The position numbers and the translations under genes are program-made. Positions 1-64,000 of a stretch of 64,000 nt of DNA are shown here, one piece after another. Origin of the DNA: Terriglobales bacterium. Its GTDB lineage: Bacteria; Acidobacteriota; Terriglobia; Terriglobales; Acidobacteriaceae. Each line of letters starts with the position of its first letter. Within the stretch, counting starts at the first letter, position 1. Location: positions 248,001-312,000 of the forward strand of contig JAOAPE010000008.1 in assembly GCA_025462725.1 (NCBI GenBank), written 5' to 3'. The notes beneath the pieces were generated by a model. That model saw only the letters and a program-made list of their open reading frames with translations. It was not told the origin of the DNA and searched no databases.

Positions 1-626
1 CATTTTGAAGCAGTCGTGCTGATGCGTTGCAGATTGAAGGTTGCGTGGATCGGCTTGTCTCCCGGCATCATGTATGTCCACTCTTCCGTGTGATGGTCTG
101 CGTCGATGAGGTTGAACACCGCATGATGCATGTGTCCGAACTTCGTTCCACCGGAAACATCTACGAGATCGAACTCGAGTCTCTTTCCGTCGGGCGAAAT
201 CTTGCCGGTCATGCGCGGACGGTTTCCCGCGTCGCAATAGTGCACCAGAGTGAGCGTGCCGGCGTCCACATATAACATCGTCACAGGATGGTCGTACTTC
301 GTCGCGTCAAGCGGCGTTCCGGCTTCCTGGAATTCATGCACGAGCACGTTTCCGCGTGAGGTCACGCGCATAGAGAGGTGCATCGGTTTCATGTCCGCGC
401 CCATCTGCTTTTTCATGGCGTCGGACATGTCTGTGTCCACGCGACCTTCCCAATCTCCGGCAAGAGATTTGATAACGTCGAAGGACTTTTGAACTTCTGA
501 TTTGGGCGCCGCAGCTTTTTGCGCTGGTGCGTTCTGAGCGTCATGGTTATGCGCGTCGGATTGAGCAAAAGCCGCGCTTGAAAGCGAGACCAATGCAACG
601 GACAGCAAGAAACGTAGGGATTTCAT
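1..626 (-). CDS. Secreted protein of unknown function, DUF1579-like (3' end outside window)
   Basis: The frame is open from an ATG at 626 to the window edge, giving at least 208 residues; the C-terminus is missing. The first 21 residues form a signal peptide ending in SSAAFAQ, followed by a His/Asp/Gln-rich linker. The mature part opens with a segment like IKSLAGDWEG, typical of lipocalin-like DUF1579-type proteins, and continues as alternating beta-like stretches with a His-rich FGHMHH segment that could bind metal. An AAGGAG ribosome site lies 7-8 bases before the chosen ATG; the in-frame ATG at 632 is too close to it. A 22-bp perfect palindrome lies about 80 bp upstream. It is probably periplasmic. 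The function is unknown and the family assignment is only by resemblance. Confidence 0.75.
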   Translation of the reverse strand, partial: MKSLRFLLSVALVSLSSAAFAQSDAHNHDAQNAPAQKAAAPKSEVQKSFDVIKSLAGDWEGRVDTDMSDAMKKQMGADMKPMHLSMRVTSRGNVLVHEFQEAGTPLDATKYDHPVTMLYVDAGTLTLVHYCDAGNRPRMTGKISPDGKRLEFDLVDVSGGTKFGHMHHAVFNLIDADHHTEEWTYMMPGDKPIHATFNLQRISTTASK

Positions 627-704
627 GTTCATTCTCCTTAGATTGGCCCGGGTCGGAACTACCTGTTGCATGCGCATTGCAGCGGGCAGTTTCGGCCTGA
701 CCTA

Positions 705-726
705 GTGTTGTAGTTAACTACAACAC
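705..726. promoter_or_regulatory. 22-bp perfect palindrome, candidate operator
   Basis: Each half reads GTGTTGTAGTT followed by its exact reverse complement, with no spacer. It lies about 80 bp upstream of the secreted protein that starts at 626 on the minus strand. A perfect palindrome of this length in promoter position is what a homodimeric repressor site looks like. The TGTA/TACA core is of the sort bound by BlaI/MecI/CopY-type repressors, although here the half-sites are in the opposite orientation to the CopY box. No regulator gene of that type is seen nearby. Confidence 0.5.
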
Positions 727-889
727 CTAAGGAAATGCAAGGGGATTTTTTTGCCACGCCTCGTTCGCGCCGCGCAGGAACCGAATAGGTCACCCCTGGA
801 GTTTTGTGTGGCGAGGGCCTTCATGCCTGCATAAGAGGCTTTGAAAAAAGGGCTTTGGCACCTGACGCAAATTCCAAGGTTTTGCTTCA

Positions 890-904
890 GCCCGCAGAGC
901 GGGC
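890..904. other. GC stem-loop in the gap after hutH
   Basis: A 6-bp stem (GCCCGC / GCGGGC) with a 3-base AGA loop lies about 60 bp beyond the hutH stop codon. No T-run follows on the minus strand, so it is not a convincing intrinsic terminator. It may only stabilise the 3' end or be a chance hairpin. Confidence 0.25.
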
Positions 905-962
905 GTAAGTGAGTTTATCCGCATGAGCTGCGTGAATACGCGGCTAGGGTTTGGGTTCTGGG

Positions 963-2558
963 CTAGCTTCTCAACACATCCGCGATCTTGCCGCTCTCGA
1001 TCAACTCCGCAACTTTCGCAAAGTCGCCCGACAGCACTCGGTCATGCGTCACAGTCGCGCTCACCGAGCGGATGGCAGCATGCGCCTTCTGTCCGCGTGT
1101 TCCCGTTTTCAACGGAGCGCGGAAGTCGAGAGCCTGGGCGACAGCCATGGCCTCAATAGAGAAGACGTTCCGACTGTTCGCGATCACGCGCTTCAATTTG
1201 ATCGCGCCACCCATGCCCATGGAAACGTAGTCCTCTTTATTGCCGGAGGTTGTGATCGAATCCACGGAAGCCGGATGCGACATGACTTTGTTTTCGCTCA
1301 CCAGCGCGGCGGCGGTGACCTGCGCCATCATGAATCCGGAATTCAATCCTGCGCCGGACGCAAGGAACGGAGGTAGCCCTTCGTTGAGCGCCGGATTCAC
1401 CATCCGTTCGATTCGCCGTTCGGAGATTCCCGCAAGCGCGGAGAGCACGATGGCCAGATAATCCAGCGCGAACGCCACAGGTTCGCCGTGGAAGTTTCCT
1501 CCGGAGACGATGTCGCCTTGTGCTTCAGTGATGATGGAACCGCGCGGCGCGCCAACTTTTTTCGGTTCGGGGAAGACCAGCGGATTGTCCACTGCGGAAT
1601 TCATCTCGGTCTCAAACACCTGCCGACAGAACCCCAATGTATCGCGCACCGCTCCGTGAACCTGCGGGATGCAGCGCAGCGAGTAGGCGTCCTGCACTTT
1701 GCCGCACTCGCGATGGGACTCGCGCAACGCGCTGCCTTCAAGCATCTTGCGCAGGTTCGCCGCAACTTTTATTTGTCCGGGATGGGGACGCGCCGCATGA
1801 AGTCGCTCATCGAATGCCGCATCAGTCCCCATTAACGCGTCGAGCGACATTGCGCCCAGCACGTCTGCTGTGTCCGCGAGAGTCCCTGCCGAAAGCAGAG
1901 CGAGCGTTCCGACTGCGAGCATTGCTTGCGTACCGTTGATGAGCGATATCGCGTCCTTCGCTTCGAGTACCAATGGCGCGATCTGTGTCGCGGCCAGCGC
2001 TTTCGCTCCGGACAATCGTTTTCCCCGGCGTTCGTGACGCCCGGGCGCGCGCGCAGTGTCAGACACGAACGCTTCACCTTCGCCGATCAGAACGAGAGCG
2101 AGATGTGCAAGCGGAGCCAAGTCACCACTCGCGCCCACGCTGCCTTGCGACGGGATCACCGGATGGACGCCGCGGTTCAGCATCTCGCAAAGGGTGTTGA
2201 TGACCTCCGGACGTACTCCGGAAAATCCTTTTGCCAACGAATTCGCGCGAAGCAAAATCATTGCCCGAGTTTCTGCTTCCGAAAGCGGTTCACCAACACC
2301 GACTGCATGCGAACGAAGGAGATTGATTTGCAATTCGCGGTTCTGCTCAGCGTTGATGCGGACATCGCTCAACATGCCAACCCCGGTTGTGATCGCGTAA
2401 GCAAGTCGGTCATTCGCAACAAGGTCATCCACTACCGCGCGCGCGCGTTCTACCCGCTCGCGAGCTTCGGTATCGAGCAAGACTGGGCGACGGGCATAGA
2501 CGACTTCGCGCAGGTCTTCGAGCGTGAGGTCATTTCCGTTGATGTGCAGTGCGTTCAT
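963..2558 (-). CDS. hutH: Histidine ammonia-lyase (HutH)
   Basis: This 531-residue protein of the aromatic amino acid lyase family removes ammonia from L-histidine to give urocanate. The Ala-Ser-Gly triad that cyclises to the MIO cofactor is at about residues 143-145 (VGASGDLAPL). The conserved Tyr (AYAITTGVG) is present, as are the Ser-His pair (LRSHAVGVGE) that marks His/Tyr lyases rather than Phe lyases, and AVDNPL. The usual NQED segment reads NKED here, so the catalytic Glu is kept but the preceding Gln is changed. No other hut genes are nearby. The start overlaps the thioesterase stop by 4 bp (ATGA), so it is translated as the distal gene of the acyl-CoA operon. Tyrosine ammonia-lyase activity cannot be excluded from sequence. 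Confidence 0.92.
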   Translation of the reverse strand: MNALHINGNDLTLEDLREVVYARRPVLLDTEARERVERARAVVDDLVANDRLAYAITTGVGMLSDVRINAEQNRELQINLLRSHAVGVGEPLSEAETRAMILLRANSLAKGFSGVRPEVINTLCEMLNRGVHPVIPSQGSVGASGDLAPLAHLALVLIGEGEAFVSDTARAPGRHERRGKRLSGAKALAATQIAPLVLEAKDAISLINGTQAMLAVGTLALLSAGTLADTADVLGAMSLDALMGTDAAFDERLHAARPHPGQIKVAANLRKMLEGSALRESHRECGKVQDAYSLRCIPQVHGAVRDTLGFCRQVFETEMNSAVDNPLVFPEPKKVGAPRGSIITEAQGDIVSGGNFHGEPVAFALDYLAIVLSALAGISERRIERMVNPALNEGLPPFLASGAGLNSGFMMAQVTAAALVSENKVMSHPASVDSITTSGNKEDYVSMGMGGAIKLKRVIANSRNVFSIEAMAVAQALDFRAPLKTGTRGQKAHAAIRSVSATVTHDRVLSGDFAKVAELIESGKIADVLRS

Positions 2559-2995
2559 TTAATTTGTTCCTGACCTATGGCCGCATTGAACGCGGATACG
2601 TATTTTTCCGGCAAAGTTGTTTTCTCAAACTTCGCATTGACTACCAAGTGCGTGGTCTCAGCTTCCGCTAGCAAGACTTGATCGCTGACCCGTACTACCT
2701 CATACGAAAACTGTAACAAGCTGCCGCGCAAATGCTTCAACCTGGTGCGAACGATCAATTCATCATCGTAATATGCTGGCGATTTATACCGGCAACGCAC
2801 ATCGACTACAGCCAAATGGCAGTCGTCTTCAATCTCCATGTCGCGATAATTGAATCCTGCTTGTCGCAGCAACTCAACGCGTCCGACTTCGAACCACACG
2901 ATGAAATTGGAGTGGTAGACAACACCCATCTTATCGGTTTCAGCATAGCGGACGCGAAGGCGCGGTTCTGCGACCATGTTCACTGGCAAGCTCAC
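2555..2995 (-). CDS. Acyl-CoA thioesterase, YbgC/FadM-type hotdog fold
   Basis: At 146 residues this is a single hotdog domain of the 4-hydroxybenzoyl-CoA thioesterase-like family, which hydrolyses acyl-CoA thioesters in the cytosol. The family signature is at residues 17-33: ETDKMGVVYHSN, with Asp21 as the likely catalytic residue and the following GVVYH loop. The length is normal. It overlaps its upstream neighbour (crotonase) and its downstream neighbour (hutH) by 4 bp each, so translational coupling in one mRNA is very likely. The substrate is not evident. The setting suggests it releases free CoA from stalled branched-chain or methylglutaconyl-type intermediates, but this is inference. 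Confidence 0.88.
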   Translation of the reverse strand: MSLPVNMVAEPRLRVRYAETDKMGVVYHSNFIVWFEVGRVELLRQAGFNYRDMEIEDDCHLAVVDVRCRYKSPAYYDDELIVRTRLKHLRGSLLQFSYEVVRVSDQVLLAEAETTHLVVNAKFEKTTLPEKYVSAFNAAIGQEQIK

Positions 2996-3789
2996 TTACC
3001 ACTCCAAACCGGTTTGCGCTTTTCGAGGAATGACGAGATGCCTTCGCGGAAATCGGCGGTACTGCGGATGCGCGCATTATCCTCGATTGCCGCAGAGACT
3101 TGGGTGTCGAGCTGTGTCTTGATGAATCCGTTGATGAGAGCTTTTGTGGCGCGGACGGAAGACGGACTGTTCTCAAGCAGCAGCTTCGCAAGTTCGTTTG
3201 CTCGGGCCATCAGGTTTTCTGGTTGCACAATCTCATTCACCAAGCCGTAGCGATGCGCTTCGGCAGCGTCGAACAATCGCGCGGTCATCAGCAGGTCGCG
3301 AGCGATCTTGTGTCCTACCTGCATAACTAAGAAGGACGAAACGATTGCGGGAACGAATCCGATTCGCACTTCTGTGTATCCGAACTTTGCATCGGGAACG
3401 GCAAGAGTGAAATCGCACATAGTCGCGATTCCTGTTCCACCTGCAATGGCCGCGCCATTTACTGCGGCGATAGTCGGCTTGGGAAAGTCATAGATGGTGC
3501 GGAACATTCGCGCCATGGTCGCCGAATCTTCCAGGTTCTGTTCGTGCGTCTTGCCGACCAGTCCTTTCAGATCTTCGAGATCCAGGCCAGCGCAGAAGGC
3601 TTTGCCTGCGCCGGTCATGATCACCACTTGCGCGTTGGACTCGGAAATCTGTTCGAGCGCGCGCATGAGCTCCTGAACCAGCTCAAAGCTGACCGCATTG
3701 CGCTTCTCAGGACGGTTGAAAGTGATTGTTGCGATCTTGGCGGATTCAGAGAGAAGGAGAGTCTTATAATCGTTCATTGGGCCTTTCAT
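2992..3789 (-). CDS. Enoyl-CoA hydratase/isomerase family protein, LiuC-like
   Basis: This 265-residue crotonase has the oxyanion-hole segments FCAGLDL (about 66-72) and AIAGGTGIA (about 114-122). At the two catalytic positions of classical enoyl-CoA hydratase, the first Glu is replaced by Gly120, while the second is retained as Glu140 (FGYTE). The block CDFTLAVPDAKFGYTEVRIG resembles the methylglutaconyl-CoA hydratase LiuC group of myxobacteria and Bacteroidetes. Together with the adjacent HMG-CoA lyase and carboxylase beta subunit, this points to the 3-methylglutaconyl-CoA step of leucine degradation. An alternative ATG at 3777 also has a usable ribosome site (AAAGG). The substrate is inferred from neighbours, not proven. 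Confidence 0.87.
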   Translation of the reverse strand: MKGPMNDYKTLLLSESAKIATITFNRPEKRNAVSFELVQELMRALEQISESNAQVVIMTGAGKAFCAGLDLEDLKGLVGKTHEQNLEDSATMARMFRTIYDFPKPTIAAVNGAAIAGGTGIATMCDFTLAVPDAKFGYTEVRIGFVPAIVSSFLVMQVGHKIARDLLMTARLFDAAEAHRYGLVNEIVQPENLMARANELAKLLLENSPSSVRATKALINGFIKTQLDTQVSAAIEDNARIRSTADFREGISSFLEKRKPVWSGK

Positions 3790-3873
3790 TATGAGGGCTC
3801 CGCAGCGAAACTGCTTCGCACTCGCGCTCTGCTCGCGCGCTAAAGCGCTCGCTGTGCGCTTACCCTTGCCTGA

Positions 3874-4740
3874 CTATTCCACGCCGTACTGTGCAGCTAT
3901 TTCCACGGAAATGCTGGTTGCATCCTCGAGATGGCGCTTGATAGGTGGATCAACTCCGCGCATTGCAAGTGCAGCGAGAACGCTTTCGGTTGCGATGTTG
4001 CCAACAAGGTCATCTTGCGCGAATGGACATCCGCCCAGTCCGCCGATAGTTGAGTCGAAGCGACGGCATCCAGCGTCATACGCGGCGAGTATCTTTTCGA
4101 CGGCTGATTCAGGACGGCTGTGTAAGTGAACGCCAATCTCAATGTGGTCATATTTCTTGATTACGTCGGAAACTACCTCGGCGATCGTCTCCGCAGTTGC
4201 TGCGCCTACTGTATCTGCGAGTGAGATCTGCTTTATCGCCATATCGGCGAGTATGCTCATCGCCTCTGAAACTTCTTCGGCATTCCAGAGATCGCCGTAT
4301 GGATTGCCAAATGCCATGGAGATGTAGGCGACGATGTCCAATCCTGCGTCGTCGGCTTTGGCTTTTATTTTCTCCAGCTGATCTATTGCGTCTTCGAGTG
4401 TCTGCTTTTGATTGTTCTGCAAGAATGTTGGCGACACTGAATACGGAAATCCCAATGTCTTTACCGCTTCAGTGGCAATTGCCCGCTCCGCGCCCTTTTC
4501 ATTGACGACGATACCGATGACTTCGACATCATCCGGTGGATCGAGCTTCTTCAATACCGCTTCAGAGTCTGCCATCTGCGGCACGGCCTTAGGGGAGACG
4601 AATGAGACTGCATCGATGTGCTTGAACCCTGCGGCCACCAGCGCGCGAAGATAGGCGACTTTAGTGTCAGTCGGGATCTGCCCCGGCAGGCCTTGCCATG
4701 CATCGCGGGGACATTCAATGAGTTTGATCTGTTCAGACAT
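3874..4740 (-). CDS. mvaB: Hydroxymethylglutaryl-CoA lyase
   Basis: This 288-residue TIM-barrel protein of the HMGL-like family cleaves HMG-CoA to acetyl-CoA and acetoacetate, the last step of leucine catabolism. Visible features are the N-terminal ECPRDAWQG strand with the conserved Arg12-Asp13 pair, the metal-binding HLH segment (GVHLHSRPES) and the C-terminal active-site Cys loop GGLGGCPFA. The His-X-His motif is followed by Ser rather than the commoner Asp-Thr. The start codon shares one base with the carboxylase stop (TAATG), a sign of coupled translation. An 84-bp gap separates it from the crotonase downstream. Family assignment is strong; relatives such as citramalate-cleaving lyases are less likely given the neighbours. 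Confidence 0.9.
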   Translation of the reverse strand: MSEQIKLIECPRDAWQGLPGQIPTDTKVAYLRALVAAGFKHIDAVSFVSPKAVPQMADSEAVLKKLDPPDDVEVIGIVVNEKGAERAIATEAVKTLGFPYSVSPTFLQNNQKQTLEDAIDQLEKIKAKADDAGLDIVAYISMAFGNPYGDLWNAEEVSEAMSILADMAIKQISLADTVGAATAETIAEVVSDVIKKYDHIEIGVHLHSRPESAVEKILAAYDAGCRRFDSTIGGLGGCPFAQDDLVGNIATESVLAALAMRGVDPPIKRHLEDATSISVEIAAQYGVE

Positions 4741-6446
4741 TAGGTTTGCAAGACCCCCACGCTAAACTTCGGCACGTCGGGATTCAGCGACACTGCTTCC
4801 AGAGCATCGATCAGTGCTTTGCGTGTGTCCAGCGGATCGATGATGCTGTCAATCCACAGTCGCGCAGCGCCGTATCGCGGATCAGTTTGGCGGTCGTATG
4901 TGGCTTTGGTTTCGTCGAAGAGTTGCTTCTTGTCTTCCTCGGTGAGTTTCTTGCCGCCACGTTCCAGTTGTTTAATTTTGATCTCTACGAGTGTTCCTGC
5001 TGCTGCAGCGCCACTCATCACAGCGTATCGCGCAGTTGGCCAGGCGAAGACGAATCGCGGATCAAATGCTTTGCCGCACATGGCGTAGTGTCCGGCGCCG
5101 AAGCTACCGCCGACAATGACGCTGATCTTTGGGACCACGGAGTTCGAAACGGCATTCACCATCTTTGCACCAGCGCGAATGATGCCGCTCCACTCTGCGT
5201 CGCGGCCCACCATGAACCCGTTTACGTCATGAATAAAAATCAGCGGCACGAGATTCTGGTTGCAATCCATGATGAAGCGCGAAGCTTTGTCAGCGGACTC
5301 CGTATAAATCACGCCGCCGAATTCGACGCGCTTCTCGCCAGTGTGCGAATCGGTGTGATGCACGTGCGTCTTCTGATTGGCTACGATGCCGACAGCGTGA
5401 CCGCCGATGCGAGCGTATCCGCACAGCAGGGTCTTGCCGTACTCGGATTTGTACTCATCGAACCTGCTGCCATCAACTATGCGCGCGATAACCTCATGCA
5501 TGTCATACGGCTTTGAAGTATCGGATTCGACGATGCCGTACATCTCTTCTGCTGCATAGAGCGGTTCTTCCGATTCCGTCACGCTGAATGGGGATGCGAG
5601 AGAATCTCGGTTCCCCATTTTGTCCACGAGCGAGCGAATACGGGCTATGCAAGCTTGGTCGTTCTCTTCTCGGAAATCAATCGTGCCGGCAATCTGCGCG
5701 TGCATCTTGGCGCCGCCGAGTTCCTCGGCCGTGTATTTCTGTCCGATGGCTGCTTGAACCAGCGCAGGGCCGGCGAGAAAAAGTCCGCTGCCTTCGGTCA
5801 TTAATATGTGGTCGCACATCACCGGTAGATATCCGCCGCCGGCAACGCACATGCCCATGATGGCGGCGATCTGCGGAATGCCCATAGCGGACATGACCGC
5901 GTTATTGCGGAAGACGCGGCCGAAATCGTCAGTGTCAGGAAAGACGTCCTCTTGCAGAGGGAGGAATACGCCGGCGGAATCGACCAGATAGATTGTAGGA
6001 ATCTTGTTATCGATGGCGATGTTCTGCGCGCGAATGACTTTCTTCGACGTCATCGGGAAGAATGCACCCGCTTTTACTGTGGCGTCATTCACGATCATCA
6101 TGAACAGTCTGCCATTCACGCGACCGATGCCTGTTACGACTCCGCCCGACGGCGCTCCGCCCCACTCCTCATACATTCCATAAGCGGTGTAGAGGCCAAG
6201 CTCGCGGAAATCCGTTCCCGGATCGATGAGCAGCGCGATGCGTTCCCGAGCAGTGAGACGTCCCTTCGCGTGTTGTCCTTCGATCGCCTTCTTGCCGCCG
6301 CCCTGTTGAATCTGCTCCTGTTCGTTGTGGATCTGCGACATCAATTCCGCCATTGCGCGCATGTTCTTTTCGAAACGCGGTGACGTGGCGTCGACCTTTG
6401 TCTGGAGGACGTTTGATGGAGATGTTGTGGTGCTGCTCTCGGCCAT
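4740..6446 (-). CDS. Acyl-CoA carboxylase carboxyltransferase (beta) subunit, methylcrotonyl-CoA carboxylase type
   Basis: This 568-residue protein has the two crotonase-like carboxyltransferase halves of the ACCD/PCCB/MCCB family. It transfers CO2 from carboxybiotin to an acyl-CoA. Recognisable blocks are the GRLTARERI entry, the SAGVFLPLQ segment with aligned catalytic glycines (MCVAGGGYLPVM), and the second-half HDVNGFMVG and GGSFGAGHYAM oxyanion loops. The SAGVFLP block and the position beside HMG-CoA lyase favour 3-methylcrotonyl-CoA over propionyl-CoA. No biotin carboxylase / biotin-carrier alpha subunit is encoded in the window, so the partner must lie elsewhere. The start is the ATG at 6446, with no strong ribosome site seen. 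Confidence 0.9.
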   Translation of the reverse strand: MAESSTTTSPSNVLQTKVDATSPRFEKNMRAMAELMSQIHNEQEQIQQGGGKKAIEGQHAKGRLTARERIALLIDPGTDFRELGLYTAYGMYEEWGGAPSGGVVTGIGRVNGRLFMMIVNDATVKAGAFFPMTSKKVIRAQNIAIDNKIPTIYLVDSAGVFLPLQEDVFPDTDDFGRVFRNNAVMSAMGIPQIAAIMGMCVAGGGYLPVMCDHILMTEGSGLFLAGPALVQAAIGQKYTAEELGGAKMHAQIAGTIDFREENDQACIARIRSLVDKMGNRDSLASPFSVTESEEPLYAAEEMYGIVESDTSKPYDMHEVIARIVDGSRFDEYKSEYGKTLLCGYARIGGHAVGIVANQKTHVHHTDSHTGEKRVEFGGVIYTESADKASRFIMDCNQNLVPLIFIHDVNGFMVGRDAEWSGIIRAGAKMVNAVSNSVVPKISVIVGGSFGAGHYAMCGKAFDPRFVFAWPTARYAVMSGAAAAGTLVEIKIKQLERGGKKLTEEDKKQLFDETKATYDRQTDPRYGAARLWIDSIIDPLDTRKALIDALEAVSLNPDVPKFSVGVLQT

Positions 6447-6487
6447 GGGTGGTTAGACAGGTCCTGTGATAAGCACTAGGAAACTCT

Positions 6488-7126
6488 TTACGATACAGGA
6501 GCGGTGCGTTGCGGGGCAATGCTGTCGGACGCGATCCAGAGCTTTGCAGCTTCGAGCGGATCGGCGGCGACTAAATCTACCAATCCAATCCTCAGCGCCC
6601 TATCAGCGTGCACTCTTTCTGCGGCGAGAAACATCTGCATTGCGCGCGGTTTTCCGATTAGCCGCGGTAGCCGTTGCGTCCCGCCCCAGCCAGTCATGAT
6701 GCCGAGTGCTGCGCCGCGATGTCCGAAGATTGCGTTTGGTGAGCAGATGCGGTAATCGCAAGCGATAGCAAGGTCGAGTCCTCCGCCCATGCAGTATCCG
6801 TTGATGGCTGCGATGACTGGAGCAGGATAGTTATCGACGGCGTTCATCAGGCGTTGTCCCAGGAGAGCAAATTCGTATGCTTCAGGTCCGGATAGTTGAG
6901 AGATTTCGTTAAGGTCGGCGCCGGTAGAAAAGAATTTCGAATTGCCAGTCAGGATCAGGGAAAGTGGCTCAGTTGCGACTGCGAGCCGTTCGATTTCACG
7001 GGTGAGTTCTGCGACGCAGGCGCGGCTGAGGCGATTGGTGAAATCAGGACTCACAAGTGTGCCGGTTAGCACCTTGTAGTCCTGATCTTTTTCAACCTGG
7101 AAGTATTCAGCTATTGCGCTAGCCAC
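6488..7126 (-). CDS. Short crotonase-fold protein lacking both catalytic glutamates
   Basis: The protein has 212 residues, against about 260 for the family. The crotonase core is clear (FFSTGADL, INGYCMGGGLDLAIACD, GWGGTQRLPRLIG). Relative to classical enoyl-CoA hydratase, the first catalytic Glu is Asp118 and the second is Gly138 (FGHRG in place of FGQPE). The C-terminal helices that swap in the trimer are also missing. The start appears to be a GTG at 7126. It lies 41 bp upstream of the carboxylase in the same direction, so it is co-transcribed. It is unlikely to hydrate enoyl-CoA. It may be a non-catalytic partner, a different crotonase chemistry using the oxyanion hole only, or a decaying gene. 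Confidence 0.8.
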   Translation of the reverse strand: MASAIAEYFQVEKDQDYKVLTGTLVSPDFTNRLSRACVAELTREIERLAVATEPLSLILTGNSKFFSTGADLNEISQLSGPEAYEFALLGQRLMNAVDNYPAPVIAAINGYCMGGGLDLAIACDYRICSPNAIFGHRGAALGIMTGWGGTQRLPRLIGKPRAMQMFLAAERVHADRALRIGLVDLVAADPLEAAKLWIASDSIAPQRTAPVS

Positions 7127-7154
7127 AGCAGCATCATAGCCGAACGCGCATCAA

Positions 7155-8090
7155 CTAAATCTCCCCGCGATGTTCACGCGACTTGATCACAATGCCGCCA
7201 TTCACTGTCGATGCATGAATCACCGGCGTTGAGTTGCCGATCTTGAAGATGCGGCCATTGTCGTCCCAAGTTCGCTGGCCGCCTTCGCACGCTTCTGATT
7301 GGCAGATCATTCCGGAGTGTCCGTTGCTGGCGATTTCCAAAGATGATTGGAAGTTCTTGGGGATGGAAACGACGAGTCCGCCGTTGTGCGTCTTAGCGTC
7401 GAGTCCAGTTCCGTTCCAGTTCTCGGCGAGTTCAATCGAGAGTCCGCCGTTTTGGACCGTGGCTTTGACATCACCTCCGCAGTCTTTGATGGAGATTCCG
7501 CCATTGCGGGCTTCGACGTCCATTTTGCCGGAGGTCTCTTTCAGCGCGATGCCGCCGTTCTGGCTGTGCGCGGTGACGTTAGCCGAAACCCGGTTAAGAG
7601 AAATGCCGCCGTTCTGCGAGGTCAAATCCATAGTCGAACCGACTGGAGCAAGAATAATGAGAACCGCTGACCAGGAAGGATCGTCGTCATTGCGAACATA
7701 TCCATCGTTGTTCCTGTCAGGTCCGTCAACGGAAACGGTTCCGGCTTGGCTGTTCAGGCGAATCTTTCCCAGAGCCTGTTGCGCCTCGGATTCGGTCCTG
7801 GCCGCAACCAAGCGGCAGATCTTTATGGAAAATTCCTGCTTGTCCCAATTCTTTACGGAGATTCCGCCGTTGCGCGAAGCGGTAACGCGAAGCGGCTGGT
7901 TTGCGATGGTGATAGTTTCCTCGCTACGTGCTTGCGCCGGTTTGTCATCCGAATACATCTTCAGATGGTCCTGACAGTTGGCGCTGTCAGAGTTATTGCT
8001 GGTGAAGTTTGTGTAGTGTTTGCCATCGCCGGCGAAGGCCAGCGAACTCAAAATCAAAATCGCCAAGGGGAGGACGAAGCTCTTCTTCAT
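7155..8090 (-). CDS. Secreted beta-repeat protein, DUF4097-like
   Basis: This 311-residue protein has a clear signal peptide (MKKSFVLPLAILILSSLAFA). The body contains at least seven copies of an Asn-Gly-Gly-(Ile/Leu)-(Ser/Ala/Val) turn spaced about 18-40 residues apart (for example QNGGISLN, QNGGIALK, RNGGISIK, QNGGLSIE, HNGGLVVS, VNGGIVIK). This is the pattern of DUF4097/DUF4098-type proteins that stack into a right-handed beta structure. It has four or more Cys residues, so disulfides are possible. It is probably exported to the periplasm or surface. It sits in the acyl-CoA operon direction but has no evident metabolic link. The function is unknown. Confidence 0.82.
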   Translation of the reverse strand: MKKSFVLPLAILILSSLAFAGDGKHYTNFTSNNSDSANCQDHLKMYSDDKPAQARSEETITIANQPLRVTASRNGGISVKNWDKQEFSIKICRLVAARTESEAQQALGKIRLNSQAGTVSVDGPDRNNDGYVRNDDDPSWSAVLIILAPVGSTMDLTSQNGGISLNRVSANVTAHSQNGGIALKETSGKMDVEARNGGISIKDCGGDVKATVQNGGLSIELAENWNGTGLDAKTHNGGLVVSIPKNFQSSLEIASNGHSGMICQSEACEGGQRTWDDNGRIFKIGNSTPVIHASTVNGGIVIKSREHRGEI

Positions 8091-8174
8091 GTTTCACCTC
8101 TGTTGGGGAAGTTAGACCTGAGCTTTCAGGAGCGGTTAGCAGGGAAGGAAAGAACTTTTGAGTGAAATTGAGAG

Positions 8175-8591
8175 TTAGGCGGGAACTCCGCGAGGCTTTA
8201 CGTTGGTGCGGATGAATTCAATGATGTTTTGCATCGGCGTGCCAGGACCGAACACTGCGGCCACTCCGGCTTTTGAGAGCTGATCGAGGTCTTGCGCGGG
8301 AATAGTGCCGCCAAGCACGACCATCACGTCTTCCATCTTTTGCTTTTGCATGAGATCCATCACGCGGGGGACGATAGCGTTGTGCGCGCCCGAAAGAATC
8401 GACAATCCAATGACGTCAACGTCTTCCTGGAGAGCGGCGTTGACGATCATCTCCGGCGTTTGCCGCAATCCGGTGTAGATGACTTCCATGCCAGCGTCGC
8501 GCAGGGCGCGGGCGATGACCTTGGCACCGCGGTCATGGCCGTCGAGGCCGGGCTTGGCGACGAGAACGCGAATTTTTCTGTCAGTGGTCAT
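8175..8591 (-). CDS. B12-binding subunit of an acyl-CoA mutase (methylmalonyl-CoA mutase small/C-terminal domain)
   Basis: At about 138 residues this is a stand-alone cobalamin-binding Rossmann domain. The B12 signature is complete: GLDGHDRG (Asp-X-His-X-X-Gly, with the His that ligates cobalt from below), SILSGAH, and VVLGGTIP. It is the size of the small subunit or C-terminal domain of archaeal-type split mutases, and should pair with the large catalytic subunit encoded at 9573-11387. A GTG at 8600 would add three residues; I chose the ATG at 8591, with a GTGAG-like site upstream, but the choice is uncertain. Three genes separate it from the large subunit on the same strand. Confidence 0.92.
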
Positions 8592-8625
8592 TGAACTCAC
8601 AAGGATAGCATTTCAGCGCTTACTC

Positions 8626-8862
8626 TCAGCGCTTACTCTTCTTATCCATCATGAAACGATCGAAGTCACGCCAATCAAGCTTCACTTTGTTCTGCTTTTT
8701 TCTAGACCGCCACTCGACAGCGCCGTGGCTCACGAGCAGCGTGCCGATCAATTCTTCTTCAGTCCTCTTGCCGGCAGTCTCTTGCGCGTACACCTTGAAC
8801 TTGATGTCGGCGCGTCCGAGTTCGCGATAGGGAATCGTAAACTGCACTTTGTGGTCTGGCAT
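8626..8862 (-). CDS. Small basic protein of unknown function
   Basis: This 78-residue protein has an N-terminal beta-like half (HKVQFTIPYRELGRADIKFKVYAQ) and a Lys/Arg-rich C-terminal tail. It has no signal peptide, membrane segment or recognised motif. It lies between the AlkA-like glycosylase and the B12 subunit in the same direction, 34 bp before the latter. The coding potential looks real: it is compact, with no stronger overlapping frame, and fills the gap between two genes in operon order. I do not recognise the family. The basic tail could contact nucleic acid, which is a guess. Confidence 0.65.
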   Translation of the reverse strand: MPDHKVQFTIPYRELGRADIKFKVYAQETAGKRTEEELIGTLLVSHGAVEWRSRKKQNKVKLDWRDFDRFMMDKKSKR

Positions 8863-8875
8863 GGGGAAACTCGCT

Positions 8876-8905
8876 TTCAGCTCTTAGCTATCAGCCAAAA
8901 GCTCA
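8876..8905. repeat. Degenerate AGCT-rich intergenic repeat
   Basis: The stretch is built from cagctcttagct / atcagccaaaagctc units. Read on the minus strand it matches the pattern of the elements at 23538-23571 and near 28401-28434 (AGCTGA, GGCTGA, TAGCTAAGAGCTGA). It lies in the 89-bp gap between the glycosylase and the small basic protein. Confidence 0.45.
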
Positions 8906-8951
8906 TTCCAAACAATTTCGATTGCGAGACTACTTAATCAGCAAAATGATC

Positions 8952-9569
8952 CTAAATCTCCGGAGTGCTTTCGAGCGAGCGCCAAAGATACCAACTCGCA
9001 AACGAGCAGTACGGATGCCAAGCTTTCGCCAGTTTCTTCATGTGCGCCGGAGAGGGAAGTCCGTCTTTCGTTTTGTATCGTTTCTTATAAGCCTTACGAA
9101 TGGCGGTGCGCACGCCGAAGTCACCGGTGGGCAAGATGTTGGGGCGTCGCAGGGCAAACATCAAAAACATCTGCGCCGTCCATTCGCCTACACCTTTTAC
9201 TTGCGTGAGCGCGGCAATCACTTCGTCGTCAGAGAGGTTTGGCAGCGCGGCGAAATCAAGCTCGCCGCTGGCGGCGTGCTCAGCAAGATCACGGATGTAT
9301 GCGATCTTCTGCTTCGATAATCCCGCGCGGCGCATCTCGCCGACTGAGGTGTTCTGGATGGACTCCGGGGTGACGGTTCCGCCTGCAGCTTCTACCAATC
9401 GGTTGTAGATGGTAAGCGCGGCTCGGCCATTGAGTTGTTGAAATGTTATTGCGCGCACGAGGGCTTCGAAAGTCGGCTCTCGGTAGGAAATCTTGCATGG
9501 CCCGGTGCGCGCGATGATGGCGGCGAGGACGGGGTCGGATTTCTTGAGGTGATTGAGGGCAGCGCGCAT
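8952..9569 (-). CDS. DNA-3-methyladenine glycosylase II family (AlkA-like, HhH-GPD)
   Basis: This 205-residue HhH-GPD base-excision glycosylase removes alkylated purines from DNA. The helix-hairpin-helix is at about 120-143 (LTQVKGVGEWTAQMFLMFAL), followed by the Gly/Pro loop and catalytic Asp150 (LPTGDFGV). It lacks the N-terminal beta domain of E. coli AlkA, as short bacterial homologues do. The ITFQQL segment near residue 41 is the usual first helix. It starts only 3 bp after the mutase large-subunit stop, so it shares that transcript, an odd partner for a metabolic operon. Specificity within the family cannot be read from sequence. Confidence 0.9.
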   Translation of the reverse strand: MRAALNHLKKSDPVLAAIIARTGPCKISYREPTFEALVRAITFQQLNGRAALTIYNRLVEAAGGTVTPESIQNTSVGEMRRAGLSKQKIAYIRDLAEHAASGELDFAALPNLSDDEVIAALTQVKGVGEWTAQMFLMFALRRPNILPTGDFGVRTAIRKAYKKRYKTKDGLPSPAHMKKLAKAWHPYCSFASWYLWRSLESTPEI

Positions 9570-9572
9570 TGT

Positions 9573-11387
9573 TTACGTAACGCTCACTTCTTCGTACGTT
9601 CCGTAAACTTCTTTGAGTGCCTCGCAGATTTCGCCGACAGTCGCATAGGCGCGGACGGCATCGATGATGTACGGCATGGTGTTTGCGTCGGACATCTTGC
9701 CGTCGGCTTTGACCACGGGTTCCTGTGCCGCGGCTTTCTTTAGTGCGTCAAGGGCGCGTTGTACGGCTTCGTTGGAGCGTCGGGCGCGAAGCTTGTTGAG
9801 TTTTGCAGTCTGGTGGATGGCGACTTCTTCGCCGATGTAGAGAATATGCGTTGGTTTCTCTTCGATTACAAAGTCGTTTGAGCCGACTGTGATCTTTTCT
9901 TTCGCTTCAGTGGCGCGCTGGAATTGGTATGAGGCTTCGGCGATCTCTTTCTGCGGATATCCGCGCTCGATGGCTTTGACCATGCCGCCCATTGCGTCCA
10001 TTTTGTCGAAGTAATCGAATGCGCCCTTTTCCATGTCGAGGGTGAGCTTCTCGAGGAAGTAGGAGCCGCCCAGCGGATCGACTGTCTGCGCCACGCCCGA
10101 TTCATACGCAATAACTTGCTGTGTGCGCAGCGCGATGCGCGCCGCTTCTTCAGTGGGCAATGCAAGAGCTTCGTCGTAGGAATCAGTGTGCAGCGATTGC
10201 GTTCCGCCGAGAACCGCTGCGAGCGCCTGAATCGCGACACGCGCGATGTTGTTCATCGGTTGCTGCGCGGTGAGTGAGACGCCAGCGGTCTGCGTGTGGA
10301 ACCGCATGAGGCGAGTGCGCTCGTTCTTCGCGTGGAAGCGGTCTTTCATCAAGCGATACCAGATCTTGCGCGAAGCGCGGAACTTGGCGACCTCTTCGAA
10401 GAAGTCGTTATGCGAATTGAAGAAGAAGCTGAGCCGCGGACCGAAGTCGTCGACGTTGAGTCCGCGCTTGAGCGCCCACTCGACATATTCGACGCCGTCA
10501 TAAATCGTGAATGCCAGCTCTTGCAGGGAAGTGGAACCGGCTTCACGGATGTGGTATCCGCTGATAGAGATGGTGTTGAAGCGCGGAGTGAAGTGCGTTC
10601 CGAACTCGAAGGTGTCTATCACCAGCCGCATGGAAGGCGCGGGCGGATAGATGTATTCCTTCTGCGCGATGTATTCCTTCAAGATGTCATTCTGAATAGT
10701 GCCGCCGAGCTTTTTCCAATCGGCGCCTTGCTTTTCCGCTACGACGAGGTACATCGCCCACAGCACAGATGCAGGCGAATTGATGGTCATGGAGACTGTT
10801 GTCTTTTCAAGGTTGATGCCGTCGAAGAGGATTTCCATGTCTTCGAGAGAATCAATTGCGACGCCGCATTTTCCAACTTCACCTTCGCTCTGCGCGTGGT
10901 CTGAGTCGTATCCCATGAGCGTGGGAAGATCGAAGGCGACGCTGAGTCCGCCGCCGCCATGAGCGAGCAGATATTTGTACCGGAGATTCGTTTCTTCGGG
11001 AGAAGAAAAGCCGGCGAACTGGCGCATGGTCCAGAGTTTGCCGCGATATCCGCTGGCGTGAATGCCGCGGGTGTAAGGCGCTTGGCCGGGAAAATTCAGA
11101 TACTTGTCATTGTTCGTCTCCCAATCTTCGGGAAGATCGGCCTGGGTGTAGAGTCGGCGGATAGGCACGCCGGAGATGGTGGTGAAGCGGGCGTGTCCGT
11201 GCTCGTCAATGTTGACGCCGGTGGGAGCACCGATGGGACGCTCCGGGCCTTTTTCCAGAGCCGGTGCAAGGGTTTTTTCTGCCCACTTTATTTCTGACTC
11301 GGAAGGGTGGCGACCTTCAAAGACATCTGAAATAGGGCTTTCGGCGACGCTGCTGTCAACGGGCGTTTTGTCTTTCATGTGGGCCAT
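9573..11387 (-). CDS. B12-dependent acyl-CoA mutase, large (catalytic) subunit
   Basis: This 604-residue TIM-barrel subunit belongs to the methylmalonyl-CoA mutase family and has no B12 domain of its own. Family blocks are [48 protein letters not shown] and [11 protein letters not shown], with the active-site Tyr278-His279. At the two substrate-discriminating positions it has Tyr114, as in methylmalonyl-CoA mutase, but Gln242 ([11 protein letters not shown]) where methylmalonyl-CoA mutase has Arg. Gln there is typical of isobutyryl-CoA mutase. The substrate is therefore open. The B12 subunit is at 8175-8591. No MeaB/ArgK chaperone is in the window. It is the first gene of the minus-strand run; the ATG at 11378 is an alternative start. 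Confidence 0.9.
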
Positions 11388-11495
11388 AAGGGTTACTCAG
11401 TAGTGCCTAAGCGGTTCGGCGAACATTCCATCTTAGAAGATGACATGGGGCGGAGCAAGGACGCTGGATATGGTCCCCTTTTGAAGCGGTGGGTA

Positions 11496-11509
11496 CCCCC
11501 CCTCCCCCC
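11496..11509. repeat. Interrupted poly-C tract (C7-T-C6)
   Basis: Two C homopolymers separated by one T lie about 110 bp upstream of the mutase large-subunit start, in the 298-bp divergent gap between that gene and the GAF-PAS gene. Such tracts are prone to slippage. The rest of the gap (11540-11650) is distinctly AT-rich, as expected for the two divergent promoters, but I could not assign clean -35/-10 boxes. Confidence 0.5.
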
Positions 11510-11685
11510 ACGTAAGATAGCCAGAATGACGACTTTGGCAGGAATGTACCCTGAAAAATGAACGTCATTCATTCTTTCTAAATGTGAATATTAGTGTATC
11601 ACAATTATCAAAGAGATATACATCGTTTTCTGCTTTTCCAGAACTGTTGCGGCATGTAGATTAGCTTCACTCACTATCTTTCTTT

Positions 11686-12597
11686 ATGCGTCCTTTAACT
11701 CCCGTTGAGCGATGGGAACTCAGCTACCAGATCACAGGGGTGTTGGCTGAAAGTTCCGACTCCCAATCAGCAATCGCAGAAATACTTGCGCTTGTGGGCA
11801 ATGCCATGCAGTTTGACTCCGGGAGCTTTTGGGTCGTCCATGAACTGCGGACTGTGTTGCGCTGCGTCTCTTTCTGGGCGCGCTCAGGTTTGGAATTCCC
11901 GAATTTCGAGTTAGTCACGCGAGTGAGGGACCTCACCCATGGTCAAGGCATCCCCGGAATGGCTTGGGAATCATTGGCGCCGGTCTGCGTGCCGGACTTA
12001 AGCAAAGCAGTAAACTTTCCGCGCGCAATGGTTGCGGAGATCGACGGACTGCGGTTTGCGATCGCATTTCCGGCATTCCGGTTGCGCCGCGTATCCGGCG
12101 TCTTTGAATTCTTCAGCAAGGAAGTCCATGAGTGCGACGAGGAGACGATCAGGTTCTTCGCGGCGCTAGGAGTGCAGATCGGAGTGTTCCTCGAACATTT
12201 CCGCATTAACGATGCTGTCATCGAAGATGAAGCCGAGGTGCGATTGGCTGCCGAGCGGTCCACAGATGCCGTGATCACCATTGATGAGCAGAGCAGAGTG
12301 ATCTACGCGAATTCGGCGGTGAAGGCGCTTTTTGGTTGGTCGCCTGAAGAACTCATCGGCGATTCACTTATCAAGATCATGCCGGAATATTTGCGACATC
12401 GCCATGAAGGGGGAGTTCGCCGCTATACGAGCACCGGCAAACGGCACCTCGACTGGAGCGAGATTCATTTGCCCGGGCTGCACAAGAACGGCCATGAAGT
12501 GCCGCTCACTCTTGCTTTCGGCGAATTCTGGAGAGCAGGGAACCGCGTGTTCACCGGCTTCGCGCGGCTTCGGAAAGAAGCAGAGAAACCCGCTTAA
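11686..12597 (+). CDS. GAF-PAS sensor protein without output domain
   Basis: This 303-residue cytosolic protein has an N-terminal GAF-like domain (about 20-175: QSAIAEILALVGNAM, GSFWVV, GIPGMAWE, IAFPAF) and a C-terminal PAS domain (about 185-295: STDAVITIDEQSRVIYANSAV, LFGWSPEELIG). No kinase, GGDEF, HTH or phosphatase domain follows; the PAS ends at the C-terminus. It probably senses a small molecule or redox cue and passes the signal to a partner encoded elsewhere. It is transcribed divergently from the mutase operon, and its stop overlaps the convergent next gene by 4 bp. No ligand can be named. Confidence 0.85.
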   Translation: MRPLTPVERWELSYQITGVLAESSDSQSAIAEILALVGNAMQFDSGSFWVVHELRTVLRCVSFWARSGLEFPNFELVTRVRDLTHGQGIPGMAWESLAPVCVPDLSKAVNFPRAMVAEIDGLRFAIAFPAFRLRRVSGVFEFFSKEVHECDEETIRFFAALGVQIGVFLEHFRINDAVIEDEAEVRLAAERSTDAVITIDEQSRVIYANSAVKALFGWSPEELIGDSLIKIMPEYLRHRHEGGVRRYTSTGKRHLDWSEIHLPGLHKNGHEVPLTLAFGEFWRAGNRVFTGFARLRKEAEKPA

Positions 12598-13127
12598 CCA
12601 GGGGTGCGTTTGAAGTATTCAGTGATCTGCTTCTCCCACTCCGGCCCGGCTTTAGCATCCGCTTCTCCCATCTTCCGCACATGCGCGTTCGCCTCCGGAC
12701 TCAGTGCCGTCCGTTCATAGACTACTTTGACGTTTGTGGTGGATGCGTTCGACGCAGTGATGTGGATATCAATGCGCGTGACCAGCGCGTCGGGGATGAA
12801 ATAAACGTACTGAACGTGTCCGTTCTTCAGGTCGAATACGGTATTGACCCAAATGGCGTTCGTATGGGGATGACAAACAGTGAAGACCATCCCTTCTTTG
12901 TCTGCGGCGGGCTGAGGATAGATGAATTGGGGGTCCCACTCAGCGCCGGCCCAAGCGCGTTCCGCATGCGCTCCAAAGAGAGGGGCTGCGGCCCTCATAG
13001 GAGCGTGGATCGTGAAAGTGAATTGGTGTGAGACGTGAAGCAGCGGCTCCGATGAGGGAACGAATCCATGCTCCTGCGCCAAAGCACTCGCTGTGAGTGC
13101 CAGGATTCCCATCAAAATTGTTTTCAT
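12594..13127 (-). CDS. Secreted protein, possible SRPBCC/START-like fold
   Basis: This 177-residue protein has a signal peptide (MKTILMGILALTASALA). The mature region has the alternating strand pattern and the closing long helix (AGPEWEKQITEYF) seen in SRPBCC lipid-binding folds, but no diagnostic motif, so the fold is only suggested. A good ribosome site (AAAGGAG) precedes the ATG, which overlaps the stop of the upstream RHH-like gene (ATGA). The two therefore form one small operon. Its 3' end overlaps the convergent GAF-PAS gene by 4 bp. The function is unknown. Confidence 0.75.
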   Translation of the reverse strand: MKTILMGILALTASALAQEHGFVPSSEPLLHVSHQFTFTIHAPMRAAAPLFGAHAERAWAGAEWDPQFIYPQPAADKEGMVFTVCHPHTNAIWVNTVFDLKNGHVQYVYFIPDALVTRIDIHITASNASTTNVKVVYERTALSPEANAHVRKMGEADAKAGPEWEKQITEYFKRTPG

Positions 13128-13387
13128 TTTTCCCGCTCCTTTAAGTTGTGGCTGTTGGCGGCCTTTAATCTCAGTCCGTAGATCTTCTTGAACTGTTCGA
13201 TCTCGTGCAGAGTGGCGGTAGCGAATGGAGCCTTGCCTTCGAATGCATGGAGGACGATGCCCTCAAGCAGATCTCCTAGTGACATGTCTTTCAATTCGGC
13301 CGTGGCTTTCAGGACCTTGAGGAGGCGTTTTTCCATGCGGACGCCGGTCTGGACACGCTCAATCTCAATCATTGGCTGTTTCTTCAT
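13124..13387 (-). CDS. Small ribbon-helix-helix-like protein, possible autoregulator
   Basis: This 87-residue protein runs from the ATG at 13387; a longer frame upstream is less likely. The central part (ERVQTGVRMEKRLLK, then LKDMSLGDLLEGIVLHAF) fits a strand followed by two helices, as in ribbon-helix-helix repressors of the CopG/MetJ kind. Two perfect 8-bp tandem copies of TGTACCAA sit immediately before the start codon, as expected for an operator of such a repressor. It is the first gene of a two-gene operon with the secreted protein at 12594-13127, which it may control. The fold assignment is inference; a domain search would settle it. Confidence 0.68.
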   Translation of the reverse strand: MKKQPMIEIERVQTGVRMEKRLLKVLKATAELKDMSLGDLLEGIVLHAFEGKAPFATATLHEIEQFKKIYGLRLKAANSHNLKEREK

Positions 13388-13388
13388 G

Positions 13389-13404
13389 TGTACCAATGTA
13401 CCAA
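13389..13404. promoter_or_regulatory. Tandem 8-bp repeat (TGTACCAA x2), candidate operator
   Basis: The two copies are identical and contiguous and abut the start codon of the RHH-like gene. RHH repressors such as MetJ bind tandem 8-bp boxes, so autoregulation is plausible. On the minus strand the copies occupy the position of the ribosome site, so a bound repressor would also block translation initiation. Confidence 0.45.
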
Positions 13405-13445
13405 GGTAACAACCAGAGCGCAAATGTGGATCGGGGACAAACCTG

Positions 13446-13488
13446 TTCACACGAAGGTCACAAAGGTTTCACGAAGGACACGAAGAAA
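13446..13488. repeat. Dispersed 'cacgaagg-cac' intergenic repeat
   Basis: A 10-11-bp unit is repeated: cacgaaggt, cacaaaggttt, cacgaaggaca, cacgaag. It lies in the 137-bp gap between the rhodanese gene and the RHH-like gene. It resembles in style, but is not identical to, the accacagagagcacagagg elements at 22535 and 54482. Confidence 0.5.
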
Positions 13489-13524
13489 ACAAAATCCAAG
13501 AGGAAACGCCTGGGATAGAAAAAA

Positions 13525-13896
13525 TTATTCTTTACTGGTGGGATACTTCGCTTCGTTCCATCCGCGCCAACCGCCGTCCATGGAAATGACCTTTTTGTAT
13601 CCCATCTTTTGCAGGTTGTCGGCGGCGAGGGCGGAGCGGAATCCGCCGCCACAGTAAAGGATGATCTCGGCGTTCTTGTCGGGAACCGCGGATTCAATGT
13701 CCCGCTCGATGATCCCCTTTGACAGATGTACGGCCCCGGGCAGGTGTCCCTTGGCCCATTCGTTGTCTTCGCGGACATCCACGAGCGTGAGTTTTTCGCC
13801 GCTATCCAAGCGCTGCTTTACTTCTTCGACATTGGTTTCCGGGACGCGCGATTTGGCATCTTTGACGATATTCAGGAATCCTTCGGAGTGCTTCAT
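13525..13896 (-). CDS. Rhodanese-domain protein
   Basis: This 123-residue single rhodanese domain runs from the ATG at 13896; an in-frame TTG at 13932 could extend it. The substrate-binding region is LTLVDVREDNEWAKGHLPGAVHL, the active-site loop is CGGGFRS with the catalytic Cys, and the fold ends with MDGGWRGW. It transfers sulfane sulfur, for example from thiosulfate or persulfides, in the cytosol. It lies 43 bp after the VWFA-like gene in the same direction, so the two may be co-transcribed. The physiological acceptor is not evident. Confidence 0.88.
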   Translation of the reverse strand: MKHSEGFLNIVKDAKSRVPETNVEEVKQRLDSGEKLTLVDVREDNEWAKGHLPGAVHLSKGIIERDIESAVPDKNAEIILYCGGGFRSALAADNLQKMGYKKVISMDGGWRGWNEAKYPTSKE

Positions 13897-13939
13897 GCGA
13901 TTGAAGGTAAAACCAACCCTTGCTCGAGTCAAATGAGTT

Positions 13940-15121
13940 CTATCTTGCGTGGCGGAGGTCGTCGACGATTTTGTCCACCAGTTCCAGCATGGCCTTGGTT
14001 TGGACTAGCTCCTGGCTGCCGCCGAAGAGTCCACTCGCGGAGGAGCCTTCCTCATTCAGCGTCATCACGGGTTTTCGGGTGGCCGAATCGACGAGCAGGA
14101 CTTGAACTTTGAATTTCGCACCTCCGCGAAATCCCATGAACTGCCGTTGCGTACGATTTCCGCGACGATATTCAATGATGGTGGCCAATAGATCCAGCTT
14201 TTTCCCCGGCTTGCCGTCGGTTTCGGGCTGTGCAGACGGAGGGGGCGTTCCGGTGCCGTCCACGACTTCGGGAAACACTTTTGCCTTCTGCAACCGAGAG
14301 ACCAGAACTTTTTGCAAGAGCAGGTTTTCGCCTCCGGTAGATTCACTGGTGTTGTCGTCACCCGCCATCGGGATTCCGCGTACCGTGAGTTGATCATAGG
14401 GTGCCAATGACTTCTGCTTGCGGGCAGTCTTCGCGTCCGTGACCGGAGCGGAGGCATTCCCGCTGGCGCCGCCAGCGCCGGCCAAACGATGCGCGATCTG
14501 TTCTGAAACTTCTTTCAATTGTCCGCGCGAACGAGGGAAGAAGGCCGCACCACCGCTCGCGGTCGCGAGTTGCTGCAATGCTTCCTGCATATGCCAATCA
14601 CTTCCGGGCACCGCAATCACGTAAACAGGAACGCGAAGGGATTGCGCATCGCCGGAAGGAGCGTTAATCGGCGCTTGATCCCTCTGCTCTTGCGCGGCAA
14701 CAAAAACGATCACAGCTGCGTGGTCGGTGGGTGAATCGGCCCGCAAGTGTTCAGCCGCTGTGCGGGTAGTTTCTGGCAAAGCAAGTCTGCCATTCGCCTT
14801 CAATTTTTTGACGCGGTCTTTGAGGACTGAAGTGTCAGTGGTGAAATCCTCAAGTATGCGAGGCTGTCCGCCTGCTGAAAACAAACAGAGCTCGTCTTCA
14901 CCTTCGAAGGATTTCAGAAAGGTCCAGATGGCGCTTTTCATGTCGTCAAAGTGTTTCTTTGCGGCGTCGGATGTATCCACGACGATTGCGATGGAAGAAT
15001 CCCGAGCGGCTGTAGGTTTGCTGGGCGAAGCTGGCGGCGCGTCCTGTGCCGGGCATAGGCCAGAAAAACCGGTCGGCAAAGCAATCAGCAAAAGAATAAG
15101 TCGAAGAAGGTGGTTCCGCAT
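13940..15121 (-). CDS. Secreted VWFA-like protein (Acidobacteria-type)
   Basis: This 393-residue protein runs from the ATG at 15121, which begins a clean signal peptide (MRNHLLRLILLLIALPTGFSG); an upstream in-frame start would place 27 residues before it. A von Willebrand factor A-like region covers about 40-200 (IAIVVDTSD, CLFSAGG, VPVYVIAVPG). The MIDAS motif is only partly kept: DTSDA stands where DxSxS is expected. The C-terminal third (LAPYDQLTVRG, VVDGTG, LLATIIEYRRG) resembles domains predicted to handle surface lipids or peptides, but I cannot name it. VWFA-like secreted proteins of this kind are a hallmark of Acidobacteria. Location is probably periplasmic. The function is unknown. 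Confidence 0.8.
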   Translation of the reverse strand: MRNHLLRLILLLIALPTGFSGLCPAQDAPPASPSKPTAARDSSIAIVVDTSDAAKKHFDDMKSAIWTFLKSFEGEDELCLFSAGGQPRILEDFTTDTSVLKDRVKKLKANGRLALPETTRTAAEHLRADSPTDHAAVIVFVAAQEQRDQAPINAPSGDAQSLRVPVYVIAVPGSDWHMQEALQQLATASGGAAFFPRSRGQLKEVSEQIAHRLAGAGGASGNASAPVTDAKTARKQKSLAPYDQLTVRGIPMAGDDNTSESTGGENLLLQKVLVSRLQKAKVFPEVVDGTGTPPPSAQPETDGKPGKKLDLLATIIEYRRGNRTQRQFMGFRGGAKFKVQVLLVDSATRKPVMTLNEEGSSASGLFGGSQELVQTKAMLELVDKIVDDLRHAR

Positions 15122-15362
15122 GACAACGTCTCTGCTCTGCAAAGGAGGATGACTGGGCTGTTTAGATTCCAGAGCCGTAGGGAGCGTTTTCCGCGCGAAC
15201 AAGGTCCAGAGTACGCGTTAGAAGCCGAGCCTTGTAGATGGCCTTTTTCCAGAATGGGAATCGTCCATCTGGAATTTGCGAGGATGTCCTTCAGTAACTG
15301 GAAGAAGGCTCGTATGACGATGTATTTTTAATCGCGCAACAAACCTTTGGCCGCGGGGTTCT

Positions 15363-15800
15363 ATGCCTGAGTTCCTGATTCCGGGTAATAGATCGATGAA
15401 GACTGGCCCTCCATCCATCCACAAACCCGTGTTGCTGGCGTCCACTGTTATTGCCGTGGCGGCAATGACCTTTGGGCCAATCATCCTGCTGGCCCACACT
15501 CGAGAAGAACAAATCCTAATGTTGCTCACTTGTATGCCACTCAGTGGCCTGAGTTATACGTGGGCATGGCAGGAAGACCGCCGCTTCGTTATCCGATGGG
15601 CTGCTGTTTGCTTCGCTTCCTCCGTAGGAACGTGGTTGCTGTTCTTCCTCTTCTTCATTTTCGAAACGCAAGATGAGGCCCGCGGGACAGCGGTGGTTAT
15701 GCTGAATCTGCTCACCAATGGAATCCTCTTCTGGCTGTTGAATAGAAGTTGGCGAATCCATCACCGGCATGGTCACGAAGATGATCTCGTCGTGCTGTAG
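15363..15800 (+). CDS. Small three-helix membrane protein, paralog 1
   Basis: This 145-residue protein has about three transmembrane segments: near 24-45 (VLLASTVIAVAAMTFGPIIL), 75-100 and 107-125. Conserved polar signatures shared with the next gene are GPIILLAHTREE, LTCMPLSGLSY, FFLFFIFET and LNRSW. The next gene is a clear paralog, so this is a tandem duplication. No catalytic motif is seen. An internal ATG at 15396 would give a shorter protein that still keeps all helices. The function is unknown. Confidence 0.75.
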   Translation: MPEFLIPGNRSMKTGPPSIHKPVLLASTVIAVAAMTFGPIILLAHTREEQILMLLTCMPLSGLSYTWAWQEDRRFVIRWAAVCFASSVGTWLLFFLFFIFETQDEARGTAVVMLNLLTNGILFWLLNRSWRIHHRHGHEDDLVVL

Positions 15801-15875
15801 CCGAACTTCTTCCGTAGATTTCCAAAAGTACTAGCGAAAATGCTTATTAGGGTCTAATCTTTCTGCCAAATTCTC

Positions 15876-16298
15876 ATGGCACAGATTCCAACAGTTGACC
15901 GCAGAAAGCGGTCGAGCCCGATGATGCTGGTGTTGACAGTCCTGTCTGTTGCCGGAATTTCATTAGGGCCGATCCTGCTGATGGCGCGCTCGCGCGAGGA
16001 CACAGTCATTATGTTCCTTACATGCCTGCCGCTGAGTGGATTGAGTTTTGCGTGGCTCTGGCGTGAGCGCAGACGGATCATCTTGCGATGGGCAGCGATA
16101 TCGTTCGCCGGAGCCGTCGCGTGCTGGCTATTTATCTTTTTGTTCTTTGTTTTCCGAAGCCGTGACGAAATGCGCGGGATGGTGCTGGTGGCGGCAAACG
16201 TCCTTGCGAACTTCACGTTGTTCTGGCTGCTGAATAAGAACTGGCAGCGCCGGCAGGTTCGCACGAAAGTAGAGCAGCGCGAGATGGTGGTGGTCTAG
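15876..16298 (+). CDS. Small three-helix membrane protein, paralog 2
   Basis: This 140-residue paralog of the preceding gene has the same order of segments: GPILLMARSREDTVIM, LTCLPLSGLSFAWLW, a long hydrophobic LFIFLFFVF followed by RSRDEMRG, and LFWLLNKNW. The gap between the two is 75 bp, so they are likely co-transcribed. Its stop overlaps the convergent glycosyltransferase by 4 bp. No function can be assigned. Confidence 0.78.
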   Translation: MAQIPTVDRRKRSSPMMLVLTVLSVAGISLGPILLMARSREDTVIMFLTCLPLSGLSFAWLWRERRRIILRWAAISFAGAVACWLFIFLFFVFRSRDEMRGMVLVAANVLANFTLFWLLNKNWQRRQVRTKVEQREMVVV

Positions 16299-17125
16299 TT
16301 GGTCTTGCTGATTGACCGCGCTTTTTCCCATGCCTTCGCGTACTTCCAACTTACATAGACTGAGTGATAGAGATGGAGCAGAAGTCCTTCGCGTCCATCT
16401 AGAAATCCCAAGCGCAAGAAATAGTTATAGATGAGTGTCGCGAGCGGTCGGACGACGATGTTGAGGATGCTGAAGCGGCCTTGTCCTTTGGCGACGGCCA
16501 TCTCCGCACCGAGGGATGAATAGCTGTTCATGTGCTCGATGTAGCTGGAGAGCGTGGGATAGGCGTGGTGAATGAGGTCGGGTGTCTCATACCCAACAAG
16601 AGAGTCATGGTCTAGCCTATCTGTACCGCCGTTCACCTCAATTGTTTCGTGAACGAGAGCTTCCTTAAATTGTCCAGTGCCCTTCCTAAACAGCCTCAAC
16701 TTTCGGTCTGGATAGAATCCGCCATATTTTATCCAGCGGCCCAAAAACAAGTTCTTTCTGGGCAACATGACCCCCGCAACGTGTTCATACACGTCCATGA
16801 GATCAGAATGCATGACTCGCGTGATCATGCCTCGGAGCCCCTCGCTTACCTCCTCATCCGCATCCAGGCTCAGGATCCAGTCGCCGGTGCATTTATCAAT
16901 CGCAGAATTCTTTTGTGCGGCGAATCCCTTCCAATCCTCCGTGAAGACCTTGGCGCCAAGTTCGCGTGCGATGTCGCAGGTGGCATCCGTGCTGCCGGAA
17001 TCGACGACGATCACCTCATCCGCCCAGCGGACGCTCTCCAGCGTGCGTCGGATATTGGCTTCTTCGTTTTTGGTGATGATGGCGACAGACACAGTCACGC
17101 CACAGAGAATAAATGACTTAGGCAA
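16295..17125 (-). CDS. Glycosyltransferase family 2, WaaE/KdtX-type
   Basis: This 276-residue GT-A glycosyltransferase has the nucleotide-binding start VSVAIITKNEEANI, VDSGSTDAT, and the metal-binding acidic triad DADEE at about residue 88. The middle KYGGFYPDRKLRLFRK and HHAYPTLSSYI blocks are typical of the LPS core beta-1,4-glucosyltransferase group (WaaE/KdtX). It would add a sugar to lipid A core or another envelope glycan on the inner face of the membrane. The C-terminus has a hydrophobic stretch (PLATLIYNYFLRLG) likely to associate with the membrane. It stands alone among unrelated genes. The start could also be a GTG at 17098. Confidence 0.88.
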   Translation of the reverse strand: MPKSFILCGVTVSVAIITKNEEANIRRTLESVRWADEVIVVDSGSTDATCDIARELGAKVFTEDWKGFAAQKNSAIDKCTGDWILSLDADEEVSEGLRGMITRVMHSDLMDVYEHVAGVMLPRKNLFLGRWIKYGGFYPDRKLRLFRKGTGQFKEALVHETIEVNGGTDRLDHDSLVGYETPDLIHHAYPTLSSYIEHMNSYSSLGAEMAVAKGQGRFSILNIVVRPLATLIYNYFLRLGFLDGREGLLLHLYHSVYVSWKYAKAWEKARSISKTN

Positions 17126-17223
17126 GAACGCAGCAGGAAAACTTCTTCAGGCAGCAGCACACATTCTGCAGGCATCACATTACCGGGAAAGAACTCACTC
17201 GCACGCCTTTGACCCGGAGCCAC

Positions 17224-18267
17224 ATGCACATTGTAAAGCCGTTCGTTTTCGTGCTCGTCATTCTTGTTGCCATGCCCGCGTTCGCAGCATCGCAGCCTTC
17301 GGCGCTGCGGCAGATCGCGTCGCTTGACTTGCCCGGCATTCCCGGATTCGACGACATGGCTTTTGTGAACGGGAACCTAGTGATTGCGCATCATGGCGCG
17401 AACACGGTGGAGATATTCGATCCCGTAAGGCGGCGGTTGGTGGCTGAGATTCGCGGCATCGAGTCTCCTCGCGGGTTGGCAGTGGATGAGCCGGCAGGGT
17501 TGGTTTACATCGCGGCATCAGGAAGCAACACTATCGCCGTTGTCAGCTCAAAAGATTGGCAAGTGAAAGGCGTGATGGGACTGCACTTCTCGCCGGAAAA
17601 TCTGCTTCTTGTTCCCTCTATGAATTCGTTGTTGGTGTCGAATCCGCTGAACCGGTCGATATCTGTGGTTTCAACCGAAGGCGCGCAGAAGATCGCGCCG
17701 ACCTCACCATCAGAACTGGCGACTTTTGATGTTCAGGGGCGTCCGCGGCAGATGGCGTGGGACGCACAACGCAAAGTTGCGTATGTGACGCTGGAAGATA
17801 CGAACGAAGTCATCTCGTTGAATCCGGCGAATGCCGCTGAGCCTGTAACGCGGCGCACAAAGCTGACTGCATCGCAGCCAACAGGATTGTTATTCGAGCA
17901 GAATTCGCGAAGGCTGTTCGTTGCAGTCCGCTATGCGGTTTTGCAACTCGATGCGGATGCGGGAACGGAGACGGGACGAGTGCCTGCTCCGGCCGGAACT
18001 GACACGCTGTGGCTGGATATGCCGAGCAACACGCTTTTCGCCGCAGCCGGAAATGGTGCAGTGGCGATCGTTAATGTGGGAGCGAATCGGCTTGAGGCGC
18101 GGTCCGAGTTTTACAGCGACATCCGCGGACACGCTATGGCATACGACTCCGTGAACCACCTGATCTTCCTCAGCGGCGGACGCGAAGGGAAATCCAAGTT
18201 GGTGATCATCCGCAATACTGCGGGCGGTCCCTCAACGGATACTGCGACAGTCGCCCGCAAAAGATAA
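17224..18267 (+). CDS. Secreted beta-propeller (YVTN-type) protein
   Basis: This 347-residue protein runs from the ATG at 17224, preceded by GGAG, and opens with a signal peptide (HIVKPFVFVLVILVAMPAFA). Repeats of about 40-45 residues carry the propeller pattern (GNLVIAHHGANTVEIFDP, GLVYIAASGSNTIAVV, VAYVTLEDTNEVISL, TLFAAAGNGAVAIV), giving an estimated six to seven blades. Such proteins are usually periplasmic or surface binding scaffolds; enzymatic versions (lactonases) exist, but I see no catalytic set. It is convergent with the next gene. Confidence 0.8.
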   Translation: MHIVKPFVFVLVILVAMPAFAASQPSALRQIASLDLPGIPGFDDMAFVNGNLVIAHHGANTVEIFDPVRRRLVAEIRGIESPRGLAVDEPAGLVYIAASGSNTIAVVSSKDWQVKGVMGLHFSPENLLLVPSMNSLLVSNPLNRSISVVSTEGAQKIAPTSPSELATFDVQGRPRQMAWDAQRKVAYVTLEDTNEVISLNPANAAEPVTRRTKLTASQPTGLLFEQNSRRLFVAVRYAVLQLDADAGTETGRVPAPAGTDTLWLDMPSNTLFAAAGNGAVAIVNVGANRLEARSEFYSDIRGHAMAYDSVNHLIFLSGGREGKSKLVIIRNTAGGPSTDTATVARKR

Positions 18268-18271
18268 TCAG

Positions 18272-18649
18272 TTAAGCTGCACCGCGCTGATCGTCTTCAC
18301 GTTCGACATTGTCACCGCGCGCCCCGCTTTCTACGTTTTCATTTTTCCGTTTGCCTGATTGCGGTTGCTCCCGCTCGAGGTCTCCCTGATCCGCTCGTGC
18401 CTGCTCTGATTGCTCCACAGATCCCGGCGGAATCCCCGCTTCGACGTTGGTTTGGACTTTGCTCGGATCAGTGGCGTCATCCGCGCGGCGCTGTGTGGAA
18501 TCCATGTTGATGGGATGCGCTGCTGTCTTTGGATTGATTGCCTTGGGCGGAAGCTCTGACCCGGTCTTGCTGAGTTCTTCAATCTCGTAGGCAGGATCGC
18601 GCGCTGGGTCCAGATCGACGGGATCGTTTTCATTAGGTCTCGCAGTCAT
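18272..18649 (-). CDS. Highly charged, probably disordered small protein
   Basis: This 125-residue protein is rich in Asp, Glu, Arg, Gln, Asn and Pro, with almost no hydrophobic core, no signal peptide and no Cys. Low complexity is obvious (REDDQRGAA end, REQPQSGKRKNEN). It may be a stress-related hydrophilic protein, but I recognise no family. Its codon use looks ordinary, a ribosome site (GGAGAGCAC) precedes the ATG, and no better overlapping frame exists, which supports a real gene. Confidence 0.65.
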   Translation of the reverse strand: MTARPNENDPVDLDPARDPAYEIEELSKTGSELPPKAINPKTAAHPINMDSTQRRADDATDPSKVQTNVEAGIPPGSVEQSEQARADQGDLEREQPQSGKRKNENVESGARGDNVEREDDQRGAA

Positions 18650-18787
18650 GTGCTCTCCTTTATGTGTGTGTGACAGTTATGAGCGCCGCAGTGGTGTGAG
18701 GGATGTCCTGCCTTTGCGGGCGAGTCGCTTTGCCTGCTATGTTTACTGTCGATAAAAACAGAAGAGAGTTGCCGCAAGGAGTCCTGA

Positions 18788-19591
18788 ATGCCCCCTATGC
18801 CTGCTGAGAAAACGCTGATCAACTACCGCACGGAATCCGGCGTGGCCGTGATCGAGATGAATGATCCGCCGGCGAACGCATACAGCTATGAGATGAACCT
18901 GCAGTTTGACGCGGCCATTCTCAAAGCGCGCATGGACAATGATGTTTACGTGATCGTGCTGACCGGCGCGGGCGAGAAGTTTTTCTCTGCGGGCGCGAAC
19001 ATTGGAATGCTCAACAGCGTCGACGGCACATTCAAGTACTACTTCTGCTTGCAGGCCAACGAGATGCTGCTGCGACTTGAGAACACTCCTAAGCTCGTGA
19101 TCGCCGCGATCAACGGACACTGCGTTGGTGGCGGACTGGAAATTGCCATGGCTGCTGACTTGCGCATCGCGCGCAAGGATTCCGGGAAGATGGGATTGCC
19201 GGAAGTAAGTCTCGGGGTGTTGCCGGGGACTGGTGGAACGCAACGGCTGTCGAGGTTAGTGGGAAAATCCAAAGCAATCGAGTTGATGATCACGGCGAGC
19301 ACTTTCACGTTCGAAAAAGGAAAAGAGTTGGGGCTGGTGAATGACATCTTCGAGCGCGACAATTTCATGTCCACGGTGATGGAGTATGCGCGGCAGTTTT
19401 GTCCGCCGAACAAAGCCGCAATGGCCGTGGGCCGCATCAAGCGCGCAGTGCAGACAGGATGGGAGATTCCGCTGGAATCAGGGCTGGCACTGGAGCGCGA
19501 ACTTCAGCAACTCCTCTTTCAGAGTGACGACGCGAAGGAAGGCATCAGCTCATATATAGATAAGCGTCCCGCGACGTTTACGGCGAAGTGA
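18788..19591 (+). CDS. Enoyl-CoA hydratase, canonical catalytic residues
   Basis: This 267-residue crotonase has both hydratase glutamates: one in GGGLEIAMAAD and one in MGLPEVSLG. The oxyanion segments FFSAGANIG and CVGGG are also present. The length is normal, with the C-terminal SYIDKRPATF tail of the trimer-forming helix. It is the first gene of the acyl-CoA / CoA-transferase cluster; its TGA overlaps the ATG of the next gene (ATGA-like). It probably hydrates an unsaturated acyl-CoA from cyclic or dicarboxylic acid breakdown; the exact substrate is inferred from neighbours only. Confidence 0.88.
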   Translation: MPPMPAEKTLINYRTESGVAVIEMNDPPANAYSYEMNLQFDAAILKARMDNDVYVIVLTGAGEKFFSAGANIGMLNSVDGTFKYYFCLQANEMLLRLENTPKLVIAAINGHCVGGGLEIAMAADLRIARKDSGKMGLPEVSLGVLPGTGGTQRLSRLVGKSKAIELMITASTFTFEKGKELGLVNDIFERDNFMSTVMEYARQFCPPNKAAMAVGRIKRAVQTGWEIPLESGLALERELQQLLFQSDDAKEGISSYIDKRPATFTAK

Positions 19592-20364
19592 TGGCGTTTG
19601 CTAGCTCCGAAGCACAATTCACTCTGAGCGAACTGATGGTCGCCGCAGCTGCGCGGGAGATCCGCGATGGCGAGATTGTGTTCGTCGGCATGAGGTTGCC
19701 GTTGATCGCTTTTGTTGTTGCGAAACGTACGCACGCGCCGAATGCGACGGGACTGTTCGAGAACGGAGTCATCCGCGACACTCCTTCAAAAGAACTGATT
19801 TACACCATGGCTGATCCGCCGAACATTCTGGGTGCAACGCAATGCCTGGAGATGATGGGCGTAATGACTTACCTGCAAGCCGGACGCGTCCATCTGGGAT
19901 TTCTTGGCGCGGCAGAGGTGGACCGCTTCGGTAATCTGAATTCTACGCAGGTCACGGGCAAGAACGGGCTCGTTCGTCTGCCCGGTTCGGGAGGCGCTTG
20001 TGACATTGCGTCGCTCGCGCGCAGGTTCGTGGCAATGATCGAACATTCCAAGCACCGTCTGCCTGAGCGCGTGAGCTACGTCACGAGCCCCGGCAATGGC
20101 GAAGGGGCAGGATGGCGAAAGAAAGTGGGATTGCCGCGCGGAGGGCCGTCAGCGGTGATCACCACCAAAGCCGTTTTGCGATTCGACGAGAGCGGGGAAT
20201 CGTATCTGGCGTCGAACCATCCGGGAGTGTCGGTGGAGGATGTTGTCGCGAATACAGGATGGAAGTTGCGTGTCGCCGACGATGTGCAAGAGACTGCTCC
20301 GCCGAGCGCGGAAGAGCTAGCGGTGATTCGGGATTACGACAAGGAAGGGTTTTGGACGAAGTGA
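19591..20364 (+). CDS. CoA-transferase family I, beta-type subunit (GctB/IpdB-like)
   Basis: This 257-residue protein of the class I CoA-transferase family has the predicted catalytic Glu57 in the GLFENGVIRDTP segment, where these enzymes form a glutamyl-CoA intermediate. FLGAAEVDRFGNLNST and LPGSGGACDIAS are family blocks. Its alpha partner is encoded at 21619-22527, split from it by two other genes. The subunit sizes (257 and 302) fit glutaconate CoA-transferase and also the ring-opening hydrolase pair IpdAB. The retained Glu favours a transferase. It starts at the ATG overlapping the previous stop, and its own stop overlaps the next GTG. Confidence 0.85.
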   Translation: MAFASSEAQFTLSELMVAAAAREIRDGEIVFVGMRLPLIAFVVAKRTHAPNATGLFENGVIRDTPSKELIYTMADPPNILGATQCLEMMGVMTYLQAGRVHLGFLGAAEVDRFGNLNSTQVTGKNGLVRLPGSGGACDIASLARRFVAMIEHSKHRLPERVSYVTSPGNGEGAGWRKKVGLPRGGPSAVITTKAVLRFDESGESYLASNHPGVSVEDVVANTGWKLRVADDVQETAPPSAEELAVIRDYDKEGFWTK

Positions 20365-20849
20365 GTTTTCAAAGAGTAATCGCGGTTTCGATTTTCTTAG
20401 TTTCCCTATCGCTCGGGCAGAGTTTCGCTTGCGGCATCAACGTCAATGATGTTGAGCCTAAATGGAAGTTTCCGAACGACAAGGCTTTCATCGAGAAGTC
20501 TTCAAAGATCGGGGTGGTAAAAGGTCTCAATTTTCAGGAAGAAATAAATTTTCAACTAATAACTTACAAGCCGAATGGCCTGCTTATGAGAGCACCGGAC
20601 GGTAAAGGTTTCTGGGAGTTTCGGGAAACATATCGGTTCTTACACAAAGGGAAGACATTTGCCATCGCTGGTAGGGCGTACTTTCCCACTACCGTAGCAA
20701 ACGGGAAAGGCTCGTCATACTTAGGGTGCCTAACTGAAGTGGTGATTTACGATGAAGATGGGTCTGGTAGCTTCGAGAACATTCAAGCAAAGGGTCTAAT
20801 TCCTGACCACATTCCTGCCTGGGTTCTTAAGCAAGTGGAAAAGAAATAA
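20361..20849 (+). CDS. Small secreted protein inserted in the CoA-transferase operon
   Basis: This 162-residue protein starts at a GTG (20361) that overlaps the CoA-transferase stop (GTGA), and ends in TAATG shared with the next start. It is therefore embedded in the operon by overlap on both sides. It has a signal peptide (MSFQRVIAVSIFLVSLSLGQSFA) and a mature domain with the stretches FQEEINFQLITYKPNG, GFWEFRETYRF and YLGCLTEVVIYDEDGSGSF. There are two Cys residues. I recognise no family. Base and codon use look more AT-rich than the flanking crotonase genes, which may mark an insertion. Confidence 0.72.
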   Translation: MSFQRVIAVSIFLVSLSLGQSFACGINVNDVEPKWKFPNDKAFIEKSSKIGVVKGLNFQEEINFQLITYKPNGLLMRAPDGKGFWEFRETYRFLHKGKTFAIAGRAYFPTTVANGKGSSYLGCLTEVVIYDEDGSGSFENIQAKGLIPDHIPAWVLKQVEKK

Positions 20850-21622
20850 TGCCTATGTCCCCGCAGAAATTTACCGTCCAATGTGAAAGTAACGCCGCGC
20901 ACATCACATTGAAGAATCCGCCGGTCAACGTCATTGATATCCCGATGATGGAGGAACTGCTCGCGGCGATTCGAGAAGTGGAGCAGCATCCTGAGATCAA
21001 TGCCATTGTTTTTCGCGGGGACGGCAAGTGCTTTTCCGCTGGCGTGGACATTGCGGCGCACACTCCAGAAAAAATTCAGGAGATGCTGAGCAAGTTCCAT
21101 GCGGTGATACTCGCGATTGCGCGCTCGCCGAAGGTCAGCATTGCAATGGTGCGTGGAAATTGTCTGGGTGGCGGTGCGGAACTCGCAATGGTCTGCGACA
21201 TCGTTTACACGGCATCGGACGCGACTTGGGGATTTCCCGAGATCAAACTCGCTTGCTATCCGCCCGTCGCATGCACGGCATTGGCGTCGCTAGTAGGACA
21301 GAAGCGCGCGACGGAGTTGATTGTTACGGGCGACACATTCTCCGGAACCGAGGCGGCGAAGATGGGATTGGCGACGGCCTCGGGAACGCGTGAGGAAACG
21401 GAACAGAAGCTAGCGGAGCTGTTAGCGAAGTTCGGGAAACTGTCGGCCGCTGCGCTCTCCGTGACGAAGAAAGCGATTTACACGTGGGATGGATTGCATT
21501 TGGACAAAGGCATTGCCCGCGCTGAAAAGACTTACTTGGAAGAGTTGATGAAGACCGAAGACGTGAAAGAAGGCGTGGCTGCATGGAGTGAGAAGCGTGA
21601 ACCGAAGTGGAAGGGGAGATGA
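20849..21622 (+). CDS. Crotonase, cyclohexadienoyl-CoA-hydratase-like
   Basis: This 257-residue crotonase keeps both catalytic glutamates (GGGAELAMVCD and WGFPEIKLA). The CYPPVACTALASLVG block after the second Glu is unlike ordinary enoyl-CoA hydratases, which have IPGAGGTQRL. It resembles dienoyl-CoA hydratases of anaerobic benzoyl-CoA breakdown (Dch/BamR). It lies between the two CoA-transferase subunits, sharing TAATG with the upstream gene and ATGA with the downstream one. A role in hydrating a cyclic dienoyl-CoA is plausible. The resemblance rests on the PPVA motif and context, not on an alignment. Confidence 0.85.
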   Translation: MPMSPQKFTVQCESNAAHITLKNPPVNVIDIPMMEELLAAIREVEQHPEINAIVFRGDGKCFSAGVDIAAHTPEKIQEMLSKFHAVILAIARSPKVSIAMVRGNCLGGGAELAMVCDIVYTASDATWGFPEIKLACYPPVACTALASLVGQKRATELIVTGDTFSGTEAAKMGLATASGTREETEQKLAELLAKFGKLSAAALSVTKKAIYTWDGLHLDKGIARAEKTYLEELMKTEDVKEGVAAWSEKREPKWKGR

Positions 21623-22527
21623 GCAAGCTTCAATCACTCTCATCCGCCATCTCCGCCCATGTCCCTGACGGTTCATCCGTAGCGCTCGGGCTGCAGCTTG
21701 AGCAGATGATTCCATTTGCTGCGGGGCACGAGATTATCCGGCAGGGGAAGCGTGGGCTCACGCTGATTGGTCCCATCTCCGACATTCTGTTTGACCAGAT
21801 GATCGGCGCGGGATGCGTTGAGAAGGTCATCGCCGCGTGGGTAGGAAACGTGATGATGGGGTCGGCGTACAACTTTCGCCGTGCGGTTGAGAATGAACAG
21901 ATCAAGGTCTTCAACCTGACGAACTTCACGATTGCACTGGCGTTGCAGGCTGGGGCGATGGGAATTCCGTTTCTGCCGACGCGCACGGCTTTGGGCAGCG
22001 ATGTCCCTAAGAACAATCCTTTTTTCTACCAGATATTTTCTCCCTTCGAAGGGAAGGAGCCGCTGCTTGCGGTGCGGGCGCTTGTGCCGGATGTAGCGAT
22101 TGTTCACGTGCAGCGAGCGGACGCGAATGGGAACGCGCACTGCTGGGGAAATTTCGGAGTGATGCTGGAAGCGGTCCGCGCAGCGAAGAAGGTCATCCTC
22201 ATTGCCGAGGAGATAGTTGCTGCGGAGGTCATCGCCAGCGATCCCAATCGGACGGTCATCCCTGGATTCCTTGTGACGGCGGTGGTGGAGTCGCCGCTGG
22301 GCGCGCATCCTTCGCCGGTGCAGGGCTACTACAAGCGCGATGATGCGTTTTTCAAGCAATATCATCAGGAGACGAAGTCGAAATCCGAGTTCGATGAATG
22401 GGCCGCGCGATGGATCAACGGAGTTGCTGACCGCGATGCCTATGCGGAGTTGCTCGGGAATGACCGCGTTGAGGGTCTGGGAGTGAAGAAGCACGCGTTC
22501 GCAGCGCAGACGGATTATGGGTATTGA
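21619..22527 (+). CDS. CoA-transferase family I, alpha-type subunit (GctA/IpdA-like)
   Basis: This 302-residue protein has the class I CoA-transferase alpha-subunit blocks GLTLIGPISDILFDQMIGAG, NVMMGSAYNFRRAVE, IPFLPTRTALGSDV and HVQRADANGNAHCWG. It pairs with the beta subunit at 19591-20364 to move CoA onto or off an organic acid, or, if IpdAB-like, to hydrolyse a cyclic acyl-CoA. The ATG at 21619 overlaps the previous stop and follows a G-rich ribosome site; a GTG at 21607 is possible. The C-terminal GLGVKKHAFAAQTDYGY tail matches what I expect of the family. Confidence 0.87.
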   Translation: MSKLQSLSSAISAHVPDGSSVALGLQLEQMIPFAAGHEIIRQGKRGLTLIGPISDILFDQMIGAGCVEKVIAAWVGNVMMGSAYNFRRAVENEQIKVFNLTNFTIALALQAGAMGIPFLPTRTALGSDVPKNNPFFYQIFSPFEGKEPLLAVRALVPDVAIVHVQRADANGNAHCWGNFGVMLEAVRAAKKVILIAEEIVAAEVIASDPNRTVIPGFLVTAVVESPLGAHPSPVQGYYKRDDAFFKQYHQETKSKSEFDEWAARWINGVADRDAYAELLGNDRVEGLGVKKHAFAAQTDYGY

Positions 22528-22534
22528 ATAAAAT

Positions 22535-22566
22535 TAACCACAGAGAGCACAGAGGCGCACAGAGGG
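22535..22566. repeat. 32-bp dispersed intergenic repeat, copy 1
   Basis: It begins with TAACCACAGAGAGCAC and ends with GCGCACAGAGGG. It lies 7 bp after the CoA-transferase stop and before the rhodanese start. It is identical at 31 of 32 positions to the element at 54482-54513. Confidence 0.75.
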
Positions 22567-22608
22567 AAGAATGTAAAACCGAGTGGCTGCCGATTTTTGA
22601 TTTCTCAA

Positions 22609-22935
22609 ATGCTTGATTACGAAATTTCCGCGGAAGAAGCGCAAATGAAGTTGAAATCCGGCGAGACGGTCACGCTGCTCGACTGTCGCGAGCAATGGGA
22701 ATATGAGGCCGCGCACATTGAAGGCAGCAAGCACATTCCTATGGGCGAAATCCCCGCGCGGGCCAACAATGAGCTTGATCCCGATCAACACATTATTGTG
22801 GTGTGTCATCACGGAGTGCGGTCGATGAATGTGACGGCATGGCTGCGCCAGCAAGGATTCGAGGCGGTGCAGTCGTTGAGTGGTGGCATTGATCATTGGT
22901 CGCGGGCGATTGACCCGAAGGTGCCGATCTACTGA
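22609..22935 (+). CDS. Rhodanese-domain protein
   Basis: This 108-residue single rhodanese domain has LLDCREQWEYEAAHIEGSKHIP, the active-site loop CHHGVRS with catalytic Cys, and the closing SLSGGIDHWS. I chose the ATG at 22609; an in-frame upstream start at 22597 would lie close to the repeat element. It is a cytosolic sulfur carrier or transferase. It lies between the CoA-transferase and the molybdenum hydroxylase genes; it could support molybdenum cofactor sulfuration or thiosulfate handling, but that is only a guess from location. It differs from the other rhodanese in the window by its HHGVR loop. Confidence 0.87.
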   Translation: MLDYEISAEEAQMKLKSGETVTLLDCREQWEYEAAHIEGSKHIPMGEIPARANNELDPDQHIIVVCHHGVRSMNVTAWLRQQGFEAVQSLSGGIDHWSRAIDPKVPIY

Positions 22936-22947
22936 AAGGGAAACACG

Positions 22948-23433
22948 GTGACGATAAAGCGTCTGATTGCTCTGCAATTGATGGTCGCAGGGTTTGCTAC
23001 ATTGGCAAGTGCTTCTCAAAAATACAAGCCAAAGTCTTGTTGGGATACGGCCAACACACAATCGGAGCTGAATGAATGCGCTGCGAGCGATCTGGACTCC
23101 ACCGACAAGGAGCTCAACAGGGTCTATCATCAGATTCTGAAGAAGTATGCTGATGATCCTGTATTCATTACGAAGTTTAAGGCAGCTCAAAGAGCATGGC
23201 TGCAATTTAGAGATGCAGAGTTGGCTGCCGTTTATCCCCATGACTCAGAGCCGACTCAGTACGGTAGTGTCTTTCCCATGTGTCATTCCGGTGAGAAGGC
23301 CCGCATAACCTTCCTTCGAGTGAAAGAGTTGAAGCGTTGGGCCGAGGGAATTGACGAAGGAGAGGTTTGCGCGGGGTCAGTCAAGTTCAAGGACGAAGTG
23401 AAACCGAGAAAGGATAGCAGTTCTAAAAAGTAG
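22948..23433 (+). CDS. Secreted LprI-like protein (DUF1311)
   Basis: This 161-residue protein has a signal peptide and a conserved core: CWDTANTQSELNECA, then LNRVYHQILKKY, AAQRAWLQFRDAEL. That is the four-helix lysozyme-inhibitor LprI N-terminal pattern with paired Cys. The start is a GTG at 22948 after an AAAGGG site. A lysine-rich tail ends the protein. It probably acts in the periplasm, perhaps in protection from lysozyme-like enzymes. It seems unrelated to the catabolic genes around it. Confidence 0.8.
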   Translation: MTIKRLIALQLMVAGFATLASASQKYKPKSCWDTANTQSELNECAASDLDSTDKELNRVYHQILKKYADDPVFITKFKAAQRAWLQFRDAELAAVYPHDSEPTQYGSVFPMCHSGEKARITFLRVKELKRWAEGIDEGEVCAGSVKFKDEVKPRKDSSSKK

Positions 23434-23537
23434 AACGCCCATTCTGCTAATCTCGCGAGCGGCCAGCCATGGTGATCCCGTAAAGTTTTGAGGTCGTGAA
23501 TCTCGCAACCTGCACATATATACTCAATACACGACCC

Positions 23538-23571
23538 AAGCTGAAGGCTGAGAGCTGATGGCTGACAGCTT
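23538..23571. repeat. AGCT-type intergenic repeat with terminal inverted ends
   Basis: The unit pattern (AGCTGA, AGGCTGA, GAGCTGA, TGGCTGA, CAGCT) is repeated with a spacing of about 7 bp. The ends, AAGCTG and CAGCTT, are inverted. It ends 5 bp before the ATG of the molybdenum hydroxylase small subunit and so sits where the ribosome site would be. Confidence 0.5.
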
Positions 23572-23576
23572 CTTTC

Positions 23577-24098
23577 ATGAAAAAAGAACTCATTGAGTTA
23601 AAAGTGAACGGCCGCCGACACGAGGTCGCCATCGAGCCTAGCAAACTGCTGCTCGACACCTTGCGCGAGGACCTCGGCCTTACCGGTTCCAAGCGCGGAT
23701 GCGATGATTCGTCCTGCGGCGCGTGCACCATTCAAGTGGACGGCACGCCGATGCTCTCATGCACGATGGTTGCTGCTTCTTACCAGTGCGATAACGGAGC
23801 GCATGAGATCACGACTGTGGAAGGTGTCGCCGAACATGGCGCACTGGCTGCCATTCAAAAAGCTTATGGCGATTGGGGCGGCTCACAGTGCGGATTCTGC
23901 ACTCCCGGATTCATGATGACGGTACGCGCGCTGTTGCAGCGGAATCCTGAGCCGAGCGATGAAGATATTCGACACTCGCTTAGCGGCAACCTCTGCCGTT
24001 GCACCGGCTACACGCAGATGTACCAAGCCATTAAAGCAGCGATTTTGGCGGAGCAGAAGGGAATGGCGCGGGGAAATGAGCGAACCGAAGAAGAGTGA
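23577..24098 (+). CDS. Molybdenum hydroxylase, 2Fe-2S small subunit (HcrC-like)
   Basis: This 173-residue protein carries two [2Fe-2S] clusters. The N-terminal plant-ferredoxin-type cluster uses Cys42, Cys47, Cys50 and Cys62. The C-terminal cluster of the xanthine dehydrogenase type uses Cys105, Cys108, Cys140 and Cys142 (QCGFC and LCRC). It relays electrons between the molybdenum cofactor and FAD. Its size matches the small subunit of 4-hydroxybenzoyl-CoA reductase and relatives. It overlaps the large subunit start by 23 bp. An AGCT-type repeat directly precedes the start codon, so the ribosome site is weak. Confidence 0.9.
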   Translation: MKKELIELKVNGRRHEVAIEPSKLLLDTLREDLGLTGSKRGCDDSSCGACTIQVDGTPMLSCTMVAASYQCDNGAHEITTVEGVAEHGALAAIQKAYGDWGGSQCGFCTPGFMMTVRALLQRNPEPSDEDIRHSLSGNLCRCTGYTQMYQAIKAAILAEQKGMARGNERTEEE

Positions 24099-26679
24099 GT
24101 TTTCCGTAATCGGCAAACCCGTCGCGCTCGTTGATTCGGCCGGCAAGTCCACCGGACAGGGCAAGTACGCTGACGATCTCTCTGCGCCGGGGATGCTCAT
24201 CGGCAAGATCCTTCATTCGCATCTGCCGCATGCGTTGATCAAAAAAATTGATGCTTCCCGCGCGCTTGCGCTGGAAGGCGTCGTTACTGTCGTCATCGGC
24301 AAGGATGCGCCGAATACTTACGGCATTCTCCCCGTAGGACACGACGAGACCGCGCTCGCTGTCGGCAAAGTCCGCTACGTTGGCGACAACGTTGCTTGCG
24401 TTGTCGCCGAATCAGAATCCATTGCTGAAGCGGCGCTTGAATTGATCGATGTGGAATATGAGCCGCTGCCGGCGTGGTTCGATCCGGAAGATTCGATGAA
24501 GTCGCAATCGAATTTCATTCACGAGCAACGTCCTAACAATATTGAGAAGGACTATCACCACGTCTTCGGCGATCCTGATGCCGGATTCGCGGTAGCAGAC
24601 GTGGTGCTCGAAGGCCGATACATAGCCAACGAAGTCACGCATGCCGCCATGGAGCCGCATTGCACGCTGGCCGCGTTCGAATTCGATTCGCAGACGGGAC
24701 GCGAAGGGCGCTTGACGGTGCAATCTTCGACGCAGGTGCCGTACTACTTGCAGCACAAGTTGTCGATCGTGCTGGACATGCCGATGTCGCAGATCCGCGT
24801 GATCAAGCCGCTGGTCGGTGGCGGATTCGGCGGCAAGAGCGAGATCATCCCTTTGGAGATCATCGCGGCGGTGGCAGCGCGCAAAGCGAAGGCGCCGGTG
24901 AAGATCACGTACACGCGCGAAGAGGTTTTTCTCGCGCATCGCGGACGCCCGCGCACCATCATCGACCTGAAGACCGGCGTGAAAAAAGATGGCAGCATCA
25001 CCGCAGTGGCCGCGAAAGTGATTCAGGACGGCGGCGCGTACTGCTCGTATGGCGTGGTGACAATCCTCTATTCCGGTGCGTTGCTCGGTGCGCTGTATGA
25101 CATTCCCAACATCAAGTACGACGGATTCCGCGTGCTCACGAACAAGCCCGCGTGCGGCGCCATGCGCGGACACGGGACGGTGAACGTCCGCTTCGCGTTC
25201 GAATCGCAGCTCGACGAGCTCGCGGGCAAGATCAACATGGATCCTGTTTCCATCCGCCGCAAGAATCTGCTGAAGCCGCCTTGTATTACCGTCAACGGAC
25301 TTCGTGTGCAGAGTTACGGATTGCCGGAATGCATTGATGTTGTTGCGCGCGAATCGAAGTGGGCGGAGCGTCGGACGAAGCTCGGCAAAGGCCGCGGACT
25401 GGGAATGGCGTGCAGTCATTATGTGAGCGGCGCGGCGAGTTCGATCATCCGGTCTGACATGCCGCACTCCACGGTGAACATCAAGATTGATCGAGATGGC
25501 GGCGTAATCGTTTACACCGGCGCGTCAGATATTGGACAAGGCTCAGACACGATGGTCGCGCAGATTGCGGCTGAAGTGCTGGGCTGCAAGATGAATCGCA
25601 TAAAGGTGGTTGCTGCCGATACGGACCTCACTCCCGTGGATATTGGCTCGTACTCGAGTCGTGTGACATTCATGAACGGCAATGCGACCATGCGCGCGGC
25701 GGAAGACATCAAGAAGCGAATCGTTGCTGCGGCAGCAAAGAAGCTGGCGTGCGCACCCGAAGACGTGCTGATGCGCGATAACATTGTTTACAAGCGGGGC
25801 GTGGAGCCGGTTGAGTCGAAATCCATTCTGCAAAAAGTGCTGGGCACGTCGCCATCCGACAAAGCGCCAACAGTCTCAGGACACGTGGAAGGACAAATCC
25901 TTCGCGGCTCTGTGCAGCAGAAGCGCAAGGACGAAGGCCCCAAAGAGCGCATGAGTTTTGAAGAGGCCGTGACCTCCGCCATGGACAACACCGGCGCGCT
26001 CAGCGGCACGGGCTCGTATGCGCCGCCGGTTGAAGCAAAGGGCGGCAAGCACAAAGGCGGCGGCGTTGGCCCATCGCCCGCGTACTCTTACTCGGCGCAA
26101 GTCGCGGATGTGAGCGTGGATGAGGAGACGGGCGAAGTCACTGTCCACAAGATTTGGGCAGCACACGATTGCGGACGCGCGCTGAATCCGGTTTCCGTCG
26201 AAGGCCAGGTGATCGGCTCAGTGTGGATGGGACTCGGCCAGGCGTTGCAGGAAGAGTTCGTTTGGAAAGACGGGTTGCTGATGAATCCGACGATGCTGGA
26301 GTACAAGTCGCCGTCGTCAACGGAATCGCCGGAGATCGAATGCTTCATTGTTGAGAGCATCGACCCGGAAGGCCCGTTCGGCGCGAAGGAAGCCAGCGAA
26401 GGATCGCTTGCTGCGGCAATCCCGGCGGTGGCGAATGCGATTTACGATGCGGTCGGAGTGCGGATGAGGGAATCTCCGTTCACGCCGGAGCGTGTGCTGG
26501 CGGCTATCCGCGCAAAGAATGGACAGAAGAAGATTGAGATGACGAACCGCGTTGATCCTACGGCTCCGCACAAGTTGCGCGAGCATGGCGGATCGCTGTG
26601 GTTCAAAGGCAGAGGTCCGCAGCGGCATGCGGACGATCCGTCGAGGAAGACCACAGCGGAACCGGTTGCAGGCGACTAA
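24076..26679 (+). CDS. Molybdenum hydroxylase, large molybdopterin subunit (HcrA-like)
   Basis: This 867-residue protein runs from the ATG at 24076 inside the small-subunit 3' end. Xanthine dehydrogenase family blocks are present: GKYADDL, GRYIANEVTHAAMEPH, LVGGGFGGKSE, ACGAMRGHG, and the C-terminal GAKEASEG with Glu772 at the catalytic position. It is longer than the known HcrA (about 770 residues). A Gly/Lys-rich insertion (EAKGGKHKGGGVG) and about 50 extra C-terminal residues account for much of this. It takes the pterin-molybdenum cofactor and performs the redox reaction on the substrate. The family is certain, but the substrate is inferred. Confidence 0.9.
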   Translation: MSEPKKSEFSVIGKPVALVDSAGKSTGQGKYADDLSAPGMLIGKILHSHLPHALIKKIDASRALALEGVVTVVIGKDAPNTYGILPVGHDETALAVGKVRYVGDNVACVVAESESIAEAALELIDVEYEPLPAWFDPEDSMKSQSNFIHEQRPNNIEKDYHHVFGDPDAGFAVADVVLEGRYIANEVTHAAMEPHCTLAAFEFDSQTGREGRLTVQSSTQVPYYLQHKLSIVLDMPMSQIRVIKPLVGGGFGGKSEIIPLEIIAAVAARKAKAPVKITYTREEVFLAHRGRPRTIIDLKTGVKKDGSITAVAAKVIQDGGAYCSYGVVTILYSGALLGALYDIPNIKYDGFRVLTNKPACGAMRGHGTVNVRFAFESQLDELAGKINMDPVSIRRKNLLKPPCITVNGLRVQSYGLPECIDVVARESKWAERRTKLGKGRGLGMACSHYVSGAASSIIRSDMPHSTVNIKIDRDGGVIVYTGASDIGQGSDTMVAQIAAEVLGCKMNRIKVVAADTDLTPVDIGSYSSRVTFMNGNATMRAAEDIKKRIVAAAAKKLACAPEDVLMRDNIVYKRGVEPVESKSILQKVLGTSPSDKAPTVSGHVEGQILRGSVQQKRKDEGPKERMSFEEAVTSAMDNTGALSGTGSYAPPVEAKGGKHKGGGVGPSPAYSYSAQVADVSVDEETGEVTVHKIWAAHDCGRALNPVSVEGQVIGSVWMGLGQALQEEFVWKDGLLMNPTMLEYKSPSSTESPEIECFIVESIDPEGPFGAKEASEGSLAAAIPAVANAIYDAVGVRMRESPFTPERVLAAIRAKNGQKKIEMTNRVDPTAPHKLREHGGSLWFKGRGPQRHADDPSRKTTAEPVAGD

Positions 26680-26689
26680 CGAAAACTAA

Positions 26690-27685
26690 ATGTCCCTACC
26701 CACATTCAAATTACTGCGTCCGCGCACGGTCGAAGAAGCTGTTGGCATGCTGCATCGCTATCAGGATGAGATTCAGATATGCGCTGGCGGCACTGACCTG
26801 ATTCCGTCGATGAAGCAACGCTTGTTCTCGCCGAAATACTTGATGGACATCCGCGGGATTGAGGGCCTGGAGCGGATTCGAGTCACACCGGGACTTGGCG
26901 TGGAACTGGGCGCGCTCACTACGCTGACGGCGGTGGAAGACTCCGGATTTATTCATAAGCATTATCCCGTGCTGCATGAGGCGGTGAAGACGGTGGCGTC
27001 GCCGATCCTGCGCAATATGGGAACTATGGGCGGCAACATTTGCCTGGACACTCGATGTCTTTGGTACAACCAGTCGCTGCAATGGCGCAAGTCATGCGGC
27101 TTCTGCATCAAGAAAGACGGCGACCTCTGTCACGTGGCGCCCGGCGGAAAAAAATGCTGGGCTGCCTTCTCAGCGGACACTCCCGCCGCGCTGCTTTGCC
27201 TGAGCGCAGAGGTGAACATCGCCAGCCCCAGCGGATTCCGCCGGGTGGCAATCGCGGATCTCTACACCAACGACGGTGTGAACCGCATCAAGATCGCGAA
27301 GAATGAAATGATCACCAGCATCTACCTTCCCGAGTCGAGCGCGGGATACAGCGGCGCATATAAAAAGCTGCGCATTCGCGGGTCGATAGATTATCCGCTG
27401 GCCGGAGTCGCCGTCGCACTGAAGAGAAAAGGGAATATCGTGGAAGATGCGAAAGTGGCAATCACGGGAGTGAATCCGGCGCCGCACCTTGTTCCGGACG
27501 CACTGCATGCGCTTGCGGGAAGGGAAGTGAACGAGCACTCGGCGATGGTGGTGGGCGAGTTGGCTTCGCGTGTCGCGAAACCGCTGACTACGAGTTTGCT
27601 GACGCCGGAGTATCGGCGGGAGATGGTTCGCGTGTTTACGAAGCGGGCAGTGATGGCCGCGGCAGGAGCGGAATTTAGCATCTAG
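26690..27685 (+). CDS. Molybdenum hydroxylase, FAD subunit with a four-Cys (4Fe-4S) insertion (HcrB-like)
   Basis: This 331-residue FAD-binding subunit has the flavin loops CAGGTDL and LRNMGTMGGNICLDTR. The insertion after the second loop carries Cys123, Cys139, Cys147 and Cys156, with spacing 16-8-9. I recall the same spacing for the cluster ligands of 4-hydroxybenzoyl-CoA reductase HcrB, where the extra [4Fe-4S] feeds low-potential electrons to FAD and on to the molybdenum site. Ordinary xanthine or CO dehydrogenase FAD subunits lack this insertion. It begins 10 bp after the large subunit in the same transcript. A reductive role toward a hydroxylated aryl-CoA is therefore plausible. Confidence 0.9.
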   Translation: MSLPTFKLLRPRTVEEAVGMLHRYQDEIQICAGGTDLIPSMKQRLFSPKYLMDIRGIEGLERIRVTPGLGVELGALTTLTAVEDSGFIHKHYPVLHEAVKTVASPILRNMGTMGGNICLDTRCLWYNQSLQWRKSCGFCIKKDGDLCHVAPGGKKCWAAFSADTPAALLCLSAEVNIASPSGFRRVAIADLYTNDGVNRIKIAKNEMITSIYLPESSAGYSGAYKKLRIRGSIDYPLAGVAVALKRKGNIVEDAKVAITGVNPAPHLVPDALHALAGREVNEHSAMVVGELASRVAKPLTTSLLTPEYRREMVRVFTKRAVMAAAGAEFSI

Positions 27686-27751
27686 CCGGTAGCTTTAGTT
27701 GTGTGTGTCTGAATTCCAAATGCCAAACAGTTTTGATGTGAAAGAAAATAG

Positions 27752-28396
27752 ATGAGATTGAAGACTACGTTGTTGTTGGCAACGGTACTTTTTGTTTCCA
27801 GTGCATTCGCCCAAACCGCTCCTGCGGCAAAAACCGAAGCGCAGGAAGCACAAAACAAAGCGCAGACCAAAGATGAGCTGCTTGCTTACATGCAGCAGAC
27901 GCGCAAAGATTTTATGAAATCCGTGAAGGGCCTTTCTGACGCGCAACTCAATTTCAAGGCCGCGCCGGACAAGTGGTCAGTAAAAGAAGTTTCAGAACAC
28001 ATCGCGCTTTCAGAAGACCTGCTGGGTGGGATGTCGAAGAACGTGATGTCAACGCCTGCGGTGAACACGAAATCAGAGATGTACGGTAAGGAAGAGAAGC
28101 TTGTTGCGGGCATGACAGACCGCTCAAAGAAAGCGCAAGCGCCGGACGCCCTCAAGCCTACAGGCAAGTGGGCCACGGAAGCGGAAATCATCAGGGCTTT
28201 CAATGCCAGCCGAGATAAGAACGTGGAGTTTGCAAAGGCCACTCCTGAAGCCGACCTTCGCGCACATTTGGCCAAGACTCCGATTGGTACTGATCTCGAT
28301 GCGCACGAATGGCTGCTTTTCACCGCCAGCCACACGGCAAGACACATCAAGCAGATCGAGGAAGTGAAGGCCGATCCGAATTTTCCGAAGAAGTAG
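27752..28396 (+). CDS. Secreted DinB-like protein
   Basis: This 214-residue protein has a signal peptide (MRLKTTLLLATVLFVSSAFA), an Ala/Gln/Lys linker and a DinB-type four-helix bundle. WSVKEVSEHIALSEDLL carries the first metal-binding His, and the C-terminal HTARHIKQIEEV carries the other two. DinB/YfiT-like proteins bind zinc or nickel and act as thiol-dependent transferases; exported copies are common in Acidobacteria. A hairpin with T-rich tail 35 bp downstream looks like its terminator. The substrate is unknown. Confidence 0.85.
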   Translation: MRLKTTLLLATVLFVSSAFAQTAPAAKTEAQEAQNKAQTKDELLAYMQQTRKDFMKSVKGLSDAQLNFKAAPDKWSVKEVSEHIALSEDLLGGMSKNVMSTPAVNTKSEMYGKEEKLVAGMTDRSKKAQAPDALKPTGKWATEAEIIRAFNASRDKNVEFAKATPEADLRAHLAKTPIGTDLDAHEWLLFTASHTARHIKQIEEVKADPNFPKK

Positions 28397-28400
28397 CGAA

Positions 28401-28434
28401 GCAGCAGTTAGCATCTAGCACTTAGCATTCAGCC
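28401..28434. repeat. TTAGC/TCTAGC intergenic repeat, left copy
   Basis: The stretch is built of TTAGC, ATCTAGC and TTAGCATTCAGC units. It is the inverted partner of the element at 28530-28564: both share GCATCTAGCA and TTAGCATT(T/C)AG, on opposite strands. The DinB terminator stem begins at its right edge. Confidence 0.5.
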
Positions 28435-28465
28435 GTGAATCGATGAGGTTCACGGCTTTGCTTTT
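28431..28465 (+). terminator. Rho-independent terminator after the DinB-like gene
   Basis: A 9-bp stem (AGCCGTGAA / TTCACGGCT) with a 9-base loop is followed by tttgctttt. It lies 35 bp after the DinB stop and separates that transcript from the amidohydrolase gene. Confidence 0.65.
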
Positions 28466-28529
28466 GCAGGATGATTTCTTTATCTTCATTGAACTTCATC
28501 GCTGTTATGCGAATCCACGAACGGGAGTC

Positions 28530-28564
28530 ACTAAATGCTAAGGGCTAACTGCTAGATGCTGACC
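28530..28564. repeat. TTAGC/TCTAGC intergenic repeat, right copy, supplying a start codon
   Basis: This is the inverted copy of the element at 28401-28434 (contains ctaactgctagatgctgac). The ATG of the amidohydrolase at 28556 lies inside it, directly after an in-frame TAG, so the start cannot be farther upstream. Confidence 0.5.
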
Positions 28565-29401
28565 ACTGACTGCCACGTCCACATCATGCCCATGGAGATG
28601 ATGAAGCCCTCCGTGCTGGCGACGATGAAGGCGAAGCGCGCCAACTTTGATCAGGTGCTGGAATTTTGCCGTTCGCCGCGCGCATTCCTCAAGCATCTTG
28701 ATTCAGTCGGCATTGATCGCGCTGTGCTCATTAATTATGTTGCGCCTGACCTGATGGGATTCACTCCTGCGGTGAACAAGTACGTTGCGGATTACGTGAA
28801 GGAAGATCCGAAGCGGCTGATCTCGTGCGGGGGCATTCATCCGCGGCACACGAAGGATGTTCAGCGTGATATGGACGATATTGTGCGCATGGGCATTCGC
28901 ATGATCAAGATTCATCCGCCACACCAGTTGCTCTTCCCGAATGATTATGTGAACGGCGTGAAGGAACTGGAAGTGATCTACCGGGTGGCGGAGTCCAACG
29001 GAATCCCCGTGATGATCCATACAGGGACGTCGATCTTTCCCGGAGCGCGAAATAAGTTTGGCGACCCGATTTTTGTGGATGATGTCGCCGTGGATTTCCC
29101 GAAGTTGAAAATCCTGCTCGCGCACGGTGGACGTCCGCTGTGGATGAACTCCGCGTTTTTTCTGGTACGGCGACATCCCAATGTTTACCTCGACATCAGT
29201 GGAATCCCGCCAAAGACTTTGCTGAACAATTTTCCGCGAATTGAAGAGATTGCGCACAAAACACTCTTCGGTACTGATTGGCCGGGGCCAGGTGTGCCGG
29301 ATATCGCAAAGAACCTGAGCGACTTCAGAGGGTTGCCGATCTCAGAGGCTGCGAAAGAGATGATACTCAGCAAGACTGCATTGGAGATATGGCCGGCATG
29401 A
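28556..29401 (+). CDS. Amidohydrolase family (ACMSD/amidohydrolase-2 type)
   Basis: This 281-residue TIM barrel has the metal-binding HxH at His7-His9 (DCHVHI), GIHPRHT, IKIHPPHQ, VMIHTGTS, the LLAHGG strand and catalytic Asp in FGTDWPG. The family includes decarboxylases (ACMSD, gamma-resorcylate, 4-oxalomesaconate-type) and hydrolases of cyclic acids. An in-frame TAG immediately before the ATG fixes the start, which lies within an intergenic repeat; no clear ribosome site is seen. The stop overlaps the next gene (ATGA). With the aryl-CoA cluster upstream it could decarboxylate or open an aromatic acid, but this is inference. Confidence 0.87.
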   Translation: MLTTDCHVHIMPMEMMKPSVLATMKAKRANFDQVLEFCRSPRAFLKHLDSVGIDRAVLINYVAPDLMGFTPAVNKYVADYVKEDPKRLISCGGIHPRHTKDVQRDMDDIVRMGIRMIKIHPPHQLLFPNDYVNGVKELEVIYRVAESNGIPVMIHTGTSIFPGARNKFGDPIFVDDVAVDFPKLKILLAHGGRPLWMNSAFFLVRRHPNVYLDISGIPPKTLLNNFPRIEEIAHKTLFGTDWPGPGVPDIAKNLSDFRGLPISEAAKEMILSKTALEIWPA

Positions 29402-30204
29402 AGCGGTTTACGAATTGTTTACGCGTCCTAATGGTTCTGCTTGCGCTTTCTAATGCGCAATCGGCCTTTGGTTTCAAGAACAAAGACATTGAAGCCCAAT
29501 TACGCTCAAGTTTGCAGGACAAGATGTTTCTTTTGCGCGGTCTGCCCACAGACAAGAAATTGATTTATGACTCACAATTCAAGCTTTTGTCAGAGATTCA
29601 TCCTGGCCCGTGGTATGCGGCCCAGATCGAAGTTCACAAGATTCGTGTGAAGGAAAAGGAAATCAAGATTGATGGTGAGTGCCTTGGATATGTTGAGAAC
29701 GGGATAAAGCCGGGGCGCAATATCGAGATCAGCATCACAGGTCCGTTCACTCAGGACTCCACGCAGTTACTAACACTGATCCGTGACCGAGTTTTCGTGA
29801 TGAACCAAGACGAACTGAATACCCTAGTGCCAAAGCCATGGCAAGAACTGTTCGGAAGCGTCACGCGCAAGAAAACCCCTGGCGGAATAGCCGGTATCTT
29901 GCCTAATGGCGAGATGATTTACCGGTTTGGGCAAGGTATGAAGACCCCTAAGCCAATTAAAACCCCGGATCCCGAATATTCGGAAGAAGCACGAAAATCT
30001 AAGTACCAAGGAACATCGGTTCTGGGCATCATTGTTGACCGCAATGGACGAGTAATAGAGGTTCACGTGGCCACCCCGGCAGGACACGGTCTTGATGAAA
30101 AGGCGGTAGAGGCCGTGCGGCAATGGACATTTGAGCCTGCCATTCTGGACGGCAAGCCTGTGGCAATGATGCTAAACGTTGAAGTTAGCTTTCATCTTTA
30201 TTAG
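29398..30204 (+). CDS. TonB-like C-terminal domain protein
   Basis: This 268-residue protein runs from the ATG at 29398, which overlaps the amidohydrolase stop. Residues 5-25 form a signal or anchor helix (FTNCLRVLMVLLALSNAQSAF). The last 90 residues are a TonB C-terminal domain: TPDPEYSEEARKSKYQG, GIIVDRNGRVIEVHV, GLDEKAVEAVRQWTFEPA. The middle (60-170) matches no domain I recognise. Unlike true TonB it lacks a long Pro-rich spacer. It is more likely a periplasmic protein that borrows the fold, common in Acidobacteria, than an energy transducer. Confidence 0.82.
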   Translation: MKRFTNCLRVLMVLLALSNAQSAFGFKNKDIEAQLRSSLQDKMFLLRGLPTDKKLIYDSQFKLLSEIHPGPWYAAQIEVHKIRVKEKEIKIDGECLGYVENGIKPGRNIEISITGPFTQDSTQLLTLIRDRVFVMNQDELNTLVPKPWQELFGSVTRKKTPGGIAGILPNGEMIYRFGQGMKTPKPIKTPDPEYSEEARKSKYQGTSVLGIIVDRNGRVIEVHVATPAGHGLDEKAVEAVRQWTFEPAILDGKPVAMMLNVEVSFHLY

Positions 30205-30618
30205 CCGATACAGCTCTGCCTGTCACTGTAGTGAACGCCAACTATGCTCTTGCCATCTTCAGCGGCCAAACATACCTGAGAAGAATGTCAGTGACGAAGG
30301 TAAGGCGAAGCACTGCCACGATGGGATGCGCTGGCCAAATCACAGTTGACGTCCCAGAGGCCCAAGCTGCTGTGCCAACGACGCTGGCGATTAAGTCTGC
30401 CACTAGAGCGTTTTTTTACGAAGCTGTCAGAGGTTGTCCTTCGCTTACCTATACGCCTGGTCTTCCACGTTTGTTCCGAAAAAATCATTGAATTTGCGCA
30501 CTCCGTTTGCCCAACTCGCGCGTAATGATTTATAAAGATAGGTTGCCGAATCGTCTGTCGTATCCGCCGTGCGATTCTGGCCAGCACTCATAATCAAGGT
30601 TTTCCGGAGATCGTATCC
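30205..30618. other. 414-bp intergenic stretch before citrate synthase
   Basis: I find no convincing gene here. A short open frame at 30231-30491 lacks a ribosome site and any recognisable motif. No tRNA-like fold is seen. The only usable signal is the promoter-like pair at 30507-30536. Confidence 0.5.
30507..30536 (+). promoter_or_regulatory. Candidate sigma-70-type promoter of citrate synthase
   Basis: A -35-like TTGCCC and a -10-like TATAAA are separated by 18 bp, ending about 80 bp before the citrate synthase ATG. The same TTGCCC -35 recurs before rpsO. Confidence 0.45.
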
Positions 30619-31755
30619 ATGTCCACCACGCCCGCAACCAAGGGACTCGAAGGTGTAGTCGCCGCAACATCCAGCATCTGCTTCATTGACGGCGACAAGG
30701 GCATCCTCGCCTATCGCGGCATTGACATTCATGAACTCGCAGAACGTTCGAGCTTTGAGGAGGTCTGCTATCTGCTCTGGTTCGGCAAGTTGCCGAACGC
30801 GAAAGAACTTTCTGACTTCCAGGCGCAGCTCGGGGCGGAACGCAAGCTGCATCCCGACATCATCAAACTGTTGAAGAGCTTTCCAACCAGTGCGCCTCCT
30901 ATGGAAGTGCTGCGGACAGCCGTTTCCGCGCTCAGTATGTATGACCCTGACGCGGCAAAGGTGGATCATGAGTCCAACATCCGCAAGTCGATACGCCTGA
31001 CCTCGCAGATCGCAATGATCGTTGCGGATTTCGACCGTATCCGCAAAGGGAAGGATATTGTCGAAGCCGATAAGTCGCTTTCAACCTCAGCCAATTTCCT
31101 GCTGATGCTCAATGGCGAGAAGCCGTCTGACACTGCTGACAAAGCACTAGACGTTGCGCTCATTCTTCACGCGGATCACGAGCTCAATGCTTCGACATTC
31201 GCGGCGCGCGTGATTGCAGCGACATTGAGTGATATGCATTCGTGCATAACCGGTGCGATTGGAGCCCTAAAGGGTCCGCTGCATGGTGGCGCGAACGAAG
31301 AAGTCATGAAGATGCTGTTCGCCATCGACAAAGCCGGCGAAGACCCGGTGGAGCACGTGAAAAAGATGATCGCGGAGAAGAAGAAGATTTCTGGCTTTGG
31401 TCACCGCGTTTACCACACCGAAGACCCGCGGGCGACGCACCTGCGCCGCATGTCGCGCGATCTTGGCACGAAGGACGGCAAGCCGAAGTGGTATGAGATG
31501 TCTGAGAAGATCGAGAAGTTCATCAAGGCGGAGAAGAAGCTCAACGCGAACGTGGATTTCTACTCGGCGTCCACTTATACGACGTTGGGCATCGACATTG
31601 ATCTGTTCACGCCGATTTTCGCGATATCGCGCATGAGCGGATGGGCAGCACACGTGATTGAGCAGCACAATGACAATCGGTTGATTCGTCCGCGAGCGGA
31701 TTACGTGGGGCCGAAGCATCCGGCTAAGTACGTTCCGATGGATCAGCGCGGCTAA
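30619..31755 (+). CDS. gltA: Citrate synthase
   Basis: This 378-residue enzyme of the short (about 375-residue) citrate / 2-methylcitrate synthase group condenses oxaloacetate with acetyl-CoA. Catalytic residues are in HADHELNAST, GPLHGGANE (catalytic His), FGHRVYHTEDPR and VDFYSAST (catalytic Asp). It lies downstream of the aryl-CoA region but has its own promoter-like region and a strong terminator, so it is probably a single-gene unit. A methylcitrate synthase role is possible given the propionate-type genes, but no PrpB/PrpD is visible. Confidence 0.93.
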   Translation: MSTTPATKGLEGVVAATSSICFIDGDKGILAYRGIDIHELAERSSFEEVCYLLWFGKLPNAKELSDFQAQLGAERKLHPDIIKLLKSFPTSAPPMEVLRTAVSALSMYDPDAAKVDHESNIRKSIRLTSQIAMIVADFDRIRKGKDIVEADKSLSTSANFLLMLNGEKPSDTADKALDVALILHADHELNASTFAARVIAATLSDMHSCITGAIGALKGPLHGGANEEVMKMLFAIDKAGEDPVEHVKKMIAEKKKISGFGHRVYHTEDPRATHLRRMSRDLGTKDGKPKWYEMSEKIEKFIKAEKKLNANVDFYSASTYTTLGIDIDLFTPIFAISRMSGWAAHVIEQHNDNRLIRPRADYVGPKHPAKYVPMDQRG

Positions 31756-31774
31756 GACAGTTGTTCTGTGCGAG

Positions 31775-31797
31775 AGGCGGCCTGCGGGCCGCCTTTT
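31775..31797 (+). terminator. Rho-independent terminator of citrate synthase
   Basis: The stem AGGCGGCC / GGCCGCCT closes a TGCG loop and is followed by a short T-run. It starts 20 bp after the stop codon. Confidence 0.85.
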
Positions 31798-31816
31798 CGT
31801 TTGCATCCAACTTTGG

Positions 31817-32920
31817 ATGGCACGCGCGAAATCTAAAATCCCCGTCGACATCGAGCCAGCAGAGTTTCCTAAGCTCAATCTTCCCCTCCAACCGCCATTC
31901 CAGCCAATGGAAGCGCGCATCGGTAAAGCAATTCCTGAAGGCAAGGAATGGATATACGAGCCCAAGTGGGATGGCTTCCGCTGCTTAGCGTTCCGCGATG
32001 GCGACAACATTGTGCTGCAATCGAAGTCCGGACAGCCGCTCACGCGTTATTTCCCCGAACTTGTTGACGCGCTGCTGAAGCTGCGCGCCGAGCAATTTGT
32101 GTTGGACGGAGAGATCGTCATAGAAGCTGACGGACATCTCGACTTCAACGCGCTGCTCCAGAGGATTCATCCGGCGGAGTCGCGGATCAAGAAGTTAAGC
32201 CGTGAGACTCCGGTGATGATCTTCTGCTTTGACCTGCTCGTGGATTCGAAGGGGAATCTTCTGACGGACACTCCGTTGGAAGACCGCAAGAAAGCCATTG
32301 CAGATTTCTTTAAGAAGGCCATCCAGCCCAGCGCTGCAAAGGAGATGATTCGCCTGGCTCCGAGCTCTCCTTCGCGGGACGAAGCTGACAAGTGGATGAC
32401 CGAAATGGCCGCGTACGGTTGCGACGGGATCGTTGCGAAACTAGGAGACGAGCCGTACCACTCCGGCGACCGCGATGCGATGGTCAAGGTGAAGCGGCTG
32501 CGCACCTCGGATTGCGTCATTGGTGGCTTTCGGTATGCGACCAAGAAGAACGCGGGCGTCGGATCGATTCTGCTTGGGCTCTACAACGAGGCGAGAGAAC
32601 TAGACCATGTCGGGTTCTGTTCCGGCTTCACCGCCGAACAACGAATAGACTTAGTCAAGAAGCTCGTTCCGCTGATTGAAAAGCCAGGCTTCACGGGCAA
32701 AGCTCCGGGAGGACCGAGCCGATGGTCGGCCGCGAATCCACGGTCAACTGAGTGGGAGCCATTGCGTCCGGAACTGGTCTGCGAAGTTCAGTATGACCAC
32801 TTCGCCGATGGCAGGTTTCGCCACGGGACGAAATTTTTGCGGTGGCGTCCGGATAAAGCTCCGAAGCAATGCACGTTCGAGCAGTTGCAGCCGGCAAAGC
32901 CGGGTAAAAAGGCTGCTTAG
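31817..32920 (+). CDS. ATP-dependent DNA ligase (LigC/LigD-ligase type)
   Basis: This 367-residue ligase has the nucleotidyltransferase motif I EPKWDGFR with adenylated Lys50, motif III (LDGEIVI, then FCFDLL), motif IV (CDGIVAK), motif V (VKVKRLRTSDCVIGG) and a C-terminal OB fold ending in RWRPDK. It uses ATP rather than NAD to seal nicks. The ligase stands alone, without the primase and nuclease modules of full LigD or an adjacent Ku gene, as in LigC-type enzymes used in alternative end-joining or base-excision repair. Confidence 0.9.
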   Translation: MARAKSKIPVDIEPAEFPKLNLPLQPPFQPMEARIGKAIPEGKEWIYEPKWDGFRCLAFRDGDNIVLQSKSGQPLTRYFPELVDALLKLRAEQFVLDGEIVIEADGHLDFNALLQRIHPAESRIKKLSRETPVMIFCFDLLVDSKGNLLTDTPLEDRKKAIADFFKKAIQPSAAKEMIRLAPSSPSRDEADKWMTEMAAYGCDGIVAKLGDEPYHSGDRDAMVKVKRLRTSDCVIGGFRYATKKNAGVGSILLGLYNEARELDHVGFCSGFTAEQRIDLVKKLVPLIEKPGFTGKAPGGPSRWSAANPRSTEWEPLRPELVCEVQYDHFADGRFRHGTKFLRWRPDKAPKQCTFEQLQPAKPGKKAA

Positions 32921-32955
32921 CATTAGGTAAGTGGTCTGCTACTATCCTGCTCACG

Positions 32956-33873
32956 ATGGGCAAGAGTCAGGTCGTCGCCTCAGTTACTCCTATCTTGGAT
33001 CTGGACTCACCGCTTCCCCGGTCCTTTGAAAAGGGCTTAACTTGGCGCGATGTCGTGATCCTACTCGTTTTTACCTTCGGCGCAGCTCTCTTCGTGTATT
33101 TCACCGTACAAATTCCCGTTATTTCGAGGATTGCTGCTCGCGTAAATATTATTTTCAATCAGCAAATAGGGTTGAACTCCTCAACCGACATATACATGCC
33201 CGTGAAAGTGGCCGCTCTTTTCGCGTTCATGGTTTTCCCGGTAGCTGCTATACACGAGTTCGGGCATCTAGCCGCTGGCCTCTTAGCCAAGCTCCGCTTC
33301 AAGATTCTCGTCGTTGCGCCCTTCTCGCTGACCAATAGCGAAAGTGGACTGAAGGTACAAGTACATCGGAACCTTCCTGTTTCTGGATACGTCCACATGG
33401 ATTTTGATCGCCGGGTACGCATGCGCAAGAGATATTTGTTGTTTACCGCTGGCGGGCCGCTTGCGAACCTAATTTCTGGTTTCCTTGCACTGTTTGTTTT
33501 GGAAACAGGAATAATTGATCCAACTTCGTTGTGGCACAAGGCGCTCGCAATGTTCTCCGCATATTCGCTCTTTACTGGAATCTCAAACCTTTTCCCATTT
33601 CAAACAAGCTTGGCAGCCAGCGACGGAGTAACTTTGTACATGCTCAGCAGGTCTCCAGCAAAAACTCGTTCGTGGTTAGCTGTATTTGCACTTAACCGTC
33701 TTTTGGAACGGCATGTGCCAGTAAAATCTTGGAACAAAAAATGGGCAGAATGGGCTGGATGCAATAAAGACAAAAGCGGTCTAGCATTTAGGGGCAACTG
33801 GCTTGGCCTACATGCGGGCAAGCGCTCGGGAAGAGAGAGACGAGGCTGCGTTGCATCTAGAAAGATGCCTTGA
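32956..33873 (+). CDS. M50-like membrane metalloprotease, 5' part of a frameshifted gene
   Basis: This 305-residue reading frame has several membrane helices and the zinc motif HEFGH at about residue 94 in PVAAIHEFGHLAAGLL, with a second region AGGPLANLISGFLAL of the M50 (site-2 protease-like) type. From about residue 284 the frame leaves the conserved path and ends in a Lys/Arg-rich tail (GKRSGRERRG). Deleting one T at 33803-33804 would join it in frame to the next reading frame (NWLAYMRASAREERDE). The native product would then be about 400 residues. The function is inferred from the HExxH and helix pattern only; sequencing error is an alternative. Confidence 0.72.
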   Translation: MGKSQVVASVTPILDLDSPLPRSFEKGLTWRDVVILLVFTFGAALFVYFTVQIPVISRIAARVNIIFNQQIGLNSSTDIYMPVKVAALFAFMVFPVAAIHEFGHLAAGLLAKLRFKILVVAPFSLTNSESGLKVQVHRNLPVSGYVHMDFDRRVRMRKRYLLFTAGGPLANLISGFLALFVLETGIIDPTSLWHKALAMFSAYSLFTGISNLFPFQTSLAASDGVTLYMLSRSPAKTRSWLAVFALNRLLERHVPVKSWNKKWAEWAGCNKDKSGLAFRGNWLGLHAGKRSGRERRGCVASRKMP

Positions 33874-34165
33874 GCGGATTCGTTTTGCCGGAACCGTGTA
33901 CCGCGAGGTTTTGCTGTTAGAGGCTTCGGTTTTTAGTGCTTGGCACAGGAGAGATGCCCAAAAGGCCATTCAATGGCGAAACCGAATCGTGAAGAAGATA
34001 GAACTTCCAGAACTCTTAAATCTAAGAGCCCAAATTGCAATTGATTCCGCGCTCGACAACTTCGCAGACGCGTTAGTTTCGTGCGACAAGGCTTGGGATC
34101 TATTGAAAAAAACTCAGCCTCTGAGTCCCAGCTACAATCGTGGCGCGAGTGGAAAGTGGACATAG
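33803..34165 (+). CDS. 3' part of the frameshifted M50-like gene (helical, TPR-like domain)
   Basis: A 120-residue frame overlaps the preceding one by 71 bp in another phase. It is all-helical (ASAREERDEAALHLERCL, RRDAQKAIQWRNRIV, LPELLNLRAQIAIDSALDNFADALVSCDKAW), like a TPR bundle. It has no ribosome site of its own; translation would start at TTG. This fits a cytosolic C-terminal domain of the membrane protease cut off by a one-base insertion. If the shift is real, the locus may be a pseudogene or use programmed frameshifting. Confidence 0.55.
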   Translation: MAYMRASAREERDEAALHLERCLERIRFAGTVYREVLLLEASVFSAWHRRDAQKAIQWRNRIVKKIELPELLNLRAQIAIDSALDNFADALVSCDKAWDLLKKTQPLSPSYNRGASGKWT

Positions 34166-34211
34166 AAGCCCGTAGATCGGATGTTGAGACATCGCCGGTC
34201 TAGCCCCCGTT

Positions 34212-34240
34212 TTGCCCTTTCCGGCATGCCATGTTATTCT
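34212..34240 (+). promoter_or_regulatory. Candidate promoter of rpsO
   Basis: A TTGCCC box and a TATTCT box with 17-bp spacing end about 48 bp before the GTG start. The layout matches a housekeeping sigma-factor promoter. Confidence 0.5.
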
Positions 34241-34287
34241 TTTTAGGACATTAATCGAACGTAAAGACTAGGAGTGCGCCAGCTTCA

Positions 34288-34554
34288 GTGTTAGCAACCG
34301 AGAAAAAACAGAGCGTTATCAGCCAATATCGCACGCATCCCACGGACACCGGTAGCCCACAGGTTCAGATTGCAGTGTTGAGCGAACGGATCGGCGAATT
34401 GACCGAACATTTCAAGTCCCATCAGAAGGACCACGCGTCCCGTCGCGGTCTTCTCATGATGGTCAGCCGACGTCGTCGTCTGCTTGACTACCTCAAGAGC
34501 CACGATTCCGAGTCTTACAAAGACGTGATTCAGAAGCTCGGCATCCGCAAATAA
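34288..34554 (+). CDS. rpsO: 30S ribosomal protein S15
   Basis: This 88-residue protein has the standard length and blocks: [47 protein letters not shown] and LGIRK end. It binds 16S rRNA in the central domain at an early step of 30S assembly. The start is a GTG; an AGGAG lies about 13 bases before it, farther than usual. pnp follows after 215 bp, the common rpsO-pnp order. Confidence 0.97.
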
Positions 34555-34593
34555 TCCAGCTTGCAAAGGCAGTTGGCAGTTTTGTATTGGCAC

Positions 34594-34617
34594 GACGGGA
34601 GGACTATTTCTCCCGTC
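34594..34617 (+). terminator. Stem-loop between rpsO and pnp
   Basis: An 8-bp stem (GACGGGAG / CTCCCGTC) with an 8-base loop lies 40 bp after rpsO. A T-rich stretch follows only after a short gap, so it may be a partial terminator, or an RNase processing hairpin of the kind that mediates PNPase autocontrol in other bacteria. Confidence 0.5.
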
Positions 34618-34769
34618 CTGCACTTTGTTTTAACCATCTCTCGCGCCTAGCATTGAAAGATCCCGGCAACGGACATGCCTGATTCCGCTATCCAGACGCA
34701 ACCGCGCCTCCAGCAAATCGTCTGCATCTCCGTCCTTTGCGGCGCCTTCCATACAGAAAAGAGGAAACC

Positions 34770-37130
34770 ATGAAGCAAGAAACCACTGTCCAACTGGCAG
34801 GCGGTAAGTCCATCAGCATTGAGACCGGAAAACTGGCCAAGCAAGCACACGGATCTGTTGTGGTCCGCATCGGGGACAACGTTGTCCTCACCACAGCATG
34901 CTCGAATCCGGAACCGCGTGAGGGCATTGATTTCTTCCCCCTCACCGTTGATTACCGCGAATACACCTACGCGGGCGGACGCATCCCCGGTGGATTCATT
35001 AAGCGTGAAGGACGCCCAAGCGAGCGCGAGATCCTCGTATGCCGCATGATCGACCGTCCTATCCGCCCGCTCTTCCCGGAAACCTTCCGCAACGAAACAC
35101 AGATCATCTCCCTGGTACTTTCAGCCGACACAGAAAACGATCCTGACGTTGCCGCCATGAACGGCGCCAGCGCTGCATTGACCATCTCTGACATTCCGTT
35201 CAACGGACCTGTGGGAGCTGTGCGCGTGGGACAAGTCGGTGGGAACTTCATCGTCAATCCTACTTACGCGGAAATGGCGGAGAGCGCCGTGAACATCGTT
35301 GTGGTCGCGACTGCTGATGGAATCGTTATGGTGGAAGCCGGCGCGAAGGGCGTCAGCGAAGAGACCACGCTGGGCGCGATCGAGTTCGCGCACCAAGAGA
35401 TCAAGAAGATCGTCGCTGCCATCGACGATCTTGCCAAGAAAGTTGGCAAGAAGAAAAGGGAAGTGCTTCCAGCAGAGTTCGACGAAGCGTATTACACCGA
35501 GCTCAAGAAGAGCCTCTGGGACAAACTCGCCGACGCATGCGATACCAAGAAATATCAGAAGGAAGAAAGCTACAACAAGATCAAAGCCCTTAAGAAGGAA
35601 GGCAAGAACGCCATTCCTGAAGAAGACGCTGCTGGTCGCACGAAGTTCGGCAAGTACTTTGACGCGATGCGGGAGCGCTTGTTCCGCGAGCAGGTCACAA
35701 AGGATCGTCGCCGTCCTGACGCGCGCGCCTTTGACGAGATCCGTCAGATCACCATCGAGACAGGTGTTCTGCCGCGGACGCACGGGTCTGCGCTATTCAC
35801 TCGTGGAGAAACCCAGGCTTTAGTCACCACCACCCTTGGCACGTCGGACGACACGCAGCGCATCGAGCGCTATCAAGGCGAAATTCGCAAGAACTTCATG
35901 CTGCACTACAACTTCCCCCCGTTCTCGGTGGGTGAGACAGGCCGCATGACCGGCGTTGGACGCCGCGAAATCGGACACGGAGCTCTTGCCGAACGCGCAA
36001 TCAGCGCGGTTCTTCCCGGAGAAGAGTGGCCGTACACCATGCGCGTGGTCTCTGACATCCTTGAGTCGAACGGTTCATCTTCGATGGCTTCCATCTGCGG
36101 CGCTTCACTTTCGCTCATGGACGCTGGCGTCCCGTTGAAGGCTCCGGTTGCCGGAGTCGCCATGGGATTGGTGAAGGAAGGCGATGCATATGCCATCCTC
36201 ACGGACATCGCCGGCGCCGAAGACCATTACGGTGACATGGATTTCAAAGTCGCCGGAACGCGCGAAGGCATTACCGCTCTGCAGATGGACATCAAGATCT
36301 CCGGCCTTACCAGCCAGATCATGCGTGAAGCCATGGAGCAGGCACGTCGCGGTCGTCTATTCATTCTCGACAAGATGGAGCAGATCATTGCTGGCGGACG
36401 CGAAGAGATGTCGAAGTTTGCGCCACGCATTCACACGCTTCAGATTCCCGTGGACAAGATCCGCGACCTCATCGGGCCTGGTGGCAAGATGATTCGCAGC
36501 ATCGTCGAGCGCACGGGCGTGAAGATCGATGTGGAAGATTCCGGAAAGGTCAATGTCGCTTCAAACGACGAAGCAGCATTGGCGCAGGCTCTCCAGATCA
36601 TTGGCGACATCACGGCTACGCCGGAAGTGGGTAAAACCTATCTGGGCAAGGTGGTTCGGCTCGCTGAGTTCGGCGCATTCGTCGAAATCTTTCCCGGAAC
36701 TGACGGACTGCTTCACATTAGTGAGATCGCAGAGCATCGCGTGAACGAAGTGAAGGACGAACTCAATGAAGGCGATCAGATCCTCGTGAAAGTGCTTTCC
36801 ATGGAAGGCAATCGCATCAAGCTTTCGCGCAAGGCGATCCTGAAGGAACAGCGCGCCAAGATGGCGGCTGAGAATGGCGAACCCGTTGAAGAGGGAATGA
36901 CCATCGAAGGCGGCGGGGATTTTGCTGATACCGAACCCACAGATGGCGAACCGAACTTCAATCGTGTCCAAGGTGCTGGCGCAGGCGCCGGTGCTGGTGG
37001 CGGTCGCGGAGATCGTGGCGGACGTCCTGGCGGTGGTGGTGGACGCGGTCGCGGTGGTCCCGGTGGCGGACGCGGTGGTCGAGGCGGACGCCCCGGTGGT
37101 GGTGGCGGCGGTGGTCGCGGTCGTCGGTAG
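34770..37130 (+). CDS. pnp: Polynucleotide phosphorylase with Gly/Arg-rich tail
   Basis: This 786-residue 3'-5' phosphorolytic exoribonuclease starts at an ATG after GAGGAAACC. Domains in order: RNase PH-1 (about 1-220), alpha-helical linker, RNase PH-2 (about 320-540; FRNE, RREIGHGALAERA, SDILESNGSSSMASICG, DIAGAEDHYGDMDFKVAGT), KH (IRDLIGPGGKMI) and S1 (GKVVRLAEFGAFVEI, DGLLHISEI). The last 50 or so residues are almost only Gly and Arg (GRGGPGGGRGG type), an RGG-like extension absent from the E. coli enzyme. The tail probably adds RNA binding. A bidirectional terminator follows. Confidence 0.97.
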   Translation: MKQETTVQLAGGKSISIETGKLAKQAHGSVVVRIGDNVVLTTACSNPEPREGIDFFPLTVDYREYTYAGGRIPGGFIKREGRPSEREILVCRMIDRPIRPLFPETFRNETQIISLVLSADTENDPDVAAMNGASAALTISDIPFNGPVGAVRVGQVGGNFIVNPTYAEMAESAVNIVVVATADGIVMVEAGAKGVSEETTLGAIEFAHQEIKKIVAAIDDLAKKVGKKKREVLPAEFDEAYYTELKKSLWDKLADACDTKKYQKEESYNKIKALKKEGKNAIPEEDAAGRTKFGKYFDAMRERLFREQVTKDRRRPDARAFDEIRQITIETGVLPRTHGSALFTRGETQALVTTTLGTSDDTQRIERYQGEIRKNFMLHYNFPPFSVGETGRMTGVGRREIGHGALAERAISAVLPGEEWPYTMRVVSDILESNGSSSMASICGASLSLMDAGVPLKAPVAGVAMGLVKEGDAYAILTDIAGAEDHYGDMDFKVAGTREGITALQMDIKISGLTSQIMREAMEQARRGRLFILDKMEQIIAGGREEMSKFAPRIHTLQIPVDKIRDLIGPGGKMIRSIVERTGVKIDVEDSGKVNVASNDEAALAQALQIIGDITATPEVGKTYLGKVVRLAEFGAFVEIFPGTDGLLHISEIAEHRVNEVKDELNEGDQILVKVLSMEGNRIKLSRKAILKEQRAKMAAENGEPVEEGMTIEGGGDFADTEPTDGEPNFNRVQGAGAGAGAGGGRGDRGGRPGGGGGRGRGGPGGGRGGRGGRPGGGGGGGRGRR

Positions 37131-37150
37131 TTCGAACACCTTAAAGTAAA

Positions 37151-37180
37151 AAAGAGCCGCTGAGATCAGCGGCTCTTTTC
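37151..37180. terminator. Bidirectional terminator between pnp and the M61 peptidase
   Basis: A 13-bp stem (core AGAGCCGCTGA / TCAGCGGCTCT) with a 2-base centre is flanked by an A-run on the left and a T-run on the right. It can stop pnp from the left and the convergent M61 gene from the right. Confidence 0.88.
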
Positions 37181-37193
37181 TTTGCTAGTTCAA

Positions 37194-39086
37194 TTACTGC
37201 GTCCCGCCTGCTGCTTTCTGAGTGCCCTTATCGGCGCCCATCCAGCTTGAGAGGATCTGCTTCTGCAGATCGCTTGGATTGGCTACTTCTTTGATCGCGT
37301 ACGTTGTGGTTGAGTCCTGACCAACGGTCACCGGAATGCGTTTCAGCGAGCCGCGACGGAATACGGTGAATGTTACTTCGCTGCCGGGCTTCTGTTCCTT
37401 CCATAGGTCGGCGTAATTCGTGGCCGTGACCTGATCGCCGTTGAGGGCAACGATCACGTCACCGATGTCGAAGCCCGCTGCCGCTGCTGCGGAACCGCTC
37501 TTAATGCCGGTGACGCCGATCTGTCCCTCGGGAAGAACTGTGGGAGGCGCGCCAGGGAATGTAGAAGCGATGTTCCGGCCGGTGGTGATGCCGATCGTCG
37601 AATCAGCTTTTCCCGGCTTCGAATCCAGAGTTAGTCCGGCGTGGGTGAGGTAATCGTTCCACGAGACCTCTGAGGTGCCGCTGACATACTTCGCAAAGAA
37701 GTCGCCGAAATCAGAATTGTTCGGAGCAGCTTCCTTTGTGATCACTTCAACGGCATTGCGGAAACCTTGTTTCTCCTCGAAACCGGGTTTGGGCAGAGCG
37801 TAGTTCTTGTTCAGGTAATGGAAGACGTCCAACAAAGTCCGCTTGTTCTGCGTGCGCTGGCGAATTTCGAGATCAAGCAGATTTCCCAGCAACTCACCTT
37901 TGTTGTAGTAATCGATCCGGTTGTTGGCTGCGTTGCTGCCGCTGTTCCATGTGTCCCAACTGGAAAGTTCAACGCTCATCATTTTTCGTCCTGCGGCATT
38001 TTGCAGCGACTCAATCTGTTTCGCGACTTCGTCGTTGTACTCCTGTTGCGACCACAATCCGCTGCGACGTAGGCCCAGTGCTGCCCAGTAGCTTGTCATG
38101 CCTTCTGAGACGTAGAGGTTGCGGGTGTTCTGTTCATGCGAATAATCGAATGGCCCGAGTATTTGCGGACGTATACGTTTCACGTTCCACAAGTGGAAAT
38201 ATTCGTGCGCCACCACGAATAAGAACCGGCTGTAATTGGCGCGGCTTGCATGAGTGGCATTGGCGGAGAAAGTAATGTCAGTGGAGTTCAAGTGCTCCAG
38301 TCCGCCGGAGCCGTTACCCGGGCGTGCGCGCAGGAAGAAAACATATTTCTTGTACGGCGCGCCTTCCATCATGTCAGTGAGCGTGCTCACCACGCGCTTG
38401 GTATCGTCCGTGATCAGCTGTTTGTTGAAGTTTCCTTTGCCGATGAAGACGATGTAGTGCGGGACACCATGATACTCGAACTGCGTCTGCTCCCAATTGT
38501 CTCCGGTGACGACGGAAGAATCGACGAAGGTGTCATAGTCCGGGGCAACGAAAGTGTTTGCCTCGGGACCTGAATCCATTCCTGTCTGAGTCTTCCAACT
38601 TGCGGGCAGATTCAGTTTCAGGCTGACCGCTCCGCCAAGAGGATACGGCGCTTTGCCAACGACATACATGAATACCGATGGTCCGCGCAGGTACGCGCCC
38701 TGCTCGTTGAAGTCTGCCGAGTAGAGGTTGTAATTGACGGTGATTTTGTCGTCTTTGCCGCTGCCGCGCCACACGCGCCAGGTTTGTTTGTCAGTCTTCT
38801 CAAATTTCAGCGCAGCGCCTGCGGAATCTGTTGCAGCAAATTCCTGAACTTGGCGCCAGTTATCGCCAATCCTGTACGCGCCGGGCGCCCAAGCAGGGAA
38901 GGCTACGTCAACAGATTGCTCTTTTACGCCGTTCACTTCCATGGAAATGTGCAGCATGTGCGTCGCGGGCTGGGGATCTGTGGTGACGCTGTAGCGGACT
39001 GGCGCGGATTGAGCAGAAGCAGCCGCAGCTAACGCCACAACAAACAAAAGGGTAGAAATAATTCCAAGTTTCCTCTGAGAGTTCAT
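37194..39086 (-). CDS. Secreted M61 family metallopeptidase with PDZ domain
   Basis: This 630-residue protein has a signal peptide (residues 1-25). The N-terminal beta domain precedes the thermolysin-like catalytic domain with HEYFH at 294-298 and third zinc ligand Glu328 (VSEGMTSYW). A PDZ domain follows at about 500-600 (GSAAAAAGFDIGDVIVALNGDQV). This is the glycyl aminopeptidase / M61 architecture. It acts in the periplasm or outside, trimming peptides; the family favours N-terminal Gly or Ala. It stands alone, with a shared terminator with pnp. Confidence 0.92.
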   Translation of the reverse strand: MNSQRKLGIISTLLFVVALAAAASAQSAPVRYSVTTDPQPATHMLHISMEVNGVKEQSVDVAFPAWAPGAYRIGDNWRQVQEFAATDSAGAALKFEKTDKQTWRVWRGSGKDDKITVNYNLYSADFNEQGAYLRGPSVFMYVVGKAPYPLGGAVSLKLNLPASWKTQTGMDSGPEANTFVAPDYDTFVDSSVVTGDNWEQTQFEYHGVPHYIVFIGKGNFNKQLITDDTKRVVSTLTDMMEGAPYKKYVFFLRARPGNGSGGLEHLNSTDITFSANATHASRANYSRFLFVVAHEYFHLWNVKRIRPQILGPFDYSHEQNTRNLYVSEGMTSYWAALGLRRSGLWSQQEYNDEVAKQIESLQNAAGRKMMSVELSSWDTWNSGSNAANNRIDYYNKGELLGNLLDLEIRQRTQNKRTLLDVFHYLNKNYALPKPGFEEKQGFRNAVEVITKEAAPNNSDFGDFFAKYVSGTSEVSWNDYLTHAGLTLDSKPGKADSTIGITTGRNIASTFPGAPPTVLPEGQIGVTGIKSGSAAAAAGFDIGDVIVALNGDQVTATNYADLWKEQKPGSEVTFTVFRRGSLKRIPVTVGQDSTTTYAIKEVANPSDLQKQILSSWMGADKGTQKAAGGTQ

Positions 39087-39302
39087 AGGTAAGGCTTCAA
39101 TTCCTGATTTAAAGATTTGTGTGAGAGTTTCGTAATCGAGCGCGCAATCTTAACACGCAGCCCGCGGCGCAGGCGTCAACTTCCGTCATCATCAGACAAC
39201 TCTTACCCAAATAGCGTCATCGAACAGCACATAAAAGTACGTTCATCGTTTCCACCTGGCTCTACCCACCACCGCAATATTGATAATCCTCAGGAGACAG
39301 TT

Positions 39303-40811
39303 TTGACGAACAGCAAAAATTCGGTTGGCGCAGATTCTGTGCACACTGAAGCACGGGCTAAGACCGGAATCGCAGGACTAGACGACATTCTCAACGGTGG
39401 CTTGCCTGAGGGTCACCTTTACCTACTTGAAGGTGATCCGGGAACTGGAAAGACGACGATTGCCCTTCAGTTTCTGATGGAAGGTGTCAAGCGCGGTGAA
39501 AAAGGACTTTATGTCACGCTCTCCGAATCTAAACATGAACTTTTGGGAGTAGCCCGTTCCCACGGTTGGTCATTGGAGGGTATTCCCATATTTGAGATGG
39601 CGCCGCAAACCGAAGACATTCACCCTGAGGCGCAATACACCGTCTTTCATCCCGCGGAAATGGAACTGGCCGACACTACCAGTTCTGTCTTGAAGCAGGT
39701 GGATGAGATCGGTCCTCAGCGCGTGGTTTTCGATTCACTTTCCGAACTAAGGATGTTGGCGCGCGACCCTTTGCGGTACCGCCGCCAGATTCTGGGGCTC
39801 AAAAGCTACTTCTCCGGACGCGACTGCACCGTGGTTCTCCTTGACGACCGCACCTCTGAAACCGCTGACCTCCAACTGCAAAGCATTGCCCATGGTGTGA
39901 TCATCTTGCAGTCACTCGAACGGGATTACGGTATCAAGAGACGCAGGTTGGAGGTCAGAAAACTCCGTGGCTCCCGCTTTCGCGAAGGCTTCCACGATTA
40001 CAGCATTCAGCACGGCGGAGTCGTTGTTTATCCGCGCCTGATCGCTTCCGAGCATAACGATGGGGTTAAATCCAAAGTGGTGCCTAGCGGCTTGAAAGAG
40101 TTGGACGAGCTATTCGGTGGGGGCATTGACGCTGGGACCAGCACGTTGTTGATGGGCCCCGCAGGTTGCGGTAAATCAACCATAGCTGCGCGTTACGTCG
40201 TCTCTGCGGCTGAGCGGGGAGAGAACGCCGCGATATTTGCTTTCGACGAAAATATTGAGACTCTGCTCAATCGCGCTGAGGGTCTCAACATGGACATCCG
40301 CAAGCACATCAAGGCCGGGAAGGTGACCGTTCAGCAGGTTGACCCTGCGGAACTTTCTCCCGGCGAGTTTGTCCATCTAGTCAGGGCACGAATAGAGAAA
40401 GACGAAACCACGGTTGTAGTGATCGATAGCTTGAACGGGTTCATGAATTCCATGCCGGGCGAGACATATCTCACCATGCAGATGCACGAACTGCTTATGT
40501 ATCTGAATCAGCACGGTGTTGCCACGCTGGTGACCATGGCAGAGCACGGATTCGTCGGCGCCAATATGGCAAGTCCGGTCGATGTTAGCTATCTTGCTGA
40601 CGGTGTGCTCCTCTTCAGGTATTTTGAAGCTTCTGGAGAGATCAAGCAGGCAATCTCCGTGGTTAAGAAAAGAAGCGGCGCTCATGAGCGCACCATCCGT
40701 GAATTGATCTTTGGTGGTGGAGAGATTCGCGTTGGCAAGCCCTTGCATGAGTTCGAAGGTGTTTTGACAGGAGTGCCGAAATTCCTGGGGAAAAAGGGAG
40801 CACTGGCCTAG
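39303..40811 (+). CDS. KaiC-like double ATPase
   Basis: This 502-residue protein has two RecA-type KaiC domains, each with a P-loop: GDPGTGKT (44-51) and GPAGCGKS (285-292). Walker B strands are RVVFDSLSEL and TVVVIDSLNGF. The start is a TTG at 39303, 6 bases after AGGAG; farther upstream the open frame lacks a ribosome site and homology. The next gene, a histidine kinase, begins on the base after its stop, so the two form a unit. No KaiA or KaiB is present. Such non-cyanobacterial KaiC proteins are ATP-dependent signalling proteins; a timing role is not shown. Confidence 0.9.
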   Translation: MTNSKNSVGADSVHTEARAKTGIAGLDDILNGGLPEGHLYLLEGDPGTGKTTIALQFLMEGVKRGEKGLYVTLSESKHELLGVARSHGWSLEGIPIFEMAPQTEDIHPEAQYTVFHPAEMELADTTSSVLKQVDEIGPQRVVFDSLSELRMLARDPLRYRRQILGLKSYFSGRDCTVVLLDDRTSETADLQLQSIAHGVIILQSLERDYGIKRRRLEVRKLRGSRFREGFHDYSIQHGGVVVYPRLIASEHNDGVKSKVVPSGLKELDELFGGGIDAGTSTLLMGPAGCGKSTIAARYVVSAAERGENAAIFAFDENIETLLNRAEGLNMDIRKHIKAGKVTVQQVDPAELSPGEFVHLVRARIEKDETTVVVIDSLNGFMNSMPGETYLTMQMHELLMYLNQHGVATLVTMAEHGFVGANMASPVDVSYLADGVLLFRYFEASGEIKQAISVVKKRSGAHERTIRELIFGGGEIRVGKPLHEFEGVLTGVPKFLGKKGALA

Positions 40812-42017
40812 TTGGACAGCAAATTCAGTGACAACCATGAACTGCGCGTACTTGTAGTTGCTCCTTCGGGGCGCGATGCCGAACTCATTTGCCAGGTACT
40901 GCGCACAGCGGAGATTGCATGCGAACCTTGCGCTACCGTCGATCAGGCCTATGCTCAACTTGCGCTTCCTACGGGTGCGATGATCTTGGCAGAAGAGTCG
41001 CTTACTCCTGAGCTTGTGCAGAGTTTTAAGGAACTCCTGTGTAGTCAACCGCCCTGGTCTGACTTCCCCCTGGTATTGCTTACGCTTTCCGGGAACGTCA
41101 GCCTATCCACTCAGAAACGCAGTGAATTGCGCCAACCGCTTGGAAATATCCTGTTGCTCGAACGCCCCATTCGCCCTGAAACCTTGGTCAGCACGGTGAA
41201 GATTGCCTTGCGCGCTCGAGCACGTCAATATCAGGTGCGTGATCAATTGGAAAAACAGAAGCTGGCCGAAGTCGCTTTGCGCCAATCAGAAAAGCTCGCC
41301 ATCGCTGGGCGACTGGCCGCCAGCATTGCGCATGAAATCAACAATCCCCTAGAAGCAGTCACCAACCTTCTGTATCTCATTCAAACCAGCGAATCCATGA
41401 AGGACATGAAGAAATATGCTGACATGGCCTCAGAGGAGCTCGTCCGCGTCTCTGAGATAGCTTCGCATACGCTGAAATTTCATCGTCAGCCCAGCGGTCC
41501 CACTTTGATCAGCATGCCGGAGGTATTAGATTCCGTGCTGTCATTACATCGTCAGCGTTTGAAGTCTTGCGGCATCATCGTGGAAAAAGAATACGAAGAT
41601 GTCTTACCAGTGATGGGTCTCTCCGGAGAATTGAGACAGGTCTTTGCCAACCTGATTGGGAATTCGATCGATGCCATGCGCTTTGGCGGGACCTTGAAAG
41701 TTCGCATGCGTAATGTGCTGGAACCGGTCAATGGCCGCAGACCAGGTGTCCGAGTGATGATTGCCGACAGCGGCACAGGTATTTCGGCTGAAGTGAGGAA
41801 GCGACTCTTTCAACCCTTTTTCAGCACGAAGGGCACAACTGGAACCGGGCTTGGACTTTGGGTCAGTTCTTCCATTGTTCAGAAACACAATGGCACGGTA
41901 CGAGTGAAAAGCTCCACGAATCCCGACAATTCCGGGACCGTATTCTCCATCTTTATCCCCACTGAACAGAAAAGCTTGGAACTTCTGAAATCCGAGATGA
42001 CTCAAAACATCGCGTAA
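40812..42017 (+). CDS. Histidine kinase with degenerate receiver domain
   Basis: This 401-residue cytosolic kinase starts at a TTG directly after the KaiC-like stop. Residues 11-135 have the receiver fold (LRVLVVAPSGRDAELICQVL), but the phospho-acceptor strand reads GAMILAEESL with Ala-Glu where Asp should be, so it cannot be phosphorylated normally. A short coiled coil leads to the H-box with His174 (ASIAHEINNPLEAV), then N-box (NLIGNSIDAM), G1 (DSGTGIS) and G2 (GTGLGLW). No membrane helix is present. It probably reads the KaiC-like ATPase through its pseudo-receiver. The cognate response regulator is not in the window. Confidence 0.9.
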   Translation: MDSKFSDNHELRVLVVAPSGRDAELICQVLRTAEIACEPCATVDQAYAQLALPTGAMILAEESLTPELVQSFKELLCSQPPWSDFPLVLLTLSGNVSLSTQKRSELRQPLGNILLLERPIRPETLVSTVKIALRARARQYQVRDQLEKQKLAEVALRQSEKLAIAGRLAASIAHEINNPLEAVTNLLYLIQTSESMKDMKKYADMASEELVRVSEIASHTLKFHRQPSGPTLISMPEVLDSVLSLHRQRLKSCGIIVEKEYEDVLPVMGLSGELRQVFANLIGNSIDAMRFGGTLKVRMRNVLEPVNGRRPGVRVMIADSGTGISAEVRKRLFQPFFSTKGTTGTGLGLWVSSSIVQKHNGTVRVKSSTNPDNSGTVFSIFIPTEQKSLELLKSEMTQNIA

Positions 42018-42077
42018 AGTCTGTAATATCTCCTGCAAGAACCCCACAGTGATGCGTTCTACTTGCAGAGGTGATGC

Positions 42078-42530
42078 ATGCTTACATTCTTTCTGGCGGC
42101 AGCTCTTTTGTTCGGCGGCGTTTCGACTCTCTCCGGAAAAGCGGATTCCACTGCGTATCGGTTCGGTACCGTTCATCGCTCTTGTGCGCCCTGGGACGGC
42201 ACCGCCCTCGCGTTTGACCTCAGAAGAAATGCCAAAGCCGAGGACAATTCTCCCCGCATCTCAATCTCTATCTACAAAGATATTCCGCACGGGCAAGTCG
42301 CCGCGCCACTCACCTTTCCCATAGACATCCACGAGAACATGGGCAATGCCGCTACCCGGTGTGCCAAACCAGGTGGATGTTGGCCCGCGTCAAAGGGTAC
42401 GGTCACGTTGTCGAACTTCGAGGAAGGGAAGGGAGCATCGGGATCCTACGAACTCTACTTCCAAGACGGCACTGTCGAGCGCGGCAAATTCAACGTTCGC
42501 TGGCAGGAATTCCGCGAGATGTGCGGATAG
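42078..42530 (+). CDS. Small secreted protein of unknown function
   Basis: This 150-residue protein has a short signal peptide (MLTFFLAAALLFGGVSTLSG) and a good ribosome site (GAGGTGATGC). The mature part has four Cys residues (HRSCAPWDG, TRCAKPGGCWP, REMCG), so two disulfides are likely, and beta-type stretches (ALAFDLRRN, ISISIYKD, YELYFQDGTVERG). I recognise no family. It may be an all-beta domain exported to the periplasm. Confidence 0.7.
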   Translation: MLTFFLAAALLFGGVSTLSGKADSTAYRFGTVHRSCAPWDGTALAFDLRRNAKAEDNSPRISISIYKDIPHGQVAAPLTFPIDIHENMGNAATRCAKPGGCWPASKGTVTLSNFEEGKGASGSYELYFQDGTVERGKFNVRWQEFREMCG

Positions 42531-42589
42531 CCATTCGCGCGTGCATCTTTCCCCAACGCGTGTGATACAAGATTAAGGACGCCACACGC

Positions 42590-43519
42590 ATGTCTGACTC
42601 CCGTCTCGCGCCCAAGCATTACTTCGCTTTCGCCCTGCTCTGCGCGATATGGGGCAGCACATGGCTCGCGATCCGCGTGGTCGTCCGGGACTTTCCGCCA
42701 TTCCGCGCCGCAGCAATGCGATTCGTCATCGGCGCCGTCTTACTATTCCTGCTCGCTCTGATCCAACGCGCTCCGTTGCCGGCGAACCGTGGCGAGTGGC
42801 GCGCCATAGTAATCCTCAGTGTGACAATGATGGCCCTACCTTACGGACTGATTTTCTGGGCCGAGCAGCACATCACATCCTCGATGACAGCGGTCCTTTA
42901 CTCATCACTTCCACTGACTGTCGCGCTGATCACGCCGGCAATGACGGGACGCCCAGTCCCTCGTGCCGCGATTTACAGTATGCTCGTCGCGATTGGCGGC
43001 ATTGCACTCCTGTTTGAAGTGGATCTGCGCGCATCAGTGAATTCACTCCTCGGAGGGACAGCGGTGCTCATCGCCGTGCTCTCCAGTGCCTTCTCATCAA
43101 TTTTCGCGAAGCAAAACACGGGCAACGTTCACCCCGTCGTTGCTACCGGATTGCAACTCATCATCGGCTCCGCGTTCCTCGGAATTGTCAGCGTCGTCAT
43201 GGAATCTCACGAGCCAACAATCTGGACGCGGTCTTCTGTCACCGCTCTCGTCTTCCTCGCAGCATTCGGTTCCGCTGTAGCATTCGCTGTTTTCTATTGG
43301 CTGCTGCGACACATGCACGCGTATCAGCTTTCGACTATCAATCTCATCACTCCGTTCGTCGCCATCGCGGAAGGCGCATTGATACTGCATGAATTCATCA
43401 CGGGCATGATGATGCTGGCGGCCATAGTAGTTTTGGGCGCAGTCGGATTCGTCCTCAAAGCGGAAAGCGACGAGCCTTCGCAACTGAATCTGAGACAATC
43501 AATCCCACCAGAGATTTAA
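42590..43519 (+). CDS. EamA family (DMT superfamily) transporter
   Basis: This 309-residue inner-membrane protein has about ten transmembrane helices in two EamA repeats (CAIWGSTWLAIRVVVRDFPPF ... and the second half from about residue 160). The first-repeat motif WGSTWLAIR and the helix-end PLTVALI are typical. It probably exports a small metabolite such as an amino acid or purine; the substrate cannot be read. The stop overlaps the start of the next transporter by one base (TAATG). Confidence 0.88.
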   Translation: MSDSRLAPKHYFAFALLCAIWGSTWLAIRVVVRDFPPFRAAAMRFVIGAVLLFLLALIQRAPLPANRGEWRAIVILSVTMMALPYGLIFWAEQHITSSMTAVLYSSLPLTVALITPAMTGRPVPRAAIYSMLVAIGGIALLFEVDLRASVNSLLGGTAVLIAVLSSAFSSIFAKQNTGNVHPVVATGLQLIIGSAFLGIVSVVMESHEPTIWTRSSVTALVFLAAFGSAVAFAVFYWLLRHMHAYQLSTINLITPFVAIAEGALILHEFITGMMMLAAIVVLGAVGFVLKAESDEPSQLNLRQSIPPEI

Positions 43520-44307
43520 TGACGATTTCCGCAATCTTGATTTTGATCGCCATCGGATGCGCCGCCGGAAGCTTTGGCGCGCTTGCCGGCGTTGGTGGCG
43601 GCGCGATCATCACTCCTCTGCTGGCGATTTATTTTCATCTGCCGCTCCACCAGGCGATTGGCATCAGCCTTGTTGCCGTCATTGCCACTTCCACGGCTAC
43701 TTCGTCCATCCATGTCGAACGACACATCACCGACATCCGTCTGGGAATGATTCTCGAACTCTCGACGACAATCGGAGCAGCCATCGCTGCGGTGATTGCC
43801 GCCCGCGTGAGCCGACGAACTATTGCGCTGCTCTTCATCCTATTTCTCGTGTACAGCGCGTCAAGCATGATCAAGCGTGCGTGGACCTCCCGCAGCGAAG
43901 CGCTGCAGACGGACATCCCGGAATACGAAGTAAAAAATATTCCGCTCGGCTTGGCTGGATCAATCTGTGCAGGCGCTCTCTCCGGATTGCTCGGGGTCGG
44001 CGGCGGCGTGATAAAAGTCCCGATCATGTATCTCTTCATGAATGTGCCGTTGCGCGTGGCCACGGCAACCAGCAACTTCATGATCGGAGTGACCGCTGCC
44101 ACCAGCGCCTACATTTATTACGGACGCGGCGACATCCTGCTCCCCGTAGCCGCGCCGCTTGTCGCAGGCGTCTTCGCCGGATCGCTCGTGGGTGCGCGCC
44201 TTGCTCCGCGCATTCGCACAACTTATATTTTGTTCTTATTTATTGGGGTGACGCTCTGGCTGGCAGGACAAATGATCTACAAACTCGCAACCGGCGGCAT
44301 TGGATAA
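43519..44307 (+). CDS. TauE/SafE family membrane permease
   Basis: This 262-residue protein has about eight transmembrane helices in two halves, each opening with the Gly-rich family motif: GSFGALAGVGGGAIITPLL and GALSGLLGVGGGVIKVPIM. The family exports sulfite, sulfoacetate or related anions. The gene is coupled to the EamA gene upstream and is followed after 3 bp by a DUF1634 gene, a frequent partner. Confidence 0.9.
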   Translation: MTISAILILIAIGCAAGSFGALAGVGGGAIITPLLAIYFHLPLHQAIGISLVAVIATSTATSSIHVERHITDIRLGMILELSTTIGAAIAAVIAARVSRRTIALLFILFLVYSASSMIKRAWTSRSEALQTDIPEYEVKNIPLGLAGSICAGALSGLLGVGGGVIKVPIMYLFMNVPLRVATATSNFMIGVTAATSAYIYYGRGDILLPVAAPLVAGVFAGSLVGARLAPRIRTTYILFLFIGVTLWLAGQMIYKLATGGIG

Positions 44308-44310
44308 ACA

Positions 44311-44613
44311 ATGAGCGAAAACAAAACTTCCGCGAACTCAGAACGATACGTCGCTCTCGTCCTGCGGGTGGGAGCGTATGGCTCGTTCGTGCTGCTGCTA
44401 GTGGCGATCGCTTTCTCGCTTGCCGGAATCCCCGATGCTGCGCTTATCTTCGCGAAGGTCGGGGTCATCTTCCTGATGGCGACGCCCACTGTCCGCATCA
44501 TCGCCGCGCTGGCAATGTACATCTCCGAACGTGACAAGACGATGATCCTTGTCTCGCTGGGAGTACTTACAATTGTGATTGTGTCTTCGCTGCTAGGACT
44601 GAAGCTGCATTAA
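44311..44613 (+). CDS. DUF1634 membrane protein
   Basis: This 100-residue protein has three hydrophobic helices: VLRVGAYGSFVLLLVAIAFS, FAKVGVIFLMATPTVRIIAA, and the C-terminal LVSLGVLTIVIVSSLLG. The pattern and the position just after a TauE/SafE permease match DUF1634, thought to be an accessory subunit of such permeases. Three genes (42590-44613) form one operon. It converges on murA with only 6 bp between stops and no clear terminator. Confidence 0.82.
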   Translation: MSENKTSANSERYVALVLRVGAYGSFVLLLVAIAFSLAGIPDAALIFAKVGVIFLMATPTVRIIAALAMYISERDKTMILVSLGVLTIVIVSSLLGLKLH

Positions 44614-44619
44614 ACGGGT

Positions 44620-45924
44620 TCACCCTGCGACAGGTACGCCCATCTTTTTCGGAAGCATTTCGCCGATACGCTTCATCTGGGCTCCAACTCCGCGCAGTTT
44701 CTCTTCGATATTCTCGTATCCGCGATCGATGTGGTAAACACGGTCGATGATCGTCTCGCCATCGGCAACGAGTGCAGCCAACACCAATGACGCTGATGCC
44801 CGCAGGTCTGAGGCCAATACAGCCGCAGAACTCAATTGGGTCTTGCCGCGCACAATCGCGCGGCGTCCCTCGATCTTGATGTTCGCGCCCATGCGGACCA
44901 GTTCTTGCGCATGCATGAAGCGGTTCTCGAAGATGTTCTCTGTGATAATCGACGTTCCTTCGGCCTGGGTGGCAAGCGCCATGAATTGGGCCTGCATGTC
45001 TGTGGGAAAACCCGGATGCTCTTCGGTATTCACGTCCGCGGCTTGCAGGTTTCCGTCTGACATGACACGCACGCCATCGCCAGTCGTCCGGATCTTCACG
45101 CCGCACTCTTCCAGCTTTTGCAGCAGAGCGGAGATGTGTCGCGGATCGCAACCGGAGACCATCAAGTCGCCGCCCGTCAGTGCGCCAGCAATGATGAATG
45201 TTCCCGCTTCAATGCGGTCAGGGATAATGCGATGCTTCGCGCCGTGAAGTTTCGAAACGCCTTTGATCCGGATCGTTGAAGTCCCTTGGCCTTCGATCTT
45301 CGCGCCCATCTTGTTAAGCAGGTCGGCCAAGTCAACGACTTCGGGTTCGCGCGCACAATTCTCCATGATGGTCTCGCCGTCGGCGAGCGTTGCTGCCATC
45401 ATCAAGTCTTCGGTTCCGGTCACGGTGATCTTGTCGAAGTTGATCTGAGCGCCCTTTAGGCGGTCAGTTTTGGCTTCGATGTATCCATGTTCCTGCGTGA
45501 TCACCGCGCCCATTTTTTCCAAGCCTTTGATATGCAGATCAATAGGACGCGCACCGATAGCGCATCCGCCGGGCAGGGAAACCCGCGCTGTTCCCATTCG
45601 CGCTACTAGAGGACCAAGAACCAGCGTGGAAGCGCGCATCGTCTTTACGACTTCATATGCAGCTTCAGGATTCGTGCTCAGGTTCTTGCAGTTGATGGTG
45701 GTGCGATGATGCGCACGGCCATATCCGAGCTCGACTTCCGCGCCGAGTGACATCAACAGCTTTCGCTCTGTCTGAATATCGCGGACATCGGGAATATTTT
45801 CCAAAATCACCGGTTCGTCGGTGAGGATGGCCGCGGCCATCGCCGGCAGTGCAGCATTCTTTGCGCCGCTTATGCGCACTGTTCCCAATAGTGGATTACC
45901 GCCGCGGATCACGAACTTGTCCAT
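44620..45924 (-). CDS. murA: UDP-N-acetylglucosamine 1-carboxyvinyltransferase
   Basis: This 434-residue enzyme transfers enolpyruvate from PEP to UDP-GlcNAc, the first committed step of peptidoglycan synthesis. The N-terminal [21 protein letters not shown] block is standard. The active-site Cys121 lies in [10 protein letters not shown], so fosfomycin sensitivity is expected at this residue. It lies 88 bp downstream of murQ in the same direction, so recycling and synthesis genes may share a transcript. Confidence 0.97.
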
Positions 45925-46012
45925 TCAGGCAAGGCCCTTTGCTTTCAGATTTGTTTCAATTCTACGCCGCGTCAGGATTTTGCAAATCCGGTGGAACACG
46001 TAGAAATTGCAG

Positions 46013-46975
46013 CTAATCCATCTCTTCTATGGCACGGCGAACGTTACCTTGCACAGCTTCCAAGCGCTGCTGCGCTTCCATCACGGTAACTCCTGTTTTC
46101 AGCGATACCAACGCAACTGGCACGTGATTGCTGGCGATTTTCAATGCCTTTTCTGCCGCCGCACGATCCACTCCCGTCGCTCGCATCAGGATGTTAATCC
46201 CGCGCTCCACCAGTTTCTTGTTCTTCAGGTGAACGTTCACCATCAGATTGCCATAGACATATCCCAATCGCGTGAACGCGCCAGTGGTCAGCATGTTGCA
46301 GATCAACTTCTGCGCCGTACCTGCTTTCATGCGCGTCGAGCCCGATACCACTTCCGGGCCGACTTCCACTTCTATCTCGATGTCCGCAACGCGACCAAGT
46401 TGAGAATCTTTGTTGCAGGAAATCCCAACCGTCACAGCTCCGCGGCTCTTGGCATATTCCACTGCGGCGATCGTATAAGGTGTACGGCCGCTCGCTGCGA
46501 TGCCGACAATCACGTCGTTTCGCGTGGGCCTGCGCTTGGCGATATCTGCCGCGCCCAACTCGCGTGAGTCTTCGTTGAACTCTGCCGCGCTCGCCAGCGC
46601 TCTGGGACCCCCCGCCATCACGTATTGAACCTGGTGCGGGTCAGCGTTGAAGGTAGCCGGACATTCCGACGCATCAATCGCAGCGATTCTCCCGCTGGTT
46701 CCTGCGCCAACATAGATCAGCCGTCCGCCGTTGCTCAGCGCGTGCGCAATGGCTTCGATGGCTTTGGCCACGTTGGGCAGCGCGCGTTTCACGGCAGCCG
46801 CGACTTTGGCGTCTTCAGCATTGATGATCTGCGCGATCTCCAGTGCCGACTTTGTGTCGAAGTTCGCTGACGACCGGTTTTGTTGCTCTGTCCCCAAATG
46901 TCCAAGGTCTACTACGCCATTAGTTGATGATGAACTCGTTTTCTTCTTCGTAGCTGCCATTGCTCCCATTTCCAT
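46013..46975 (-). CDS. murQ: N-acetylmuramic acid 6-phosphate etherase
   Basis: This 320-residue SIS-domain protein cleaves the D-lactyl ether of MurNAc-6-phosphate to give GlcNAc-6-phosphate, a key step in cell-wall recycling. Blocks: LIYVGAGTSGRIAAIDASECPATF with the catalytic Glu, then VGIAASGRTPYTI and GSTRMKAGTAQKL. The N-terminal 20 residues are a Lys/Ser-rich extension. Three ATGs lie at the start; the first (46975) has an AAGG site. It begins 5 bp after the serine hydrolase gene, so the two are co-transcribed. No MurR regulator or MurP/PTS gene is in the window. Confidence 0.96.
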   Translation of the reverse strand: MEMGAMAATKKKTSSSSTNGVVDLGHLGTEQQNRSSANFDTKSALEIAQIINAEDAKVAAAVKRALPNVAKAIEAIAHALSNGGRLIYVGAGTSGRIAAIDASECPATFNADPHQVQYVMAGGPRALASAAEFNEDSRELGAADIAKRRPTRNDVIVGIAASGRTPYTIAAVEYAKSRGAVTVGISCNKDSQLGRVADIEIEVEVGPEVVSGSTRMKAGTAQKLICNMLTTGAFTRLGYVYGNLMVNVHLKNKKLVERGINILMRATGVDRAAAEKALKIASNHVPVALVSLKTGVTVMEAQQRLEAVQGNVRRAIEEMD

Positions 46976-46980
46976 TCGCC

Positions 46981-48081
46981 TTAAGCTAACGCCTCAATGA
47001 TTGCATCGTGAACTGCCGGACGCACCTGTTTGATTGCTTGCGATTGATTGTCCGGCCAAGTGCGGTTTGTAAGTAGAACGATTGATAAATCGCGGGTGGG
47101 ATCGATCCACAGCGAAGTTCCAGTGTACCCAAGATGTCCGTAGCTGTGCGTTGAAAAATGCTTTCCTGATTGCGAAGGCGCCGAGGGAGTGTCCCATCCG
47201 AGTGTGCGTGACGTGCCTGCCGGGAGCGATTCACGCGTGGTAAACAGCTTCACCGTCGCCGGATCGAACAAAGGAGCGCCGACCCGCAACATGCATTGCG
47301 CAAACTTCGTGACATCCAGCGCCGAGCCGAATAGGCCGGCATGCCCGGCAACGCCACCCATCACACTCGCATTCTCGTCATTTACTTCGCCTTGGATCGG
47401 GCGTTTGCGAAAGTCCACTGCGTCCAGCGTGGGCGGGATATGTTGGCGCATTTCTGTGGGAGGACAGAACAGAGTATTGGCCATACCGAGCGGCTTGAAG
47501 ATCTCGCGCGCGCAAATCGAATCCAGCGATTCCTTCACGATTCGCTCCAGCACAACTCCTAACACAATGAATCCAATATCGCTGTAAGCTGCGCGGCTCA
47601 TCGGATCAGCTTCGAGTGGAACCGCGAATGCGGCACGCAGCAGTTCATCCCTTGTCGAGACATCTTCAAAGAATTTGACATGAGAGGGAAGCCCTGACGA
47701 ATGTGCCAGGAGCATCCTGAAGGTGACGTCACGCTTCCGCGCATCTGCGCCCTCTGCGAACTCCGGCACAATTTCGCAGACCCGCTGCTCCAATTGAAAT
47801 TGCCTGTGCTCGTGGAGCAGCATGGCCATTGCAGTTGTCGCAATGACTTTGGTTAGAGACGCCAGATCGAAAACAGTTTCAGGAATCACCGTGGGCGAAT
47901 TCTGGTCGTATGTGAAATGTCCAAAGCTTTCGGCCGTGACCAACTCTCCGCCGACGCTTACCGAAATGGACGCGCCTGGGAATGCTCGGTTAGCAATGGC
48001 CTGGTTGAGCAGGGAACGGACCCGCTCGAATCGCGCATTGTCGCCGATCCTCGGCGCTGTTTCAGGCTTGTTCACCAGCAC
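46981..48081 (-). CDS. Cytosolic beta-lactamase-fold serine hydrolase (AmiE-like)
   Basis: This 366-residue penicillin-binding-protein-like hydrolase has SLTK (Ser75-Lys78), YSDIG for the Tyr motif, and HLGYTG for the third motif. There is no signal peptide, unlike its paralogous domain in the divergent fusion gene. Shared blocks with that domain are MGGVAGHAGLFGSA, LGWDTPS and TGTSLWIDP. The fold family includes the Bacillus N-acetylmuramyl-L-alanine amidase AmiE (YbbE). The position immediately before murQ supports a role in muropeptide cleavage. The substrate is inferred. Confidence 0.87.
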   Translation of the reverse strand: MLVNKPETAPRIGDNARFERVRSLLNQAIANRAFPGASISVSVGGELVTAESFGHFTYDQNSPTVIPETVFDLASLTKVIATTAMAMLLHEHRQFQLEQRVCEIVPEFAEGADARKRDVTFRMLLAHSSGLPSHVKFFEDVSTRDELLRAAFAVPLEADPMSRAAYSDIGFIVLGVVLERIVKESLDSICAREIFKPLGMANTLFCPPTEMRQHIPPTLDAVDFRKRPIQGEVNDENASVMGGVAGHAGLFGSALDVTKFAQCMLRVGAPLFDPATVKLFTTRESLPAGTSRTLGWDTPSAPSQSGKHFSTHSYGHLGYTGTSLWIDPTRDLSIVLLTNRTWPDNQSQAIKQVRPAVHDAIIEALA

Positions 48082-48192
48082 TCCCGCATCTCACAAAGAT
48101 ACCTCATTTCCTCCGTGCCACTTCTCCGTCCAAAGTGCTAATCTCATCTTCTCCGGATTCAAAACTGAACAGGTTCTACAAACGTCCAATCA

Positions 48193-50613
48193 ATGAAAAG
48201 AGTTTTCGCCTTAGTCCTCGGCATTCTCCTCCTCGCTCCGCAAACGTTTTCACTCACCGCTCCGGCCAAGCCCAGGACGAAGACCATAAAAAAAGACCCG
48301 CTCTCAACGGACAAACGCTTCAAGTCCACTGACGCGGTCATTGATGATTACGTAAAGAAGAATCTGATTCCCGGCGCAGTCCTGCTGGTCGGACAAAAAG
48401 GGAAGATTCTCTATCGCAAGGCCTACGGCAACCGCTCACTGCAACCCACTGTCGAGCCCATGACCGTGGACACGATCTTTGATATCGCATCGCTCACAAA
48501 GTGTGTTGCGACCACCACCAGCGTCATGCGGCTACTCCAGCTTGGCCAGATTCGCCTTAACGATCCTGTCTCGCGGTATCTCCCGGAACTGGGCAACAAC
48601 GGCAAAGAGGACATTACTATCCGGCAGTTAATGACGCACTATTCCGGGTTACGTCCTGATCTTGATCTGCGGCAGCCATGGAACGGCAGTGATACGGCGA
48701 TGCGCATGATCATTGCGGAAAAGCCCACCTCTCCGGTTGGTGCGCAATTCGTTTACAGCGATATCAATTTTGAGATCCTTGGTTTTCTCGTTGAACGGCT
48801 CTCCGGCCTTTCGCTCGACAAGTACTCATCCGTCCACGTGTTCCAGCCCCTGAAGATGACTCGCACTTCCTACCTACCGCCGCATGACTGGATCAAAAAC
48901 ATCGCGCCCACACAGTTTGACGAACAACATGTCATGCTGCGCGGTATCGTTCACGATCCCACCGCTCGACGCATGGGCGGAGTCGCGGGACATGCCGGAT
49001 TATTCTCAACCGCAAGCGATCTCTCAATCTTTGCGCAAGCTCTCTTGAGCGGAGACAAGATTCTCAGTCGCGCAGTCATCGAAAAGATGTCGACGCCGCA
49101 AACGCCGCCCACTTCCACCAGTGTGCGCGGGCTAGGATGGGACATTGACACACCCTTCGCCAGCAATCGCGGAGAACTACTTCCTATTGGTTCCTTCGGC
49201 CACACGGGCTTTACCGGCACGTCCTTATGGATTGATCCATTCTCGAAGACTTATGTCATCCTTCTGACGAATTCCGTTCATCCCAACGGGCCGCTGCCCG
49301 GTGGCCCTACTGTCGCGCTGCGCACGAAAGTAATGACCGCGATCACCGCTGCTCTGAAGCTCGACGTTGACCTCGATAGCCCGACGATGAAGAAGGCCGC
49401 CTCGATTACGGGATACAACGAAGCTGCAGTCGGTAGCCATCGTCCGGTGAGTCGCAACGGAAAAGTCTTCAACGGGATTGACATGCTCGAGAGCAGCAAC
49501 TTCGAGCAGATTCGCAACAAGCGCGAAACGACTCGCATCGGTCTGCTCACGAATCAGACGGGCATCGCCCTCGATGGGCGCCGCACGATTGACGTTCTCG
49601 CCAATGCACCGGGTGTAAAGCTCACTGCGATTTTCAGCCCGGAACACGGGGCAGTCGGCGAGCAGGACACGACTGACATCAAACAGAATCCCGCTGACGC
49701 AAAGACTTCTGTTCCTATCTATAGCGTTTACGGCACCGGCGATGCATCGCGACGCCCTTCTGCGGAGGTACTGAAAACCCTCGACGCGGTCGTCATCGAC
49801 ATTCAGGACGTCGGCGCTCGCTTCTACACCTATGAAACCAGCATGGGATACTTCCTCGAAGCCGCCGCCAGCGCGGGAATTGAAGTCTATGTCCTCGATC
49901 GCCCCAATCCCATCGGTGGCGTGCTCGTGCAAGGCCCCGTTGCGAATACTGAATTCTCGTTCGTGAACTACCACGCCATTCCGCCCCGACACGGCATGAC
50001 GCTCGGTGAACTCGCCCGCTTCTACAACACCGAACGAAAGATCAATGCCAAGTTGACGGTCATCCCTATGCAGGGCTGGATTCGCGGGGACTGGTTCGAC
50101 GCTACGAATGAGATGTGGGTGAATCCTTCGCCCAACATGCGCAACCTGAACGAGGCCACGCTCTATACCGGTGTGGCGTTGGTTGAAGGAACGAATGTCT
50201 CCGTAGGGCGCGGCACGGATACTCCGTTCGAAGTCGTCGGCGCGCCGTGGATGAAATCGCGAGAGCTTGCGGATTATCTCAACGGACGGCAGATCGCAGG
50301 AGTCCGCTTTGTGCCGACAACTTTTACTCCCGCATCGGCGGTATATGCGAAGCAGCTTTGCAACGGGGTCAACGTCATCGTCACTGATCGCTACGCGCTA
50401 GACGCACCGGAACTGGGCGTCGAACTGGCATCAGCGTTCATTAAGCTTTATCCGAAAGATTACAAACCGGAGAAGATGATTCGGCTGCTCAGTAACACCG
50501 CAGCCTTCCAGTCTTTGCTCTCCGGAACCGATCCACGCCGTATCGCCGACGATTGGCGTGACGACCTCGACCAGTTCATGCAATTGCGCAGCAAGTATTT
50601 GATTTACAAATAA
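48193..50613 (+). CDS. Secreted fusion: beta-lactamase-fold (AmiE-like) hydrolase + NamZ/DUF1343 muramidase
   Basis: This 806-residue protein has a signal peptide (1-20). Domain 1 (about 45-395) is a serine hydrolase with SLTK (100-103), YSD (188-190) and HTG (337-339). Domain 2 (about 425-806) is DUF1343, the exo-beta-N-acetylmuramidase NamZ family: GLLTNQTGIAL, FSPEHGAVGE, DIQDVGARFYTYE, VLDRPNPIGG, RHGMTLGELA, NPSPNMRNL, VEGTNVSVGRGTD, FEVVGAPW. In Bacillus these activities are separate proteins (AmiE and NamZ) encoded with MurQ. The fusion would strip peptide and release MurNAc in one periplasmic polypeptide. It is divergent from the serine hydrolase-murQ operon across a 111-bp gap. Confidence 0.92.
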   Translation: MKRVFALVLGILLLAPQTFSLTAPAKPRTKTIKKDPLSTDKRFKSTDAVIDDYVKKNLIPGAVLLVGQKGKILYRKAYGNRSLQPTVEPMTVDTIFDIASLTKCVATTTSVMRLLQLGQIRLNDPVSRYLPELGNNGKEDITIRQLMTHYSGLRPDLDLRQPWNGSDTAMRMIIAEKPTSPVGAQFVYSDINFEILGFLVERLSGLSLDKYSSVHVFQPLKMTRTSYLPPHDWIKNIAPTQFDEQHVMLRGIVHDPTARRMGGVAGHAGLFSTASDLSIFAQALLSGDKILSRAVIEKMSTPQTPPTSTSVRGLGWDIDTPFASNRGELLPIGSFGHTGFTGTSLWIDPFSKTYVILLTNSVHPNGPLPGGPTVALRTKVMTAITAALKLDVDLDSPTMKKAASITGYNEAAVGSHRPVSRNGKVFNGIDMLESSNFEQIRNKRETTRIGLLTNQTGIALDGRRTIDVLANAPGVKLTAIFSPEHGAVGEQDTTDIKQNPADAKTSVPIYSVYGTGDASRRPSAEVLKTLDAVVIDIQDVGARFYTYETSMGYFLEAAASAGIEVYVLDRPNPIGGVLVQGPVANTEFSFVNYHAIPPRHGMTLGELARFYNTERKINAKLTVIPMQGWIRGDWFDATNEMWVNPSPNMRNLNEATLYTGVALVEGTNVSVGRGTDTPFEVVGAPWMKSRELADYLNGRQIAGVRFVPTTFTPASAVYAKQLCNGVNVIVTDRYALDAPELGVELASAFIKLYPKDYKPEKMIRLLSNTAAFQSLLSGTDPRRIADDWRDDLDQFMQLRSKYLIYK

Positions 50614-50632
50614 TGCTCATCAGGAGCCACCT

Positions 50633-51589
50633 ATGCGAACCTTCAAGGCATTTTTGTTGTCATCACTCGTGACACTTGCCGTCACAGCATCATTTGCAAC
50701 TGACACACCCGCACCCACGGCAGAGACGAAGGCCTTGCAAGCCAAATTGCAAGAGATCGCAAGCAAACATCGCGGCAAAGTCGCGCTCTACGCGGAGAAC
50801 CTCAAGACCGGACAGAGTGTTGCCATCAACGCCGACGAAGTGATCCAAACTGCTTCAACCATCAAACTCACCGCGCTAGTGGAAGCGGCGCACCAGATCA
50901 AGGATGGCAAAAAACATCTCGACGATAAAGTCACGCTGCGGCAGGAGGACAAAGTTGGCGGGTCCGGAATCTTTCCTTTCCTGCGCGCGCCGATTCAACT
51001 CTCACTGGAAGACGTTCTCAGTTTTATGGTCATCGCCAGTGACAATACAGCCACGAATCTCGCAATCGACCAGCTCGGCCTCGCAAACATAAACGCCCGC
51101 AGCAAAGCGCTTGGTCTGAAGGACACATACTTCTACAAAAAGGTTTACAAAAAAGCAGAAGGCCCTATGCCGCCTGACCAGAAGAAATTCGGGCTGGGCA
51201 AAACTACCGCCCGCGAGATGGCGAAGGTCATCACTAGCATTCAGAACTGCGAAGTCGGCGACGAAGCGCTCTGCAAGACGATGCTGGGGATGCTGAAAAA
51301 CCAGATCTACCGCGAATCCATCCCGCGCTACACGGAGACCTCTGACACATCAGAAGTTCCGTCCGCCATCGCTAACAAGACCGGAGCGCTCGACGCGCTC
51401 CGAGCGGATGTCGCAATTGTTTACACGACGAGCGGCCCGATCGTGATATCGGCATACACATACGAGAACAAAGATGAATCATGGACGCCGGACAACGAGG
51501 GCTATCTGACCATAGCGCGAATGGCGAAGGCGATTGTCGAAACTTGGGCGCCGAAGGGGCTTGCTCCGGCAAAAACCACAGGGAATTAG
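50633..51589 (+). CDS. Secreted class-A beta-lactamase-like serine hydrolase
   Basis: This 318-residue protein has a signal peptide (MRTFKAFLLSSLVTLAVTASFA). Class A motifs are STIK (75-78), SDN (IASDN) and KTG (ANKTGAL). The omega-loop ExxLN that supplies the deacylating Glu166 of true beta-lactamases is not recognisable: the region reads YFYKKVYKKAEGPMPP. It lies 19 bp after the NamZ fusion on the same strand. It may act as a peptidoglycan hydrolase or transpeptidase-like enzyme rather than as a resistance factor, although weak beta-lactamase activity is possible. Confidence 0.87.
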   Translation: MRTFKAFLLSSLVTLAVTASFATDTPAPTAETKALQAKLQEIASKHRGKVALYAENLKTGQSVAINADEVIQTASTIKLTALVEAAHQIKDGKKHLDDKVTLRQEDKVGGSGIFPFLRAPIQLSLEDVLSFMVIASDNTATNLAIDQLGLANINARSKALGLKDTYFYKKVYKKAEGPMPPDQKKFGLGKTTAREMAKVITSIQNCEVGDEALCKTMLGMLKNQIYRESIPRYTETSDTSEVPSAIANKTGALDALRADVAIVYTTSGPIVISAYTYENKDESWTPDNEGYLTIARMAKAIVETWAPKGLAPAKTTGN

Positions 51590-51605
51590 CGTAACCCGCG
51601 TCAAC

Positions 51606-51634
51606 CTGACAGTTTCCGGCGCTTGTTGTAAAAT
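51606..51634 (+). promoter_or_regulatory. Candidate sigma-70-type promoter of the zinc-ribbon microprotein
   Basis: CTGACA and TAAAAT boxes are separated by 17 bp, giving a 5' leader of about 75-80 bases before the ATG at 51719. This is the best consensus match seen in the window. Confidence 0.6.
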
Positions 51635-51718
51635 TGAGAAGACTTCTGAGAAGCGGCGACCGCCATTCGTGCGGAGCATTTTCGCGTAATCATACGCATT
51701 TGAATTGGAGAAACAGCA

Positions 51719-51898
51719 ATGGCAAAGATCGCCAAAACCGGAGATCGCAAGAAGATCATGGACACATCGAAGAGCACCGACTGCCCTAAGTGCGGCAAGG
51801 CCACTCGCATCGTAAAGCGGATGAAAGACCGTGAGCGCGGCGTCGGTGGCGGGATTTTCATCTCCTGCTCGGGATGCGAATTCAACGAGCGTCTCTAA
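51719..51898 (+). CDS. Zinc-ribbon microprotein
   Basis: This 59-residue basic protein starts at an ATG 8 bases after GGAG. Two Cys pairs, CPKCG (near residue 22) and CSGC (near residue 50), form a zinc ribbon with a Lys/Arg-rich segment between them (RIVKRMKDRERGVGGG). The gene has its own promoter-like pair and a strong terminator, so it is an independent transcript. The fold suggests nucleic-acid or protein binding, like the ribbon of topoisomerase I C-terminal repeats. The function is unknown. Confidence 0.85.
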   Translation: MAKIAKTGDRKKIMDTSKSTDCPKCGKATRIVKRMKDRERGVGGGIFISCSGCEFNERL

Positions 51899-51920
51899 TC
51901 ATCTAAACAGTTTCGCAAAT

Positions 51921-51947
51921 GAAAGCCGGCCTATTGGCCGGCTTTTT
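51921..51947. terminator. Terminator between the zinc-ribbon gene and pyrF
   Basis: A 10-bp stem (AAAGCCGGCC / GGCCGGCTTT) has a TATT loop and a T-run on the right. It ends the zinc-ribbon transcript; on the other strand it lies 20 bp past the pyrF stop and may act there too. Confidence 0.85.
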
Positions 51948-51966
51948 CATTTCTCTCTCGTGGAAA

Positions 51967-52731
51967 TCAGGCTGTTGCAATTTCGTTCACAACACTCGCC
52001 GCAGCTTCTGACGGATTTGCCGCTTTCGTAATCGGACGGCCCACGACTAAGTGTGTGGCCCCGGAGCGAATCGCATCAGCGGGTGTCGCGATTCGCGACT
52101 GATCGCCCTTATCGCTTCCGACCGGGCGGATGCCGGGAGTGACAATCAACATCTCCGGCCCAACAGTTTTTCGAATCTCTGAAATCTCTTGCGGTGACGC
52201 AACGACTCCGCCGCATCCTGCGCCGTGAGCGATCTTAGCCAAGCGAGCCACCTGCTCCTTCGCGGTGACATTCAGTCCGAGTTCATGCAGATCTTCGTCC
52301 GCAAGGCTGGTTATCACTGTGACTGCGAGGATAACCGGAGCGGATTGGCCTTGAGTCTGTCCGGCGGAAGTGGCGGCTTCGACAGCCGCGCGGAGCATCT
52401 TCGATCCGCCACTGGCGTGCACGGTGACCATCTGCACCTGAAGCGCGGCGGCTGATTTGATGGCTTCGGCAGCTGTATTTGGGATTTCATGCACCTTCAG
52501 GTCAAGGAATATCTTTTTTCCGGATTGCGTCAACTCGCGGACGATCTGCGGGCCAGCGGCGGTGAAGAGTTGGAATCCGACTTTGTAGAAAACTGCTGCG
52601 TCACCGATCTGAAGAACCATCTTCTGGGCTTCGGCGGCGGAGGGTACATCGAGGGCGATGATCAGCCGTTCTTTAGGAGATGTGCCCAGGCGGGAGGCAA
52701 GCGAAGAGCAGACAGTTTCAGAGCTAGGCAT
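51967..52731 (-). CDS. pyrF: Orotidine 5'-phosphate decarboxylase
   Basis: This 254-residue enzyme runs from the ATG at 52731; an upstream in-frame start would add 14 residues without support. It makes UMP from OMP. The active-site strand reads FLDLKVHEIPNT: Asp77 and Lys79 are kept, but the second Asp of the usual DxKxxD tetrad is Glu82. Other blocks are LIIALDVPS, TVHASGG, TPGIRP and VVGRPIT (phosphate loop). Single-gene unit between terminators. Confidence 0.93.
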   Translation of the reverse strand: MPSSETVCSSLASRLGTSPKERLIIALDVPSAAEAQKMVLQIGDAAVFYKVGFQLFTAAGPQIVRELTQSGKKIFLDLKVHEIPNTAAEAIKSAAALQVQMVTVHASGGSKMLRAAVEAATSAGQTQGQSAPVILAVTVITSLADEDLHELGLNVTAKEQVARLAKIAHGAGCGGVVASPQEISEIRKTVGPEMLIVTPGIRPVGSDKGDQSRIATPADAIRSGATHLVVGRPITKAANPSEAAASVVNEIATA

Positions 52732-52755
52732 GGTTCGATGATACCGCGCGGCAAA

Positions 52756-52788
52756 GAAAAAGGCTGGACTCAATGAGTCCAGCCTTTT
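52756..52788 (-). terminator. Terminator of the RlpA-like gene
   Basis: A 12-bp stem (AAGGCTGGACTC / GAGTCCAGCCTT) with a 3-base loop is followed on the minus strand by TTTTTC. It lies about 15 bp after the RlpA stop. Confidence 0.85.
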
Positions 52789-52803
52789 GACTTTCTGTGA
52801 ATT

Positions 52804-53358
52804 CTATTCCAAGCCTAGGGAAGTAGCGGTTGCAATGATCGCCGGTTCCGGTACCACTTCGAGCTTCACACGTTCCACGCCCCGGCCTTTGATGTCGAGC
52901 ATGGCGGCAGCGCTGTCGGAAAGGTCAACGATCCGGTTCCCTACGAATGGGCCGCGGTCATTGACTCTTACGATAAGCCATTTACCAGTCCGCATATTGG
53001 TTACCTTGATCCAGCTTCCTAAAGGCAACTCGCGATGGGCCGCGGTGAGTTGGTACATGTCATAGTGTTCGCCGCTGGCGGTGGTCCGTCCCTGGAACTT
53101 CTCTCCGTACCAAGACGCTGGCCCGATTTGCGGCTTTTTCTTGGTTGGCTTACCGGAAACTAAGGTTTTTGCACTAGTATCAACCGAAGTTGTAGGCTTT
53201 TCCGCCGGAGTTGCGGCCTGCTTGGAATCAGGCTTCGATTCATGTTTTGGGGCTGCCGGTGTGCTTCCCTTCGTAGTACCTGGATCGGAGGCAGCCGCCA
53301 TTCCAACGCTGAGTACCAGCGCGGATGTGACGGTTAGCAATTTCATCGTTCCTCGCAT
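52804..53358 (-). CDS. RlpA-like secreted protein (double-psi beta-barrel)
   Basis: This 184-residue protein has a signal peptide (MKLLTVTSALVLSVGMAAA), a Pro/Lys/Thr-rich linker (25-75) and a C-terminal double-psi beta-barrel with the RlpA blocks ASWYGEKFQGRTTASGE, MTAAHRELPLG-like LTAAHRELPLGS, and VRVNDRGPFVGNRIVDLS. The catalytic Asp of the lytic transglycosylase is in NDRGP. It lacks a SPOR domain. It acts on denuded glycan strands at septa in species where this is studied. The in-frame ATG at 53346 is an alternative start. Confidence 0.9.
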   Translation of the reverse strand: MRGTMKLLTVTSALVLSVGMAAASDPGTTKGSTPAAPKHESKPDSKQAATPAEKPTTSVDTSAKTLVSGKPTKKKPQIGPASWYGEKFQGRTTASGEHYDMYQLTAAHRELPLGSWIKVTNMRTGKWLIVRVNDRGPFVGNRIVDLSDSAAAMLDIKGRGVERVKLEVVPEPAIIATATSLGLE

Positions 53359-53675
53359 TCCAAAATACCCTCAAAGTACTAGCTACAGCAGGGCCCTTGT
53401 TACTGCTGTAATTATATGAAAAATCGGTAATTAAGTCCATTTTGCCGAGCCAGAAATCGGGGGCTTTCTGCTTGCAAAATTCCGTCGAAAATGGTTGACA
53501 GTCCGGGTGCCGATTGCACCGTTTTAAGGGCAGTCCGGAAGTGCCTGATTTAGGCGATTTCAGGCATAAGGATTAGATGGGGGTACCTAGTCCGTTGTTG
53601 GTCTGGAAACAGTTTTCTTTTGGGCAACTCAGAAGGATTTGACCGAATCGGCTGGCACCGCTAGATTGCTTGGCG
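53359..53675. other. 317-bp divergent gap between the RlpA-like gene and thiD
   Basis: No gene is seen. There is an inverted repeat with arms ACAGCAG and CTGCTGT 30-60 bp upstream of the RlpA start, and a small GGTGC/GCACC hairpin around 53508-53522. I looked for a TPP riboswitch before thiD and did not find its conserved CUGAGA and ACCUGA elements. Confidence 0.5.
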
Positions 53676-54479
53676 ATGGCTGAACAGCAAAAATCAGGCG
53701 TTCGACTGGGGTCGTTGCCGATTGTTCTCTCGATTGCGGGGTTTGATCCGTCGTCCGGGGCGGGGGTGACTGCCGACATCAAGACCATCGCCGCCCATGG
53801 ATGCTATGGGGTGACTTGCATCACGGCTTTGACGGTCCAGAGCACCCAAGGGGTGTTCCGGGTCGAACCGGTCTCCGCGGAGTTAGTGGTGCAGACGCTT
53901 TCCGAGCTGTCCGGCGACATGGAATTTGCTGCAATCAAAATAGGGATGTTGGGATCGGCGGCGGTAGCCGAGGCAGTCGCCAGCTTTTTAAGCGGACGCC
54001 GGGCGAAGAACGTGGTGCTTGATCCGGTTATCCGCTCCTCGAGCGGCGCAGACTTGCTGGACAAAGCCGGAGTGGAGTTCATGCGCAAGTGGCTGCTTCC
54101 GCTGGCTGCAGTGCTCACGCCGAATCTGGATGAGGCTGAATCATTAACCGGACTGCAAGTGCGCTCTGTAGAGGAAATGAAAGCTGCTGCTGAGCATTTA
54201 CAGCGCATGGGCGCCCGAGCAGTCGTGATCACCGGCGGGCATTCGCCGGAGAACATCGATTTCCTTCGGACGAACTCGGGCGAGGAACACGAGTATGCAT
54301 CGGCGAGGATCGAATCAGAGTCGACCCATGGGACGGGATGCGCCTTTGCTACGTCGCTGGCATGCAATCTGGCGCTCGGGAAAGACCTGAGGGAGTCAGT
54401 CGGGGCGGCGAAGGAGTTTGTGAGGCAGGCAATTTTGAGAGCGCCGAGTGTGGGGCAGGGGAATGGGCCGGTGATTTGA
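53676..54479 (+). CDS. thiD: Hydroxymethylpyrimidine / phosphomethylpyrimidine kinase
   Basis: This 267-residue ribokinase-fold enzyme phosphorylates HMP and HMP-P for thiamine synthesis. Blocks: VLSIAGFDPSSGAGVTADIKT, GVTCITALTVQ, AAIKIGMLGSA, VLDPVIRSSSG, LTPNLDEAE, VVITGGH and the anion hole THGTGCAFATSLA. I preferred the ATG at 53676 to an in-frame TTG two codons earlier. The gene has no thiamine neighbours; YjbQ, described as a secondary thiamine-phosphate synthase, lies 2.6 kb away. Confidence 0.95.
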   Translation: MAEQQKSGVRLGSLPIVLSIAGFDPSSGAGVTADIKTIAAHGCYGVTCITALTVQSTQGVFRVEPVSAELVVQTLSELSGDMEFAAIKIGMLGSAAVAEAVASFLSGRRAKNVVLDPVIRSSSGADLLDKAGVEFMRKWLLPLAAVLTPNLDEAESLTGLQVRSVEEMKAAAEHLQRMGARAVVITGGHSPENIDFLRTNSGEEHEYASARIESESTHGTGCAFATSLACNLALGKDLRESVGAAKEFVRQAILRAPSVGQGNGPVI

Positions 54480-54481
54480 AC

Positions 54482-54513
54482 TAACCACAGAGAGCACACA
54501 GGCGCACAGAGGG
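54482..54513. repeat. 32-bp dispersed intergenic repeat, copy 2
   Basis: It matches 31 of 32 bases of the element at 22535-22566 and lies in the 56-bp gap between the thiD stop and the convergent TPR gene. The single mismatch is near the middle (GCACAC for GCACAG). Confidence 0.75.
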
Positions 54514-54535
54514 TTCGAGTTGGGGCTAGGGTTCG

Positions 54536-55708
54536 TTACATTTGCGGCGGTGGCGGTTGCGTCTGAGGCGGTGGCTCGTTTGCCGGCGGAGTGGCAGGCG
54601 GCGTGGGCACCACAACCGAGTTGTCGCGGCGTTTCAGCGCTGGAATTTCTTTCGGAGCGGAGCGACGCTTGTTTTGTAAATCAATCTGCATGCGCGAATC
54701 GACGGCTAGTTCGTTAGCGTCAGCCACGCGCTGAAGCTGTTTGCCTTCCACATCCCTGCGGGTAGAAACGCCGACCCGCGCGTTAGCGTTATTCGCTTCC
54801 TGGGCTTTCGAGTAGTAGAAGGTTGCGCTTTCGCGGTCGCCGTCGGTCTCGGCGAGGTATCCAAGATTGTTTAAGCTGAATGCATTGCTAGGGTCGAGCT
54901 TGCCGGCTTCCTGAAAATACTGTCGAGCGGCAGAGCGATCATTGCGGTTCAGCGCGGAGACTCCGCGAAGATTCAGGCGCGCAACTTTTGCTTCGAGAGA
55001 TTCGCCGCCACGCATGGCACGAGTGACTTTATCGGCGTTGCCGGATGCGACATCCCGGATCTTCTGTCCGCGCCACTTGCGATTCTCAGTGGTGGCGACG
55101 ATTACGATCTCGTCTGAATTCGTGCTGGCCGCTTGCTTGTAGTATCCAAGCGCAGATTCGAGTTCACCCTGCTTCTCACGCGCGAATCCGAGATTGTTGA
55201 GCGTGAACGGATTTTGCGGATCAAGCTTCAACGCCTTTTGCAATACGCCTTCGGCTTCAATGGCGCGATCCTTTTGCAGCAACCCGATCGCTTGGACGTT
55301 CAGGCGGTTCACGTCAAGCGGACCGCCGTCAGCTTTGCCTGCGACTTCAGAGGCGGGCTTTCCTTCAAACGATTTGTTGCTGGACTTGTAAACGATGGCG
55401 TCTGTGGCGCCAGCGGAAGAGAGTTCATAAAATCGCTGTGCGCGCTCGAGGTCACCTTCGAGTTCAGAAACGTATCCGAGATTGTTCAGCGTGAATGGAT
55501 CATTCGGGTCGAGAAGATAGGCCTTGTAGAACTGCTTCTTTGCTTCCTCAATCTTCTGTTTATTCAAAGCCTTCACGCCAGCAATGTTGTACTTCTGCAC
55601 CGGAGTGGGATGACTGCGCTTGGGCAAGGGAATCCTGAGATCCTTGGCGCTTGCCTGAGTAATAAGTATGCCGACCGCGACGATCAGATAAAGGAATTTT
55701 GATTTCAC
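54536..55708 (-). CDS. Secreted TPR protein built of three ~100-residue modules
   Basis: This 390-residue protein has a signal peptide (FLYLIVAVGILITQASA). Three modules each hold a TPR pair followed by a linker: NIAGVKALNK ... DPNDPFTLNNLGY; NVQAIGLLQKD ... DPQNPFTLNNLGF; NLRGVSALNRND ... DPSNAFSLNNLGY. Each linker ends in a (F/W/V)xGKxxxxVA segment. The tail is Pro/Gln-rich (TPPATPPANEPP). It probably binds proteins in the periplasm. The start is a GTG at 55708 with weak ribosome site. Confidence 0.85.
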   Translation of the reverse strand: MKSKFLYLIVAVGILITQASAKDLRIPLPKRSHPTPVQKYNIAGVKALNKQKIEEAKKQFYKAYLLDPNDPFTLNNLGYVSELEGDLERAQRFYELSSAGATDAIVYKSSNKSFEGKPASEVAGKADGGPLDVNRLNVQAIGLLQKDRAIEAEGVLQKALKLDPQNPFTLNNLGFAREKQGELESALGYYKQAASTNSDEIVIVATTENRKWRGQKIRDVASGNADKVTRAMRGGESLEAKVARLNLRGVSALNRNDRSAARQYFQEAGKLDPSNAFSLNNLGYLAETDGDRESATFYYSKAQEANNANARVGVSTRRDVEGKQLQRVADANELAVDSRMQIDLQNKRRSAPKEIPALKRRDNSVVVPTPPATPPANEPPPQTQPPPPQM

Positions 55709-55936
55709 TTGGTTAGTCCACCCGAGATGTTGTTGCTTGTGGCCGGTGCGTGGTAAGGCCTTCAGTTATTGAAGGGCAAGGCGAGCGGCGGGTTGTATGC
55801 TGCCGGATTTTCGCAAATACGTTGTGAGCTGCTGGAATCCCAAGCGCGGGTGAGGCGCATCCTAGACCTGTAGTCAGCCAGCATTTCGCAGCAGCGGGCG
55901 CACGTCATCAAAATACCTGATCACATCCGGAGTTCT

Positions 55937-57037
55937 ATGTCGTTATCAAAGCGATTGATTGTTGTTGGAGTTTTCTGCGCGATGGCGCTGTTGGCGAACG
56001 GACAGACTGCTGCGGGAACGTCGGAACGGAAGGCGACGGCACCAGCTCCGAGTTCACAGCCGGCGCAGACACCAGCAGTCACGGAGCAGAAGAGCGCTCC
56101 ACCCACAGAGCAGAAGCCGGATGCGAAACCCAACGACGCGAAGACGGATGAACCCAAGACGGCAGTACAGAAGCCAGAGTCTGATGAGGCGCACTCACCG
56201 GAAGAAAGCATCCCCACGACTACCGTCTTTCCTGAGAGCAAGACCAAAACTGGTTATTTAGCGCCGGAGCTTGTGCCGCCAGCACTGCCGAAGGAAAAAA
56301 TCGCGCTCGTGGGCGGGACCGTCAAGAATATCGATCAAGTGCGGAACCGGATGCAGTTGCAGATTTTTGGCGCAGGCAAGATGAATGTGATCTTCGACGA
56401 GCGCACGAAGTTCGACCGCAACGGCGAGAACGTAAACCAGATGGCAGTGAAGCCCGGCGACCGCGTTTACCTGGACACGCAGTTAACGCAAGGGAAGATC
56501 TTTGCCCGCAACGTTCACATCCGCATGTCGGATGGCTCAGGCGTGGCTTCTGCTAGTGGGCAGATCTTGTCCTATAACGCGAAGACCGGTGACGTTTCCA
56601 TGCGCGACCAGATATCGCAACGGCCAGTCTATTTCCGCGTGACGAAATCTACCGTGATCAAGCTGAAGGATACTGATGGGACCACGGCTTCGTTGCAGCC
56701 GAATGCATTGATTTCCGTGCGACTCGGTACGACGCCCGGAAACCGCGCCACCGCCAATGAAGTGGATGTAATCGCGCTGCCGGGTTCGCAGTTCACGTTC
56801 TACGGAACACTGACGCATCTGGATCTGCGGTCTGGCACAATGGCCGTTGACAACAAATCTGACAATCGGCTGTATGAGATCAAATTCGCGCCGAATCAGA
56901 TCGGCGTTACGGATGACCTGCGCGTGGGCGCTGAAGTGGCAGTGGTCGCTGCGTTCAATGGCGTGAATTACACAGCGAAAACCGTGAATGTGAATCGCGC
57001 AGCGGATGCGACTCCGCCGGGCGAGCCGAAACAGTAG
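55937..57037 (+). CDS. Secreted protein with DUF5666-like beta repeats
   Basis: This 366-residue protein has a signal peptide (MSLSKRLIVVGVFCAMALLANG), a long Pro/Lys/Glu/Thr-rich low-complexity region (24-115), then three similar beta modules of about 75 residues. They open with LVGGTVKNIDQVRNRMQLQI, ASGQILSYNAKTGDVSMRD and FYGTLTHLDLRSGTMAVD. The pattern resembles DUF5666 (OB-like) repeats. The low-complexity stretch may span the cell wall. The function is unknown. Confidence 0.8.
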   Translation: MSLSKRLIVVGVFCAMALLANGQTAAGTSERKATAPAPSSQPAQTPAVTEQKSAPPTEQKPDAKPNDAKTDEPKTAVQKPESDEAHSPEESIPTTTVFPESKTKTGYLAPELVPPALPKEKIALVGGTVKNIDQVRNRMQLQIFGAGKMNVIFDERTKFDRNGENVNQMAVKPGDRVYLDTQLTQGKIFARNVHIRMSDGSGVASASGQILSYNAKTGDVSMRDQISQRPVYFRVTKSTVIKLKDTDGTTASLQPNALISVRLGTTPGNRATANEVDVIALPGSQFTFYGTLTHLDLRSGTMAVDNKSDNRLYEIKFAPNQIGVTDDLRVGAEVAVVAAFNGVNYTAKTVNVNRAADATPPGEPKQ

Positions 57038-57044
57038 CTGTTAA

Positions 57045-57458
57045 TCACTCGCCCATAACCTTGATGATGACGCGCTTGTCACGGCGTCCGTCGAACTCTG
57101 CGTAGAAGACACGCTGCCAGGTTCCGAGGTCGAGCTTCCCGTTCGTGACTGGAACGACCACCTGATGGTGGACCAGCATAGCCTTCAGGTGCGAGTCGCC
57201 ATTGTCCTCTCCGGTCTGGTGATGCTTGTAATCCTGTTTGAATGGCGCGAGATGCTCGAGCCATTTGTCAATGTCCTCGATCAATCCTGATTCATTGTCA
57301 TTTACATAAACTCCGGCGGTGATGTGCATCGCCGAGACCAGCACCATGCCTTCGCGGATTCCGCTTTTCTTGAGTGCGGCGTCAACCTGCGGAGTGATGT
57401 GAACGTATTCGCGATGCTTCTTGGTGTGCAACGTCAGGTATTCAGTGTGGAACGTCAT
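57045..57458 (-). CDS. YjbQ/UPF0047 family protein
   Basis: This 137-residue protein has the YjbQ signature set: [55 protein letters not shown]. The His residues and Asp of the conserved pocket (ITAG.., DSHLK, HH) are present. The family is reported to have secondary thiamine-phosphate synthase activity, but its physiological role is unsettled. It converges with the DUF5666-like gene, whose stop lies 7 bp away. Confidence 0.92.
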
Positions 57459-57493
57459 GCGCTTCGTGTCCTCAGGCCAGCATCAAACTAAAG

Positions 57494-58147
57494 ATGCCGA
57501 AGTTGATCAGTACGGCTGAAGAGTTTATACCAGCGAATCCAACGCTGAATTCGCTTCGCGAAGTCGCGGCCGGATGCACTGCATGCGACCTCTACAAGCG
57601 CGGTACGCAGACAGTCTTCGGTGAAGGCAGCCGAAAAGCGCGTGTGGTGTTTGTCGGTGAGCAGCCCGGCGACAAAGAAGATTTGCTGGGGCGTCCGTTC
57701 GTGGGGCCGGCGGGACAGTTGCTCGACCGCGCGCTGGAATTGGCGGGTATCGAGCGAGAAGAGACTTACGTTACGAACATCGTCAAGCATTTCAAGTGGG
57801 AGCCTAGGGGAAAGCGGCGCATCCACAAGAAACCGAATGCGCTGGAGATCGCCGCGTGTAGGCCCTGGTTCGAAGCCGAGGTGCAGGTGATCAAACCGCA
57901 AGTGGTGATCTGCTTGGGAGCGACGGCAGCACAGGCAGTCATCGGCCGGACGTTCAAGGTAACCCAGCGTCGCGGAGAGATATTGCACGATGTTGCGATC
58001 GCGTTGGCAGTGATGGCCACGGTGCATCCGTCTTCGATTCTGCGCGCGCCTGATGAAGAAGCGCGGCGGGATGAGATGACGAAGTTTGTCGCCGACCTGA
58101 AAGTGGCGGCTGCTTACATTCGGGAGAATGTGAAGCGAGCCGCGTAG
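57494..58147 (+). CDS. UdgX-type uracil-DNA glycosylase
   Basis: This 217-residue protein is a Fe-S uracil-DNA glycosylase family member. Motif A reads GEQPGDKED. The feature that marks UdgX is the loop GKRRIHKKP, with His111 in the position that forms a covalent bond to the uracil-derived abasic site. Family Cys residues are Cys28, Cys31, Cys122 and one in VVICLG. Motif B is [12 protein letters not shown]. It captures or removes uracil in DNA. It is transcribed divergently from the YjbQ gene and converges on the radical SAM gene. Confidence 0.92.
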
Positions 58148-58156
58148 CCATTCCGA

Positions 58157-59182
58157 TCAAAACAGTGTGAGTTGCTCCACCTCCGCCTGTTCGGGCTGCT
58201 GCTCGCGAGAGCGGCGGCGCTCTTCTCCGTCGGGCAATCCATACTTGTGTGCGAACTTGTTCATGAGATCCGCGATGCGTTTTCGATAAATCGGTGAGAC
58301 GTATGCATCCCTACCATAGCGCTGTTTATAAGCTGTCACGAGTTGCGGGAAGTGCTGCTCGATAAATGGCATGAACATCTTTGCGGCGCAATCCTTTAAG
58401 AAAAGCGGATTCGCATAAACGTATTTAGCGCCAGCTTGAGCGGCAGCGGCGACAAGGGCTTCCAGGTCGGCGGGGGAATCAGTGATGCCCGGTAGCACCG
58501 GCGCGCAAATCACTGCAGCACGAACTCCATTCTCATTCAACTTGCGAACGGCGTCGAGGCGTAGGTCAGGGCGCGGCGCTCGCGGCTCGAGCTTGCGCGC
58601 GAGGTCAGTGTTCAGCGTGGTGATGGTCAGATGGATGGTTATCTGGTTGTGTTCGGTGATGCGCTGGAGGACGTCGATGTCACGCAGGACGAGTTGCGAC
58701 TTCGTGACGACGCCGATGGAGAAACCGCGGTGCATCGCCAACTCTTCCATGATGGAGCGAGTGATCTGGTAGCGGCGCTCGGCAGGTTGATAGGGATCAG
58801 TTGCTGTTCCAATGGCGATGTCCTGCCCCGGCTTTACTTTTTTCAGGTCGCGGCGGAGGAGGAATGCACTCTGCTGCTTGGCGTAAATCTTCCGCTCGAA
58901 GTCGATGCCATCGCGCATCTCCATAAACTCGTGCGTGTAACGGGCGTAACAATACTTGCAAGCAAACTCGCATCCGCGATAGGGATTGATCGTCCACGTG
59001 AAAGGCATGTTGCGCGCCGTGCATTTGTTGAGCAAGGATTTGTTCGGGAGCGTGAAATATTCGACATCCTTGTGTTCTTCAATAGATTCACCGAGCGCTG
59101 CAAGGCGGGCGATGCCGACAAGGCGAGTGTCAGGCGCAATCTCGCCGGGGATGAGGGACAGCAAATTGGATACGGCAGCCAT
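58157..59182 (-). CDS. Radical SAM protein, Rv2578c/SPL-like family
   Basis: This 341-residue radical SAM protein has the [4Fe-4S] motif CEFACKYC (Cys-X3-Cys-X2-Cys) after NPYRG, followed by YARYTHEFM. TATDPYQPAE and VVTKSQLVLRD are other family blocks, shared with the Rv2578c-type proteins and distantly with spore photoproduct lyase. The C-terminus is a Gln/Glu-rich tail. It is convergent with UdgX with a 9-bp gap. The family's substrate is not known to me. A DNA-repair role is possible by resemblance only. Confidence 0.88.
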   Translation of the reverse strand: MAAVSNLLSLIPGEIAPDTRLVGIARLAALGESIEEHKDVEYFTLPNKSLLNKCTARNMPFTWTINPYRGCEFACKYCYARYTHEFMEMRDGIDFERKIYAKQQSAFLLRRDLKKVKPGQDIAIGTATDPYQPAERRYQITRSIMEELAMHRGFSIGVVTKSQLVLRDIDVLQRITEHNQITIHLTITTLNTDLARKLEPRAPRPDLRLDAVRKLNENGVRAAVICAPVLPGITDSPADLEALVAAAAQAGAKYVYANPLFLKDCAAKMFMPFIEQHFPQLVTAYKQRYGRDAYVSPIYRKRIADLMNKFAHKYGLPDGEERRRSREQQPEQAEVEQLTLF

Positions 59183-59292
59183 TTTAATGTTCGCTTTTAA
59201 TTCGCCTAACTAAAGCGTAAACATCTGGCGTAGGTAGGTCAAGGACTGACTGGAATATTAAAAGTTTTACTTTAGGTATCAGCGGGAGCTGA

Positions 59293-60567
59293 TTAGGATG
59301 GCAGCTCTGCAGGTTCCGCTTCTTTCGACTCAACCGGAGTCGGAACCGGGGCAACGGGAATTACGGCGAGCACGCTTGCCGTGACATATACGATTCCAAT
59401 GATCCCGAAAGCGCCGGTGAGGCTGTAACGATACGCGACGATTCCCACGAGGGTTCCAAGAACAAGCTGGAGAAGAGTGCCGACGAAGAAAAAGGTATTT
59501 TGTACGCGTCCCATCATGTACTTGGGAACCGATTCCATCATGGAACTTGTGATGGAGATGCCGCCTAGTCCACGAGCGGTCCCCATGATCAGGAAGAAGC
59601 CGACCGCGATCCATTCCATTCCGGAAAATGGCGCGACGAACATTCCGAGCGCAAGCGCCGCCATCGCCATGGCTACTGTCGCGCGTGCAGTGAATTTGAA
59701 GATGAACTTTGCGGCGAACAGGGCGCTGAGAAATGCGCCGATGCCCCATGCACCGTTGAGGCGTCCATAGCCGATGGCTCCGGCGTGGAGAATGCGGTCG
59801 CTGAGCGGAGCCGTGACGACTCCCTGCGTCAGCATGGCGCCGAGGAAGAGAGACCAGCTGATTCCGAGCAGCACGACGGAAGGACGAGCGCGAAGATATT
59901 GGAACCCTTCCTGCAATTCATGAACGTATCGCGAGACAGCGCCGCCGATTCCCTCTAAATGTGCAAGCACGTGCTCGGGACGTTCAACGATATGTTTCCC
60001 CTTGCGGACGCCGAAGTAGAGAAGGAAAGATGCGACATAGCTCAAGACGTCGATGAGCAATATCCCGCCGAGGCCGATGTGGTTGTATAGAAATCCAACG
60101 ATGGCACCGGCGATGAGCCATCCACCTTGCACTCCGGCCATGAGAAAAGTATTGGAATGGACGATCTCAGAATCTGGCGTGAGTTCCTGTATGAGTGCAG
60201 TGATCGTGGGCCAGAACATCCAAAAGCCTGCCGCGACCAGCATGTTCATCAGGTACAAGTGCCAGAGTTTTACTTTATGCGTGAACACGAGCACAGTCAC
60301 GCAGGCAATTACGGTGCCGCGGAGCACATCGAGCATCATCACCATGCGACGGCGGTCTTCGCGGTCGATCACTACTCCGCTGAAGGGAAGCAGAAGCATC
60401 GCCGGAACGGTTTGCAATACCACGAGGTACGCCAGGTTCATCTCGGAGCGTGTCTGCTGAAAGATGTGCCAGATCACGGCGGAGGCGTTGAGTCCGCTGC
60501 CGAGCATGGAGATCATGTTGGCGATAAAAATCAGCCGCAGGCCGCGATGTCCCATGATCTTCCACAT
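59293..60567 (-). CDS. MFS transporter (EntS-like)
   Basis: This 424-residue protein has about twelve transmembrane helices. The first loop motif VVIDREDRRRMVMM matches the MFS DxxxRR pattern (here DREDRRRM), and the start (GHRGLRLIFIANMISMLG) fits the MFS_3 group that includes the enterobactin exporter EntS. The ATG at 60567 follows GGAAACC; an in-frame TTG at 60576 is less likely. Cargo unknown; no siderophore genes are nearby. Confidence 0.88.
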   Translation of the reverse strand: MWKIMGHRGLRLIFIANMISMLGSGLNASAVIWHIFQQTRSEMNLAYLVVLQTVPAMLLLPFSGVVIDREDRRRMVMMLDVLRGTVIACVTVLVFTHKVKLWHLYLMNMLVAAGFWMFWPTITALIQELTPDSEIVHSNTFLMAGVQGGWLIAGAIVGFLYNHIGLGGILLIDVLSYVASFLLYFGVRKGKHIVERPEHVLAHLEGIGGAVSRYVHELQEGFQYLRARPSVVLLGISWSLFLGAMLTQGVVTAPLSDRILHAGAIGYGRLNGAWGIGAFLSALFAAKFIFKFTARATVAMAMAALALGMFVAPFSGMEWIAVGFFLIMGTARGLGGISITSSMMESVPKYMMGRVQNTFFFVGTLLQLVLGTLVGIVAYRYSLTGAFGIIGIVYVTASVLAVIPVAPVPTPVESKEAEPAELPS

Positions 60568-60625
60568 GGTTTCCAATTTACATCAGCATGCGATTGCGGC
60601 GAAGCACGGAATATACTGATGAGAG

Positions 60626-61411
60626 ATGATTCCGTACATCAACATTGGTCCGCTGAGCATTGGGACCTTCGGCCTGATGATGTGGCTGGCATTCGTGGCG
60701 GCGTTTTTCGTGTTGAACGCCGATTTCCGACGTCGCAATCTTCCCGCTGATCCGCAAATGGTGATCGGGATATGCGCGCTCGCGGGTGTTGCAGGCGCGA
60801 AGCTTTATCACGTATTGGAATCCCCGGGCGAGTTGATGGCAGCGCCATTTACCATGTTGTTTAGTCGAACGGGATTCGCATGGTTCGGAGGATTCATCGC
60901 CGGACTTCTCGCACTTATCTATTTCGCGAAGCGATACCGAATCCCGATTCTGACTTTTCTTGACGCGGCAGCTCCTGCTGCTGCGGTCGGATACGCGGTG
61001 GGCAGGATTGGCTGCTTGCTATCAGGCGATGGCGACTATGGCGAACCGACATCACTACCTTGGGGCATGAGTTTCCCTCACGGGCTGGTTCCTACAAACG
61101 AACGCGTGCACCCGACGCCGATTTACGAATTCATAGCGGGCATGGTCATCGCGTACTTCCTGTGGAAGCTGGGAGAGAGAGTGTTGCGCGGTGCGATGCC
61201 GAATGGCACGGTGCTGGCGATGTTTTTGATCTTTTCCGGGATGGCGCGGTTCCTGGTGGAGTTCATCCGGATCAATCCGCGAGTCTATTTTGGGATGTCG
61301 AACGCGCAAGTTGCGAGTCTGCTCTCCCTTATTGCGGGCGCGGCGCTGCTGATCAAGTTGAAAAGGCAAATGCCGATGTCGGCAGCCAAAGCTGTTCCTA
61401 CTCGAACGTAA
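60626..61411 (+). CDS. lgt: Prolipoprotein diacylglyceryl transferase
   Basis: This 261-residue inner-membrane enzyme transfers diacylglycerol to the lipobox Cys of prolipoproteins. The Lgt signature region reads VGRIGCLLSGDGDYGEPTSLPW, with the conserved Arg and Gly-X-Gly pattern; HPTPIYEFIAG and GMARFLVEFIR are other blocks. It has about seven membrane helices. It is shorter than E. coli Lgt (291), within family range. Its last 14 bp overlap the convergent nadB 3' end. Confidence 0.92.
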   Translation: MIPYINIGPLSIGTFGLMMWLAFVAAFFVLNADFRRRNLPADPQMVIGICALAGVAGAKLYHVLESPGELMAAPFTMLFSRTGFAWFGGFIAGLLALIYFAKRYRIPILTFLDAAAPAAAVGYAVGRIGCLLSGDGDYGEPTSLPWGMSFPHGLVPTNERVHPTPIYEFIAGMVIAYFLWKLGERVLRGAMPNGTVLAMFLIFSGMARFLVEFIRINPRVYFGMSNAQVASLLSLIAGAALLIKLKRQMPMSAAKAVPTRT

Positions 61412-62966
61412 TCTTCTCTCCACGAACAACTGAGTGCTTGCGGTAGTTCGCGTCATCATGGGCGGGGAAGTCCGTGCGGAAATGAGCGCCGCGGCTTTCT
61501 TTGCGCGCAATCGCCGAGCGCACGATCAGCCATGCCACTTGCTGTATGTTCGCTGCTTCGCATGAACGGCGTGAAACCGGGGCGGGGAGGCGGTCTTTGA
61601 GCGCACCCACCATGGCCATTGCTTCCTGCAATCCTTCACCGCTGCGGACGACGCCAGCGTGCCTCCACATAACATTCTGAAGCACCTTGATGGACTGCTC
61701 GGCTTTTTCGGGATCATCTTTGCCTGATGGAATGTCCCCTTTTTGATCATTCAACGCTCGTGAAGTTTTCAATTCTTCGCGCATACACGCTCCCGCGCGA
61801 GCACCATAAACAACTCCCTCCAGCAACGAGTTGCTGGCGAGACGATTGGCTCCGTGAACACCGGTGCATGCAGTCTCGCCGGCGGCGAAGAGTCCGGGAA
61901 TATTGGTGCGTCCGAAGAGGTCAGTCTGAACACCGCCCATTAAGTAATGTGCCGCTGGGCGAATAGGAACGAGATCCTTTGTGATGTCGATCTTGTACTC
62001 GAGGCAGGTGGTGTGAATTCGAGGAAACCGCTTGGCGATGTGCGCAGGATCGAGATGGCGCATATCGAGATAAACCACCGGATCCGGAGCAGCGCTTCTT
62101 GCAATCTCGCTCGCAATCGCGCGGGCGACGACATCACGGGGAGCGAGTTCAGCCATGGGGTGTAACGCTGGCATGAATCGCTGCAGCTCAGTGTTGAGCA
62201 AGTACGCACCTTCACCACGCAGCGCTTCGGACAAAAGAAAACGTGGTGCGCCGGGAACGTAAAGCGCGGTGGGATGGAATTGCACGAACTCCATGTCGCT
62301 GATGGTGGCTCCAGCGCGTGAAGCCATTGCCACTCCGTCGCCCGTGGCGACACTGGGATTGGTGGTGTCGCGGAAGACCTGCCCTGCGCCGCCGGTGGCG
62401 AGCAACACGGAGGACGCTGAGACGGAGTGTCGCGTTCCTTCTTGTGCAATAAGTTCCACCCCGCCAGCAGCACCGCCAGACATCAAAAGATCCGCAGTGA
62501 ATTCGAATTCGCAAAACGAAATATTCGGCAGCGTCATCGCCTTGGCGGTGAGCGCGCGGCCCATTTCTTGTCCGGTGGAATCGCCGTGTGCATGAAGAAT
62601 CCGCGAGCGGCTATGCGCGCCTTCGCGCGTGAATGTGAGCTTTATCCCCGTGCGATCGAATTGCGTGCCCCACTCGAGTAGTTCCTGGATTCGCTCGGGG
62701 CCTTCTTCCACGAGAACGCGTGCGGCGTCTGCATTGACGATTCCGTCTCCCGCGTCGATGGTGTCCTGAAGGTGAAGACCAATCTCATCTTCGTCACTGA
62801 GCGCAACCGCGACCCCGCCTTGCGCGTACTGCGTTGCTGATTCGGTAAGTTCCTGCTTTGCGAGCACCAAGACGCGACCGGCTTCCGCGAGCGCGATGGC
62901 AGCGCGCAGTCCGGCCACACCTGCGCCAACAACGATGAAATCAGTCTCTGCGGGAACTTGTTTCAT
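61398..62966 (-). CDS. nadB: L-aspartate oxidase
   Basis: This 522-residue flavoprotein makes iminoaspartate from L-aspartate, the first step of NAD synthesis. The FAD-binding N-terminus is DFIVVGAGVAGLRAAIALAEAG; TQYAQGGVAVAL, RILHAHGDSTG, QFHPTALY, GGVQTDLFGRTNIPGLFAAGE and GANRLASNSLLE are family blocks. The active-site Arg/His region is intact. No nadA or nadC is in the window. It is divergent from aroB, with 89 bp between starts. Confidence 0.95.
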   Translation of the reverse strand: MKQVPAETDFIVVGAGVAGLRAAIALAEAGRVLVLAKQELTESATQYAQGGVAVALSDEDEIGLHLQDTIDAGDGIVNADAARVLVEEGPERIQELLEWGTQFDRTGIKLTFTREGAHSRSRILHAHGDSTGQEMGRALTAKAMTLPNISFCEFEFTADLLMSGGAAGGVELIAQEGTRHSVSASSVLLATGGAGQVFRDTTNPSVATGDGVAMASRAGATISDMEFVQFHPTALYVPGAPRFLLSEALRGEGAYLLNTELQRFMPALHPMAELAPRDVVARAIASEIARSAAPDPVVYLDMRHLDPAHIAKRFPRIHTTCLEYKIDITKDLVPIRPAAHYLMGGVQTDLFGRTNIPGLFAAGETACTGVHGANRLASNSLLEGVVYGARAGACMREELKTSRALNDQKGDIPSGKDDPEKAEQSIKVLQNVMWRHAGVVRSGEGLQEAMAMVGALKDRLPAPVSRRSCEAANIQQVAWLIVRSAIARKESRGAHFRTDFPAHDDANYRKHSVVRGEKITFE

Positions 62967-63055
62967 TTGTGGTTGAACTTCGATGTTAACACGCAGTTTT
63001 TTCGGGAGTGTTGAGCGACGAGCGCAGATGCAGGCCTGAGATATGATGAGAGGCC

Positions 63056-64000
63056 GTGAAGAAGATCACAGTCAAATTGAAATCTGCGCCATACGACGTG
63101 CTCGTAGGGAGCGGATTATTGCGTTCTGCCGGCAAGCGGATATCGCGGGTTCTGAAGAAGCCGAGCTTGTGTGTGATTGTCACGTCGCCGCGTATACGCA
63201 AATTTTGGGGAGATGCCCTGGAGAAGAGTTTGGAATCCGCGCGGCTGCGGTTTCAAGTTGCAGAAATGGACGACGGCGAAGCGCAGAAGATTTTCGCTAG
63301 TGTCGAAATGCTGATGCGAGAGTTCGCCGCGATGGGAGCGGACCGCAGTTCCGTTGTGATTGCGCTGGGCGGCGGAGTAGTCGGCGATGTGGCGGGATTT
63401 GCCGCTTCAATCTTTATGCGAGGCATTCCTGTTGTGCAGATTCCAACGACGCTGTTGGCACAAGTGGATGCCGCTATCGGGGGAAAAACGGGCGTAAATC
63501 TTGTGGAAGGAAAGAACCTTGTTGGGGCATTCCATCAGCCGAAATTGGTGGTCATCGATCCGGATGTGCTCTCAACCCTTTCTGATCGCGAGTTCCGCGC
63601 GGGGCTTTTTGAAGTCATCAAGTGTGGAGTGATCCGCGATGCGAAGCTGTTTGATTTCATGGAGCATGAGCGAGAGCGGATTCTGCAACGTGATCCCGCC
63701 ACTTTATTGCGGATTATCACTTCAGCCGTAAAGGTGAAAGCGGATGTTGTTGCGCAGGATGAGCGCGAGGGCGACCTGCGGCGCATTCTGAACTTCGGAC
63801 ACACGATCGGACATGCGCTGGAAGCTGACACCGGATACAAACACTTCCTTCATGGTGAAGCGGTCGCATGGGGAATGCTCGTCGCCGTCGAGATTGGCGC
63901 GTCCGAAGGCGCGACGCCGCGCAAGGTGGCTGACCGAATCTCACGGGTTATCGAAAGTTACGGGCCACTAGCCCCCGTGAGTAGCGAGTCGCCGGACATT
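63056..64000 (+). CDS. aroB: 3-dehydroquinate synthase (3' end outside window)
   Basis: The first 315 residues are visible, from a GTG at 63056 preceded by an AGAGG site; the usual length is about 360, so only the end is lost. It converts DAHP to 3-dehydroquinate in the shikimate pathway. Blocks: VVIALGGGVVGDVAGFAAS (NAD-binding), PTTLLAQVDAAIGGKTGVN, GKNLVGAFHQP, EVIKCGVI and the zinc ligands in LNFGHTIGHALE and HGEAVAWGM. Confidence 0.95.
   Translation, partial: MKKITVKLKSAPYDVLVGSGLLRSAGKRISRVLKKPSLCVIVTSPRIRKFWGDALEKSLESARLRFQVAEMDDGEAQKIFASVEMLMREFAAMGADRSSVVIALGGGVVGDVAGFAASIFMRGIPVVQIPTTLLAQVDAAIGGKTGVNLVEGKNLVGAFHQPKLVVIDPDVLSTLSDREFRAGLFEVIKCGVIRDAKLFDFMEHERERILQRDPATLLRIITSAVKVKADVVAQDEREGDLRRILNFGHTIGHALEADTGYKHFLHGEAVAWGMLVAVEIGASEGATPRKVADRISRVIESYGPLAPVSSESPDI

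Follow-up and report, generated by a model that had tools for sequence, protein, structure and literature searches.

The window, a stretch of 64,000 nucleotides of Acidobacteriaceae DNA, encodes a single protein in which an S12 serine hydrolase is joined to NamZ. This two-domain fusion is widespread and its architecture is already in print; what is new is the context into which its function can be put. The protein is probably part of a PTS-independent pathway for MurNAc salvage that comprises a secreted S12-NamZ protein, a SiaT-like symporter, a MurK-type kinase and MurQ, with the symporter fused to the enzymes in one clade of Acidobacteriaceae.

In the proposed pathway, the window protein would be a secreted (periplasmic) two-enzyme scavenger of peptidoglycan fragments. 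A GH3 enzyme would trim GlcNAc, the S12 half would cut the MurNAc-L-Ala bond to remove the peptide, and the NamZ half would free MurNAc. A SiaT-like sodium symporter, the presumed functional counterpart of Tannerella MurT, would then import MurNAc without a PTS, a MurK-type kinase would convert it to MurNAc-6-phosphate, and MurQ would turn the latter into GlcNAc-6-phosphate. In the one clade whose symporter gene is fused in-frame, one polypeptide may both generate MurNAc on the outer side of the inner membrane and import it. What the sequence data establish is the anatomy of the genes, their linkage, the one clade of triple fusions and the conservation of active-site motifs. Acidobacteriota form a large, mostly uncultured phylum, and the fusions provide Rosetta-stone evidence for the S12, symporter and kinase genes of this pathway within it.

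Anatomy of the window protein

The first-pass annotation of the window had proposed, from the nucleotide letters and their reading frames, a fusion of an AmiE-like hydrolase and NamZ behind one signal peptide. A domain search and structure prediction recovered both domains and the NamZ fold, and the features of the gene are as follows.

48193..50613, + strand: fusion gene encoding 806 aa, made up of a secretion segment, an AmiE/YfeW-like S12 domain, a linker and NamZ; ORF with ATG start, Pfam, AlphaFold2
48193..48252, + strand: signal-peptide-like N-terminus, MKR plus hydrophobic core, residues about 1–20; hydropathy
48331..49308, + strand: Beta-lactamase / S12 domain, residues 47–372, with S100/K103, Y188-S-D190, GHAGLF at 266–271 and H337-T-G; Pfam and motif reading
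49405..49458, + strand: low-confidence linker between the two enzymes, residues 405–422; pLDDT <50
49537..50148, + strand: NamZ_N domain, residues 449–652, with P-E-H-G at 483–486; Pfam and motif reading
50161..50607, + strand: NamZ_C domain, residues 657–805; Pfam

All three Pfam domains lie in one 806-aa frame: Beta-lactamase (PF00144) at residues 47–372 (E 3e-67), NamZ_N (PF07075) at 449–652 (E 2.5e-75; 252.8 bits against a cut-off of 26.9) and NamZ_C (PF20732) at 657–805 (E 2e-44; 152.5 bits against a cut-off of 25). Coverage of the NamZ profiles is near complete, at positions 1–202 of 203 for NamZ_N and 2–152 of 152 for NamZ_C. The sole hydrophobic segment above the script threshold spans residues 4–18, directly behind MKR; this call, like those at the joints of the triple fusions described below, comes from a hydropathy script and not from a dedicated signal-peptide predictor. 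Every motif named in the first-pass annotation can be read in the protein, including SLTK (100–103), YSD (188–190) and HTG (337–339) in the first half and the DUF1343 motifs TNQTG, SPEHG, DIQDVGAR and GRGT in the second.

An AlphaFold2 model of the fusion, built from 33 sequences, has a mean pLDDT of 81.4 and a pTM of 0.56, with runs of pLDDT <50 only at residues 1–36 and 405–422. As modelled, the protein is two folded enzymes on a flexible tether. The flexible linker and the pTM lend no support to the earlier proposal that substrate is channelled between the two enzymes. Nor does the position of the S12 domain indicate that the amidase acts first, as had been suggested, since the order of domains says nothing about the order of reactions. 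In a fold search with the same model, the NamZ half matched 4k05 (Z 46.1, rmsd 2.3 over 372 residues, 34% identity) and 4jja (Z 38.4), in agreement with the NamZ identity first assigned to it. Family membership suggests that this half acts on the non-reducing end of the sugar chain, from which it would release MurNAc.

Spread of the fusion

NamZ_N is present in 84 of 100 genomes from the window's family and in 232 of 297 from its phylum. Most family matches (78 of 90) lie in open frames of at least 780 aa; these frame lengths are measured between stop codons, and contig ends truncate some of the remaining 12. We read 31 loci, the best-scoring of the 90, and in all 31 the S12 motifs precede NamZ in one frame, which argues that the window fusion is neither a chance event nor an assembly joint. 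The two-domain S12-NamZ fusion in one protein is confirmed. The 30 loci read from the phylum draw, which are among its best-scoring ones, mostly encode a single NamZ, with S12 motifs in-frame ahead of it in five. Two long frames from the phylum search (L069 and L070) show no S12 motifs ahead of NamZ and were excluded from this count. Fusions also occur in Cupriavidus and Burkholderia in a plasmid collection, as four single pieces covering at least 83% among the 60 matches listed of 1765 records; two of them were checked by Pfam.

In a phylogenetic tree of S12 domains, all 14 fusions in it, two from Burkholderiaceae included, form one clade (96/91). When YfeW, AmpC and AmpH are placed in the S12 tree the deep forks are weak, and YfeW is flagged as a long branch. 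Because in-frame forms are widespread and one S12 clade reaches into the Burkholderiaceae, the fusion looks old, and in the window's family it is ordinary. The first-pass annotation had envisaged that the fusion might prove common and already characterised. Common it is, and the accessible part of a 2008 survey with 254 S12 proteins lists a DDPept-DUF1343 architecture for one protein, YP_439122.1 (PMC2605481); however, our search of open-licence PMC text found no paper that characterises an S12-NamZ fusion.

The S12 half and its relatives

We use as a working definition, drawn up in this analysis, an AmiE/YfeW-type signature consisting of S-x-x-K, Y-S-D and H-T-G plus GHAG[LVF]F; the S12 half of the window protein carries all four elements. 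The set YSD, GHAG[LVF]F and HTG[FWY]TG is common to the window protein (SLTK, YSD, GHAGLF, HTGFTG) and E. coli YfeW (SNTK, YSD, GHAGLF, HTGWTG), and it recurs in S12 proteins from MurNAc clusters of Deinococcus, Thermomicrobium and Sphingobium. AmpC and AmpH have neither GHAG nor HTG. The E. coli gene order murQ-murP-yfeW places YfeW, too, beside MurNAc genes. These shared motifs agree with the AmiE-like kind of hydrolase originally proposed, with the AmiE/YfeW label denoting sequence comparison with YfeW and a likeness by description only to B. subtilis AmiE. Judged by this motif set and by gene context, the S12 half is likely a MurNAc-L-Ala amidase.

The motif rule has exceptions. Neither GHAG nor the exact HTG pattern is present in the Cupriavidus and Burkholderia fusions; YSD and GHAG are missing from haloarchaeal S12 proteins of MurNAc-type clusters, and the HTG pattern from a second S12 protein encoded in the window. 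The full set is present in an S12 protein of Streptomyces clavuligerus, and GHAGLF and HTGFTG in one of Listeria; no MurNAc gene was seen in the flank of either.

The S12 half could instead trim stem peptides or other groups of the envelope, as a DD-carboxypeptidase/endopeptidase or an esterase, in which case the fusion would still serve peptidoglycan salvage. We consider this improbable. Its nearest NCBIfam model is the E. coli PBP4B equivalog NF002968, as such an enzyme would suggest, but the score of 144.3 bits is far below the cut-off of 385, and the window protein is therefore not filed as PBP4B. Structure neighbours such as EstG, EstB, the R61 DD-peptidase and class C beta-lactamases also favour it; matches to beta-lactamase-fold enzymes reach Z 32.5–38.6 among those listed, and they take in esterases, beta-lactamases and DD-peptidases alike, so that the fold leaves amidase, esterase and DD-peptidase unseparated. 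Against this reading, the protein has HTG and not KTG, and YSD and not YxN, unlike AmpC and AmpH, and both the motif set and the MurNAc-cluster context are shared across phyla. Moreover, in the part of PMC5061867 available to us, B. subtilis amiE, a reported amidase gene, adjoins nagZ and ybbC/namZ.

Linkage to murQ and candidate uptake genes

The fusion gene is divergently arranged with a cluster on the opposite strand.

46981..48081, − strand: second S12 protein of 366 aa without a hydrophobic N-terminal segment, its gene lying just upstream of murQ on that strand; ORF, Pfam, hydropathy
46013..46975, − strand: murQ, N-acetylmuramic acid 6-phosphate etherase; TIGR00274, 353.9 bits against a cut-off of 302
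48082..48192, between strands: divergent intergenic stretch of 111 bp that separates the fusion gene from the second S12 gene; ORF positions
44620..45924: murA, after murQ

The link to a neighbouring MurQ drawn in the first-pass annotation recurs in the family. Of 76 family genomes with both genes, 45 have murQ within 8 kb of NamZ, 42 of them divergent upstream as in the window. Of the 78 genomes that have both NamZ and the symporter, 23, seven fused ones included, carry the two on the same strand and within 8 kb of each other. Where NamZ, murQ and the symporter are all present, 63 of 71 genomes have at least one link and 8 of 71 have none that we saw. These linkage counts cover 100 genomes of the window's family and join, by script, coordinates of separate searches that were copied by hand. 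One family genome (G019) has the gene row symporter-murQ-[S12-NamZ]-GH3. The order murA, murQ, second S12 gene and divergent S12-NamZ gene recurs in a MAG locus (L166). The second S12 gene between murQ and the fusion, which the first-pass annotation did not include, apparently encodes an unsecreted protein. A class A beta-lactamase-like gene downstream was rejected as a partner: among the loci compared, many of which end before reaching far downstream, it was found only in the window locus and two others.

Candidates for uptake and phosphorylation, two steps absent from the earlier scheme, are encoded elsewhere in the window genome. The symporter and the S12-NamZ fusion are on different contigs, and the symporter sits beside a kinase most like MurNAc/GlcNAc kinase. 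This kinase matches PF01869 (122.6 bits against a cut-off of 31.5), its closest solved match is the MurNAc/GlcNAc kinase 8zo3 (E 1.8e-35), and it scores 95.6 bits against the NCBIfam NagK equivalog, below the cut-off of 370. A profile search of the genome gave no match to PTS_EIIC. The genome also encodes a 651-aa GH3 whose N-terminus is of the secretion type and which shares 50% identity with the GH3 in the G019 row. A second GH3, without such an N-terminus, is followed by AnmK; this GH3-AnmK pair represents a second recycling route and counts against the pathway proposed here.

The symporter matches PF00474 (143.4 bits against a cut-off of 22.8) and TIGR00813 (228.4 against 184), and its best PDB match is SiaT (5nv9). 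One distant pairwise alignment, read by eye, indicates that the SiaT residues S60, T63, R135, D182, S342 and S345 are kept, and that Thr58 is changed to Glu, Gln82 to Tyr, Ser343 to Asn and Ser346 to Ala; S343 and S346 are sodium-site residues. According to the accessible part of the SiaT report, Ser60, Thr63 and Arg135 hold the carboxylate of sialic acid, and Gln82 binds its glycerol tail (PMC5931594). Retention of the carboxylate set together with loss of Gln82 fits an acidic amino sugar that has no glycerol tail, such as MurNAc, and we infer MurNAc as the substrate.

A symporter fused or next to the enzyme might import GlcNAc, a peptide-free disaccharide, sialic acid or another sugar acid and not MurNAc, which we judge unlikely, though slightly less so than the DD-peptidase or esterase reading above. 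SiaT is, after all, the closest solved relative, the kinase family includes GlcNAc kinases, and the genes beside one triple fusion (GH20 and nagA, in G031) imply that GlcNAc is also handled there. However, the enzyme to which the symporter is fused should yield MurNAc, murQ lies between the symporter and the fusion in G019, and the retained carboxylate-binding Ser/Thr/Arg set would be needless for a neutral sugar.

A triple fusion with the symporter

The family survey contains eight frames of 1250–1450 aa, seven of which encode symporter, S12 and NamZ in one protein; five of these seven were checked with Pfam. In this even draw the triple fusion thus occurs in 7 of 100 family genomes, plus one (G052) in which a symporter-S12 frame is cut by the contig end. 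The eighth long frame (G099; locus L073, also L157) was rejected as a triple: what precedes S12 there is read out of frame, and a different frame holds the end of the symporter. We then have, from a targeted scan of GTDB contigs with seven triples as query, 79 loci, 55 of them with all three parts in one frame; the scan kept the best 80 and was seeded with triples, so this proportion is enriched by design and is no survey figure. The scan and the even draw overlap (e.g., G067 is L104, G020 is L115 and G052 is L138). Triples come from the genera Edaphobacter, Granulicella, Terriglobus and Bryocella, and include Terriglobus roseus DSM 18391, Bryocella elongata, Granulicella mallensis, G. rosea, G. 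paludicola, Edaphobacter modestus and E. lichenicola. All seven triples scanned with Pfam contain SSF, Beta-lactamase, NamZ_N and NamZ_C, with SSF (PF00474) at 106.9–157.3 bits against a cut-off of 22.8. GH20 and nagA adjoin the triple in G031.

In a FastTree phylogeny of 79 S12-NamZ sequences, 53 triples fall into one clade, together with a row that starts at a contig end (L163). Three loci titled Rhodanobacteraceae or Verrucomicrobia are placed within the Acidobacteriaceae clade; they probably come from MAGs that bear the wrong name. Eight of the ten rows next to the triple clade have a separate symporter gene directly upstream (L093, L094, L096, L099, L100, L154, L157 and L161), and the other two, both on short contigs (L149 and L151), show no symporter. 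The window lies outside the triple clade.

Active-site motifs are conserved across the 55 triples. In the S12 part, Ser-Lys, YSD and HTG are present in 55 and GHAG in 49 (6 lack it). The NamZ motifs are PEHG (54), D-x-QD (54), SPN (52), LDRP (51), GRGT (49) and the TN-motif (47), and those of the symporter are WTD and MSNLS (55 each), ETSxLT (54) and GVRV (53). Four triples are cut or shifted within NamZ (L136, L141, L144 and L167), and some of the missing motifs are due to such cuts or shifts (L141, L144, L167); L131 is uncut yet lacks three NamZ motifs.

A hydrophobic, signal-peptide-like stretch lies between symporter and S12 in all 55 triples, as judged by hydropathy. By eye, in printed rows and uncounted, basic residues precede it in most cases, and an A-x-A-like end often follows. 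The enzyme's former signal peptide thus seems to be kept inside the triple protein. SiaT-type SSS carriers have 13 helices and a C-terminus inside the cell; one extra helix would therefore place the enzymes outside. An AlphaFold2 model of the T. roseus symporter with S12 has a mean pLDDT of 48.6 and was left out of the interpretation.

Physical coupling of the enzymes to uptake is plausible, and only in the triple clade. There we regard it as quite possible, if a little short of an even chance, that one clade of Acidobacteriaceae makes a single cut-and-import polypeptide, in which an internal helix derived from the signal peptide would let a periplasmic amidase and exo-muramidase make MurNAc at the mouth of the transporter. 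We give somewhat less credence to the idea that the long frames yield a separate transporter and enzyme, via an internal start or signal peptidase, with the fusion providing equal dosage only. The signal-peptide-like stretch at every joint, many with A-x-A-type ends, would suit such processing, but it could also act as an extra membrane helix. Similarly, a Met near the joint in 14 of 55 triples could serve as an internal start, but in 41 of 55 the 30 residues around the joint contain no Met (GTG and TTG starts are left out of this count), and the joint stays open throughout one whole clade.

If the cut-and-import reading holds, living species still show the steps of its origin: separate genes, then adjacent genes, then one frame. 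If the triple works as we infer, it would be a natural enzyme-transporter fusion, and local sugar release and capture would be testable in isolates like T. roseus DSM 18391. A search of open-licence PMC text found no triple fusion with a symporter.

Relation to known systems

The following comparisons draw on the accessible parts of the cited papers. The B. subtilis cluster murQ-murR-murP-amiE-nagZ-ybbC(namZ) resembles the window in that an S12 amidase (AmiE is reported as a MurNAc-L-Ala amidase), NamZ and MurQ are encoded together (PMC5061867). Unlike the B. subtilis system, which has separate proteins and PTS uptake via MurP, the window genome encodes one protein and has no PTS_EIIC match. 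DDPept-DUF1343 has the same two Pfam families in the same order as the window protein; in contrast to the reading given here, the accessible text calls DUF1343 a domain of unknown function and mentions no transporter (PMC2605481). RmNag3 of Rhodothermus marinus likewise has a signal peptide and joins an exo-hexosaminidase to a beta-lactamase domain, but it has GH3 in place of NamZ, and its beta-lactamase domain is C-terminal (PMC6987092).

In the open-licence PMC text searched, PTS-free MurNAc uptake is described, within the parts of the papers available, for Tannerella. T. forsythia MurT is described as a sodium symporter whose gene shares an operon with murK and murQ (PMC5790795), although the same source calls it a major-facilitator protein in another place. 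Like the symporter-kinase-MurQ set described here, MurT-MurK-MurQ allows PTS-free use of MurNAc (PMC5790795, PMC10465942); MurT, which we liken to our symporter by description only, is a separate protein, unlike the symporter of the triple fusion. SiaT (5nv9), the closest solved relative, shares the carboxylate-binding residues and several sodium-site residues with the symporter, but is an unfused sialic acid carrier whose Gln82 the symporter does not keep (PMC5931594).

Genes flanking the S12-NamZ fusion

Two genes in the window lie close to the S12-NamZ fusion gene.

46981-48081 (-), gene for a second S12 protein, immediately preceding murQ and co-oriented with it
50633-51589 (+), class A beta-lactamase-like gene (PF13354), separated by 19 bp from the co-oriented fusion gene that precedes it

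The second S12 protein lacks a hydrophobic N-terminus by hydropathy and its gene adjoins murQ; it is therefore a probable cytoplasmic counterpart of the fusion's secreted S12 domain. A second S12 protein is likewise encoded upstream of murQ at L166, a locus from a metagenome-assembled genome. The product of 50633-51589 scores far below the bla_class_A cut-off. Among the loci collected, many of which end short downstream, a gene of this kind recurs only at L024 and L031.

Additional muropeptide genes in Acidobacteriaceae

An extra murQ copy, 44–51% identical to the window murQ, is found in 18 of the 100 genomes of the family. Comparing the tables by eye, 17 of these 18 belong to the 23 genomes with a symporter linked or fused to S12-NamZ. 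Further genes occur elsewhere in the window genome (L192) and beside a symporter-S12-NamZ triple fusion (L101).

L192, 400-4138, consecutive genes for a GH3 whose N-terminus is not of the secretion type, for AnmK and for a solute-binding protein of family 5
L101, 9832-13103, nagA and a GH20 hexosaminidase gene, directly ahead of the triple-fusion gene on its strand

The L192 row is a predicted second muropeptide route of the window genome.

Plasmid-borne loci

Rows with S12 and NamZ genes are also carried on plasmids.

L077, 5992-11242 (Halorussus halophilus), and L188, 8022-13136 (Haladaptatus salinisoli), consecutive S12, hypothetical, DUF1343/NamZ and nagZ genes, with AnmK nearby
L075, 6728-7927, and L076, 6580-7857 (two Burkholderiaceae plasmids), polysaccharide deacetylase and DUF4015 putative glycosyl hydrolase, then the S12-NamZ gene

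Archaea are not known to have murein. Judging by these rows, the haloarchaea that carry them appear to have the genes needed to exploit sugar from bacterial cell walls. On the two Burkholderiaceae plasmids, the polysaccharide deacetylase and DUF4015 putative glycosyl hydrolase genes may represent another partner of S12-NamZ.
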